Origin: Achromobacter dolens
GTDB taxonomy: Bacteria > Pseudomonadota > Gammaproteobacteria > Burkholderiales > Burkholderiaceae_B
DNA: 42,848 bases
Assembly (NCBI RefSeq): GCF_902859745.1
Contig: NZ_CADIJW010000048.1
Span: forward strand, 1 to 42,848
Reading direction: 5' to 3'
Both the position numbers and the translations under genes were made by a program. The first letter of the stretch is position 1, and every line of letters starts with the position of its first letter. The notes beneath the pieces were generated by a model. It worked only from the letters and a program-made list of their open reading frames with translations, had not been told where the DNA came from and did no database searches. Positions 1 through 42,848 of this stretch are shown piece after piece.

Positions 1-1278
1 GGCGTTGGCCGGGCGCGAACGGGGCGCGCCGGCGTTGCCGCCGCGGCCGCCGTTACGGCCGCCGCCGCCACGCGGCTGGCGCGAGTCTTCGTCGCGTTCC
101 TGGCGTTCGAAGGCGGCGGCGCTGGTGGCGGGCGGGGTCCAGTCGGCCACCGGCTTGCGCTCGATGGTCTTCTTGATCAGGCGCTCGATGTCCTTGAGCA
201 GCTTGATCTCGCTGTTGTCCACCAGCGAGACCGCGGCGCCGGTGGCGCCCGCGCGGCCGGTGCGGCCGATGCGGTGCACGTAGTCTTCCGGCACGTTGGG
301 CAGTTCGAAGTTCACCACCTGGGGCAGTTGGTCGATGTCCAGGCCGCGGGCGGCGATGTCGGTGGCCACCAGCACCGTCACGGTGCCGTCCTTGAAGCCG
401 GCCAGCGCGCGGGTGCGGGCCGACTGGCTCTTATTGCCGTGGATCGCGGCGGCGGTCAGGCCGTCCTTGACCAGCTTTTCGGCCAGGCGGTTGGCGCCGT
501 GCTTGGTGCGCGTGAACACCAGCACCTGGTGCCAGCCGCTTTCGCGGATGATGTGGCTGATGAGGTCGCGCTTGTGGTGCTGTTCGACCAGGTGCACCGT
601 CTGGGTGACCAGTTCGGTGGCGGTGTTGCGCGGGGTGACCGAGACTTCGCCCGGGTTGTTCAGCACGCCGCGCGCCAGCGCGCGGATCTCATCCGAGAAG
701 GTGGCCGAGAACAGCAGGTTCTGGCGCTGCTTGGGCAGCAGGGCCAGGATCTTGCGGATGTCGCGGATGAAGCCCATGTCGAGCATGCGGTCGGCTTCGT
801 CCAGCACCAGGATCTCGACGCCGGACAGGTCGACCGTCTTCTGGCCGCAGTGGTCCAGCAGGCGGCCGGGGGTGGCCACCAGGATGTCCAGCGGCTTGCG
901 CAGGGCGGAGATCTGGGGGTTGATGTTGACGCCGCCGAACATCACCATGGACGTCAGCGAGGTGTGCTTGCCGTAGGTCTGCACCGATTCGGCCACCTGC
1001 GCGGTCAGTTCGCGCGTCGGCGTCAGGATCAGGCAGCGCGGGCGGCCGGCCTTGCGGGCTTCCGGCTTGCGCTGCATCAGCAGATGCAGGATGGGCAGCG
1101 TGAAGCCGGCGGTCTTGCCGGTGCCGGTCTGGGCGGCGGCCAGCAGGTCGCCGCCCTTGAGGACCTGCGGAATCGCCTGGGCCTGGATGGGGGTGGGCGC
1201 GGTGTAGCCGGTATCGGCAATGGCGCGCAACAGGGAATCGGCCAGCCCGAGGTCGGCGAAAGAGGAAGAGGTAGTCAA
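1..1278 (-). CDS. rhlE: DEAD-box ATP-dependent RNA helicase, RhlE type (C-terminus cut by window edge)
   Basis: An ATP-dependent RNA helicase that would remodel RNA duplexes in the cytoplasm (ribosome assembly or mRNA turnover). Reading the minus strand gives 426 codons with every hallmark in order: Q motif around TPIQAQ (29-34), Walker A AQTGTGKT (49-56), PTRE (87-90), DEAD (160-163), SAT (191-193) and HRIGRTGR (335-342), then a tail rich in Gly, Arg and Asn that reaches the window edge. No ATG is available. I chose TTG at 1278, which follows GGAG and gives [11 protein letters not shown] just before the helicase core. The stop codon lies outside the window. RhlE is preferred over other DEAD-box types because of the short N-terminus and glycine/arginine-rich tail; subfamily assignment is less certain than the helicase call. 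Confidence 0.93.
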
Positions 1279-1491
1279 AACAACTCCAGCGGCAGCCCGT
1301 CGCTCAAGTTGAGAGACTCCAATCCAGGCGGACGAATAAGGAGAAAAGGGAAGCGCCCCGGAGGGCGAAGCTTGGCGGCGAAGTGCCTAGCGGACGCGTG
1401 CAGATTGGCAAAGCACGCAAAGCCATTGTAGCCGATGCGGCGCCGCGGCATGTGGCGCACACGGTCTGCGGTATAGCTGCGTAACATTTTG

Positions 1492-1542
1492 CACTAATCG
1501 TGTACGAAATTAGTGTAATCCCTAAGCCGGCCTCCCTATAAT
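1492..1542 (+). promoter_or_regulatory. Candidate promoter with operator-like inverted repeat, upstream of the first DUF945 gene
   Basis: The 304-base gap between the divergent helicase gene and the DUF945 gene at 1583 holds a perfect TATAAT at 1537-1542. The matching -35 position (about 1514-1519, tgtaat) is weak. A perfect 7-bp inverted repeat, CACTAAT at 1492-1498 and ATTAGTG at 1509-1515, overlaps this -35 position. It could bind a regulator, but none is identified. Nothing else in the gap looks like a gene. Promoter assignment is inference from sequence only. Confidence 0.4.
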
Positions 1543-1582
1543 CCGATCGCTTACCTCCATCACACAAGAATTAAGGGTTGCT

Positions 1583-3055
1583 ATGAAAAAGGCGGCAATA
1601 GCGGGTCTGGTCGTTGCACTGGGTGCGATTTGGACCGGCACGGCCTGGTACACCGGCCAGAAGGCCGAAGCGTTCGTGAAGCAGTCGATCGAAGACGGCA
1701 ACGTCGAACTGCGCAAGTTCGGTGAAAAGTGGGGCGTGACGCCGGTGATCGAACTGATGTCGTTCGAGCGCGGCGTGTTTTCGTCCACCGAGCGCTACCG
1801 CGTCAAGTTCACGCTGCCCGCCAAGGATGGCAAGCCGGCCGAGGAGCGTGAACTCCAGTTCGTCGAACACCTGTCGCACGGCCCGTTCCCGTTCTCGAAC
1901 CTGGCCTCGGGCAAGCTGGCCCCGGCCATGGTCGCGAGCCGCTTCCAGATCGAGGAGACCCCGGCCGTCAAGGGCTGGTTCGCCGCCACCAAGGGCGCCA
2001 CGCCGCTGACGGGCGCCTATAGCGTCAGCTACGGCAAGCAGGTCACCGGCACGTTCAACCTGGCCCCGGCCGAAGCCTCGACCGACAAGACCAAGCTGAC
2101 CTTCGCCGGCATGGCGGCCGATGTCGACTTCGACACCAACACCAAGCACGGCGTGCTGGCGCTCAAGAGCGATGGCGTGACGCTGGCCGGCCCCGCCGGC
2201 GATAGCGATATCGTGGGCATGGCGGTCAAGGGCATCACGCTCAACAGCGACCTGACCCCGGGCAAGAACGACATGGCCATGGGCAGCCAGAAGCTGGTCC
2301 TCAAGGAATGGACCATCACGTCCCAGACCAAGCCGCCGGTGCTGCTCAAGGACACCAGCGTTGCCGTGGACCTGTCCGAGGCCGATACCGGCGTGAATGC
2401 CAAGATGGTGCTGGACTTTGGCATGATCAACGTCCAGGCAAAGGACATGGCGGGCCTGCAGTTGGCCATCGGCATGAAGAACATGGACCCCAAGGCGCTC
2501 AAGGCCCTGAACGACGTGTACGAGTCTTCGTCGCGCCGCATGATGCAAAGCGGCGGCCAGGAGGGTTCTTCCGAGTTCACGCCCGAAGAACAGCAGATCC
2601 TGAAGACCAACGTCGAACTGCTGCTGGCCGGCAATCCCAGCCTGTCGGTGTCGCCGCTGCAGGTGCGCACCGCCAACGGCACCTCGACCTTCAACCTGGA
2701 CGTGGACCTGGCCAAGCCGGCCTCGACCGACAAGCCGGCAAGCGACCTGGCCATGGAAGCCATTCGCAAGCTCAACGCCAAACTGATCCTGTCCAAGGCC
2801 AATCTGGCCGACCTGATGGCGATCGAGCCGCAGACGCGCGGCGTGCCGGCCGACCGCGCCGTCCAGACCGCCAAGGGCCAGGCCGAAATGGTCGGCACCA
2901 TGGCGGTGGCGATGGGCGTGGCCAAGGCGGAAAACGACAACATCGTTTCCTACCTCAACTACGCCGACGGCCAAGTGGACTTCAACGGCAAGAAGATGCC
3001 GCTGCAGCAGTTCATGATGATGGTCATGAGCGGCGCGATGGGCGGCATGCGCTAA
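1583..3055 (+). CDS. DUF945 (YdgA-like) family protein
   Basis: A 490-residue protein of the YdgA/DUF945 family, inner-membrane anchored proteins of unknown biochemical role. The N-terminus (MKKAAIAGLVVALGAIWTG) is a signal anchor, followed by the family-typical TAWYTG. Other shared features are ERGVFSS near residue 60, HGPFPF near residue 100, and a C-terminal stretch with YADGQVDFNGKKMPLQQF that closely resembles the end of E. coli YdgA. The start ATG has an AAGGG ribosome-binding site. The next gene on the same strand is a paralogue, and a strong terminator sits between the two. The family assignment is firm; function is unknown. Confidence 0.88.
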   Translation: MKKAAIAGLVVALGAIWTGTAWYTGQKAEAFVKQSIEDGNVELRKFGEKWGVTPVIELMSFERGVFSSTERYRVKFTLPAKDGKPAEERELQFVEHLSHGPFPFSNLASGKLAPAMVASRFQIEETPAVKGWFAATKGATPLTGAYSVSYGKQVTGTFNLAPAEASTDKTKLTFAGMAADVDFDTNTKHGVLALKSDGVTLAGPAGDSDIVGMAVKGITLNSDLTPGKNDMAMGSQKLVLKEWTITSQTKPPVLLKDTSVAVDLSEADTGVNAKMVLDFGMINVQAKDMAGLQLAIGMKNMDPKALKALNDVYESSSRRMMQSGGQEGSSEFTPEEQQILKTNVELLLAGNPSLSVSPLQVRTANGTSTFNLDVDLAKPASTDKPASDLAMEAIRKLNAKLILSKANLADLMAIEPQTRGVPADRAVQTAKGQAEMVGTMAVAMGVAKAENDNIVSYLNYADGQVDFNGKKMPLQQFMMMVMSGAMGGMR

Positions 3056-3100
3056 GGCGCGGGCAAGACCCCGGCGCCGGCATGATGCCGGCGCCCCACG

Positions 3101-3137
3101 CGGGCTGCGGCGCCTTAGGGCGCGGCAGCCCGTTTTT
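3101..3137 (+). terminator. Rho-independent terminator after first DUF945 gene
   Basis: CGGGCTGC at 3101-3108 pairs with GCAGCCCG at 3125-3132, with further GC pairing inside, followed directly by TTTTT. Just upstream, 3073-3095 is an almost perfect GC-rich palindrome (GGCGCCGGCAT, one base, ATGCCGGCGCC). Together they separate the two DUF945 genes, so the second probably has its own promoter or depends on read-through. Confidence 0.75.
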
Positions 3138-3206
3138 CATGCGCGGCGTATGCTGGCGGCTTCGGTTCATGCGGGACCGGCGCAATTGGGAAGCGGGAAG
3201 GACATC

Positions 3207-4646
3207 ATGCGGAAATGGGTGGCGGTGGGTTGCACCGTGCTGGCATTGGGCGCGATCTGGACAGGCACGGCCTGGTACACCGGCAAGCAGCTCGAGAGCG
3301 GCATGGCGCAGTTGGCCGAAAGCGCCGACGCGCAGGCGCGGCTGATCGGCGCGAAGCTGGGCGAGACGCTGTCGTTCGAACAACTGTCGTACGAACGCGG
3401 CGTGTTCACGTCGCAAGCGCGCTATCGGCTGAAGGCGCAGCCCTTGGCCAAGGATGGCCCCGGCGCGACGGGACGCGACTACGAGATAGTGGTGTGCCTG
3501 GATCACGGGCCGTTCCCGCGGTACCGCCTGTTGCAGGGCCATCTGTTTCCGGCCATGGCCGCAGCCCGCGCCGAGTTGGCGCCCACGCCGTCGCTGGAAA
3601 CCTGGTTCGCCGCCGCGCAGGGCGGCGTGCCGATGACGGCCGAGGCCGTGGCGGGGTATGGCCGCGACATCGCGGCTTCCCTGGCGTTGGCGCCTGTCGA
3701 GCGCGCGCGCGACGAGTCCCGCTTCAGTTTCTCGGGCCTGACGCTGCAGACCGACGTTGCCGCCGGCGGCAAACACACCGTCGTGACGATCCGCTCGGAC
3801 CGGGCCGACCTGTTCGAGCCGTTCATCAAAGACGGCGCGAACCACACGCGCCGGTTGGCCATGCGTGACCTGGCGATAAGGTACGACGCGACCCGCGCCA
3901 GCGACGAGACGGGCGTGGCCACGACCCGTGCGACCCTCAAGCAATGGACCGCCGAGATCGACGGCGAGCCGGTCACCCTGCGTGACGTCGCGGTGAACCT
4001 TGACGCCAGCGGCGCCGACAGCGCCATGCAAGGCAAGCTGGCCGTGCAGGTGGCGGGCATCGACACCCGCGCCGGACAGGTGGCCAACCTGCGCCTGGCG
4101 GCTGAGGCGCACAACCTGGACCTGGTGTCGTTTCGCGGGTTCCGCGACACCATGGAGGCCACGAAAGATGGCGGCGGCAGTATGAGCGACAAGATGGTGG
4201 GGGCAGGTCATGTGATGAAGTTTCTGTTGGCCGAACCTGGCTTCTCGCTGGCGCCGTTGCAGATCGATACCGCCAACGGCAGCGCCACGCTGCAACTGGC
4301 GGTGGGCCTGGCCGCGCCGACGCTGTGGAATCACTCGCCGGCCGCGGTGGTCAAGGAGACCGTGCGCAAGTTCGACGCGCGGCTGTCGGTGCCGGTTGCC
4401 AGCGTGGCCGACCTCATCGCCGTGCGCCTGCAGGCCGACGGCATGGCCGAGGCCGCCGCCCGCGACGCCGCGCGCCGGCAGGCCGATGGCGTGCGCGACC
4501 GCATCGTGGGCAGTCAATGGGGGCGCCTGGAAGACGGCAAGCTGCTGGCGAGCCTGAGCTACGCGGGCGGCCAGGTCGATTTCAATGGAGAGCGCATGTC
4601 GCTCGAGACCTTCCTGGCCTGGCTGATGTCGCGGGGCGTGAAGTAA
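3207..4646 (+). CDS. DUF945 (YdgA-like) family protein, paralogue of the preceding gene
   Basis: A 479-residue second copy of the DUF945 family. It shares the anchor and TGTAWYTGK pattern, ERGVFTSQARYR, HGPFPRYRL, and a C-terminus with YAGGQVDFNGERMSLETF. I placed the start at the ATG at 3207, preceded by GGGAAGGA, because it aligns with the N-terminus of the upstream paralogue. An in-frame ATG at 3150 would add 19 unrelated residues. The two proteins are clearly homologous but diverged, pointing to an old tandem duplication. Role unknown. Confidence 0.87.
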   Translation: MRKWVAVGCTVLALGAIWTGTAWYTGKQLESGMAQLAESADAQARLIGAKLGETLSFEQLSYERGVFTSQARYRLKAQPLAKDGPGATGRDYEIVVCLDHGPFPRYRLLQGHLFPAMAAARAELAPTPSLETWFAAAQGGVPMTAEAVAGYGRDIAASLALAPVERARDESRFSFSGLTLQTDVAAGGKHTVVTIRSDRADLFEPFIKDGANHTRRLAMRDLAIRYDATRASDETGVATTRATLKQWTAEIDGEPVTLRDVAVNLDASGADSAMQGKLAVQVAGIDTRAGQVANLRLAAEAHNLDLVSFRGFRDTMEATKDGGGSMSDKMVGAGHVMKFLLAEPGFSLAPLQIDTANGSATLQLAVGLAAPTLWNHSPAAVVKETVRKFDARLSVPVASVADLIAVRLQADGMAEAAARDAARRQADGVRDRIVGSQWGRLEDGKLLASLSYAGGQVDFNGERMSLETFLAWLMSRGVK

Positions 4647-4649
4647 AGC

Positions 4650-4672
4650 CTGCGCCCGACTCGCGGGCGCAG
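4650..4672. terminator. Hairpin between convergent genes
   Basis: CTGCGCCCG at 4650-4658 pairs perfectly with CGGGCGCAG at 4664-4672 around a 5-base loop, in the 30-base gap between the convergent DUF945 and amidohydrolase genes. There is no T-run on either strand, so it would be a weak or factor-dependent terminator. Confidence 0.4.
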
Positions 4673-4676
4673 CGCG

Positions 4677-5885
4677 TCAGGCCGGCAAGGCGCCCGCCAC
4701 CACGTCGCCGTTGCGCAGTACCGCCACATGGAAGCGCTTGTCGGCGGCCCGCATGATGTCCTCGGTCGGGTCGCCGCGCACCAGCAGCAGGTCCGCCACG
4801 GCGCCCTGCTGCACCACGCCATGGCCGTCCATGCCCATCAGGTCATGGCCGCGCGAGGTGGCGGCAATAAGGGCGTCGACCGGTGTCATGCCGAATTCCA
4901 CCATGTAGGCCAGCTCCATCGCGTTCTCGCCATGCAGGTTGAACGGCGTGCCGGCATCCGTGCCCAGCGCGATGCGTCCGCCGGCCCTGTAGTACATCTG
5001 GATCGATTCGCGATGGCGCTGCTCCACCGCGCGCGCCTTTTCCACGGCATAGGCGGGAATGCCGTTGTCGGCGTTGGCGACGATGTTGCGCACGGCCGCG
5101 ATGGTCGGCACCAGGTAGGTTTCGGCCGCGAGCATTTCCTCCAGGCACTGCGCGTCCATGAAGATGCCGTGCTCGATCGAGTCGATGCCGGCGCGCACCG
5201 CGTTCAGGATGCCCTGCGTGCCTTGCGCATGGCTGGCGGTGCTCTTGCGAAAGCGCTTGGCTTCGTGCACGCCCGCCTTCATTTCGTCGAAGCTGTAGTG
5301 CGCATCCATCGGGCTCACGCCCGGCGTCATGACGCCGCCGGTGGCCATGATCTTGACCAGGTCGCAGCCGGCGTGGACCTGCTCGCGCACCGCCTTCACC
5401 ACTTCTTCGCAGCCGTCGGCGACGCGGCCGATGCGGTTGCCGTGGCCGCCCGTCATGCAGATGATGCGCCCCGAGGCCTTGATGGTCGGGCCCGGGAACA
5501 CGCCGCGCGCAATGGCGTCGCGCACGCCGAATTCCAGGTAGTCCTTGCCGCCGCAATCGCGCAGCGCCGTGAAGCCGCCGCGCAGCGCGGCTTGCGCGTT
5601 CTCCAGCGCGGTCAGCGTAATCTGGGCCGGGCCTTGTTTCGACATCTGCGTCTGCGGGTCGGCGCCGCCGGTGTAGACCAGGTGCACGTGGCAGTCGGCC
5701 ATGCCGGGCATCAGCGTCATGCCCGTGGTGTCGATGCGCCGCCCGGCGAAGCCGTTGAATTCGGCGGCCGGCGCCACCCGCGTGACCTGCCTGCCCTCGA
5801 CCAGCACGCCATGGCCCGGCAGCATTGCGCCATGTCCGTCGAACACCTTGCCGCCGATGAAGAGGGTCTGTGGCAACGCACTCAT
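4677..5885 (-). CDS. Metal-dependent amidohydrolase (imidazolonepropionase/prolidase-like)
   Basis: A 402-residue member of the amidohydrolase superfamily (COG1228-like), cytoplasmic and predicted to bind one or two divalent metals. Metal-ligand motifs are visible in order: HVH at 66-68, a candidate carbamylated lysine K178 in DLVKIMATGG, H219 in SHAQG, H239 in EHG, and D310 in LGTDAG. It starts 28 bases after the double-ATPase gene of a peptide importer and is the last gene of that operon, which suggests the imported compound (a peptide or cyclic amide) is its substrate. Relatives include Xaa-Pro dipeptidases and imidazolonepropionase-like enzymes; the substrate cannot be read from sequence. 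Confidence 0.85.
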   Translation of the reverse strand: MSALPQTLFIGGKVFDGHGAMLPGHGVLVEGRQVTRVAPAAEFNGFAGRRIDTTGMTLMPGMADCHVHLVYTGGADPQTQMSKQGPAQITLTALENAQAALRGGFTALRDCGGKDYLEFGVRDAIARGVFPGPTIKASGRIICMTGGHGNRIGRVADGCEEVVKAVREQVHAGCDLVKIMATGGVMTPGVSPMDAHYSFDEMKAGVHEAKRFRKSTASHAQGTQGILNAVRAGIDSIEHGIFMDAQCLEEMLAAETYLVPTIAAVRNIVANADNGIPAYAVEKARAVEQRHRESIQMYYRAGGRIALGTDAGTPFNLHGENAMELAYMVEFGMTPVDALIAATSRGHDLMGMDGHGVVQQGAVADLLLVRGDPTEDIMRAADKRFHVAVLRNGDVVAGALPA

Positions 5886-5913
5886 GTCTCGCTCCTTGTC
5901 GTGTGGGTGAGGC

Positions 5914-7641
<1,728 letters not shown>

Positions 7642-7648
7642 GGCATCC

Positions 7649-8575
7649 TCAGCGCAGCTTGGGGTTGAGCGCGTCGCGCAGCCAGTCGCCCAGCAGGTTG
7701 ACCGACAGCACCAGCGCGACCAGCGCGATGCCAGGGAAGATCGAGATCCACCACATGCCCGAGAACAGGTAGCTGTTGCCGATGCGGATCAGCGTGCCCA
7801 GCGACGGCGCGGTCGGCGGCACGCCCACGCCCAGGAACGACAGCGTGGCTTCGGTGATGATGGCGATCGCCAGGTGGATGGTGGCGATCACCAGCACCGG
7901 CCCCATGACGTTGGGCAGGATGTGGCGGCGCAGGATGGTGACCGGGCCGATGCCGATCAGCCGCGCTGCCTGCACGTATTCCTTGTTGCGTTCCACCAGC
8001 GTCGAGCCGCGCACGGTGCGGGCATACTGGACCCAGCCCGAGATGCCGATGGCGAAGATCAGCACGTACAGGGCCAGTTCGTCGTGCATGTCGCGCGGCA
8101 GAAGGCCGCGCGCCACGCCGTCGATCAGCAGCGCCACCAGGATGGCGGGGAACGATAGCTGCACGTCGGCGATACGCATGATGAAGCTGTCGACTCGGCC
8201 ACCGGCGTAGCCGCTGATCAGGCCCAGCGTGACGCCCAGCACCATCGAGAACAGCACCGAGGCGAAGCCCACCAGCAGCGACACGCGCGAGCCATACAGC
8301 ACGGCCGAGAGGATGTCGCGGCCCTGGTCATCGGTGCCGAGCAGGAAGTCGGGGCTGCCGCCCTCCTGCCATGCTGGCGGGGTGTTGGCGTCCATGATGT
8401 TCAGGGAAGCCAGGTCGAACGGATTGTGCGGCGCCACCACCGGCGCGAACAGCGCGCCCAGCAGGATGGCCAGCGTGACGGCGGCGGCGACGATGGCGCC
8501 GGGCGAGCGCTTGAAGCTGTGCCAGAGGTCGCTGTCGGCGGCGCGCGCGAAGAAGGGAGCGATGCGGGCGTTCAT
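7649..8575 (-). CDS. Peptide-type ABC transporter permease (DppC/GsiD family)
   Basis: A 308-residue inner-membrane permease. It has an N-terminal transmembrane segment after a short cytoplasmic tail (KRSPGAIVAAAVTLAILLG), the DppC-type N-terminal domain with LLGTDDQGRD, and the binding-protein-dependent transport domain with an EAA-like loop near EATLSFLGVGVPP. Several hydrophobic segments follow. It is 12 bases downstream of the partner permease gene. Length and domain order match the DppC family. Confidence 0.92.
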   Translation of the reverse strand: MNARIAPFFARAADSDLWHSFKRSPGAIVAAAVTLAILLGALFAPVVAPHNPFDLASLNIMDANTPPAWQEGGSPDFLLGTDDQGRDILSAVLYGSRVSLLVGFASVLFSMVLGVTLGLISGYAGGRVDSFIMRIADVQLSFPAILVALLIDGVARGLLPRDMHDELALYVLIFAIGISGWVQYARTVRGSTLVERNKEYVQAARLIGIGPVTILRRHILPNVMGPVLVIATIHLAIAIITEATLSFLGVGVPPTAPSLGTLIRIGNSYLFSGMWWISIFPGIALVALVLSVNLLGDWLRDALNPKLR

Positions 8576-8587
8576 GAGGCGGTTCCC

Positions 8588-9559
8588 TTATTTGCTCTGC
8601 ACGCGCAGGCGCGGGTCGACGGCGAAATACAGCAGATCGACCACCAGGTTGATGACGACGAACATGAAGGCGATCAGCACCAGGTAGGCGGCCATCACCG
8701 GGATGTCCACCATGCTGATGGCCTGGATGAACAGCAGGCCCATGCCGGGCCACTGGAACACCGTCTCGGTGATGATGGCGAAGGCGATGATGGAACCGAG
8801 CTGCAGGCCGGTGATGGTAATGACGGGCACCATGGTGTTCTTGAGCGCATGGCGGAAATTGATCAGCCGCTCCGGCAGGCCGCGGGCGCGCGCGAACTTG
8901 ATGAAGTCGGCGCGCAGCACCTCCAGCATCTCGGCGCGCACCAGCCGCATGATCAGGGTCATCTGGAACAGCGCCAGCGTGATGGCCGGCATGATCAGCG
9001 CCAGCAGGCCGGATTTGGTCAGGAAGCCCGTGGTCCACCAGCCCAGCCCGACCACGTCGCCGCGCCCGAAGCTGGGCAGCCATCGCAACTGCACGCCGAA
9101 GAACAGGATCAGCAGGATGCCGATGAGGAAGGTGGGCAGCGAGATCCCGGCCAGCGAGATCGCCATGAAGGTCTTGGACAGCACGCCGTGGCGCTTGAGC
9201 GCGGTGTAGATGCCCATGGGGATGCCGAGCGCCAGCGCCATCACGGCGGAGACGAACGACAGCTCCAGCGTGGCCGGCAGGCGCTCTTCGAGCAGTTCGC
9301 TGACCGGCCGGCGATGGCGATAGGAAATGCCGAAGTCGCCGCGCACCGCGTTGGCGACGAAATGCGCGTACTGCACCACGAAGGGATCGTTCAGGCCCAA
9401 CTGTTCACGCAACTGTTCGCGCTGCTCGGGCGTGGTGTCCTGCCCCACCATGCTGGCGATCGGATCGCCGACATAGCGGAACATGGAGAACGCGATCAGC
9501 GCCACCGTCAACATCACCAGCACCGACTGGATCAGCCGCTGCGCAATAAAGGAAAGCAT
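8588..9559 (-). CDS. Peptide-type ABC transporter permease (DppB/GsiC family)
   Basis: A 323-residue inner-membrane permease that pairs with the DppC-like protein to form the channel. The N-terminus (MLSFIAQRLIQSVLVMLTVALIAF) is the typical first membrane helix of DppB proteins. It is followed by DPFVVQYAHFVANAVRGDFG and GISYRHRRPVSELLEERLPAT, conserved family stretches. The C-terminus ends in VDLLYFAVDPRLR, the usual end. It is second in the operon after the binding protein, with a 157-base gap upstream. Confidence 0.92.
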   Translation of the reverse strand: MLSFIAQRLIQSVLVMLTVALIAFSMFRYVGDPIASMVGQDTTPEQREQLREQLGLNDPFVVQYAHFVANAVRGDFGISYRHRRPVSELLEERLPATLELSFVSAVMALALGIPMGIYTALKRHGVLSKTFMAISLAGISLPTFLIGILLILFFGVQLRWLPSFGRGDVVGLGWWTTGFLTKSGLLALIMPAITLALFQMTLIMRLVRAEMLEVLRADFIKFARARGLPERLINFRHALKNTMVPVITITGLQLGSIIAFAIITETVFQWPGMGLLFIQAISMVDIPVMAAYLVLIAFMFVVINLVVDLLYFAVDPRLRVQSK

Positions 9560-9716
9560 GGTTGGATGCCCTCTTGGTCGGATAACGCCGGGCCGCGCGT
9601 TGCCGGTCGCGGCAAGCGGGGCTGGGCCGGGCGCGCCCGGACGGCTGGCGCCGTCGCGGGGGTCGCATCAAACACGGCGCCGTGCACGCCCTGCGGCGTG
9701 GCGCGGCGCCCGGGGA

Positions 9717-11324
9717 CTACGGCAGGACCACGTCGCGCAGGTCGAGCACGTCGTCGGCGCGCTGGATGACCTTGATGTTGTCCTTCACGCCCCACGACAT
9801 CGGCTGCTGGTGCAGCGGCAGGTAGCCGAAATCGCTGCGCACGATGCCGAAGGCTTCCTTGATCATCGCGTTGCGCTTGGCCTGGTCGGTCTCGACGCCG
9901 ATCTTGGCGGTGAGCTCGTCGACCTTCTTGTTGCAGTAGCCACCCAGGTTGAACTGGCCTGCCGCCGTCTTGGCGTCGCGGCACGCGGCCAGGTTCAGCA
10001 GCGTGTTGTGCGCGTCCGTCGAGCTAGGCGTCCATCCGAGCATGTACATGCTGGTCTGGTTGCCGGCCTGCAGCAGGATCTTGCCGAAGTACTTGGACTT
10101 GGTCTGCGCCAGCAGGTTGATCTTGATGCCGACGCGCGCCAGCATGCCGGCCACCGCCTGGCAGACCTTCTCGTCATTGACGTAGCGGTCGTTGGGGCAG
10201 TCCATGGTGACGGTGAAGCCCTTCGGATAACCGGCCTCGGCCAGCAGTTTCTTGGCGCGCTCCGGATCCGGCTTGTAGGGCGCGCCGAACGATTCGTCGT
10301 AGCCGTTGATGGCAGTGGCGATCAGCGAACCCAGCGGCTTGGCCGCGTTGCGCATGATCTTCTCGTTGATGGCCTTGGTGTCCACGGCCAGCACCACCGC
10401 TTCGCGCACCTTGGGATCCTTGAAGGGGTTCTTGCCCTTCACGTCCGAGAACAGCAGTTCGTCGCGGTCCTGGTCCATGCCGATGAAGATGGCGCGGGCC
10501 TCGGGCGCGGTCAGCGGCTTGACGCCCTTGGCGTCTTCCAGGCGCTTCCAGTCCTGCACCGGTACCGGCTGCACCAGGTCCATCTCGCCCGAGATCAGCG
10601 CGGCCACGCGCGTGGCCTCCTGCGTGATCGGCTGGAAGATGACCTCGTCGACGTTGGTCTTGATGTCCTTGTTCCAGTAGCCGTCGTAGCGCTTGAGCAC
10701 GGTCTTTACGTCCGGCTGGCGCGACACCAGCATGAACGGGCCGGTGCCGTTGGCGTTGAGATTGGCGTAGTTGCCCTGGTTGTCGCCCTTGACGTTGGTG
10801 GCCTCGGTGGTCTTGTTCTTCTCCGACCACGTCTTGCTCATGATGTAGAGGAACACCCATTCGCGCGGCAGGATCGGGTTGGGCGTGGGGGTGGTGACCT
10901 CGATGGTGTAGTCGTCGATCTTCTTGATGTCGGAGGCCTTGGCGCCGTAGCCCTTCATGTCGGAGCCCGGCGTCAGGCTGCGCTTCCAGGAGAAGATCAC
11001 GTCATCGGCGGTGAACGGCGAGCCGTCGTGGAACTTCACGCCCTTGCGCAGCTTGAAGACCCATTTGGTGGGCTCCGGGTTTTCCCAGCTCTCGGCCAGC
11101 AGCGGCGTCAGTTTCAGGTTGCCGTCATAACCGGCCAGCGTTTCGTAGATGTTGCCCTGGAAGCCCAGCGTGAACGTCTCGTTCAACGCCATCGGGTCCA
11201 TCGACGTGGCGTCGCCTTGATAAGACCAGTGGAAAGTCTTGGCGGCCGCGCCGGCGCTGAACGCCAACGAGGCCGTCAGTGCAGCCGCCAGCGCCGCTTG
11301 TTTCAGGTGGGGGAAAGTACGCAT
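9717..11324 (-). CDS. Periplasmic peptide-binding protein of the ABC importer (SBP family 5)
   Basis: A 535-residue extracellular solute-binding protein, family 5, that captures substrate in the periplasm. A Sec signal peptide is clear (MRTFPHLKQAALAAALTA, then SLAFSAGAAA before AKTFHWSYQGD). The family signature FHDGSPFTADDVIFSWKR is present. I chose the ATG at 11324, after GAGGG; an ATG at 11333 adds three residues, and further upstream starts would bury the signal peptide. It is the first gene of a minus-strand operon with two permeases, a fused ATPase and an amidohydrolase. Dipeptide, oligopeptide or glutathione-type ligands are possible. Confidence 0.92.
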   Translation of the reverse strand: MRTFPHLKQAALAAALTASLAFSAGAAAKTFHWSYQGDATSMDPMALNETFTLGFQGNIYETLAGYDGNLKLTPLLAESWENPEPTKWVFKLRKGVKFHDGSPFTADDVIFSWKRSLTPGSDMKGYGAKASDIKKIDDYTIEVTTPTPNPILPREWVFLYIMSKTWSEKNKTTEATNVKGDNQGNYANLNANGTGPFMLVSRQPDVKTVLKRYDGYWNKDIKTNVDEVIFQPITQEATRVAALISGEMDLVQPVPVQDWKRLEDAKGVKPLTAPEARAIFIGMDQDRDELLFSDVKGKNPFKDPKVREAVVLAVDTKAINEKIMRNAAKPLGSLIATAINGYDESFGAPYKPDPERAKKLLAEAGYPKGFTVTMDCPNDRYVNDEKVCQAVAGMLARVGIKINLLAQTKSKYFGKILLQAGNQTSMYMLGWTPSSTDAHNTLLNLAACRDAKTAAGQFNLGGYCNKKVDELTAKIGVETDQAKRNAMIKEAFGIVRSDFGYLPLHQQPMSWGVKDNIKVIQRADDVLDLRDVVLP

Positions 11325-11534
11325 AGCCCTCATGCTCCGTAATGCGCGGATAGCGCGACAGAAGTGATAGGGCCCTGGCCCCACGGGGAGCCGGGGCATG
11401 GCGTTGCTGCTACGAGGAAAGGCGGTTCACGGTAGATCCAACCCCTTGTGATTGTCATGGCGGGATGGACCGCACCGATGCAGAACGAATCTTATAGATC
11501 GATTCGTTTAAGCGTCAATCGGTTTGGGTTGGGG

Positions 11535-12905
11535 TTAGTACTTGCTTGCTTTCGCCAATTCGCGCACCACCTGCTTGCGTCGCTCGCTGTCTTCGTGGCC
11601 GGGCGCCAGCGCCGACCATTCGGGGCGACTGCGGGCTTCCTTGAGCGCCTCGGGCAAGGGACCGCTGCGCAGCGCCTCGTTATCAGGCCGTTCCAGCCGC
11701 AGCGGCGAGCGGGCCGCATGGCCGCGGCGCTCGAGCGCGTCGATCAACTGCCGCTGGCGCAACGCCAGCAGGCGCAGCACCGCGTCGTCGACGCTGATCT
11801 CGCGCCAGCCGCGCAGTTTGCCGGCGACGCGCTTGCCGAGCTTTTCCACGCCCTGCCACAGGCCGCCGGCGGCGGCGCCGATCAACATGCCAGTGCCCAG
11901 GCTCAAGCCTGCGCTGAGCAGGTCCACCGCGGCGCCGGCCATGGCGCCCGCGGCTGCGCCCATGCCGACCTGCACGCCCATGTCCTTGAGCGCCTGCGGG
12001 TGGAACAGGTCCATGCCCCAGCGTTCACCCTGCAGGGGCAGCGCGTCGTCATCGAAATCGGATGAACGGAAGTTGTAGAGCGCCAACAAGGCGCTGACGC
12101 AGGCCTGTTCGCGTTGCCGCACCTGCTGGCGCAGTTGCTGCGCGGTCGCGGCCAGCGCCGCTTCGTCGCTGGCGCTGGTCAGGCGCAGCGCGGCGACGTC
12201 GACCAGCAGATCGGCCAGCAGTTCGCACGCCGCCTCATGACGCTCGCGGCGCTGGCGCGCCAGGCTGTCGGCCAGTTGCGCCAGGGTGTCGGCATGGCGG
12301 TCCAGCAGCACGCCGAGCTTGGCGTATAGCTGCTGTTCGCCATCGAGCGGCGGTGCGACGGTGTCGAACTCGACCGCCGCGTGCAGCCCGAGCCTGGCCA
12401 ACGCGTCGCGCCATTCGCCGGCGCGGTGCGCGGGCGCATTGACGAAGTTCAGCACTGGCAGCAAGGGGCGGCCGCAGGCGGCCAGGATGGCCAGTTCGTC
12501 GCGATGCTTGCCGAGCACGGGGTCGCGCGCGTCGACCACGTACAGCGCGGCGTCGCAGTCCAGCATTTTCTTGAGCACGCGCGCTTCCTGCTCGTAGCGG
12601 CCGTGCGCTTCCGGGGTGTCGAGAAAGCGCTGGATGCGCGCCGGTCCGTCGAGCCTTTCGCCAGGCTGGGCGAGGCGTTCCAGATACTCCAGCAAGGCGA
12701 TGCTGTCTTCCATGCCCGGCGTGTCGAACCATTCCAGCACCGGACGGCCGTCCAGCCGCAGGCGCGCGCCCTCGACGTGCCGCGTGGTGCCGGGCTGGTC
12801 GGCCACTTCGCCGAAAGTGGTGTCGCGCGTCAGCGTGCGCAGCAGGGAGGTCTTGCCGGTGTTGGTGTGGCCGACCACGGCGATGCTGATGAGCGGCTCA
12901 CGCAT
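11535..12905 (-). CDS. GTPase-domain protein with DUF3482
   Basis: A 456-residue protein with an N-terminal Era/TrmE-like GTPase domain: P-loop GHTNTGKTS near residues 11-19, switch region PGTTRHVEGA, and G3 motif WFDTPGM. The usual NKxD is replaced by a stretch around NFVNAP. The C-terminal half is the DUF3482 region, with a glycine/alanine-rich hydrophobic segment (GMGAAAGAMAGAAVDLLSAG) likely to contact membrane. It overlaps the upstream DUF2868 gene by 8 bases, so the two are translationally coupled and probably act together. Biological role unknown. Confidence 0.85.
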   Translation of the reverse strand: MREPLISIAVVGHTNTGKTSLLRTLTRDTTFGEVADQPGTTRHVEGARLRLDGRPVLEWFDTPGMEDSIALLEYLERLAQPGERLDGPARIQRFLDTPEAHGRYEQEARVLKKMLDCDAALYVVDARDPVLGKHRDELAILAACGRPLLPVLNFVNAPAHRAGEWRDALARLGLHAAVEFDTVAPPLDGEQQLYAKLGVLLDRHADTLAQLADSLARQRRERHEAACELLADLLVDVAALRLTSASDEAALAATAQQLRQQVRQREQACVSALLALYNFRSSDFDDDALPLQGERWGMDLFHPQALKDMGVQVGMGAAAGAMAGAAVDLLSAGLSLGTGMLIGAAAGGLWQGVEKLGKRVAGKLRGWREISVDDAVLRLLALRQRQLIDALERRGHAARSPLRLERPDNEALRSGPLPEALKEARSRPEWSALAPGHEDSERRKQVVRELAKASKY

Positions 12906-14328
12906 CGCCGTGCTCCAGCCAGTCCAGCGGCGCGCCGCCGGCGCTGATGATGGCGCCAGCCTCCAGGCCCAGGGCCGCCAGGCGCTCGCGCCAGATGGGT
13001 TCGCGCGTGTCGGCGGCGGCGGGCGCGCGCAGCCAGACGCGGGTCTGGCCAGCGTGCGCGGCCAGTTCGGCGATCAGCGCCAGCGTGCCGCGGTCGGGCG
13101 TCTGGCGCGCGTCGCAGGCGATCAGCAGGCGCGAGGCGCCGGCTTGCGACAGCGCGTCGAGCAGCCGATTGCGCTGCTCGCGGGTATCGAGATTGCCGGC
13201 CATGCGGATGGCGTCGGGCAGGCCGGCGGGCGGCCAGTCCAGATCCGTCGGCAGCTCCAGCCCCAGCAGCACGGGCTGGCCGCCCATGCTCGCCGGGACG
13301 GCAGACTCGACGCGGGGCTGATGCAGCGGATCGACCGGGCGGTCGATGCCGGTGGATTGGGCCGGCGGCTCCAGCCGGTCGCGCAGCGCCGCGTAGCCGG
13401 CCAGCGCGGGATCGATGCGCAGGCCGCGCAAGGCGCGCCGGGCGACGGCGACGCATGCCAGCCACGCCACCAGGCGCGGCAGGATGCCGTAGGTCACCAG
13501 CACGCCGATCAGCCACCACGACCACTGCACCTGCGCGTCGGCCGCCAGCGCCTGGACGCCGTCGCTGGCGCGCACCATGGCGGCGTCGGGCAGCGGAAAA
13601 CCCAGATGCGCCGGCAGCCAGCCCGCCACCTGGGTCAGCCAGACGAAGGTGTCCGGCGCGAGCAGCGTGGTCGCCCAGATGAAGCGGTAGCTGGCGGTGG
13701 TCAACAGCGCCAGCAAGGTCGCCAGCGCCGCGCTCAGGCCGGCCAGCCACAGCCCGTGGCTGACGGCGCCGAACAGCGCGCGCAGCGCGCCCGCGCGGGC
13801 CAGCAGATTGAGCAGGGCCTGCGGCACCAGCGCGCTGTCCGGGCCGCGCGCCAGCTTGCGGGTGGCCCACAGCCAGAGGCGCCCCAGCGGGGTCATCGAG
13901 GCGGGCGTCAGCAGGAAGCTGGCCAGCCACAGCAGGAAAGTGAGCGCGTGCAGGCCAAGCAAGGCGCCCAGCGCCCACAGCACATTGACGGGACGGGCGC
14001 CGTCGCCCAGCGCGCCGGCGGCCACGCCCGCGCCCGACAGCAGCGCCAGCAGCAGCAACACCGCCAGCACGGCCCAGGCGCTGCGGCGCCAGCCGTCCAC
14101 CAGCGGCGCCAGGCCTTCGCGTCGCGCCAGGTGTTGCGCGCGGGCCAGGATGCGGTCTGGCAGGTCGGCGTCCAACTGGCGCACCCGCCGCACCACGGCG
14201 GCGTCTTCCAGCGGCCCCCAGTGCGCTTCGCGCAGCCGGACCAGCTCGGCCAGCCAATGCGCGTGCAGCGGCGAGGGGCGGGAGGCGTCGGGGACAGCGG
14301 AAACGTCGCGGGAAGTCGGCGATGGCAT
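12898..14328 (-). CDS. DUF2868 membrane protein
   Basis: A 476-residue protein of the DUF2868 type, the usual upstream partner of DUF3482 GTPases in betaproteobacteria. It has a basic cytoplasmic N-terminus (REAHWGPLEDAAVVRRVRQLDADLPDRI region), then hydrophobic segments such as AWAVLAVLLLLALLSGAGVA, LWALGALLGLHALTFLLWLA, a stretch near LARAGALRALFGAVSHGLWL, and one near WWLIGVLVTYGILPRLVAWL. A soluble C-terminal domain follows. It overlaps the GTPase gene by 8 bases. No catalytic motif is recognised. Confidence 0.8.
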   Translation of the reverse strand: MPSPTSRDVSAVPDASRPSPLHAHWLAELVRLREAHWGPLEDAAVVRRVRQLDADLPDRILARAQHLARREGLAPLVDGWRRSAWAVLAVLLLLALLSGAGVAAGALGDGARPVNVLWALGALLGLHALTFLLWLASFLLTPASMTPLGRLWLWATRKLARGPDSALVPQALLNLLARAGALRALFGAVSHGLWLAGLSAALATLLALLTTASYRFIWATTLLAPDTFVWLTQVAGWLPAHLGFPLPDAAMVRASDGVQALAADAQVQWSWWLIGVLVTYGILPRLVAWLACVAVARRALRGLRIDPALAGYAALRDRLEPPAQSTGIDRPVDPLHQPRVESAVPASMGGQPVLLGLELPTDLDWPPAGLPDAIRMAGNLDTREQRNRLLDALSQAGASRLLIACDARQTPDRGTLALIAELAAHAGQTRVWLRAPAAADTREPIWRERLAALGLEAGAIISAGGAPLDWLEHGDA

Positions 14329-14405
14329 CGCGGGCGGGGCAGGCGATCAAGGCCGCGAAGGGCGGTGCGCCATTGTAGACCGGGCGCGCCGGCGGGGTCG
14401 GCGGT

Positions 14406-15293
14406 TCAGTGGCCGCGGCGGGCGGCGCGGTACTGGCCCGGCGTCACCCCGACCGCGTCGCGGAAGACGCGCGACAGGTGGCTGGCGTTGCCGAACCCGG
14501 CGGCCTGCGCGATGCCCGCCAGGTCGCCCTTGCCGGCGGCCAGCAGGCCGCGCGCATGCGCCAGGCGGCGGGCGCGCACCCAGGCGTGCGGCGGTTCGCC
14601 GAACGAGGCGTGGAACATGCGCGCGAAGTGATAGGTGGACAACGCGGCCACGCCGGCCAACTGGTCCAGCGTCAAGGGCTCGGCGAGATGCGCGTCGACA
14701 TAGTCCATGACACGCCGGCGCACCGCGGGCGCCAGGCCGCCGCGCGCTGGCGGCGCGACCTTGCGCGACACACCCTGCAGCAGCAGGTGATGCAGCACGG
14801 TCTCGGCCGCGCTGCTGGCGGCCAGACGGTCGGCGGGCGCGCGCCAGTCGGTGTCGAGCAGGGCCCGGCAGACGTCGGTCAGCGAGTCGTCGTGGATATA
14901 GGTGCGGTCGCGCAGTTCGAGCGAGCGCGGCTCGCAATCGAGCCGCATCACCGCCTCGCGCGCCAGCCGCTCCGGCGCGATGTACAGATGCAGGAAGTGC
15001 ACCGTGTCGTTCATGCACCAGCGGGAATAGTGCTCGGCCGGCAGCACGCAGAACTTGCCGGCGCCGCCATGCAGCGGGTTGCCCACGCGGAAGGATTTCT
15101 CGCCGCCATGCAGGTACAGCGACAGCGTGTGATGCCCGGGCATGTCGTAGCCAAGCGTCTCATGGGCGCTGCGGCTCCATTGCGAGATGGCGATGCCCTC
15201 GCCCAGCGAGGCCGCGCGCGCCAGCGTCGCGGTGGACGCGGACAGCGTGCGGAAAACGGAGAAGTCGGACGGAGCCGATGCGATGGTGCCCAT
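14406..15293 (-). CDS. AraC-family transcriptional regulator
   Basis: A 295-residue DNA-binding regulator. The C-terminal third has the two AraC helix-turn-helix motifs: LDQLAGVAALSTYHFARMF followed by GDLAGIAQAAGFGNASHLSR and VFRDAVGVTPGQYRAARR. The N-terminal part (HTLSLYLHGGEKSFRVG and following) resembles the cupin-like ligand-binding arm of this family. It is divergent from the DMT-type exporter gene at 15464, which is a plausible target. Ligand unknown. Confidence 0.9.
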   Translation of the reverse strand: MGTIASAPSDFSVFRTLSASTATLARAASLGEGIAISQWSRSAHETLGYDMPGHHTLSLYLHGGEKSFRVGNPLHGGAGKFCVLPAEHYSRWCMNDTVHFLHLYIAPERLAREAVMRLDCEPRSLELRDRTYIHDDSLTDVCRALLDTDWRAPADRLAASSAAETVLHHLLLQGVSRKVAPPARGGLAPAVRRRVMDYVDAHLAEPLTLDQLAGVAALSTYHFARMFHASFGEPPHAWVRARRLAHARGLLAAGKGDLAGIAQAAGFGNASHLSRVFRDAVGVTPGQYRAARRGH

Positions 15294-15463
15294 GGAATCG
15301 AAATGCTACTGCGATCCTTGCGCGCGTGGATCGCGCGGAGCAAGAAAAAACCGCAAGAACCGGCAATTTTCGTGGCCCGCGCGGGCGCAGACTGCGCGAC
15401 AGGGCGACGCATTTTCGCGCGCCCGGATTCCATGTCTCTTTTCGCCCTGTCGAGCGTCCGAAA

Positions 15464-16357
15464 GTGAATCTCTTCCTGTATTTCCTGACCGTCATCATCT
15501 GGGGCACCACCTGGATTGCCATCAAACTGCAGTTGGGCGTGGTGCCCATTCCCGTGTCCATTTTCTACCGCTTCGCGCTGGCCGGGCTGGTGCTGTTCGC
15601 CGCCCTGCTGCTGACGCGCAAACTGCAGCGCATGGACCGACGCGGGCACCTGTTGTGCCTGGGTCAGGGGCTGTGCCTGTTCTGCCTGAACTTCCTCTGT
15701 TTCTACACCGCTACGCAGTGGATTCCCAGCGGCCTGGTGTCGGTGGTGTTCTCGGCCGCGACGCTGTGGAACGCGCTCAACGCGCGGCTTTGGTTCGGCA
15801 CCCGCATCGCGCCGCGCGTGATGGTCGCCGGCGTGGTGGGATTCAGCGGGCTGGTGTTGCTGTTCTGGCCCGAACTGGCGGGCCAGCAGGCCAGCCACGA
15901 GACCCTGCTGGGCCTGGGCTTCGCGCTGCTCGGCACGTTCTGCTTCTCGACCGGCAACATGCTGTCGTCGCTGCAGCAGCGCGCGGGCTTGCGGCCGCTC
16001 ACCGGCAACGCCTACAGCATGCTGTACGGCGCGGCGGTGCTGCTGGCCGGCTGCCTGGCCGCGGGCGTGCCGTTCCGCTTCGACACCTCCACGGCCTATG
16101 TTGGCGCGCTGGTGTACCTGGCGATTCCGGGGTCCGTGATCGGTTTTACCGCCTACCTGACGCTGGTCGGTCGCATGGGGCCGGCGCGCGCGGCGTACTG
16201 CACCGTGCTGTTCCCCGTGGTGGCCTTGAGCGTGTCGACCTTTGCCGAGGGCTATCAGTGGACCCCTGCCGCGTTGCTGGGTCTGGCGCTGGTGATGTTC
16301 GGCAATCTGCTGGTTTTCACCAAGTGGTCGCCGTTCGCACGCCGTATCGCGGCGTAG
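15464..16357 (+). CDS. EamA/DMT-superfamily transporter
   Basis: A 297-residue inner-membrane protein with the ten-helix, two-repeat EamA architecture. It begins VNLFLYFLTVIIWGTTWIAI, the classic first helix with WGxxW, and ends near LALVMFGNLLVFTKW. I chose the GTG start at 15464 because the protein family starts right at this helix. In-frame upstream sequence back to 15278 is arginine-rich and not family-like, and the ATG at 15432 is out of frame. No strong ribosome-binding site is visible. Usual roles are efflux of amino acids or metabolites; substrate unknown. The divergent AraC gene may regulate it. Confidence 0.85.
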   Translation: MNLFLYFLTVIIWGTTWIAIKLQLGVVPIPVSIFYRFALAGLVLFAALLLTRKLQRMDRRGHLLCLGQGLCLFCLNFLCFYTATQWIPSGLVSVVFSAATLWNALNARLWFGTRIAPRVMVAGVVGFSGLVLLFWPELAGQQASHETLLGLGFALLGTFCFSTGNMLSSLQQRAGLRPLTGNAYSMLYGAAVLLAGCLAAGVPFRFDTSTAYVGALVYLAIPGSVIGFTAYLTLVGRMGPARAAYCTVLFPVVALSVSTFAEGYQWTPAALLGLALVMFGNLLVFTKWSPFARRIAA

Positions 16358-16399
16358 GGCGATGGCGCCGCGGTGTGCATCGGCGCCGGGCGACGAGCG

Positions 16400-17602
16400 C
16401 TAGCCCTGGCGCGCCAGCATGCGCAGCGCGTCGAGCAGGCGGTCGATCTCGTCGTCGCGCGTCAGGTAGCTGACCGAGGCGCGCGCGATCTGCGTCAGCC
16501 CGCGCGCGTTCATGTCCAGCGGCGTGTACGGCACGCCGTTGCTGCCGATAATGATGCCCTGCGCCGCCAGGGCCCGCTGCACCGCGGTGGCTTCGTGCCC
16601 GGCAAGGTTGAACGACACCAGGCCCGAGCGCTCGCGGCCCTGGTCCAGGACCTCGATGCCAGCAATCGCGGCCAGTTCCGCCCGCAGGGCCTGGGCGACC
16701 GTGTCGATACGGTCGCGGATCGCTTCCAGGCCGATATCGAGCGCCTCGCGCAGCGCATTGGCCTGGCCGCAGCGCAGCGCCAGCGAGGCCTCGGCGGATT
16801 CGAAGCGCGCCGCGTCGGCGCGCACTTGCGGCTGGCCGTCGGCACCCAGCGGCGCCGAATAGGTGTCGACGAACGCCGGCGTCAGCCGTGGCAGGAAATC
16901 GCGCCGCACGTACAGCAGGCCGGTGCCGCGCGGGCCCCGCAGGGCCTTGCGACCGGCGCCGCTCAGCACGTCGCAGCCGACCTCGGCCACGTCCACCGGC
17001 AATTGCCCAACGGCCTGCGCCGCATCGATGAAATACGGCACGCCGGCGGCGCGCGCCACGCGGCCCACGGCGGCGGCCGGGTTGATCAGGCCGCCGTTGG
17101 CGGGCAGCCAGGTCAACGCGATCAGCCGCACCCGTTCGTCCAGCATGGCTTGCAGCGCGGCCGGATCGACGCAACCGCTGTCGTCCGACGGGATGGTCTC
17201 GATCGAGGCGCCGGTGCGTTGCGCCGTCAGCCGCATGGCGGAGAGATTGCCGCCCCATTCGTGGCGCCCCACCAGGATGCGGTCGCCCGCGCGCCACGGG
17301 CCCAGCGCGGCGAAGGCCGCGCCCCAGCCGGGGGAATTGCCGCCGGTCAGGGCAATCTCGTCGGGCTGGGCGTTGAGCAGGCGCGCCGCCAGTTGGCGCG
17401 CCTGTTCGGTCGTTGCGCGCGCGGCCACGCCCGCCTCCATCGGCCCTTGCTCGGCTTCGCGCCGCAGGTGGGCCTGGATGGCGTCCAGGGTGGCGGCGGA
17501 CGGCAGCGAGGCGCCGGCATGGTTGAAATGGACGGTGGTGCGCGTGCCGGGCGTGGCGGCGCGCAACGCTTCCAGGGCGGCGGGGGTCAGGGCGGCGGAC
17601 AT
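16400..17602 (-). CDS. Class V aminotransferase (PLP-dependent, isopenicillin-N-epimerase-like)
   Basis: A 400-residue fold-type I PLP enzyme. FNHAGASLPS near the N-terminus is typical of the class V group. FIDAAQAVGQLPVDV contains the aspartate that contacts the pyridine nitrogen, and SGAGRKALRGPRGTGLLYV contains the candidate Schiff-base lysine (GRK). I chose the ATG at 17602, preceded by CTGGAA. An ATG at 17650 overlaps the stop of the RidA gene (TGATG) and would add 16 basic residues, so it is a possible coupled start. Pairing with RidA fits, since RidA removes reactive enamine/imine products of PLP enzymes. Substrate unknown. Confidence 0.87.
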   Translation of the reverse strand: MSAALTPAALEALRAATPGTRTTVHFNHAGASLPSAATLDAIQAHLRREAEQGPMEAGVAARATTEQARQLAARLLNAQPDEIALTGGNSPGWGAAFAALGPWRAGDRILVGRHEWGGNLSAMRLTAQRTGASIETIPSDDSGCVDPAALQAMLDERVRLIALTWLPANGGLINPAAAVGRVARAAGVPYFIDAAQAVGQLPVDVAEVGCDVLSGAGRKALRGPRGTGLLYVRRDFLPRLTPAFVDTYSAPLGADGQPQVRADAARFESAEASLALRCGQANALREALDIGLEAIRDRIDTVAQALRAELAAIAGIEVLDQGRERSGLVSFNLAGHEATAVQRALAAQGIIIGSNGVPYTPLDMNARGLTQIARASVSYLTRDDEIDRLLDALRMLARQG

Positions 17603-17649
17603 GGCAATTCCAGGAAAATCGCGCCGGGCGGCGGCCCGGCGTCGGGACA

Positions 17650-18123
17650 TCAGGCGGGGGTGAGCGCGATGACCGCTTCCACTTCCACCGCCACGCCTTG
17701 CGGCAACGAGGCCACGCCGACCGCGCTGCGCGCGTGGCGGCCGGCGTCGCCGAACACTTCGACCATCAGGTCCGAGGCACCGTTGGCCACCGCGCTCTGG
17801 CGGTTGAAGTCCGGCGTGCTGGCGACGAATACGCCCAGGCGCACCACGCGCGCCACGCGATCGAGCCGATCGTCGGTGGCGGCGGCGATCTGCGCCAGGA
17901 TGCCCAGCGCCGACAGGCGCGCGGCGGCGACCCCGTCGGCTTCGGAAATCTGGTTGCCCAACTGGCCCAGGAACGTCGCCTTGCCAGCGGCGCGCGAGAT
18001 CTGGCCCGAGATGTACAGCAGGTTGCCCTCTTGCACGAAGGGGACGTAATTGGCGGCGGGCGCGGCCGCGGGGTCCAGCGCAAGGCCGAGTTCGGCCACG
18101 CGGCCGGAGATCGTACGGGTCAT
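17650..18123 (-). CDS. RidA family protein (enamine/imine deaminase type)
   Basis: A 157-residue cytoplasmic protein of the Rid/YjgF superfamily. It contains GNLLYISGQISRAAG near residue 35 and the C-terminal block HARSAVGVASLPQGVAVEVEA, with the arginine and glutamate expected for the active site. I chose the ATG at 18123, preceded by AGGTGA. The in-frame start at 18195 would add 24 residues outside the family. Its stop overlaps a possible start of the aminotransferase gene, so the two are probably one transcript. The role would be detoxifying reactive intermediates from the neighbouring PLP enzyme. Confidence 0.9.
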   Translation of the reverse strand: MTRTISGRVAELGLALDPAAAPAANYVPFVQEGNLLYISGQISRAAGKATFLGQLGNQISEADGVAAARLSALGILAQIAAATDDRLDRVARVVRLGVFVASTPDFNRQSAVANGASDLMVEVFGDAGRHARSAVGVASLPQGVAVEVEAVIALTPA

Positions 18124-18229
18124 GGAGTCACCTGTGAAACGGAAAAGAAAGGGTGATCTCCATGCTATCGATGCGCGTCGCGCCTGACCAATCAATTATT
18201 GCGAGCGACGTATGAGTAAAAGTAATGCG

Positions 18230-19132
18230 TCAGCCTTGCGCCGCGGCCCGCATCAGCCACGCCAGGAACGCCTGGGCGGCGGCATCGGTCTTGCCGCGCG
18301 GACTCACGAACCACCAGCCGATACGCGGATCTTCCAGGGTGGTGCCCGGCAGGGCCTCGACCAGGGCGCCGCTGGCCAGTTGCGCGGCGATCATGCGGTG
18401 GCGGCCCATGGCCAGGCCCTGCCCCGCCAGCGCGGCTTCGACCACGATGTTGTAGTCGTGCAGGTGCACGGTCTGGGCGCGGCCGAGATCCAGGCCATGA
18501 TGGCGCGACCACGTGTCCCACTCGAACGGATGCCGGGTATGCGAGACCAGCAGGGAATGGCGCAGCAGGTCCGCCGGCGTGCGCGGACGCCGCCGGCCCG
18601 CCAGCAGCGCGGGCGCGCACACCACGGACAGCCGCTCCGCCATGATGCGGCGCGCCCGCACGCCGGGCCACGTGCCGCGGCCGTAGCGAATGGCCACGTC
18701 GACCTCGCCGCCCGCCACGTCGGCCAGGCCGATGTCGGGCAGCAGTTGCAGGTCGATGTCCGGATGCGCCGCGGCGAAGTCCGGCAGCCGCGGCGCCAGC
18801 CATCGCGTGGCGAACGATGCCAGCAGGCCGACGCGCAGCGCGCGGCGCGCGGGGGCCGGCGCGCGGATGGCGTCGGTGCCCTGGCGCAGCAGCGTGAACG
18901 CGGCGTGGACCTGCTCGTAATAAGCCTGCCCGGCCGGGGTCAGCGCCACGGCACGGGTGCGGCGCTCGAACAGCGCCACGCCCAGTTCCGCCTCCAGCCG
19001 CTGGATATGGTGGCTGATGGCGCTCTGGGTGACGAACAGCTCTTCGCCCGCCAGGCTGAAGCTCAGGCGCCGGGCGGCGGCCTCGAAGGCGCGCAGCGAG
19101 ACCAGGGCGGGCAGGGATCGATTGGATCGCAT
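18230..19132 (-). CDS. LysR-family transcriptional regulator (GcvA-like)
   Basis: A 300-residue regulator. The N-terminal winged helix-turn-helix is clear: ALVSLRAFEAAARRLSFSLA then EELFVTQSAISHHIQRLEAE. This pattern resembles GcvA-type LysR proteins. An effector-binding domain follows. I chose the ATG at 19132, which puts the HTH at the usual position; a longer reading frame from 19261 has no family similarity. The gene lies directly upstream of ridA and the aminotransferase on the same strand, with 106 bases between, so it may regulate these genes or itself. Effector unknown. Confidence 0.9.
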   Translation of the reverse strand: MRSNRSLPALVSLRAFEAAARRLSFSLAGEELFVTQSAISHHIQRLEAELGVALFERRTRAVALTPAGQAYYEQVHAAFTLLRQGTDAIRAPAPARRALRVGLLASFATRWLAPRLPDFAAAHPDIDLQLLPDIGLADVAGGEVDVAIRYGRGTWPGVRARRIMAERLSVVCAPALLAGRRRPRTPADLLRHSLLVSHTRHPFEWDTWSRHHGLDLGRAQTVHLHDYNIVVEAALAGQGLAMGRHRMIAAQLASGALVEALPGTTLEDPRIGWWFVSPRGKTDAAAQAFLAWLMRAAAQG

Positions 19133-19196
19133 GGGGCAGGCGGTGGCGGAAGGACCGGCTTGGGGGAGTATCCGGCGGGCGCCCCATTCTCGCAAA

Positions 19197-19610
19197 TCAG
19201 GAGTGGGCAGGGAATCGGGCCAGGTCGGCCGCGTTGATCGGCTTGCTGCGCTGCACTTCATGCCGCACGATCCGCAGCGCCTGGCGCTGCGCCTGCTCGT
19301 CCGCCGGGACGTCCCAGGTGCTTGCCGACAGCGCCGAGGCCGGATCGAGCAGCCGGAAAGTGAGATCCATCAGCAGATACGCGGCCGTGGCCTGGGTGTC
19401 CAGCGGCGTCTGCGCGGGCCAGCCCGTCAGGTCGCCGGTTTCACAGATCCACAGGATCACATTGACGGCCTCGGCCTGGTGCCGCTTCATGACCGCGATG
19501 TCCGGCAGCGGGGCCGAGGCGCCGGGCACGATCCAGGGATTTTTCTGCAGCAGCCCGAACACGAGTTCAAAGGCGGTCTTTGCGTCGACGGATTTCGTTG
19601 GGGAAGGCAT
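19197..19610 (-). CDS. Hypothetical protein
   Basis: A 137-residue soluble protein I do not recognise. It starts MPSPTKSVDAKTAFELVFGL at the ATG at 19610; upstream in-frame sequence to 19769 looks non-coding. It is mainly helical in appearance, with no signal peptide or membrane segment, and has several tryptophans (NPWIVPG, ILWICETGDLTGW). It ends 64 bases before the LysR gene on the same strand. Codon usage matches the chromosome, so it is probably real. Confidence 0.6.
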   Translation of the reverse strand: MPSPTKSVDAKTAFELVFGLLQKNPWIVPGASAPLPDIAVMKRHQAEAVNVILWICETGDLTGWPAQTPLDTQATAAYLLMDLTFRLLDPASALSASTWDVPADEQAQRQALRIVRHEVQRSKPINAADLARFPAHS

Positions 19611-19753
19611 GGGGAGAGCGGCGGGTACCCGGGCATCACGGTTGACTCGACGCCAATCGTAGAACCATTTCACCCCGCATTCGGGCCCGGACCGCTCGAT
19701 TGAGGCGGAACACCGTCCGACTTTGGCGGCGTGCCGCGGGCGTTCGCCCATGC

Positions 19754-19780
19754 AAAAGGCCCGCAACACGTTGCGGGCCC
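19754..19780 (-). terminator. Rho-independent terminator of tRNA-Asn
   Basis: On the minus strand, GGCCCGCAA and TTGCGGGCC (19758-19766 and 19771-19779) form a 9-bp stem with a 4-base loop followed by TTTT. It lies 18 bases after the 3' end of the tRNA. Confidence 0.8.
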
Positions 19781-19797
19781 TTCAGTACTGCATTCTT

Positions 19798-19873
19798 TGG
19801 CTCCCCGAGCTGGGCTCGAACCAGCGACCTGCGGATTAACAGTCCGTCGCTCTACCGACTGAGCTATCGGGGA
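19798..19873 (-). tRNA. tRNA-Asn (anticodon GTT)
   Basis: A 76-base cloverleaf on the minus strand, starting TCCCCGATAGCTCAGTCGG and ending with an encoded CCA. The acceptor stem TCCCCGA pairs with TCGGGGA, the T-loop has GGTTCGAGCC, and the anticodon loop is CTGTTAA. Followed by a terminator on the same strand. Confidence 0.97.
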
Positions 19874-20026
19874 ACAGGTAGAGGGGGCGAATTATGCACA
19901 AATTTCGCGGGGAATGCAAAACGGCCCGGATGACTGGAGGGGTTATGACGCTTCGGCGCCAGGACGATCCCTTATCATGGCAACCAGAAGGTTCGCGACC
20001 TCTCACGTTTTTTCTGGGTTTCACAC

Positions 20027-21415
20027 ATGTCTTCGTTCGACATCCAATTGTTGCTCACCGCCCTGGTGAGCGTCCTGGTGCTGGTCGCACTCATCGTCTC
20101 GCGCATCCGCATGCACCCGCTGCTGGCGCTGCTGATCGTGTCCATCGGCGTCGGCTTCGCCACCGGCATGGAGCCGACCGCCATCGTCAAGAACCTGACC
20201 GACGGCGCCGGCAAGACCCTGGGCGCGGTGGGCGTGGTGATCGCGCTGGGCGCCATGCTCGGCAAGATCCTGGCGGACTCGGGCACCACCGAGCGCCTGG
20301 CCAATGCGATCCTGAACCGCACCTCGCCGCGCATGATTCCGTGGACCATGACGCTGGTGGCATTCATCATCGGCATCCCGATGTTCTTCGAGGTGGGCCT
20401 GGTGGTGATGCTGCCGCTGATCTTCAGCGTGGCGCGCAAGCTGGAAGGCCAGGAACGCTTCAAGGGCTCGGCCTATGTGTACGTGGGCGTGCCCGTGATC
20501 TCGGCCCTGGCCGCCATGCACGGCATGGTGCCGCCGCATCCCGGCCCGCTGACGGCTATCGCCAGTCTCAAGACCACGGTCGGCCCGACCATGATCTACG
20601 GCTTTCTCGCCGCCCTGCCCGCCATGATCCTGGGCGGTCCGCTGTACGGCGCCTTCATCGCGCCGCGCATGACGACCCGCCCGGACGAAGCCCTGCTCGA
20701 GCAATTCACCGCCGTCCGCCAGGCCGATGCCGGCCATTCGGTGCCGGGCGTGGGCCTGGGCGTGCTGGCGGCCCTGCTGCCCGCGTTGCTGATGCTGCTG
20801 CACGCGGTGGCCGAGATGCTGCTGCCCAAGACCTCGCCCCTGATGCACGTGGCGGCCTTCCTGGGCAATCCGCTGGTCGCCATGTTGCTGGGCGTGCTGT
20901 TCGCAGCCGTGGCGCTGGTGCTGGCGCGCGGCGGCGACGCCGAGAAGTTGCGCGACGGGCTCGGCAAGAGCCTCAAGCCCATCGCGGGCATCATGCTGAT
21001 CATCGCTGGCGGCGGCGCCTTCCAGCAGGTGCTGACCAGCGCCAAGGTCGGCGACGCCATCGTCCACCTGACCCACCAGTTCGCGTTTCCGCCGCTGGTG
21101 CTGGGCTGGCTGATCGCCATGTTGCTGTCGGTGTCCACCGGCTCGGCCACGGTCGGCATCGTTGGCGCGGCCGGCCTGCTGGCGCCGCTGGCCGGCGCCG
21201 ATCCCTCGCTGAACCTGCCGCTGCTGGCGCTGTCGATCGGCTGCGGCTCGCTGTTCTTCAACTATGCCAATCACGCCGGCTTCTGGATGGTGAAGGAATC
21301 GTTCGGCATGACCATGGGCGAGGCTACCAAGACGATCTCGGTGGTGCAGTCCATCGTGTCGGTGGCCGGCCTGGTGATGGTGCTGCTGTTCAACATGCTG
21401 CCGGCGCTGGGGTGA
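20027..21415 (+). CDS. GntP-family gluconate/sugar-acid permease
   Basis: A 462-residue inner-membrane proton symporter of the GntP family. Conserved family stretches are GVGFATGMEPTAIVKNLTDG, LGAMLGKILADSGTTERLAN, IPMFFEVGLVVMLPLIFS and HGMVPPHPGPLTAI. About twelve to fourteen hydrophobic segments are visible. It would import gluconate or a related hydroxy acid. It is divergent from tRNA-Asn and stands alone, followed by a strong terminator; no kinase gene is adjacent, so the exact substrate is uncertain. Confidence 0.92.
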   Translation: MSSFDIQLLLTALVSVLVLVALIVSRIRMHPLLALLIVSIGVGFATGMEPTAIVKNLTDGAGKTLGAVGVVIALGAMLGKILADSGTTERLANAILNRTSPRMIPWTMTLVAFIIGIPMFFEVGLVVMLPLIFSVARKLEGQERFKGSAYVYVGVPVISALAAMHGMVPPHPGPLTAIASLKTTVGPTMIYGFLAALPAMILGGPLYGAFIAPRMTTRPDEALLEQFTAVRQADAGHSVPGVGLGVLAALLPALLMLLHAVAEMLLPKTSPLMHVAAFLGNPLVAMLLGVLFAAVALVLARGGDAEKLRDGLGKSLKPIAGIMLIIAGGGAFQQVLTSAKVGDAIVHLTHQFAFPPLVLGWLIAMLLSVSTGSATVGIVGAAGLLAPLAGADPSLNLPLLALSIGCGSLFFNYANHAGFWMVKESFGMTMGEATKTISVVQSIVSVAGLVMVLLFNMLPALG

Positions 21416-21467
21416 GCCGCGGCACGGGCCGGCCGGAATGCGGCCGCTGCCTGCGTGCAAGGAAACG

Positions 21468-21496
21468 AAAAAAACGGCCGAATGGCCGTTTTTTTT
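21468..21496 (+). terminator. Rho-independent terminator of the gluconate permease gene
   Basis: AACGGCC (21473-21479) and GGCCGTT (21484-21490) form a perfect stem with loop GAAT, flanked by an A-run on the left and T8 on the right. It can act in both directions but lies directly after the permease gene. Confidence 0.88.
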
Positions 21497-21648
21497 GTCG
21501 GCTGCACGCCGGCACTCCATCAGACAACGCGCAAGCGCGGCTCGCCGTGGCGATCAGACAGGTCGCGTAGACCCGCAGGAGCTGGCGCAGGTGTCGGATT
21601 CCATGGGCATCATGGGTGCACCGTATGGGGAGTTGCCGTCTCGGCGTT

Positions 21649-22050
21649 CTAGACGATATCGCCCCGGTAGACGAGGTGGATCTTGTTGCCGTCGGGGTCG
21701 CGCAGGTACGCGCCATAGTAGCCGTTGCCATAGTGGGGGCGCGGGCCCGGAGCCCCCTCGTCCACGCCTCCCGCGGCAAGCCCGAGGGCATGCGCGTGCC
21801 TCACCGCCTGCTCGTCGGGCGCGAGGAACGCCACCATGCTGCCATTACCCGCGGAGCAGGGCTTTCCATCAAACGGCGCGTAGGCGTAGAACCGAGGCAG
21901 CGTGGCGCCGGGAACCACCCAGCAGAGCGCTGCCGGCCCGCCGTCGGGTGTGACCTGCCGTTGGCGCAGGCCAAGCGGTGCGAGGATCGCATCGTAGAAA
22001 ACCGAGGCGCGGGCCAGATCGCTGACGCCGACCGTGATGTGACTGAACAT
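21649..22050 (-). CDS. VOC-family (glyoxalase/bleomycin-resistance-like) protein
   Basis: A 133-residue small cytoplasmic protein with the vicinal-oxygen-chelate fold pattern. It begins MFSHITVGVSDLARASVFYD with a metal-ligand-type histidine, and ends GAYLRDPDGNKIHLVYRG, the usual second half. Substrate cannot be told. It is the last chromosomal gene before the left boundary of the integrated element, with 257 bases between holding no visible gene. Confidence 0.85.
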   Translation of the reverse strand: MFSHITVGVSDLARASVFYDAILAPLGLRQRQVTPDGGPAALCWVVPGATLPRFYAYAPFDGKPCSAGNGSMVAFLAPDEQAVRHAHALGLAAGGVDEGAPGPRPHYGNGYYGAYLRDPDGNKIHLVYRGDIV

Positions 22051-22307
22051 GGATCCGCATTTCCCAAATCAAGTGCTTCACAAGCAAGCGATCCTCGCTG
22101 CCATGGACTGTCGTGTTACCGCGGCGTTCGGGGCCTGTGCGAGGGACCGAGACAAGTATAGCCACGCCAGACTGGCCGGATGGCCGGACTTCATCGAATC
22201 GATCATTTACCGGTGGCACGGCTCGCGACGAAATCGCGTGATTGATTGGCGAACTGGGACGTTCGGCCTGACCTTGTGCGCTGAGGGAGGATCCCGGGGG
22301 ATGCTGA

Positions 22308-22358
22308 TGGTGCCGGTGAAAGGAATCGAACCCTCGACCTTCTCATTACAAGTGAGCT
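22308..22358 (-). repeat. Left attachment repeat: displaced 3' part of tRNA-Thr
   Basis: Identical over 51 bases to 33108-33158 in the intact tRNA-Thr gene. It covers the encoded CCA, acceptor 3' strand, T arm and anticodon arm, and diverges at 22359 (AA instead of GC). It is a tRNA fragment and not a functional gene. It probably represents the original chromosomal 3' end, displaced when the element inserted and restored the tRNA with its own copy. Confidence 0.93.
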
Positions 22359-23052
22359 AAGAGGCAGTTGCGCCTCTTGTGCACCAAGGTCTTGATTTCA
22401 CAAACACTTCTGCTGGATGTTGAAACCAGTTAGAAATCAATGGTTTGCCGACAGCGCAGCCTCAAATCCCCATTTCGGTAGATCGAAGTACGCACCGGGA
22501 TTTCTGATCTTACCGAAAAAATTTGGCGCTAAGTGGAGCAGATTTGGCGCAAGGTTCGTGAGCGACGCCCTGCTATCGCGCCAGCGGGAGGTTGCGGTAC
22601 ATCGCGGGAGTTATGCGGTATATTTCCCGCAGGTCATAGCTTTGACCGCTGCCATCAGGCCAGTTTTTTTCCGGACTGCGTAAGCAGGCCATTAGAGTCG
22701 ACTGCGTGTGCGACCGATGTTTTCCGGACAGTGCGAGCAGCGGAGCATGGTCACCTCGGATGAGGCAATGAAGCGAAGGGCAGGCTTCGCGTTCATGACA
22801 TTAAACCTGCACGGAAAGCTCCTCGGGTACGCGACGAACCGGGGGGTGAGTAGGATCTAGTGCACATGCAGCGCGCGGTACGCTTCCCTTGATAGAAGAG
22901 GATAGCTGAAAGACCGGAACGACTAAGTGGCGACCGCAAGGCGTGTCGCATGTGCAGCCCCCGGGCGCGGGGGTTCGTTGACGGATACGTACCTTTCTGT
23001 TGCCACCTGACCCGCACGGCAGGCGATGTGGCGATCGCGAAGGCGTGCGTCC
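22359..23052. other. Non-coding left end of the island
   Basis: About 690 bases with no gene I can support. It contains a candidate integrase arm site (22532-22553), an extra GATTTGGCGC-like half copy just before it (22521-22529), a short inverted repeat GCGGGA/TCCCGC (22604-22609 and 22625-22630), and a GC hairpin at 22958-22973. An open frame of 88 codons at 22417-22683 crosses the arm site and looks like chance. The region may hold the promoter for the HTH-repA pair. Confidence 0.5.
22532..22553 (+). repeat. Candidate integrase arm-type site, left copy
   Basis: A 22-base sequence (AGTGGAGCAGATTTGGCGCA and two more bases) that matches 33030-33051 at 19 of 22 positions in the same orientation. 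One copy lies inside each end of the island, 174 bases in from the left repeat and 57 bases in from the right one. This placement suits arm-type binding sites of a tyrosine integrase or its excisionase. Confidence 0.45.
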
Positions 23053-23418
23053 ATGCAATTCGTAAACTCCGTCCAGCCGGCTTTTGCCACTTCCTCGCTA
23101 TCCTACCTGTCCACGAAGTATCCGCCGACGTTGAACGTCGAGCAGCTCGCAGAAATCACCAGCGAATCCCCGCAGACCATCCGTAACCGACTGACTCTTG
23201 GCACCTATCACGTGCCGTCGTTCAAGGTCGGGCGCAAGCGCGTGTTCCGACTGGTCGACGTGGCGCAGTTTCTCGATCAGAGCTTCTTTGATGATCCTAG
23301 CCATCCATCTCTCCGTCGGCCTAAGCGGGGAAGGCCGACGAAGGTAGATCGTGCAATGCGCGAGCAGCACCGCATCGCGGTAGTTGCAAGTAGTCCTGAT
23401 GTCGATGCGCAGGGGTGA
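23053..23418 (+). CDS. Helix-turn-helix DNA-binding protein (AlpA/MerR-like), partner of repA
   Basis: A 121-residue protein from the ATG at 23053. The middle has a winged-helix/excisionase-like motif: TLNVEQLAEITSESPQTIRN followed by a wing with FKVGRKRVFRLVDVAQFLDQ. The C-terminus has a basic RRPKRGRPTKVDR stretch containing an AT-hook-like RGRP. Its stop is 3 bases before the repA start, so the genes form an operon. It may control repA copy number or act as excisionase for the integrase; both are inference. Confidence 0.65.
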   Translation: MQFVNSVQPAFATSSLSYLSTKYPPTLNVEQLAEITSESPQTIRNRLTLGTYHVPSFKVGRKRVFRLVDVAQFLDQSFFDDPSHPSLRRPKRGRPTKVDRAMREQHRIAVVASSPDVDAQG

Positions 23419-23421
23419 GTC

Positions 23422-24372
23422 ATGTCCACCGCTCGCCAAATTCAGATTCCGTCGAGTTCGGCTGGCTTTGCTTCAGATCCTCGGACGGCGTTGAGTTTTG
23501 AGAACCGGCAGAAGCATGCTCAGAAGATCATCGCGCGCGGTGCTCAAATTGCGGAGACTCCACCGGGCGGGGATGACATGGCATTCGTCCACGCGGTGCT
23601 ATGTCAGGTCGGATTGCCCCGCTCTGAAGTCGAGGGTCGCGAATTTATGCGCCAGTCCGGCCAGGCTTGGGTGAATGTGCAAGCGGGCTGGCTGGACGAG
23701 GGGAATGGACCTGTGCCGCAACCCATCCCCTATGGCGTAATGCCCCGGCTTGCCCTCGCCTGGGTGTCCAGCTATGCCAAGCGTCACAATACGCGGCAAA
23801 TTCACATCGGTGACAGCGCAGCCGAGTTTCTGCGTCTGATGGGTATGGAAGTCGACGGCCGCCGCTATCTGACCTTGCGCAAGCAGATGCATGCGCTGGC
23901 CGCGTGTCGGTTGCAGCTCGGGTTCAAGGGTCGCACCTTCAACGGGCAGCCTGTCGAGCAGTTTGACGCCTGGGTGTCCAACCGCGCCACCCAGCAAAGA
24001 CCGCTCTGGCCAGGTGTCATGATTCTTTCAGAGCATTACTTCAACGAGCTGCGGGATAGTGCCGTTCCCCTAGATAATCGCGCCCTGCACGCGCTGAAAG
24101 GATCAGCATTGGCTTTGGATGTGTACTGCTGGTTGGCACATCGTCTGCACCGTATCGAGGGCAAGGGCGTCATGCTGTATTGGAAGTCCCTGCGCGAGCA
24201 GTTCGCCCAGGAATATACCGGAAAGAACGCTGACAAAGACTTCAAGAAGAAATTCGTACCAGCCTTGCGCAAGGTGCAGTCTGTTTATCCGACGGCCAAT
24301 GTCAAGCAGGTTACAGGCGGATTGTTGTTGCTCGGCTCGCCGCCACCTGTTCCGAAGAGGCTTGGGAAATAG
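23422..24372 (+). CDS. repA: Plasmid replication initiator, RepA (RepA_C family)
   Basis: A 316-residue protein similar to plasmid-encoded RepA initiators. The recognisable core runs from about residue 95 to 290: PIPYGVMPRLALAWVSSYAK, then a segment with IHIGDSAAEFLRLMGM, and later ALDVYCWLAHRLHRIEGKG and WKSLREQFAQEY, a winged-helix DNA-binding layout. It would bind iterons and start replication; four iteron-like repeats lie 170 bases downstream. It is translated 3 bases after the HTH gene. A replicon inside an integrated element suggests origin from a plasmid or an excised, self-replicating form. Confidence 0.8.
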   Translation: MSTARQIQIPSSSAGFASDPRTALSFENRQKHAQKIIARGAQIAETPPGGDDMAFVHAVLCQVGLPRSEVEGREFMRQSGQAWVNVQAGWLDEGNGPVPQPIPYGVMPRLALAWVSSYAKRHNTRQIHIGDSAAEFLRLMGMEVDGRRYLTLRKQMHALAACRLQLGFKGRTFNGQPVEQFDAWVSNRATQQRPLWPGVMILSEHYFNELRDSAVPLDNRALHALKGSALALDVYCWLAHRLHRIEGKGVMLYWKSLREQFAQEYTGKNADKDFKKKFVPALRKVQSVYPTANVKQVTGGLLLLGSPPPVPKRLGK

Positions 24373-24520
24373 GCTGCCTCTGAAGATGCCAAGGCCAGGT
24401 TTTCGTCCTGTGCATGGAGTTGGCCAGTTCGGCGACGTCATCAAGTCGCTCGTGAAATCAGCCGCCACGATCGATGCGACCAAGTGTATGGCGTCGCCGT
24501 CGAAAGACCGCGCAGAATCT

Positions 24521-24659
24521 TGTGGACAACAGAACTTATCCCCGTGAAATTGGCCCCCCCTGTTACGTGAAAGTAGACCCCCTTCGGGGCAGTTTCGTAC
24601 GTGAAATTGGCCCCCTTTTGCTCGTGAAATCAGACCCCCCCTAAAACCGGTACGGTTTT
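24521..24659 (+). repeat. Iteron-like repeat array with DnaA-box-like site (candidate origin)
   Basis: Four direct repeats with core CGTGAAA and a C-run start at 24543, 24566, 24600 and 24623. They alternate in two types: GTGAAATTGGCCCCC (first and third, identical) and GTGAAAgtAGACCCCC / GTGAAAtcAGACCCCC (second and fourth). Spacing is 23, 34 and 23 bases, so an A-B pair repeats with a 57-base period. TGTGGACAA at 24521-24529 is a one-mismatch DnaA box on the minus strand. A perfect inverted repeat AAAACCG/CGGTTTT (24643-24659) closes the array. A degenerate extra copy, CGTGAAATCAG, occurs at 24451. Together with upstream repA this looks like a plasmid origin. Confidence 0.6.
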
Positions 24660-24778
24660 CCTGTAAATACATTCCCTGTAGTTCCCTCTGGTAGTTAGGG
24701 AGCGCCAGTGTGTGGGGAACTCTCCGAGATTCCGATATCGGTGGGATGTGACCCATTGCGAAGGTCCAGGACAAGAGA

Positions 24779-24918
24779 CCCCCTCAAGGGGGCTGGATAA
24801 GGTGCGGGCGTTGCCCGCATCACCCCCAGGGCCGGGGGCTCAGCCCCCCTGTCCGGCCCTCTGGGCCGGCCCTTCGACCCCCCGGGGGCCTAGCAGCCCC
24901 CCGGCCGCACGCGGCCGG
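24779..24918. repeat. Cluster of six consecutive GC-rich hairpins
   Basis: Within 140 bases, six short inverted repeats follow one another: CCCCC/GGGGG (24779-24792), TGCGGGC/GCCCGCA (24803-24819), GGGGGCT/AGCCCCC (24834-24848), CCGGCCC/GGGCCGG (24853-24869), CCCCC/GGGGG (24879-24888) and CCGGCCGC/GCGGCCGG (24901-24918). No open frame explains them. They may terminate transcription, fold as single strands during replication or transfer, or block fork passage; function is unknown. The whole non-coding stretch between repA and the next gene is 24373-25052. Confidence 0.7.
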
Positions 24919-25052
24919 CTCCCCCCTGCGACCACCACGAGGTTCCCAGTCGGCAGGGCTAGAATCGCTCAGAACGACCTACGGGCGCACCTTTCGGACC
25001 TGGCAGCCCCACTTACCTTTTCGACCTGTTGGCGTTTTTGAGAGCTTTGGAC

Positions 25053-25277
25053 ATGCACGACAACCAAGACCGTTACCAACCTGTGCCGTTCGACCCCAAG
25101 GAGTTGGCGGCGAAGAGGTGCGTGGCCGAGCCGGCATTTCGAGCCGCCTACGATGCGCTCGAAGACGAATTCGCAGCGCTGCGGCGGCAGTGTCATGCTT
25201 TACATGGTGATCCGTCAGAGATCGAGGCCACGGGCCTTAGCGAAGTTGCGGTAGGGGTGATCAAGGGCTGGGAATGA
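25053..25277 (+). CDS. Hypothetical small protein
   Basis: A 74-residue acidic protein from the ATG at 25053 (MHDNQDRYQPVPFDPKELAA). The stretch AEPAFRAAYDALEDEFAALR resembles the N-terminal helix region of HigA/XRE antitoxins, but the helix-turn-helix that would follow is missing, so it may be a truncated or repurposed antitoxin. No toxin gene is adjacent. Probable but not certain gene. Confidence 0.45.
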   Translation: MHDNQDRYQPVPFDPKELAAKRCVAEPAFRAAYDALEDEFAALRRQCHALHGDPSEIEATGLSEVAVGVIKGWE

Positions 25278-25588
25278 CTCAGCGCGGTAACTTAGTAGCA
25301 GCGGGACCACCTCGAGCCTATGGTAGCCATGACCAAGCCCGACTTTCACCGGTGCAAGTCAACTAAAGGCCAAGGTCAGGCTTGCGTGTCAAACGAACCG
25401 ATACGCGACTACGCCAAGAGCCACCGTGACGAATAGGAATACGATGATTTTGCGTCGCAAAGCAGATATCGCATGCAAGCAGCGTGATGCCGACCCGTAC
25501 TTCACCAACAAGGAAGTGGAAGGTGATGCGTGCTGCACGCCGCGTAGAGCTGCTATTCCCTGCCGAAGGCGTCAGCACCCTGGGGCGG
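25278..25588. other. Intergenic stretch without recognised gene
   Basis: About 310 bases between convergent small genes. Two short plus-strand frames (25328-25435 and 25444-25599) show no ribosome-binding site and an unusual cysteine and arginine content, so I do not call them. No repeats or terminators stand out. Confidence 0.4.
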
Positions 25589-25849
25589 CTATGAATTGAG
25601 GTTAGGTCGCAGCGCACGACGTACAACTGGTGGCGCGCCCTCGAGCACGTGCCGCGCCGTCGCGATGGGCCACCAGCCGCCGGCCTTGCGGTAGGCGATC
25701 TCCTCCGGAGTCATGTTTTCGGCCAGTTCAGCCGATTCCCGCCACCACTCAGCCCACTCATCCAGCTCGGCCGGCGTGGCGGCCTGAGGCAAGGCCAGTC
25801 CCAACAGCTCAGCGATTTTTTCGGCAGACAGCATACCCCCCTTCACCAT
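25589..25849 (-). CDS. Hypothetical small protein at the end of the traY-like operon
   Basis: An 86-residue soluble protein, tryptophan- and glutamate-rich (DEWAEWWRESAELAENMTPE), that I do not recognise. The first ATG at 25849 overlaps the stop of the upstream gene by 7 bases; an internal ATG at 25834 follows a G-run and is an alternative start. Overlap indicates coupling to the 172-residue membrane protein gene. No function assigned. Confidence 0.55.
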   Translation of the reverse strand: MVKGGMLSAEKIAELLGLALPQAATPAELDEWAEWWRESAELAENMTPEEIAYRKAGGWWPIATARHVLEGAPPVVRRALRPNLNS

Positions 25850-26361
25850 CCAATCTGCTGTTTCAGTAGGGCATCGAAGACCGTGTGTTTGTCTCGATCA
25901 AGGGTAAAAACAAACGAACGTCCGTCGGCAAGGACGAATCGCGTTTCCACCGCCGTGTTCTTGTACTCTTCAGAACGACGAAGCAGATCCGAAACCGAAA
26001 ATATCCAGGGCTTTCGGAGGGTGTAAGGCCAGAAGATGACCTTCTGAGCCTTCGTATCGACGCCCATGTACTGGATGCAGCCATTGCTGAATTGTTCGAT
26101 GTTCGGCGACAGGCCTTCACGAGATTTGAGCTTGTTCACCCTATGCTGCAGCGATTCCTTGAAGTGCTCCGGCAACCCTTTGAACAGCGCCCAGCCCCCA
26201 CCAAAGACATAGACGCCGACACCCACGATCAGGGTCAGGCTCCCCTCATAGTTGTTCCGTAGGCCGGCCAGGCCGGAGAGCAGCACGACGACCGCCGCAA
26301 TCAACCCGAAAACCCAGAATGGCCTTACGAGGCCCCACAAGAAAAGAAGTAGCACACGCAT
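25843..26361 (-). CDS. Small membrane protein downstream of traY/dotA-like gene (possible entry-exclusion protein)
   Basis: A 172-residue protein with two N-terminal hydrophobic segments (LLLFLWGLVRPFWVFGLIAA and LTLIVGVGVYVFGGGWALF) and a cytoplasmic C-terminal domain of about 115 residues. I do not recognise the sequence. It lies 16 bases after a DotA/TraY-family gene, the position occupied by the exclusion gene excA in IncI plasmids, where TraY of the donor is the target of recipient exclusion. Size and membrane topology would fit such a role. This is inference from position and topology only. Confidence 0.6.
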   Translation of the reverse strand: MRVLLLFLWGLVRPFWVFGLIAAVVVLLSGLAGLRNNYEGSLTLIVGVGVYVFGGGWALFKGLPEHFKESLQHRVNKLKSREGLSPNIEQFSNGCIQYMGVDTKAQKVIFWPYTLRKPWIFSVSDLLRRSEEYKNTAVETRFVLADGRSFVFTLDRDKHTVFDALLKQQIGW

Positions 26362-26377
26362 TTTTTGGTTCCTTGGT

Positions 26378-29104
26378 TTACTTCCGTTCGCCGTTTAGCC
26401 CGTTTCTCTTGAGTGCGCTTGGAAATTGTCCTTTGTGACGACCGTACATGAGAGGGCTCAGCTGAGCCGATAGCGCACCCACTGCACGATGCGCGTCATC
26501 GTTGGGAGACGTGCCAAGATGCGGCGAGGCATGCCCACCCACCCAGTTAATCACCTGGTCCGGCACGATCACGATCAGATTGAAGCAGCGATGTACCAAG
26601 TTCATGCACAATGAGCAGTAGAGAATAACGAAGCCCAGGGCGCTGACCATGCCCGTCATCGAGTCGAACTGGGCATTTACCATGGCAATGCCGAAGGTCT
26701 TGTTCAACAGGTTTCCGCCGGCAGCGATCGCCACTCCAGCCATGAAGAAACCGACCACCATCAGCAGCGGGCGCACCATCATGTTCAGAAGAAAGATGTA
26801 GCCGTGGCCGCTACGATGTCCCATGCCGTCACCTTCACCGCTCATGTGCGTCATGGCCCAAAGTGGCGCGGCGATGATGGCCTCGCCCACCACCACTAGC
26901 CAGTTGATTGCGGCGCCAAACCACACAACAAAGGGAATCATGGGCAGGTAGATCGACAGGACAATGCCTGCACCCATGAACCCCAAGATCAGGATTCGTA
27001 GATAGGGCTCTACAGTATTGATGACAGCATCAACCCCCTTTCCAATCCCAATCACCAAGTTCCCGACACTGCCAAGCAAACCGCCATTCGCCATGGCCAC
27101 GGCGAATTTCAGTCCTGCATACCCGGCGACTGCACCCGTGGCAAGCCCAAGGATGTCATCTCCGATGTTCTTCATGCCAATGAGCGGGTTCGTGGTCAAA
27201 CCATCCGGCGAGCCCAGAAGCCGGTTGGTCAAGGCAACCGCAGCTCGTTGCCCAGGCCCAGCCATGACGCTGCTCATGATTTTTTCGACTTCCGAGCCCT
27301 TTGTTTCGTTGGAACGAGAGGCCGACAACGAGCTGACTCCAGAAGATGAGCCACTTTGCTCGGATTGCGCCGTATAGGCGACCATCACCTTATCGTATAG
27401 GAACTTGATACCCGGGTCTCCGACAATCGATTCACCGAACACATGGGCTTTGGCGGCCATGGCGGTGTTCAACTTCGTGTTCGCTTGTGCAAATGTCTGG
27501 TACCAACCGCCTAAGCCCCACCAGCCTTGGCTTTGAAGTGATGATGAAATCTGAGAGGACAGCGCAGCGATTTGGCTATTTGTCGTTGCAGCCTGCGACG
27601 TGACCACGCTTTCATAGGCTTGTGCGGCAGACTGAATCGTGGCCTCTGCATTGGGCAATTGGACATCGCCGTTCTTCGTCCTGACCACAATCTTTGCGAC
27701 GAAATCCGAAGCTCCTTGCCAGAGGGTGCTTTGCATAGCCTTGAGGCCATTCAGATGTGCGGCTTTGATATCCGAAACGTCAATATCGGGTCCCCAAAAG
27801 GAATCCGAGTTCTTTTTCACCCCTGGCGCGGTGTCTTGCGCGCTCGTTACATCTGCCCCGCCGCAGACATACGTGTTCGACCTGAAAATCATGCCGGTCA
27901 GGGTGTCTTGGGGCTGGACATAGCTACTCGGCAGAACCCATCCCCCTTCCGTCTTAGCCTGGTCTAGTCCGAGATTGATGCTGTACATGCATAGATTGGC
28001 CTGGTAGAGGCTTCTCGCCAGCTCCACCGTGCTGGGCATAACCGGCTGCGCCACCATGGTTTGCCCGCTGGCCAGTGCATCGGTCGCCGCGCGCGTGGCC
28101 AAGTTCGCCGTACCTACGCCCATAATCGACGCCGCCCATAGCATGAGCAACTGGGATATCGACCAGCCGTTGGCCGTGGGTGCCAGCGACGCGATCGCAA
28201 TAATCACGCGTATCGGAGCGTGTACCAGCCCTCGGCCCTGCTCGAAGACTGTTCCGTCGTGGGCTGCAGCCGCTACCTTTTTGAAGGCCATGTAGCCGCC
28301 AAGCACCAGGGATACCGAGAGCAATGCGGAATTCCCAATTTGGAAGATCCTGGCCAGGATCGTGTCGCCGCCGCTGGCGCTCGTCGCCAGAGGGGTGTTG
28401 ACAACCTGGCCGAAAATCCCGATCAGCGCCTGACGGGATAGGTCCGAGGTCGTCTTCGCGGCCGCGCTGATCTCGCCCAGCGACATACCCTGTGCCCAGG
28501 CTGCACCCACAAACGCCAGGGCGCCCAGCAGGGGCACAGCCAGTAGCACCTGGAGCATGCCGCGCGAGATTCCGATTTCCGGGCTCAGGGCCTGCAAGGC
28601 CCAATCCCGCTCCTCCCGCCTGAAATCTTCAAAGCCGCCGCGATCCGCCCGCGACAGCCGTCGAGTCCGAAGCTGCCACAGCCGGAACTGCGCCGACAGC
28701 GCCCACAAGAACGAAGCAACGCCACTGGCTCCAGCGCTCATCGCCGCCAAGCCCATTCCGGCGAGATCCCCGTGATCAGCCGACGCCAGGAACCCTATGC
28801 CGGGCAACATCAAGAGCAGGCCGCCCAGCGCCAGCGCCAAACGCTTGCGCATGAGGAAGTGCCGCCGTAGCGCGACAAGGCGCAGGGCCATTTCGTCGTT
28901 GAACACCTCTTCGAATGAGCGATCCTCGGCAGCTTGAGGCGCTTGCCTGTCGGCGCGCAAGCCATCGACCATAGCCTTGATCTCAGTGAGACCAGAAAGG
29001 GATTGCTTCGTGGTGTTGACCAGTAGTTGGACTGACTTGACCGCGGGCCGCCAGGGCAGCAGGACATCCAGAAAAAGGATTCCGAGCCATTTCTTCGTGT
29101 TCAC
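26378..29104 (-). CDS. DotA/TraY-family conjugal transfer membrane protein
   Basis: A 908-residue inner-membrane protein of the type IVB secretion DotA/TraY family. Hydrophobic segments cluster near residues 90-140, 185-210 and 260-330, then a large probably periplasmic region with few hydrophobic stretches, then several helices from about 640 to 850, including PLWAMTHMSGEGDGMGH, a stretch typical of DotA/TraY, and FNLIVIVPDQVINWVGG near the end. It starts with GTG inside GTGA, overlapping the stop of the upstream small gene. TraY normally works in a full T4B apparatus, but no other tra/dot gene is visible here, so it is an orphan component. Confidence 0.8.
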   Translation of the reverse strand: MNTKKWLGILFLDVLLPWRPAVKSVQLLVNTTKQSLSGLTEIKAMVDGLRADRQAPQAAEDRSFEEVFNDEMALRLVALRRHFLMRKRLALALGGLLLMLPGIGFLASADHGDLAGMGLAAMSAGASGVASFLWALSAQFRLWQLRTRRLSRADRGGFEDFRREERDWALQALSPEIGISRGMLQVLLAVPLLGALAFVGAAWAQGMSLGEISAAAKTTSDLSRQALIGIFGQVVNTPLATSASGGDTILARIFQIGNSALLSVSLVLGGYMAFKKVAAAAHDGTVFEQGRGLVHAPIRVIIAIASLAPTANGWSISQLLMLWAASIMGVGTANLATRAATDALASGQTMVAQPVMPSTVELARSLYQANLCMYSINLGLDQAKTEGGWVLPSSYVQPQDTLTGMIFRSNTYVCGGADVTSAQDTAPGVKKNSDSFWGPDIDVSDIKAAHLNGLKAMQSTLWQGASDFVAKIVVRTKNGDVQLPNAEATIQSAAQAYESVVTSQAATTNSQIAALSSQISSSLQSQGWWGLGGWYQTFAQANTKLNTAMAAKAHVFGESIVGDPGIKFLYDKVMVAYTAQSEQSGSSSGVSSLSASRSNETKGSEVEKIMSSVMAGPGQRAAVALTNRLLGSPDGLTTNPLIGMKNIGDDILGLATGAVAGYAGLKFAVAMANGGLLGSVGNLVIGIGKGVDAVINTVEPYLRILILGFMGAGIVLSIYLPMIPFVVWFGAAINWLVVVGEAIIAAPLWAMTHMSGEGDGMGHRSGHGYIFLLNMMVRPLLMVVGFFMAGVAIAAGGNLLNKTFGIAMVNAQFDSMTGMVSALGFVILYCSLCMNLVHRCFNLIVIVPDQVINWVGGHASPHLGTSPNDDAHRAVGALSAQLSPLMYGRHKGQFPSALKRNGLNGERK

Positions 29105-29373
29105 GCTGCCACCCCCGGCATGGCACGACCAGCCTCTCCCCGAAACATCTCCAGGGCTTCCTGGTTATGTCGAAACACGTAATCCGGGTAGGCCGGGAGG
29201 CCCCTGGCATGGCGCTTCAGCAGCTCGGCTATGTGTTCACCGGATAGTTGCTGCTGCCGCAACGCTTGGATATCCCTGTGGTGCAATGCTGCGTTGACGG
29301 CCGCCATCCTCCGCTGCGCTGCGTGCAGACGCGCGATGTCATCCTCTAAGGCAATCAGATTTTTGTTTCCCAT
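29101..29373 (-). CDS. Hypothetical small protein upstream of traY/dotA-like gene
   Basis: A 90-residue soluble, helix-rich protein (MGNKNLIALEDDIARLHAAQ). I chose the ATG at 29373, preceded by AGGTGG, over the in-frame GTG at 29382. Its stop TGA overlaps the GTG start of the DotA/TraY-family gene, so the two are translationally coupled. No family recognised. It is the first gene of the four-gene minus-strand operon. Confidence 0.6.
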   Translation of the reverse strand: MGNKNLIALEDDIARLHAAQRRMAAVNAALHHRDIQALRQQQLSGEHIAELLKRHARGLPAYPDYVFRHNQEALEMFRGEAGRAMPGVAA

Positions 29374-29911
29374 GACCACCACCTGCTAATACGCAGGACT
29401 GGTGATCTGGCCTTATGTGATGCAGACCACGTCCTGCTGCATTACCTACCGGCCTGTTGCCGGACGTGTCATCGGATTTTTCGCCAGCCGATGCCGCAGG
29501 AAGGTCTTGGGAATGTTCACCGTGCTACGCAGATGACGGGGGCCCCACGGCCTTATTGATGGTGATTTTCTACCGCGCCTTGTTGTACCAAGCCTCAGGG
29601 AAAACCACTCTCGAATTATATCCGCTCGCCGTCAACGCAGCCATTCCTTTGGCCTGCTATGCGATTCTTTTCCCGGTGTTTACTGCATGGGCGACTAGCG
29701 GTGCAGTTAGGTTCCTATGAGAATGCAGACATGTCCACGGAGTGACAACATTTACTTCGGACAGGGTAGGGATTGATATACCGCGCAAAGCGCGCTATAT
29801 CAACCGGCCAGCGTCCAGTCGTTGCTCTCCCTACCTTTTGGCCTTCGCCCTGCTCAGGGCTACGCCCCGAGACCCCGGTATACTCAGGAGCCTGCTCATG
29901 GCAGGCCGTAG
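29374..29911. other. Intergenic region with oriT-like site and hairpins
   Basis: About 540 bases between the traY-like operon and the reverse transcriptase gene. Besides the oriT-like site it holds the inverted pair GGTAGGGA (29765-29772) and TCCCTACC (29828-29835), hairpin GCCCTG/CAGGGC (29847-29860) and hairpin GCCTGC/GCAGGC (29890-29906). A plus-strand frame at 29457-29720 encodes a short hydrophobic C-terminus but lacks a ribosome-binding site; I do not call it. The retron RNA could also lie here, although upstream of the RT is more usual. Confidence 0.5.
29758..29803 (-). other. Candidate origin of transfer (oriT): inverted repeat plus nic-like site
   Basis: On the minus strand an inverted repeat with 14-base arms (29790-29803 and 29773-29786, 13 of 14 paired, loop of 3; outer arms TTGATATA/TATATCAA) is followed after 11 bases by TACCCTG|TCCG. 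This matches the IncP/IncI nic consensus YATCCTG|Y at 7 of 8 positions and shares CCTGTCC with R64. Inverted repeat followed closely by nic is the standard layout for MOBP relaxases. No relaxase is encoded in the window, so transfer would need one in trans. Assignment is by motif only. Confidence 0.5.
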
Positions 29912-31024
29912 CTAGTTCGTCGGCGCATCCGAGAGGTCGAGCTGCTCCCTGAGCTGCACTCCACCCATGGTTGCCACTGTGCGTGGGTTTGAGCGACCGC
30001 GCTTACGACGTGGTCCCCCTATTGATCTCGATAGGCGCGGAGCGACTTGTGCCTTCGCTGCGGCAAGTAACTTCACGCTGTCACTCGCCATTCTCTTGTA
30101 CGCAGGGTCAAGGAAGGCAGCTTCCCCCAGAAGGCCACACAGTTTTGCAGCTAGCAGTACGCGTTTTCGACTATCTTTCTCGGCGTAGAGAGCGATCCGA
30201 ATGGCGCGAGCCTTGTGAAAACGAGCGTGTGGCACTCGTAGTGACTGACCTGTGATAACAACGCCGGTGACATGCTTGGGACGGCTGGGGCCGAAGATTT
30301 TGGTCTTATGCCCGGAGAGCTTATGCCCGTGGCTCTTGACGATGCCTTCTATTTGGTCAGCCAGACTTCGCGGAATCGCATCGCCGGATAGGGTGATGTC
30401 GTCGACGTAGACTGACAATTTCAACCGCAATACCTTTCCACGCCGATCGATCGTCTCGAACAAGCGCCGATTCGCCCAATAGGCCAAGATCGGACTGGTA
30501 GGAGCTCCTGTGGGTAGAACGTGCCCGTGTGTGCATAGGTCCGTCAAGAGGCCTGCCACATCTGGCGCGCATTCCAGATCCTTGCTGAAGAACTGGAACA
30601 CCTGCTTTGATGTGGTAGTGGGGAAGAAATCCTTGAGGTCGAACGTCGCTACTGACTGCGCGCCGACATGGGCCTGTGCATTCGATCGATACGACCGACC
30701 TGGTGTTGCTCCGTGGCAGTAGTCTGGCACACGGACGCGGGAAAGCAATTTGGTTATGCGTGCGAGTATTGCCTTGAGTTCGGGGACGGGATTCTGTACC
30801 CATCGCGCTTTGCGGGTCTTGCCAGTGAACTCACAAACTTCAGCTTCTAGCTCAAAGACTTGGAAGTTTCCCTCGTCAGCTGATAGACGTATTAAGTCGG
30901 CAACATTGACGCCAAGGATTTTTTCCAGCCTCTTTTTGGAACCCACTTTATAGAGGGCGCACTGATTCAATGCATAAGTCTTCCGCGGCTTAGCTGGTGC
31001 GGGCGGCTTTTGATTTTCTGACAC
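29912..31024 (-). CDS. Retron-type reverse transcriptase
   Basis: A 370-residue RNA-directed DNA polymerase of the retron class. Visible motifs: retron NAxxH at 115-119 (NAQAH), motif A with D129 in FDLKDFFPT, motif B PTGAPTSP (171-178), catalytic YVDD (206-209), and retron VTG (252-254). The C-terminus is basic (GGPRRKRGRSNPR). I chose the GTG at 31024, preceded by GGTGGAAG and overlapping the XRE-type gene by 35 bases. A GTG at 31159 would add 45 residues read in another frame over that gene. In retrons this enzyme makes msDNA from a linked non-coding RNA, usually in phage defence. No group II maturase domain is seen. Confidence 0.88.
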   Translation of the reverse strand: MSENQKPPAPAKPRKTYALNQCALYKVGSKKRLEKILGVNVADLIRLSADEGNFQVFELEAEVCEFTGKTRKARWVQNPVPELKAILARITKLLSRVRVPDYCHGATPGRSYRSNAQAHVGAQSVATFDLKDFFPTTTSKQVFQFFSKDLECAPDVAGLLTDLCTHGHVLPTGAPTSPILAYWANRRLFETIDRRGKVLRLKLSVYVDDITLSGDAIPRSLADQIEGIVKSHGHKLSGHKTKIFGPSRPKHVTGVVITGQSLRVPHARFHKARAIRIALYAEKDSRKRVLLAAKLCGLLGEAAFLDPAYKRMASDSVKLLAAAKAQVAPRLSRSIGGPRRKRGRSNPRTVATMGGVQLREQLDLSDAPTN

Positions 31025-31307
31025 TCTTTGCTTCCACCCATTGAAGTAATGCCAGCACCTTCTTTGCAGCTCCCACGCGCAGGGTGCTTGTGAGACCTGT
31101 TTGATGGAGGTTTTCCGAAAAGAACAACAACGATGAAACGGGGATGCCGAAATATTCACTATATCTATTCAGCATCTCCAGCGATGGCTGCTTCTTGCCG
31201 GACTCGATTTCCGACAGGTAGGAGTTGGAGATTCCTAGCTGAGCACAGAGCTCTGATTGCGACAGGTCGTGATAGGCCCTGACAAGCCTTAGCGCTTCAT
31301 TCAACAT
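30990..31307 (-). CDS. XRE-family helix-turn-helix protein, probable retron partner
   Basis: A 105-residue protein with an N-terminal XRE/Cro helix-turn-helix (LSQSELCAQLGISNSYLSEI followed by ESGKKQPSLEMLNRYSEYFG) and a short basic C-terminal tail. Its last 35 bases overlap the reverse transcriptase gene, so the two are translated together. Retron families with an HTH protein as the accessory partner are known. It could be the effector, or a repressor of the retron operon. No separate toxin gene is evident unless the small W-rich frame upstream is real. Confidence 0.82.
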   Translation of the reverse strand: MLNEALRLVRAYHDLSQSELCAQLGISNSYLSEIESGKKQPSLEMLNRYSEYFGIPVSSLLFFSENLHQTGLTSTLRVGAAKKVLALLQWVEAKSVRKSKAARTS

Positions 31308-31347
31308 GAGATGGCCTTAGTGGTAAAAAGATCAGGAGTAGTCGCCA

Positions 31348-31536
31348 TCACCAGAGATCACCGAACCAGTCGCGGAGCACTTGCCAGTGATCCTTGATCC
31401 AATTCCAGCGCCCATCTACCCAGTTGGATGCCCGGTAGAGGGCTGCTGCCAAGCCGAGAATCCTTCTGAGGATCACGACCTTCGGTTTCTTCCGTTCCGT
31501 CGACGGGCACGGTTTTGCGGTTTCATTAGGTGTCAT
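31348..31536 (-). CDS. Possible small tryptophan-rich protein upstream of the retron genes
   Basis: A 62-residue frame from the ATG at 31536. The N-terminal half is basic (KPCPSTERKKPKVVILRRIL) and the C-terminal half is amphipathic and unusually rich in tryptophan (NWVDGRWNWIKDHWQVLRDW then FGDLW). It lies 40 bases before the XRE-type gene on the same strand. There is no convincing ribosome-binding site and the region may instead be retron RNA, so this is tentative. If real, a small membrane-active toxin-like peptide would be one reading. Confidence 0.35.
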   Translation of the reverse strand: MTPNETAKPCPSTERKKPKVVILRRILGLAAALYRASNWVDGRWNWIKDHWQVLRDWFGDLW

Positions 31537-31772
31537 ATAAGCCTTTCATGTTGCGACATCAACAACCCTGTTGGGACTTTCCCACTTGGGCCTGATGCCT
31601 CTCGTACGCTCATGATCGGCGACAACTTGGAGAAAACCGCGCTTTTCCCCCCGAGCCAGTTACCCGAGTCCGGTTCTCGTCCGGACTCGGCTATCCCCTG
31701 CCTGCCGGAGAGTCGTGGCGGTGAGGCCGCGTCCGTCCGTCTGGTCTGGGATTGGGTAGGGGCTTTGACACC
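31529..31772 (-). ncRNA. Candidate retron msr-msd RNA region
   Basis: Retron RNAs usually lie upstream of their RT operon, bounded by complementary ends. On the minus strand GGTGTCAAAGCC (31772-31761) can pair with GGCTTATATGACACC (31543-31529), leaving a 3-base bulge. Between lie a perfect 10-bp hairpin CCGAGTCCGG/CCGGACTCGG (31664-31690) and a hairpin in which GGCATCA can pair with TGATGTC around GGGA/TCCC. I cannot fold the RNA or identify the branching guanosine, and the 3' end overlaps the start of the small W-rich frame. Location is a suggestion, not a demonstrated RNA. Confidence 0.3.
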
Positions 31773-31862
31773 CCCGCGGGACCGAAGCCCCCGATGCTAC
31801 GAGACATAAATCTCCGTAACCGCGGAGCTAGTCTAGCCGTACAGATAGCCTGCGTCAATTTT

Positions 31863-31884
31863 TTTCGCTATGAGCGAAATTTTT
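31863..31884 (+). terminator. Hairpin with T-run after the integrase gene
   Basis: TTTCGCT (31863-31869) pairs with AGCGAAA (31873-31879) around ATG, followed on the plus strand by TTTTT. The T-run is on the plus strand, so it would stop transcription towards the integrase gene rather than out of it. It lies in the 364-base non-coding stretch 31537-31900 between the integrase and the retron genes. Confidence 0.45.
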
Positions 31885-31900
31885 ACCTCGCGGTTTGCAG

Positions 31901-32986
31901 TCACCCTAATTTCTTCGCAAGATCCTCAGCTCGGGGGTGGTAATAGCGCATGAGCATGCGGGGGTCTCGGTGCCCCGTGATTTTGGCTAGTTCGTGCATA
32001 GGGAAGATCGACGCCAGGCGAGACGTGGCCTCATGGCGCAGGTCGTGGAACCGTAGGTCTGTCAGAAATTGCTTGTCTGGCTGTTTGCCTGCCGTCGCGC
32101 ACTCCTGTTCATAGATGGCCCTGGCGCGTTTGAGCGCGCGGTTAAAGGCGCGACTGACAGCGTCTGCGGTCATGTCGAATACTAAGGCGCAGCCCTGCCT
32201 GCCTTTAAGCTGATCTTCGAAAATTTGGACGGCGCGCGTGGACAAAGGAATGTCACGCGAGTTGCCATTCTTCGTTTCAGGCAGATGGGCCACTCGGCGT
32301 TTCAAGTCCAAGTGCTCGGGCAGCAAGGTTGCGAGCTCACTGCGGCGCATTGCGGTTTCAATGGCGACCCAAATGACCGCAGGGAGTGTCTTGGAGTGGC
32401 TGGCGGCCACTACGCGATCTATCTCATTGTTCGAGGTCTGCCGGTTGCCGTCTTCAGAATCTGGTTCTTCGGCAGCGATCCTGCGAGTGCGTAGATTGTT
32501 GGCCTGGGGTTTGCGCACCAACTCCACTGGGTTGACCAGGCTCTCCATGCCCCATTCCTTACGCGCAATCGTGAATACATGGGAGAGCGTGGCCAGGTGG
32601 CGCAAAACCGAAGCTGGCTTCAAGGGTGGATTCGTCGCTTTGAGCCATTCATCACGCAGCTTGGCGATATCGGCACTACGTACAGCCGCCATGTAGCGCG
32701 CTGACAATGGGGTCTTGCTCCATGTACGTAGCAAGGACAGCTCGCGCGTATGGCTTTTCTTGCCAGGCGAGATCTCGCGCGCGTAACGGGCGAGCGCTTC
32801 AGCCAGTGTGGTCGATTCGGCTTCGACGCGACTGACGAAGACGCCGCGGTCAATTTCAGACTCTACCTGTCGTGCCCAGGCTTCCGCATCGGCGCGCGTG
32901 TTGAACGTCTTGATTTGAACGGGATAGCCCCTACGCCTTACCCGAGCCTGCCATTGCAGATCACCACGTCGAGAGATCGATGCCAC
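31901..32986 (-). CDS. Tyrosine recombinase/integrase of the island
   Basis: A 361-residue site-specific recombinase. The N-terminal part has an AP2/arm-binding-like start (MASISRRGDLQWQARVRRRG) and a core-binding SAM-like domain at about 60-145. Catalytic residues are all present: R214 (AMRRSEL), K239 (ETKNG), H314xxR317 (HDLR), H339 (GHRD) and the nucleophile Y348 (MRYYH). It lies 121 bases inside the right boundary, beside the intact tRNA-Thr, the usual arrangement for tRNA-targeting integrases. It would catalyse integration and excision between the two 51-bp repeats. Confidence 0.93.
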   Translation of the reverse strand: MASISRRGDLQWQARVRRRGYPVQIKTFNTRADAEAWARQVESEIDRGVFVSRVEAESTTLAEALARYAREISPGKKSHTRELSLLRTWSKTPLSARYMAAVRSADIAKLRDEWLKATNPPLKPASVLRHLATLSHVFTIARKEWGMESLVNPVELVRKPQANNLRTRRIAAEEPDSEDGNRQTSNNEIDRVVAASHSKTLPAVIWVAIETAMRRSELATLLPEHLDLKRRVAHLPETKNGNSRDIPLSTRAVQIFEDQLKGRQGCALVFDMTADAVSRAFNRALKRARAIYEQECATAGKQPDKQFLTDLRFHDLRHEATSRLASIFPMHELAKITGHRDPRMLMRYYHPRAEDLAKKLG

Positions 32987-33029
32987 TTACTGCTCCTCAA
33001 GTTGCTGCTCTACCTGCCTTAACGGCTAG

Positions 33030-33051
33030 AGTGGAGCAAAATTGGCGCAAT
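33030..33051 (+). repeat. Candidate integrase arm-type site, right copy
   Basis: Matches the left copy at 19 of 22 positions. It lies between the integrase start and the tRNA-Thr attachment repeat, where arm-type sites or the integrase operator would be expected. Confidence 0.45.
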
Positions 33052-33107
33052 AAATCGAATCGACCAAAGAAAAAGGGCTTGGCCAGCGGCTAAGCCCTTG
33101 ATTTTAC

Positions 33108-33183
33108 TGGTGCCGGTGAAAGGAATCGAACCCTCGACCTTCTCATTACAAGTGAGCTGCTCTACCAACTGAGCTACACCGGC
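33108..33183 (-). tRNA. tRNA-Thr (anticodon TGT), right attachment site of the island
   Basis: A 76-base cloverleaf on the minus strand beginning GCCGGTGTAGCTCAGTTGG and ending with an encoded CCA. The anticodon TGT is at 33150-33148 in CTTGTAA. Its 3'-terminal 51 bases (33108-33158) are repeated exactly at the left boundary of the island. The gene is complete, so integration restores a working tRNA. Confidence 0.96.
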
Positions 33184-33256
33184 GTGGCGCGCGCGGGCCG
33201 CGCGCAGGGACTGCATTGTAATGAAAAAAGGAGATTCTTTCCGGCGTGCATGCGGG

Positions 33257-33901
33257 TCATTCCGGGCGCACGCCCGTCGCGCAGCGGCGCCTGGCTTCCC
33301 AGCCGCCCAGGCGCTCGGCGCGCAGGGCGCGCCAGAATTCATCCGAGCAGAAGTAGCCGCTGATGCCGCTGTGCGGATATGACGGCCGGACGCCGAATTG
33401 CCGCGGCAGGCGCCAGAAGCAGCGGTCCTGGATGGCGCCGCGGTCCAGCACCAGCGGCGTGCCCTTCAGGAACGAGAAGCAGCCGCCGGCTTCGTAGCCC
33501 GCCCGGCCCATGCCTTTGGAGAACTCGGTCTTCTCGATGATGACGGCGTCCACGCGCGGCGGGCACAGCAGCAGGTGGTAGGTGCGGAACGGCCGGCTCT
33601 TGCGGCCCACGATCATGGTCTCGGCCTCGACCGGCAGGAAGCGGTGCGTGTCGGGTTCGAGCGTTTCCATGAGTTCGCGCACCCGGGCATTGACCAGGAA
33701 TGGCCCGCCGTCCCATCCGACGATCGCGGGGACGCGGCCGGTGCCGCGCAAGGTCAGTCGGATCTGACGCGGGATGCGGGCGAGATCGTCGTCCGACAGG
33801 CTATCGAACAGGCACAGCTTGGCAACCAGTTGGCGGTCTATCTGCGGCATGAACTGGGTCGATACGCCGCCGGCGGGCGTCATTCCGATCAGGTACGGCA
33901 T
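33257..33901 (-). CDS. Hypothetical protein, possibly Imm11/DUF1629 family
   Basis: A 214-residue soluble protein. The middle (FLVNARVRELMETLEPDTHR, then FLPVEAE and TYHLLLCPPRVDAVIIEKTE) resembles the Imm11/DUF1629 immunity-protein family; this is pattern recognition from memory and not firm. No polymorphic toxin gene is nearby. It lies between tRNA-Thr and the ssp genes, outside the island. The 218 bases upstream to sspB hold no evident gene. Confidence 0.55.
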   Translation of the reverse strand: MPYLIGMTPAGGVSTQFMPQIDRQLVAKLCLFDSLSDDDLARIPRQIRLTLRGTGRVPAIVGWDGGPFLVNARVRELMETLEPDTHRFLPVEAETMIVGRKSRPFRTYHLLLCPPRVDAVIIEKTEFSKGMGRAGYEAGGCFSFLKGTPLVLDRGAIQDRCFWRLPRQFGVRPSYPHSGISGYFCSDEFWRALRAERLGGWEARRRCATGVRPE

Positions 33902-34119
33902 GGGCGGTGCATCACTCCTGGAAAGCCGGGGAGCGGCGCGTGCCGCAGCGGACCCGGTTCAAGCGTATGAGACGGGATTTTTCCTGGATATGCAAATGAT
34001 ACGCACTCTTATCCCGTGCTTCAGAAGATCGCCATGCAATCGGGCGTCACATCGGCGGCGGCCAGACGTGACCGCGCCGCCCGGGCCTGGGGCCGGGGCG
34101 GCGCGGGGGACCTGCCGGA

Positions 34120-34563
34120 TTACTTGACGATCGTCAGGTGCGGACGCTTGGGCTCGTCGTCGCCGCCGTCATCGCCGGGGGCGGCATCCGCCTCGGCTTC
34201 GGACGGGACGGTCTCGGAGGCGTTCTGCGCGCCCGGGGCCGGCGGTTCGTAGGGCTGCACTTCGAAGCCCATGCCGGCGCCGGTTTCGCGCGCATAGATG
34301 GCGCTGACGGCGCCCACCGGCACGTAGACGTTTTCGGTCACGCCGCTGAAGCGGGCCTGGAATTCGATGAATTCGTTGCCCAGCACCAGGCGGTTGGTGG
34401 CCAGCGTGCCCACGTTCAGGGTGATCTGGCCGTCGCGCACGTGGGCGACGGGCACCATGGTGTGCTCGTCGACCTGCACGGTGATGTACGGCGTGTAGCC
34501 GTTATCGGTGCACCATTCGTGCAGCGCGCGGATCAGATACGGTTTGGTCGAAGTTTCACCCAT
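34120..34563 (-). CDS. sspB: ClpXP adaptor, stringent starvation protein B
   Basis: A 147-residue adaptor that binds ssrA-tagged proteins and delivers them to ClpXP. The folded domain (STKPYLIRALHEWCTDNGYT, VQVDEHTMVPVAHVRDGQI, IEFQARFSGVTENVYVPVGA) is typical. A long acidic linker and the C-terminal ClpX-binding tail RPHLTIVK follow. I chose the ATG at 34563; an in-frame GTG precedes it. It is 12 bases after sspA, the standard operon order. Confidence 0.95.
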   Translation of the reverse strand: MGETSTKPYLIRALHEWCTDNGYTPYITVQVDEHTMVPVAHVRDGQITLNVGTLATNRLVLGNEFIEFQARFSGVTENVYVPVGAVSAIYARETGAGMGFEVQPYEPPAPGAQNASETVPSEAEADAAPGDDGGDDEPKRPHLTIVK

Positions 34564-34575
34564 CACGCAACAACC

Positions 34576-35187
34576 TTAGCGACGCATCACTTTTTCCGAA
34601 GGCGTCAGCGCTTCGATGTAGGCCGGGCGCGAGAAGATGCGCTCGGCGTACTTTTGCAGCGGAGCCGCGTTCTTGGGCAGCTCGATGCCGTAGTGGTCCA
34701 GGCGCCACAGCAGCGGGGCCACGGCCACGTCGAGCATCGAGAATTCCTCGCCCAGCATGTACTTGTTCTTGAGCAGCATCGGGGCCAGTTGGGCCAGGCG
34801 GTCGCGGATGTTCTGGCGGGCGTTGGCCAGCTTCTTCTCGTCGGGCTTGGCGCTGCGGTCTTCCAGCGTCGAGACGTGGACGAACAGCTCTTTCTCGAAG
34901 TTGTACAGGAACAGGCGGGTGCGCGCGCGCATGACCGGATCGGCCGGCATGAGCTGCGGGTGCGGGAAGCGCTCGTCGATGTACTCGTTGATGATGTTCG
35001 ACTCGTACAGGACCAGGTCGCGCTCGACCAGAATGGGCACTTGACCGTACGGATTCATCACCGAGATGTCTTCGGGCTTGTTGTACAGGTCGATGTCGCG
35101 GATCTCGAAATCCATGCCCTTTTCGAACAACACGAAGCGGCAGCGTTGCGAAAACGGACACGTGGTTCCGGAATAGAGCACCATCAT
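34576..35187 (-). CDS. sspA: Stringent starvation protein A (GST-fold RNA polymerase-associated protein)
   Basis: A 203-residue protein with a thioredoxin-like N-terminal domain (LYSGTTCPFSQRCRFVLFEK), YNKPEDISVMNPYGQVPILV, and an all-helical GST C-terminal domain. SspA associates with RNA polymerase and affects stress and stationary-phase transcription. It forms an operon with sspB, downstream of the cytochrome bc1 genes with a hairpin between. Two adjacent ATG codons occur at 35187 and 35184, with GGAT upstream. Confidence 0.95.
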   Translation of the reverse strand: MMVLYSGTTCPFSQRCRFVLFEKGMDFEIRDIDLYNKPEDISVMNPYGQVPILVERDLVLYESNIINEYIDERFPHPQLMPADPVMRARTRLFLYNFEKELFVHVSTLEDRSAKPDEKKLANARQNIRDRLAQLAPMLLKNKYMLGEEFSMLDVAVAPLLWRLDHYGIELPKNAAPLQKYAERIFSRPAYIEALTPSEKVMRR

Positions 35188-35206
35188 GGCGAAAAATCCT
35201 TTATGA

Positions 35207-35246
35207 AAAACGAAAGGCCAGCGCCCTAATCTAGCAGGCGCTGGCC
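35207..35246 (-). terminator. Terminator between petC and sspA
   Basis: A perfect 10-bp stem, GGCCAGCGCC (35217-35226) and GGCGCTGGCC (35237-35246), with a 10-base loop. On the minus strand it is followed by TTTCGTTTTT. It separates the pet operon from sspAB. Confidence 0.75.
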
Positions 35247-35340
35247 CCGATTGCCAGGCGGGGGGTAGGCATACAGCCCTAACCCGCCATTATCCACCCT
35301 GGCGAAAATGGGGGCGGATAAGCCTGGCGGGGCGTTGCGG

Positions 35341-36195
35341 TTAGCGCACGTGTTTCCAGTAAGAGGCGTTCAGGCGCCACATCACCAGGAAGAACAAGAG
35401 CAGGAACAACATGACACCGACGCCCAGCTGGACGCGGAAAGTCTGGACGGGCTCGGCCATCCAGGACATGAACGCGGTCAGGTCGGCGACGTCGTTGTCG
35501 TATGTTGCGGTTTGGGCCGGGTTGGCGGCCTTGAATTTGGCCTCGAAGGTGGCATGGCCGTGGTAGCTGGCTACCGGCTCGGCCTTGACCGTGGCAAAAC
35601 CTTGCGCATCGTACACCGTCGTGACCCGTTCCCACGACTTCGGCGCGCCGTCCTTGCCTTCGACCTCGTGCATCGCCACCGTGGTCAGCTCGCGCGGACC
35701 CTGCCGTTCCCACAGCGCGTGCGGCATGCCGACGGCCGGGAACACCAGGTTGTTCCAGCCCGTGGCACGCGAAGTGTCGCGGTAGAACGTGCGCAGGTAG
35801 GTGTAGATGTAGTCGGAACCCGAGGGGCCGGCGTTGACGGATTTGGCGCGCGCGATCACGGACAGGTCCGGGGGCGTGGTGCCAAACCACTTCTTGGCGT
35901 CCTTGGGCGTCATGGCGACATTCATCATGTCGCCGACCTTCTCGCCGGTGAACAGCAGGCTTTCCTTGATTTGCTGGTCGGTCAGGCCAATGTCCTTGAG
36001 CTTGTTGTAGCGCATCGACGATGCGCTGTGACAGTTCAGGCAGTAGTTGACGAACAGCTTGGCGCCGTTTTGCAGCGACGCCATGTCGTTGACGCGGTAA
36101 GGCGCCTTGTCCAGCGGATAGCCGCCCTCGGCGGCGAACGTGGCGGTACACGTGAGCATCATCAACGCCACGGCACCAATCAGCTTCTTGATCAT
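35341..36195 (-). CDS. petC: Ubiquinol-cytochrome c reductase, cytochrome c1
   Basis: The 284-residue haem c subunit of the bc1 complex, which passes electrons from the Rieske centre to soluble cytochrome c in the periplasm. It has a signal peptide (MIKKLIGAVALMMLTCTATF), haem motif CLNCH (52-56), and a C-terminal membrane anchor (VQLGVGVMLFLLLFFLVMWR). Third gene of the petABC operon, 25 bases after petB. Confidence 0.95.
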   Translation of the reverse strand: MIKKLIGAVALMMLTCTATFAAEGGYPLDKAPYRVNDMASLQNGAKLFVNYCLNCHSASSMRYNKLKDIGLTDQQIKESLLFTGEKVGDMMNVAMTPKDAKKWFGTTPPDLSVIARAKSVNAGPSGSDYIYTYLRTFYRDTSRATGWNNLVFPAVGMPHALWERQGPRELTTVAMHEVEGKDGAPKSWERVTTVYDAQGFATVKAEPVASYHGHATFEAKFKAANPAQTATYDNDVADLTAFMSWMAEPVQTFRVQLGVGVMLFLLLFFLVMWRLNASYWKHVR

Positions 36196-36220
36196 GGTCA
36201 GTCCGTTATTTTCGTGGGGC

Positions 36221-37609
36221 TCAGTGGGCGTGGAACGTCACGCGGTCAGGCACTTTCTTGAAAGTGCCCAGGCGGCTCCAGACCGGCATCAGGAAGAAGA
36301 ATGCCAGGTACAGCAGCGTGCCGATCTGCGACGTGATGTTCAACGGCGGACTGGGCGGCTGCGTACCGATGTAGCCGAGCACCAGGAAGTTGACCATGAA
36401 GATGCCGTAGATCCACTTGTGCCAGGTGGGGCGGTAGCGGATCGACTTGACCGGGGAATGGTCCAGCCACGGCAGGAAGAACAGGATGACCACGGTGCCG
36501 CCCATGGCGACCACGCCCCAGAACTTGGCGTCGATCACGCGCAGCAGCACGGCCACGACGATCAGGATGCCGGGCACCGCGATGCGCATGAAGCCCTTCA
36601 GGTTGCTCTTGACGAGCAGCGCGATGGCGCCCAGCACCGAAGCGCCGGCCAGCACCCACGTGAACTCGTCGGTGGTGGCGCGCAGCATCGAGTAGAACGG
36701 CGTGAAGTACCAGACCGGGGCGATGTGCGGCGGCGTCTTGAGCGAGTCGGCCGGGATGAAGTTGTTGAACTCCAGGAAGTACCCGCCCATTTCCGGCGCG
36801 AAGAACACGATGAAGGCGAACACCAGCAGGAAGCCCGCGACGCCGACCAGGTCGTGCACCGTGTAGAACGGATGGAACGGAATGCCGTCCTTCGGGCGAC
36901 CGTACTTGTCCTTCGGGCCTTCCTTGATCTCGATGCCGTCCGGGTTGTTCGAGCCGACTTCGTGCAGCGCCACCAGGTGGGCCGCCACCAGCCCCACCAG
37001 CACCAGCGGAATGGCGATGACGTGGAAGGCGAAGAAGCGGTTCAGCGTGGCGTCGGAGACGACGTAGTCGCCGCGGATCCAGATCGACAGCTCGGGGCCG
37101 ATGAACGGGATGGCCGCGAACAGGTTCACGATCACCTGTGCGCCCCAGTAGGACATCTGGCCCCACGGCAGGAGGTAGCCGAAGAATGCTTCGGCCATCA
37201 GACAGAGGAAGATCGCGACGCCGAAGATCCAGACCAGTTCACGCGGCTTGCGGTACGAGCCGTAGAGCAGGCCGCGCAGCATGTGCAGGTAGACGACGAC
37301 GAAGAACATCGAGGCGCCGGTCGAGTGCATGTAGCGCACCAGCCAGCCCCACGGGACTTCGCGCATGATGTATTCGACGGATTGGAACGCGCGTTCGGCG
37401 TCCGGCTTGTAATGCATGACCAGGAAGATGCCGGTCACGATCTGCAGCACCAGCACCAACAGCGCCAGTGAGCCGAAGAAATACCAGAAGTTGAAGTTTT
37501 TCGGTGCGTAGTATTCGGACAGATGCGCTTTCCAGGTGGAGGTCACCGGGAAGCGCCGATCCAGCCAGCCCAACAGGCCTGTCGTCTCGACGGTTTTCTC
37601 GCCAGCCAT
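36221..37609 (-). CDS. petB: Ubiquinol-cytochrome c reductase, cytochrome b
   Basis: The 462-residue membrane core of the bc1 complex that binds two haems b and forms both quinone sites. Haem-ligand helices are visible (MHSTGASMFFVVVYLHMLRG and FHVIAIPLVLVGLVAAHLVA), as is the quinol-site motif, here PVWY (APVWYFTPFYSMLRA) in place of the common PEWY. It has eight or more transmembrane helices and a C-terminal extension. Middle gene of petABC, 74 bases after petA. Confidence 0.95.
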   Translation of the reverse strand: MAGEKTVETTGLLGWLDRRFPVTSTWKAHLSEYYAPKNFNFWYFFGSLALLVLVLQIVTGIFLVMHYKPDAERAFQSVEYIMREVPWGWLVRYMHSTGASMFFVVVYLHMLRGLLYGSYRKPRELVWIFGVAIFLCLMAEAFFGYLLPWGQMSYWGAQVIVNLFAAIPFIGPELSIWIRGDYVVSDATLNRFFAFHVIAIPLVLVGLVAAHLVALHEVGSNNPDGIEIKEGPKDKYGRPKDGIPFHPFYTVHDLVGVAGFLLVFAFIVFFAPEMGGYFLEFNNFIPADSLKTPPHIAPVWYFTPFYSMLRATTDEFTWVLAGASVLGAIALLVKSNLKGFMRIAVPGILIVVAVLLRVIDAKFWGVVAMGGTVVILFFLPWLDHSPVKSIRYRPTWHKWIYGIFMVNFLVLGYIGTQPPSPPLNITSQIGTLLYLAFFFLMPVWSRLGTFKKVPDRVTFHAH

Positions 37610-37683
37610 GTAACGGCTCCTTCTCTAATACGTGGCGTATTTGTTTTACTTACGTAATTCGGGAAAAAAGCGCGACGCGAGCG

Positions 37684-38325
37684 TCAGGCCTTGTTGTCTT
37701 CATCGACGCCCACGATGATGCGGGAGTCGGTGAGATACTGGTACGGCGGGACTTCGAGATTATCGGGAGCGGGCTTGTTCTTGTAGACCCGGCCTGCCAG
37801 GTCGAACGTGGAGCCGTGGCACGGACAGAGGAATCCGCCTTGCCAGGAGGCGCCCATGCCGCCACCGCCGCCCGTTTCGAAGTGCGAGGTGGGCGAGCAG
37901 CCCAGATGGGTACAGATGCCAACACAGACGAAGATCTCGGGCTTGCGCGAGCGACCTTCGTTTTCTGCGTATTTGGGAGTGAAGCCGGGGCGTTTGGATT
38001 GAGGGTCCGCCAGGAGCGCGTCCTGGGTCTTGAGGCCGGCGATCTGTTCAGGAGACCGGTGGATGATCCAGACCGGCTTGCCACGCCATTCCACGGTTTT
38101 CATGGTGCCGACCGGGATATCGCCGATGTCGACTTCGACGGGGGCGCCGGCCGCGCGGGCTTTTTCAGAAGGGGAAAACGTGCTCACAAGCGGTATTGCC
38201 GTTGCGACACCTGCTACGCCACCCACAGCACAGGCGGTGGTTACCCAGAAACGTCGCGAAGGATCGGGCGGCAGATTTGGATCAACCGCACCGTCATCAT
38301 CATGCACCAGCGTATCCTGACTCAT
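37684..38325 (-). CDS. petA: Ubiquinol-cytochrome c reductase, Rieske iron-sulfur protein
   Basis: The 213-residue [2Fe-2S] subunit. Cluster-binding boxes are CTHLGC (138-143) and CPCHGS (167-172). The N-terminus has a twin-arginine motif SRRFWVTTA (23-31) before a hydrophobic helix, so it is probably exported and anchored by the Tat system; tatB and tatC lie further right. First gene of the petABC operon and divergent from mscL, with 140 AT-richer bases between that should hold both promoters. Confidence 0.96.
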   Translation of the reverse strand: MSQDTLVHDDDGAVDPNLPPDPSRRFWVTTACAVGGVAGVATAIPLVSTFSPSEKARAAGAPVEVDIGDIPVGTMKTVEWRGKPVWIIHRSPEQIAGLKTQDALLADPQSKRPGFTPKYAENEGRSRKPEIFVCVGICTHLGCSPTSHFETGGGGGMGASWQGGFLCPCHGSTFDLAGRVYKNKPAPDNLEVPPYQYLTDSRIIVGVDEDNKA

Positions 38326-38465
38326 CTTCCTATCCTTGTTGATGCGCCCGCTCTACGAGTAGCATCACTTCTGCGGCATCGGCTTCGCGGGAATATGTAA
38401 CAACATAGCAACCGCGTATTATAGCGCCAGCCTACTGGTGGGCGTATCACGAAGGGAGTGCTTTT

Positions 38466-38918
38466 ATGAGCAAAGCGACTGGTTTCGTCAAAGAATTCCG
38501 AGATTTCGCTGTCAAAGGCAATGCGGTTGATTTGGCGGTTGGTGTGATCATTGGGGCGGCTTTCGGCAGAATCGTCGACTCACTGGTCAAGGATATCGTC
38601 ATGCCGCTGGTGAACTTCGTGCTTGGCGGATCCGTCGATTTTTCGAACAAGTTCCTGGTGCTGTCGATGCCGGCCGGTTACAACGGGCCGATGACGTATG
38701 CCGATCTGACCAAGGCGGGAGCCAACGTTTTCGCCTGGGGGAACTTCATCACGATCATCATCAATTTCGTGTTGCTGGCGTTTGTGATCTTCTGGATGGT
38801 GAAGGCGATCTACAAGGCGCGGACCAAGGCCGAGGAAGCGCCGGCGGCGCCTGCTGCGACGCCCGAGGATGTGGCGTTGTTGCGCGAGATTCGGGATTTG
38901 TTGAAGAAGCAGCCTTGA
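38466..38918 (+). CDS. mscL: Large-conductance mechanosensitive channel
   Basis: A 150-residue inner-membrane channel that opens under membrane tension to release osmolytes. It has the MscL N-terminus ([40 protein letters not shown]), a periplasmic loop, the second helix ([20 protein letters not shown]) and a cytoplasmic helix ending in [11 protein letters not shown]. Length is normal for the family. GAAGGGAG precedes the start. Confidence 0.96.
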
Positions 38919-38931
38919 GCTGAAATGGAAG

Positions 38932-38954
38932 AGCGCCCTGCGGGGCGCTTTTTT
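38932..38954 (+). terminator. Rho-independent terminator of mscL
   Basis: AGCGCCC (38932-38938) pairs with GGGCGCT (38943-38949) around TGCG, and is followed by a T-run. It begins 14 bases after the mscL stop. Confidence 0.9.
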
Positions 38955-39001
38955 ATTGGTTCAGTGGTTGGTTGCTTGCGGGGGTGTGGGCTTCGTAGGC
39001 C

Positions 39002-39166
39002 GCCCGGCGCGGGTGGTCGCGGGCGGGGCGCGCCTGCGATTGCGGTCCGGAGCGTTCGCTCCGGACTGCCCCGAGCTCAACCTCGTTGCCGCCTGCCGGC
39101 GGCTGCCTTCGGTTTCCGCCGGGCGCATCTGACGGCGCGCCCCGCCCGCGACCACCCGCGCCGGGC
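39002..39166. repeat. Long perfect inverted repeat with nested hairpin
   Basis: Two perfectly complementary 33-base arms (39002-39034 and 39134-39166) enclose 99 bases. Inside, GTCCGGAGC (39045-39053) and GCTCCGGAC (39058-39066) form a second perfect 9-bp hairpin. It lies between the convergent mscL and Nif3-like genes in a 452-base stretch without a supported gene (open frames there merely reflect GC richness). No terminal repeats or transposase are visible, so it is more like a large extragenic palindrome. Confidence 0.85.
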
Positions 39167-39229
39167 TACCGGTTTCGAGGTTTCATGCGCTGCTGGACCG
39201 AGGGGGCGTGGGAGAGGCTTGGGTTGCCC

Positions 39230-39263
39230 GCCACAACCGGCTGCGCGGGCAGCCGGTTGTGGC
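39230..39263. repeat. Perfect 15-bp hairpin
   Basis: GCCACAACCGGCTGC (39230-39244) and GCAGCCGGTTGTGGC (39249-39263) are perfectly complementary around GCGG. There is no T-run. It follows the long inverted repeat by 63 bases in the same gap. Confidence 0.8.
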
Positions 39264-39409
39264 ATACGTGCTTCTGGGGAGTGGGAGGGTGTGCGCTGCG
39301 CGCTGGCGGTGAGTGTTGTGGGTGGCCGCCGTGGTCTTGCAGGCGGCGCGCGTCGGCGGGCAAGGTTTCGCCTGGGATCAGCGTTGCGGCCATGCCCTGT
39401 TTTCTTCCG

Positions 39410-40186
39410 TTACACCGGGTTGTCCAGGTCCACGAATTCCACCTTGATGCCGAAGCGTTCGGCCACGGCCTGGCCGAGGGCCTGGACGCCGTAGCGTTCG
39501 GTGGCGTGGTGGCCGGCGCCGAGGAAGGCGACGCCGGTTTCCTGGGCGAGGTGGAAGGTGGATTCGGAGGCTTCGCCGGTGATGTAGGCGGTGGCGCCGG
39601 CGTCGATGGCGTCGGCGAGCATGCCCTGGGCGCCGCCGGTGCACCAGGCGATGCGGGCGACGGGCTGGTCGGAATTGCCGACGACCAGGGGTTGGCGGCC
39701 CAGGCGTTGCTGGATGCGGGCGGCGAGTTGGCCGACGGTGGCCACGTCGGGGGCGGCGCCGAGCCAGACCAGGTTGTCGGGGCCACAGGTGCGGGGGGCG
39801 CCGTCGTCGCGGCGTTCGGGTTCGAGGCCGAGGACGCGGGCCAACTGGGCGTTGTTGCCCAGGGTGGGATGGGCGTCCAGGGGCAGGTGGTAGGCGTAGA
39901 GGTTGAGGTCGTTCTTCAGCGCCAGCGCCATGCGGGTGCGGCGTGTGCCGATGATGCGGCGGTCCTCGTTGCGCCACATCCAGCCGTGGTGGACCAGCAC
40001 CGCGTCGGCGCCGCGTTCCACGGCGATGCGCAACAGGGCTTCGCTGGCGGTGACACCGGTGATAATGTGTCCGACTTCGGATCGGCCTTCCACCTGCAGC
40101 CCGTTGGGGCAGTAGTCCTTGAAACGGGCGGCTTGCAGGGTGTCGTCCAGCCAGGCGGCCAGGACGTGGGAGTCCACTTTACTCAT
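39410..40186 (-). CDS. Nif3-like dinuclear metal-centre hexameric protein (YbgI family)
   Basis: A 258-residue protein of the Nif3/YbgI family, toroidal hexamers with a two-metal site and uncertain enzymatic role. Metal-ligand-type motifs are visible: ADAVLVHHGWMW near residue 66, YHLPLDAHPTLGNN near residue 100, and GEASESTFHLAQ and GAGHHATERYG near the C-terminus. I chose the ATG at 40186, preceded by AGGA; an in-frame ATG at 40207 overlaps the divergent protease start. Cytoplasmic. Confidence 0.9.
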   Translation of the reverse strand: MSKVDSHVLAAWLDDTLQAARFKDYCPNGLQVEGRSEVGHIITGVTASEALLRIAVERGADAVLVHHGWMWRNEDRRIIGTRRTRMALALKNDLNLYAYHLPLDAHPTLGNNAQLARVLGLEPERRDDGAPRTCGPDNLVWLGAAPDVATVGQLAARIQQRLGRQPLVVGNSDQPVARIAWCTGGAQGMLADAIDAGATAYITGEASESTFHLAQETGVAFLGAGHHATERYGVQALGQAVAERFGIKVEFVDLDNPV

Positions 40187-40205
40187 TGCTAGTCCTATCA
40201 GAAAC

Positions 40206-41366
40206 ATGCGCCGATATTGGCTGATCTTCGCTCAGGCCGTCACGGTCTGCCTGGGTATTCTATTCGTCGTCACCACCTTGCGGCCGGATCTGCTGCGGCT
40301 GGTCGGGCCGGACGCCGCGCCCGCGGCGACGCCGCAGCCGGTTGCCGCGACCGTGCGGCCGTTGGCGGGGGCGGTTTCCTACGCCGATGGCGTGGCGCGC
40401 GCGGCGCCCTCGGTGGTCAATGTCTACACCACCAAGCACGTCGATGTGCCGCTGGTGCCGCTGCCGGACGATCCGATCCTGCGCCAGTTGTTCGGCCAGG
40501 TGCCTGGCGTCAGCCGGCGCCAGGCCAGCACCAGCCTGGGCTCGGGCGTGGTGGTGAATCATGACGGGTACGTGCTGACCAATTATCACGTGGTGCAGGC
40601 GGCCGACGCCATCGAGGTGGCGCTGGCGGACGGGCGCAAGGATACGGCCAAGGTCGTGGGCGCCGATCCGGACACCGACCTGGCGGTGCTGAAGCTGGCC
40701 AGCCTGCGCAACCTGCCCGCGGCCACGCTGGCGCCGGACCGCGGCCTGCGGGTCGGCGACGTGGTGCTGGCCATCGGCAATCCGTTCGGCGTGGGGCAGA
40801 CCACCACGCAGGGGATCGTGTCGGCGCTGGGCCGCAACGGACTGGGCCTGAATACCTACGAGAATTTCATCCAGACCGATGCCGCCATCAATCCGGGCAA
40901 TTCGGGCGGCGCGCTGGTGGATGCGCAGGGCAACCTGGTGGGCATCAACACCGCGATCTATTCCGAGTCGGGCGGCTCGATGGGCATCGGCTTCGCCACG
41001 CCCATCGACATCGCCCGCAAAGTGATGGACGAGATCGTCAAGACCGGCGGCGTCAAGCGCGGCTGGCTGGGCGTGGAGCCGCAGGACCTGACGCCCGAGC
41101 TGGCGCGCGCGTTCCAGTTGGACCGCGATGCGCGCGGCGTGATCATCGCCGGCGTGCTGCGCGACGGCCCGGCCGCCAAGGGCGGCCTGCGGGTTGGCGA
41201 CATCGTGCAGACGGTGAACGGCAAGCCGATGATGGATACGTCGGCGCTGCTGGCCGAGATCGCGCAACTGACGCCGGGACAGCGCGCGACGCTGAGCGTG
41301 TTGCGCGGCGGCAAGGTGGCCGAGCTGACGGTGATGGTGGGCACGCGGCCGGGGCTGCCGCGATAA
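40206..41366 (+). CDS. Periplasmic trypsin-like serine protease with one PDZ domain (DegS/HtrA type)
   Basis: A 386-residue S1C protease. It has an N-terminal membrane anchor (YWLIFAQAVTVCLGILFVVT), a protease domain with catalytic H128 (NYHVV), D158 (DTDLAVLK) and S233 (GNSGGAL), and a single C-terminal PDZ domain. One anchor and one PDZ point to DegS/AlgW-like envelope stress sensing. I chose the ATG at 40206, which begins the anchor; a longer frame from 40119 overlaps the divergent Nif3-like gene. Start codons of the two genes are only 19 bases apart, and no clear ribosome-binding site is seen for this one. Confidence 0.9.
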   Translation: MRRYWLIFAQAVTVCLGILFVVTTLRPDLLRLVGPDAAPAATPQPVAATVRPLAGAVSYADGVARAAPSVVNVYTTKHVDVPLVPLPDDPILRQLFGQVPGVSRRQASTSLGSGVVVNHDGYVLTNYHVVQAADAIEVALADGRKDTAKVVGADPDTDLAVLKLASLRNLPAATLAPDRGLRVGDVVLAIGNPFGVGQTTTQGIVSALGRNGLGLNTYENFIQTDAAINPGNSGGALVDAQGNLVGINTAIYSESGGSMGIGFATPIDIARKVMDEIVKTGGVKRGWLGVEPQDLTPELARAFQLDRDARGVIIAGVLRDGPAAKGGLRVGDIVQTVNGKPMMDTSALLAEIAQLTPGQRATLSVLRGGKVAELTVMVGTRPGLPR

Positions 41367-41444
41367 CGGGGCGGTCACCTGGCACGCCAGCCCGGTGATG
41401 GCCGTGGATGGGCGGCGCAGGTGGCACGCTGGCCGCCGATGCCG

Positions 41445-41846
41445 CTACGGTCGGGCCTGAGGCTGTCGCGACGCGGCGGCGCGTCGCGGACGGCACGGGG
41501 CGTCGAGCACCAGGCGCACGACCTGCAGCACGCGCTTGCGCACGGCTTCGGGTTGATGCCGCAGCAGCGCGCAGATTTCGGCGCTGTAGGCGTCGGAGTG
41601 CGCGTCTTCCTGGGCCAGGGGCGCCGCGCCGGCCTGCGCCACCATGCCGTCGGCCAGCCAGGGGACCTGCGTGTCCAGCGCCCGCGCCAGCCGTTGCAGC
41701 GTGGCGCGGGTGGGCGCGTAGTGTTCATCGCGGGTGAGGATACGGTGGATGCAGGACTGCGGCACGCCGGAGATGCGGGCAAGCTGGTTCTGGCTTTTGA
41801 TGCCGCGCCACCGCATCAGGGTGCGCAGGCGTAGGGCGAGCGACAT
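41445..41846 (-). CDS. XRE-type helix-turn-helix transcriptional regulator
   Basis: A 133-residue DNA-binding protein. An N-terminal helix-turn-helix (SQNQLARISGVPQSCIHRIL, then ATLQRLARALDTQVPWL) resembles phage-type or XRE regulators. The C-terminal half is helical and ends in a basic tail. It is convergent with the protease gene, with 78 bases between. Target genes unknown. Confidence 0.75.
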   Translation of the reverse strand: MSLALRLRTLMRWRGIKSQNQLARISGVPQSCIHRILTRDEHYAPTRATLQRLARALDTQVPWLADGMVAQAGAAPLAQEDAHSDAYSAEICALLRHQPEAVRKRVLQVVRLVLDAPCRPRRAAASRQPQARP

Positions 41847-41909
41847 GGCTGCAATGTAAGTTTGCAGTCGCCGCCGGACAAGCGGAAACAGTCCGTTTAT
41901 GCAATGACA

Positions 41910-41932
41910 ACGGGGCCCGCAAGGGGCCCCGT
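41910..41932 (-). terminator. Hairpin downstream of tatC
   Basis: ACGGGGCCC (41910-41918) pairs with GGGCCCCGT (41924-41932) around GCAAG, 19 bases after the tatC stop. It has no long T-run, so it is a weak intrinsic terminator candidate. Confidence 0.55.
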
Positions 41933-41951
41933 CAGGGTCGGCAGCGAGGGT

Positions 41952-42743
41952 TCAGTGGCGCTCGGTCAGCGAGCCGTCGTTCACGGCGTCGTCGGCGCCG
42001 GGCTTGGGCGTGACCATGCGCGCGCAGATCAGTCCCAACTCGTACAGCAGGCACAGCGGCACCGCCAGCATGAACTGGCTGACCACGTCGGGCGGCGTCA
42101 CCACCGCGGCGATGATGAAAGCGCCGACCACCACGTAGCCGCGCGCGCTCTTGAGCTTGGACAGTTCCACCACGCCCATGCGCACCAGCAGCACCACCGC
42201 CACCGGCACCTCGAAGGTGATGCCGAACGCCATGAACATGGTCATGACGAAGCTCAGGTAGGCCTCGATGTCCGGCGCCGGCGTGATCGATTGCGGCGCG
42301 AAGGTGGCGATGAAGTGGAAGACCGTGCGGAACACCACGAAATAGCAGAACGCCATGCCCGCGATGAACAGCAGCGTGCTGGAGATGATGAGCGGCAGCG
42401 CCAGGCGCTTCTCGTGCTTGTACAGGCCGGGCGCGACGAAGGCCCAGGCCTGGTACAGCACCACCGGCAAAGCGACGATGAAGGCGGCCATCATGGTGAC
42501 CTTGACCGGCACCATGAAGGGCGTGATGACGCCGGTGGCGATCATGCGCGTGCCTTGCGGCAACGAGGCCAGCATGGGCTGGGCCAGCACGTCGTAGATG
42601 GCGGACGCGCCGGGGTAGATGAACAGGATGATGAACACCGCCACCACCGCGCCGACGGCGCGCAGCAGGCGGGTGCGCAGTTCGACCAGGTGGGAGATGA
42701 AGCTTTCCTGCTGGCCGTCTTCTTGGGAGGCGTCCTGGGTCAC
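41952..42743 (-). CDS. tatC: Sec-independent (twin-arginine) protein translocase subunit TatC
   Basis: A 263-residue six-helix inner-membrane protein that recognises twin-arginine signals together with TatB. It has FISHLVELRTRLLRAVGAVV at the start, the conserved first loop with FMVPVKVTMMAAFIVALPVV, and YQAWAFVAPGLYKHEKR. It starts with GTG inside GTGA, overlapping the tatB stop, so translation is coupled. A likely local substrate is the Rieske protein PetA. Confidence 0.96.
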   Translation of the reverse strand: MTQDASQEDGQQESFISHLVELRTRLLRAVGAVVAVFIILFIYPGASAIYDVLAQPMLASLPQGTRMIATGVITPFMVPVKVTMMAAFIVALPVVLYQAWAFVAPGLYKHEKRLALPLIISSTLLFIAGMAFCYFVVFRTVFHFIATFAPQSITPAPDIEAYLSFVMTMFMAFGITFEVPVAVVLLVRMGVVELSKLKSARGYVVVGAFIIAAVVTPPDVVSQFMLAVPLCLLYELGLICARMVTPKPGADDAVNDGSLTERH

Positions 42744-42848
42744 GTTGTCGTTCCGGAGGGCGTGGCGGGCTTGTTGGCCGGCGGGGTCTCGCTGGCGGCC
42801 GGGGCGCCGGGCGCCGGCGCCGGTTGCGGGGCGGGCGCGGGCTGGGCG
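42740..42848 (-). CDS. tatB: TatB C-terminal tail (5' part beyond window)
   Basis: The last 35 codons of a frame that ends in TGA overlapping the tatC start. The visible part is a flexible Pro/Ala-rich tail (AQPAPAPQPAPAPGAPAASE and on to PSGTTT), as expected for TatB, whose membrane helix lies outside the window. The call rests mainly on position immediately before tatC. Confidence 0.8.
   Translation of the reverse strand, partial: AQPAPAPQPAPAPGAPAASETPPANKPATPSGTTT

Follow-up and report, generated by a model that had tools for sequence, protein, structure and literature searches.

An insert of about 10.8 kb in a tRNA-Thr gene of Achromobacter dolens is probably a non-canonical integrative and mobilizable satellite of T4B/MPF_I plasmids, one that would add a pore subunit and an exclusion identity to its helper. 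Coordinates refer to the window, the whole stretch of 42,848 nucleotides that was analyzed.

Results

The limits of the element are set by the following features.

22308..22358, no strand, left attachment repeat, 51 bp of the 3' part of tRNA-Thr, a perfect copy of 33108-33158
33108..33158, no strand, right attachment repeat, within tRNA-Thr, a perfect copy of 22308-22358
33108..33183, minus strand, tRNA-Thr (TGT), the integration target (ARAGORN; Rfam tRNA, 70.5 bits)
31901..32986, minus strand, tyrosine integrase, 361 aa (Pfam Phage_integrase, 1e-22; 70% identical in a sister element of Achromobacter pulmonis)

The 51-bp perfect direct repeats have a spacing of 10,800, the right copy being the 3' part of the tRNA gene, and the adjacent gene is that of a tyrosine integrase, in agreement with the original prediction on both points. 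The GC content is 57.6% inside the insert versus 68.2 and 65.3% outside. Comparison with genomes lacking the insert, which had been proposed as a check, revealed an empty tRNA-Thr site in one genome of the same genus (G038) and a second in G027, where the left match extends over only 60 bp; an integrase, direct repeats at the target, and an unoccupied site elsewhere, as expected of an integrative and mobilizable element (IME), are all present. Besides the integrase, the A. pulmonis sister shares RepA (71%), oriT (78%), and TraY (48%), and because it holds this same set, a series of unrelated insertions is ruled out and the view of a single coherent tRNA-integrated element is upheld. The sister occupies another tRNA with 45-bp repeats, carries Gabija and another candidate defense but no retron, and retains mobA and relaxase fragments. 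A 10.4-kb insert at the same tRNA-Thr in a further genome (G025) represents a distinct element that has an integrase of a different kind.

The replication and transfer-origin region comprises the following.

23026..23418, plus strand, HTH_17-like DNA-binding protein (HTH_17, 3.1e-5, 24.6 bits, slightly below the Pfam cut-off of 27; 55% in the sister)
23422..24372, plus strand, RepA replication initiator (RepA_C, 2.5e-17)
24451..24638, plus strand, five iteron-like repeats, putative oriV (pattern scan)
29101..29382, minus strand, 93-aa plasmid-backbone ORF (51% to an ORF close to RepA on a Bordetella pseudohinzii plasmid)
29755..29880, plus strand, oriT including a covarying inverted repeat (homology to the B. 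pseudohinzii oriT; plasmid matches; covariation)

Both repA and the iteron-like repeats had been predicted and were found. RepA matches those of small plasmids at up to 82% across 84% of the protein, and the five iteron-like 16-mers, with two mismatches or fewer, compare with an expectation of 0.095 in mononucleotide shuffles; in the sister, four such repeats lie immediately behind repA. The oriT-like site, originally proposed without a position, was located by homology, positions 29732-29911 matching the oriT of the B. pseudohinzii plasmid at 81% over 182 columns (E = 4e-41; oriT identity 81-86%). In its hairpin, drawn from the window sequence itself, 12 cells changed on both sides versus 4.3 in shuffles (0 of 500), and two of the five covariation measures are weakly or not above shuffles (166/500 and 23/500). 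On homology, with partial support from covariation, 29755-29880 is judged to be a real oriT resembling the one on an MPF_I-type plasmid, and a helper may recognize it.

The claim that the element lacks a relaxase and a coupling protein holds for the ten element ORFs scanned, where the only relaxase name to come up was MobT, which matched the helix-turn-helix part of the retron HTH protein at 18.8 bits, versus a cut-off of 600. A search of the whole genome for a resident helper found no TraU, TraW, or helper-type relaxase, and this result supports the predicted dependence on a helper. Of the 43 genomes of the genus, only 2 have a strong TraU match (30% identity), which indicates no nearby helper and counts against the satellite reading. 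The TraJ profile says little, since all of its matches fell below the cut-off and they occurred in all 20 genomes as well as in 13 of 14 controls. A further point against is that the MOB-suite typing in PLSDB places the B. pseudohinzii plasmid in the "mobilizable" and not in the conjugative class, although its annotation and profile matches give an MPF_I gene set.

The pore gene and the candidate exclusion gene are encoded on the minus strand.

26378..29104, minus strand, TraX-TraY fusion of the DotA/TraY family, 908 aa (TIGR04346, 8.2e-128; NF033887 TraX, 3.7e-14)
25843..26361, minus strand, candidate entry-exclusion protein Exc, 172 aa (position after traY; alignment; hhalign to ExcA; AlphaFold)
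25589..25849, minus strand, 86-aa ORF overlapping the end of exc, without a Pfam match

The first of these, originally described as a single DotA/TraY-like T4B protein, passes the DotA/TraY profile (427.8 bits versus a cut-off of 100), but the description is refined in that it is a fusion of TraX and TraY, the TraX part scoring 52.7 bits, below its cut-off of 100. It is closest to the B. pseudohinzii T4B plasmid protein (65-66% identity), so that oriT and TraXY are each nearest to one and the same plasmid, and its profile matches the solved DotA structure 9ngy (2e-40). Exc lies directly after traY and is a membrane protein, as expected of an ExcA-type protein, and the suggestion of an exclusion protein is borne out with respect to its place and family, which are those of the genes after traY in MPF_I plasmids, but not by the curated IncI1 ExcA model, the cut-off of which it missed (E = 0.03; 13.8 bits versus 100). 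Its predicted structure has two long helices and a β domain (AlphaFold pLDDT 90.1), and hhalign links it weakly to IncI ExcA (probability 58.5%, E = 9.6e-5); its sequence profiles gave no convincing match in the PDB (best E = 0.26). Relative to the nearest plasmid, that of B. pseudohinzii, the identity of Exc is 15% versus about 66% for TraY. Exc looks like the "keep-out" protein that matches TraXY. TraY residues 586-685 track the type of Exc (p = 0.001), a signal that was less sharp once near-copies were removed; for this repeat test 12 genome-scan loci were offered, the Exc proteins of L155, L158, and L159 were left out for lack of the required motif, and the 26 pairs were reduced to 18 by near-copy removal.

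Orphan traY genes have dN/dS values of 0.09-0.41 in seven overlapping pairs, versus lower values of 0.04-0.05 in two conjugative pairs, and by this measure are under purifying selection. This bears on the possibility that Exc keeps incoming MPF_I plasmids out, to the benefit of cell and element alike, with TraXY carried only through co-transcription. A candidate exc does follow traY in the sister and in seven small plasmids, and among the IMEs of IncC plasmids some are known to exert exclusion while lacking pore genes (PMC11493245), but Exc alone would then suffice, and yet traY is kept under selection; moreover, an Exc unlike that of the nearest helper is not expected to refuse that helper. 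A role in exclusion only is consequently regarded as unlikely.

Examination of other genomes for the same gene set, as had been suggested, yielded the A. pulmonis sister described above, and traY-exc unaccompanied by other transfer-channel genes occurs also in islands of Xanthomonas, Burkholderia, and Pseudomonas and in seven small plasmids. One genome scan placed 17 of 38 evaluable TraY loci in the class without TraU (the sister being included and two loci at contig ends, L157 and L181, removed). A related integrase is found at 12 of these 17 loci versus none of the 21 that bear TraU (Fisher, 2e-6), and in 15 of the 17 genomes TraU had no match anywhere, the control genome being positive. Among the 60 plasmid matches listed, seven of the eight plasmids with TraY that are under 42 kb lack the helper's other channel genes. 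The sister module is 97.7-98.4% identical in Xanthomonas cissicola and A. pulmonis, an identity that marks a recent passage of the module between distantly related bacteria. An invariable retention of exactly traX-traY-exc was considered and dropped: the traX profile is positive in the window and in four relatives (L018, L019, L020, and L153), whereas the short ORF before traY did not match it in the other five of the nine relatives tested (L052, which is the A. pulmonis sister, L147, L170, L021, and L117), and this inconstancy slightly lowers confidence in both the satellite reading and the cassette reading discussed below.

The element might instead be an integrated MPF_I plasmid that has lost its tra genes, with traXY-exc as leftovers devoid of a present role. 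The plasmid-derived look of its replication functions and oriT, the relaxase and mobA fragments in the sister, and a traY that is split in one relative (L152) would all fit such a history, which is nevertheless unlikely given that traY-exc is kept across different replicons and hosts from which the other channel genes are missing, that the dN/dS values are those cited above, and that the TraY tree cannot be explained with fewer than two switches between the satellite and the conjugative state, the direction of which it does not tell.

TraY was present in only two of nine fetched non-conjugative plasmids that have this oriT, and among the seven small TraY plasmids, five that have their own relaxase (L017-L021) gave no match to the oriT; oriT and TraY are therefore not tied to each other. 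The seven oriT plasmids without TraY are what would be expected if the element moved by its oriT alone, with traXY-exc and the retron as incidental cargo, but the repeated retention of traY-exc in several genera, in islands beside a related integrase, makes this very improbable.

Broader surveys give an impression of scale. A survey of the order for the integrase (E = 1e-60) gave 27 of 399 genomes, a count that includes the source genome of the window, and led mostly to other islands; when six others were viewed in more DNA, two of them on contigs of only 6.5 and 7.2 kb, TraY was nearby only in one (G150) and divergent. DotA/TraY is found in 18 of the 399 genomes (15 above the cut-off), distant relatives included. 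Plasmid records with TraY number 3959 versus 3768 with TraU, and those not typed as conjugative 675 versus 549, which suggests on the order of 200 orphan-traY records, a figure taken from the difference of totals.

Discussion

MPF_I plasmids, which include IncI, IncL/M, and related types, are major vehicles for bacterial genes, and within the literature searched, pore-remodelling satellites are described only for IncC (shown) and IncP (proposed). If the element is a satellite, entry of a helper plasmid would be followed by its excision and replication via RepA, its oriT would be acted on by the relaxase, the NikA-like protein, and the coupling protein of the helper, and TraXY would take the place of the helper's own subunit in the helper pore. 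Since IncI entry exclusion involves recognition of donor TraY by ExcA of the recipient (PMC11493245), recipients in which the helper already resides would not turn away a pore built with satellite TraY, and the satellite could thereby invade helper-bearing populations, the cells of which are closed to the helper plasmids themselves. The satellite Exc, being of another type than the helper's, would refuse a second satellite-type pore. A published account of IncL and IncM plasmids reports that they have divergent traX, traY, and excA and are compatible in conjugation (PMC4416936).

The original statement that no described family is recognizable was too strong, since the same strategy, with other transfer systems, has been described for the IMEs SGI1, GISul2, and IncP island. 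PMC5389848 and PMC5704250 describe SGI1 family members (IncA/IncC helpers) as integrated, without a relaxase, with their own replication, and with distant copies of a few helper pore subunits; SGI1 evades IncC exclusion, a substitution by TraG_S disabling entry exclusion of the helper (PMC5389848). SGI1 has MPF_F genes (traN, traH, and traG) and a trmE or dusA site, in contrast to the MPF_I TraX-TraY and tRNA-Thr of the present element. Control by AcaCD is a further trait of the SGI1 family. GISul2 and the IncP island (proposed helper IncP, MPF_T) are integrative and have RepA, a VirB6-type TrbL, and TrbJ, while a gene for the exclusion protein TrbK is shown in GISul2 and suggested in the IncP island, which also has its own relaxosome genes (PMC5704250). 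These have TrbJ, TrbK, and TrbL and a guaA target instead of TraX, TraY, Exc, and tRNA-Thr; no Trb protein was found among the ten ORFs, save for a sub-cut-off TrbA match of the retron HTH protein. Closer in sequence are the B. pseudohinzii plasmid (NZ_CP016441), which differs in being free and in having a full annotated transfer-gene set, a relaxase, and another Exc type, and small MOBP plasmids with orphan traY-exc, such as NZ_CP053650 (13.7 kb; RepA 73%, traX-traY-exc), which differ in being free, having their own relaxase, and leaving the integrase and oriT unmatched. The pore-remodelling satellite strategy is thus already known, and no MPF_I version of it was found in the literature searched.

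A more tentative proposal, possible rather than probable, is that traY-exc, whether or not traX accompanies it, forms a portable T4B "exclusion identity" cassette, repeatedly captured or exchanged by satellites and small plasmids in many Proteobacteria so as to re-label the helper pore; MPF_I exclusion groups would then be made and unmade in an arms race with satellites and not by plasmids alone. The clear gene pair of this recurrent set of islands and plasmids opens the diversification of exclusion specificities to direct testing.

Anti-phage systems (retron, Gabija) travel on such satellites, and in the present element the cargo is as follows.

29912..31159, minus strand, type VI retron reverse transcriptase (RT_VI, 6.5e-81; YVDD present; putative start, the match beginning at residue 67)
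30990..31307, minus strand, type VI retron HTH protein (HTH_VI, 7.3e-37)
31661..31820, minus strand, candidate structured RNA upstream of the retron genes, possibly msr-msd

The predicted retron RT-XRE pair is present and can be typed as VI, RT_VI and HTH_VI being adjacent as in that type, with an ncRNA that here is a candidate only. The role in managing competition between plasmids that had been attributed to it is not sustained: because the sister has Gabija and another candidate defense in its place, the retron is on this comparison variable cargo, which would pay for residence as an exchangeable anti-phage function. Rfam has no match at 31661-31820, which is the best-folding 160-nt stretch (-75.7 kcal/mol, a value without a shuffle control).

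Boundaries and gene content of the element

The 51-bp perfect direct repeat by which the element was originally delimited was recovered at 22308-22358 and 33108-33158, with the predicted spacing of 10,800 bases, and the 3' part of tRNA-Thr(TGT) (33108-33183) forms the right copy. The GC content is 57.6% inside the element versus 68.2% and 65.3% in its flanks; the genome that holds the window comprises 6.29 Mb in 114 contigs.

Features of the element
HTH_17-like regulator (profile match just under the cut-off)
RepA (RepA_C profile)
Five iteron-like 16-mers behind repA
Exc, a 172-aa membrane protein
TraX-TraY fusion (TraXY), 908 aa (DotA_TraY 8.2e-128; TraX 3.7e-14, under the TraX cut-off)
93-aa plasmid-backbone ORF
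Type VI retron (RT_VI 6.5e-81, HTH_VI 7.3e-37)
31901-32986, tyrosine integrase (profile search)

As had been predicted, a profile search of the ten ORFs found neither a relaxase nor a coupling protein in the element; a MobT match, far below the cut-off, falls on the helix-turn-helix in the HTH protein of the retron. A profile of TraXY and its relatives matched the solved structure of DotA (9ngy) at 2e-40. Relatives lacking the insert at this tRNA-Thr had been proposed as a check, and an unoccupied site was seen in one genome of the genus (G038), where the left flank extends across the 51-bp site and the right flank resumes from the tRNA with no element in between (flank matches of 75% over 396 columns and 80% over 932 columns); in another (G027), 933 columns of the right flank are matched but just 60 bp of the left. 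Element DNA was matched in all 43 genomes of the genus; among the matches listed, most are to the tRNA itself, the only full-length match is in G000, and matches in several parts are found in Achromobacter pulmonis (G036). In contig C72 of G025, the same tRNA-Thr holds a different element (L053; 10.4 kb), which has a 52-bp repeat and a distinct integrase; the tRNA is therefore an integration site shared in the genus.

Relatives of the integrase (31901-32986) occur in 2379 plasmid records, nearly all at <60% identity and mostly conjugative, of which 1469 are from Escherichia; the integrase may be linked to shufflon recombinases. Upstream of the retron genes, a 62-aa ORF with a tryptophan-rich end (31348-31536) and a strongly folding stretch (31661-31820) are possible parts of the retron.

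The oriT and the likely kind of helper

Among 72,556 plasmid records, the TraXY nearest to that of the window comes from a Bordetella pseudohinzii plasmid of 68.5 kb (NZ_CP016441), with 65% identity over the whole length. When ten transfer proteins of this plasmid were scanned, TraO, TraQ, TraW, TraJ, TraK, and the relaxase were above curated cut-offs, DotI/TraM was below its cut-off, and three had no match. It should be noted that PLSDB types the plasmid as "mobilizable," so that its conjugation is inferred from the annotated gene set. Window positions 29732-29911 match the stretch directly before its mobA (NikA-like) gene (81%, E 4e-41). This oriT is matched by 54 plasmid records, of which 28 are typed conjugative; in nine of the 54, the match spans just 32-35 bases. 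The inverted repeat shows covariation across 11 aligned oriTs, with 72.7% of its cells paired versus 63.5% in shuffles and 12 versus 4.3 cells altered on both sides; these measures and the covariation score were reached by none of 500 shuffles, but pairs with a double change (166/500) and pair types (23/500) are less striking, and all such counts are inflated by related sequences and use a structure drawn from the window. Every covariation measure drops when the hairpin partners are slid by 1 to 3 columns. The oriT of the element thus differs from that of the helper in ways that largely keep the hairpin.

Searches of the element's own genome for TraU, TraW, and a helper-type relaxase found none; strong TraU matches occur in two of the 43 genomes of the genus, at 30% identity, and two further genomes have TraU matches near E 2e-4 only. 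Just two of the nine non-conjugative plasmids sharing the oriT that were examined carry TraY (L022 and L117). Two Chromobacterium violaceum plasmids with the same oriT (L113 and L119) have contractile injection/phage-tail-like gene annotations and no relaxase annotation.

Proposed mechanism and precedents

The element would be excised and then mobilized by a T4B/MPF_I-type helper and, if the logic of SGI1 is transferred, TraXY would replace the pore subunit of the helper, and Exc, a candidate entry-exclusion protein, would be the exclusion partner of TraXY. By analogy, pore-subunit replacement with exclusion is the best reading of the element. The pore subunits of SGI1 have been shown to replace those of its helper, and it was suggested that exclusion is thereby disabled (PMC5389848). 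An IME review lists SGI1 (TraG, TraH, TraN), GISul2 (TrbJ, TrbK, TrbL, RepA), and an IncP island as pore reshapers, shown or presumed (PMC5704250). On these precedents, the helper-pore strategy is already known in the case of MPF_F, and for MPF_T it has been proposed; searches of the open PubMed Central literature, mostly at the level of listings, found no MPF_I case. The element would be an MPF_I variant of this strategy.

Possible specificity of TraY and Exc

TraY segments recognized by ExcA were reportedly described by Sakuma et al. in 2013. The gene order in one IncI-gamma plasmid is traU-V-W-X-Y-excA, and the alignment of the Exc family matches the ExcA of that plasmid weakly (probability 58.5%, E 9.6e-5). 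The AlphaFold model of Exc has two long helices, a seven-stranded domain, and a last helix (pLDDT 90.1); the charges suggest that the domain is cytoplasmic. IncL and IncM plasmids, with cores ~94% identical and ExcA, TraY, and TraX at 35, 59, and 75%, are reported to be compatible in conjugation tests (PMC4416936).

Compared with the Bordetella plasmid, the window has an Exc identity of 15% and a TraY identity of 66%; in 40-residue windows, the latter is 78-90% at starts 206-346, shows a shallower dip (48-52%) at 426-466, drops to 28-42% at 566-666, and is back at 92% at 726-746. Across 17 elements (14 windows, p uncorrected), two TraY segments, 586-635 (partial r 0.47) and 636-685 (partial r 0.34), correlate with Exc identity more than the remaining TraY explains (permutation p 0.001); for 336-385, p is 0.007. 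When a less redundant set of 18 elements and 24 windows is used, the tracking persists at 606-635 (p 0.005) and 666-695 (p 0.001), is absent at 636-665, and is equal or stronger at both TraY ends. This TraY segment should be taken as a lead and not as a result. Mean Exc identity is 19% for satellite-conjugative pairs, 28% for conjugative pairs, and 35% for satellite pairs.

Related islands and plasmids

A search for the same gene set elsewhere, suggested in the original prediction, yielded a sister element in A. pulmonis (TraY locus in ANB-1, NZ_POQS01000001), which spans 17.2 kb at tRNA-Ala(CGC) and is bounded by perfect repeats of 45 bp. It shares the integrase (70%), RepA (71%), HTH protein (55%), oriT (78%), and TraY (48%), and also has four iterons, an Exc-like gene of 173 aa, and fragmentary mobA and relaxase genes. 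In place of the retron it carries Gabija (GajA 9e-46, GajB 2e-23) and a PDC-S21/DUF4917 candidate (9e-124).

A scan of genome contigs with the TraY alignment gave 40 loci, 21 with TraU beside TraY and 19 without; once two loci truncated at contig ends are set aside, TraU is missing from 17 of 38, including the sister. A related integrase accompanies 12 of these 17 versus none of the 21 (Fisher 2e-6, for loci that are not a random sample and include several close kin). TraU had no match anywhere in 15 of the 17 genomes, the control genome being positive at 100%. The order integrase, small gene, traY, exc-like gene recurs in Xanthomonas cissicola, Ca. Burkholderia verschuerenii, Burkholderia guangdongensis, and Pseudomonas tremae. 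For the small gene, the profile identifies TraX in L018, L019, L020, and L153 (E 5e-15 to 8e-14 or better; like that of the conjugative control L132, these matches score under the cut-off), and tblastn does so in L017 and L152; the TraX profile has no match in the 108-114-aa ORF before traY of L052, L147, L170, L021, and L117, so that the pair common to these relatives is traY-exc. That ORF has no NCBIfam match and is a possible TraX replacement. The modules of X. cissicola and A. pulmonis share 97.7% identity over 3531 bases and 98.4% over 1354 bases, a similarity that points to recent transfer between distant hosts.

Among the 60 TraY plasmid matches listed, seven of the eight records <42 kb (13.7 to 38.5 kb; Burkholderia, Xanthomonas, Pseudomonas) carry traY and a following 167-174-aa gene, with no match to the other channel genes of the helper. 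Five (L017-L021) have their own MOBP relaxase and no match to the oriT of the window. The integrative element L121 (contig C34 of G150) follows the same idea in a second and fuller design: it combines an integrase related at 47% with a divergent orphan DotA/TraY of 790 aa, a NikA-like protein, a relaxase, and a coupling protein. Loci L165-L175 except L170 (Paraburkholderia, Burkholderia, Pandoraea, Ralstonia) have TraY at 36-39% and no TraU, several with a TraW-like gene and often with tRNA-Arg or tRNA-Val and a related integrase; in L166, large ORFs behind TraY look restriction-system-like by eye only. Two chromosomal loci of the genus (L057 in G007, L058 in G018) encode divergent DotA/TraY (26-27%), with no TraU or TraW match genome-wide.

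Selection and phylogeny

Orphan traY, lacking TraU and other channel genes, has dN/dS of 0.09 to 0.41 in seven pairs that share sequences, and exc of orphan pairs 0.09 to 0.31; two conjugative pairs give 0.04-0.05 for traY and 0.08-0.12 for exc. dS is saturated between the window and the Bordetella plasmid. The TraY tree groups the window with the Bordetella plasmid (100/100) and the sister with a Xanthomonas plasmid (98/100), and its starred branches require two or more switches between a satellite and a conjugative state, the direction of which it does not tell. In the near-identical modules L147 and L148, dS is 0.22 for exc versus 0.03 for traY, an excess that would fit a recombinational exchange of exc.
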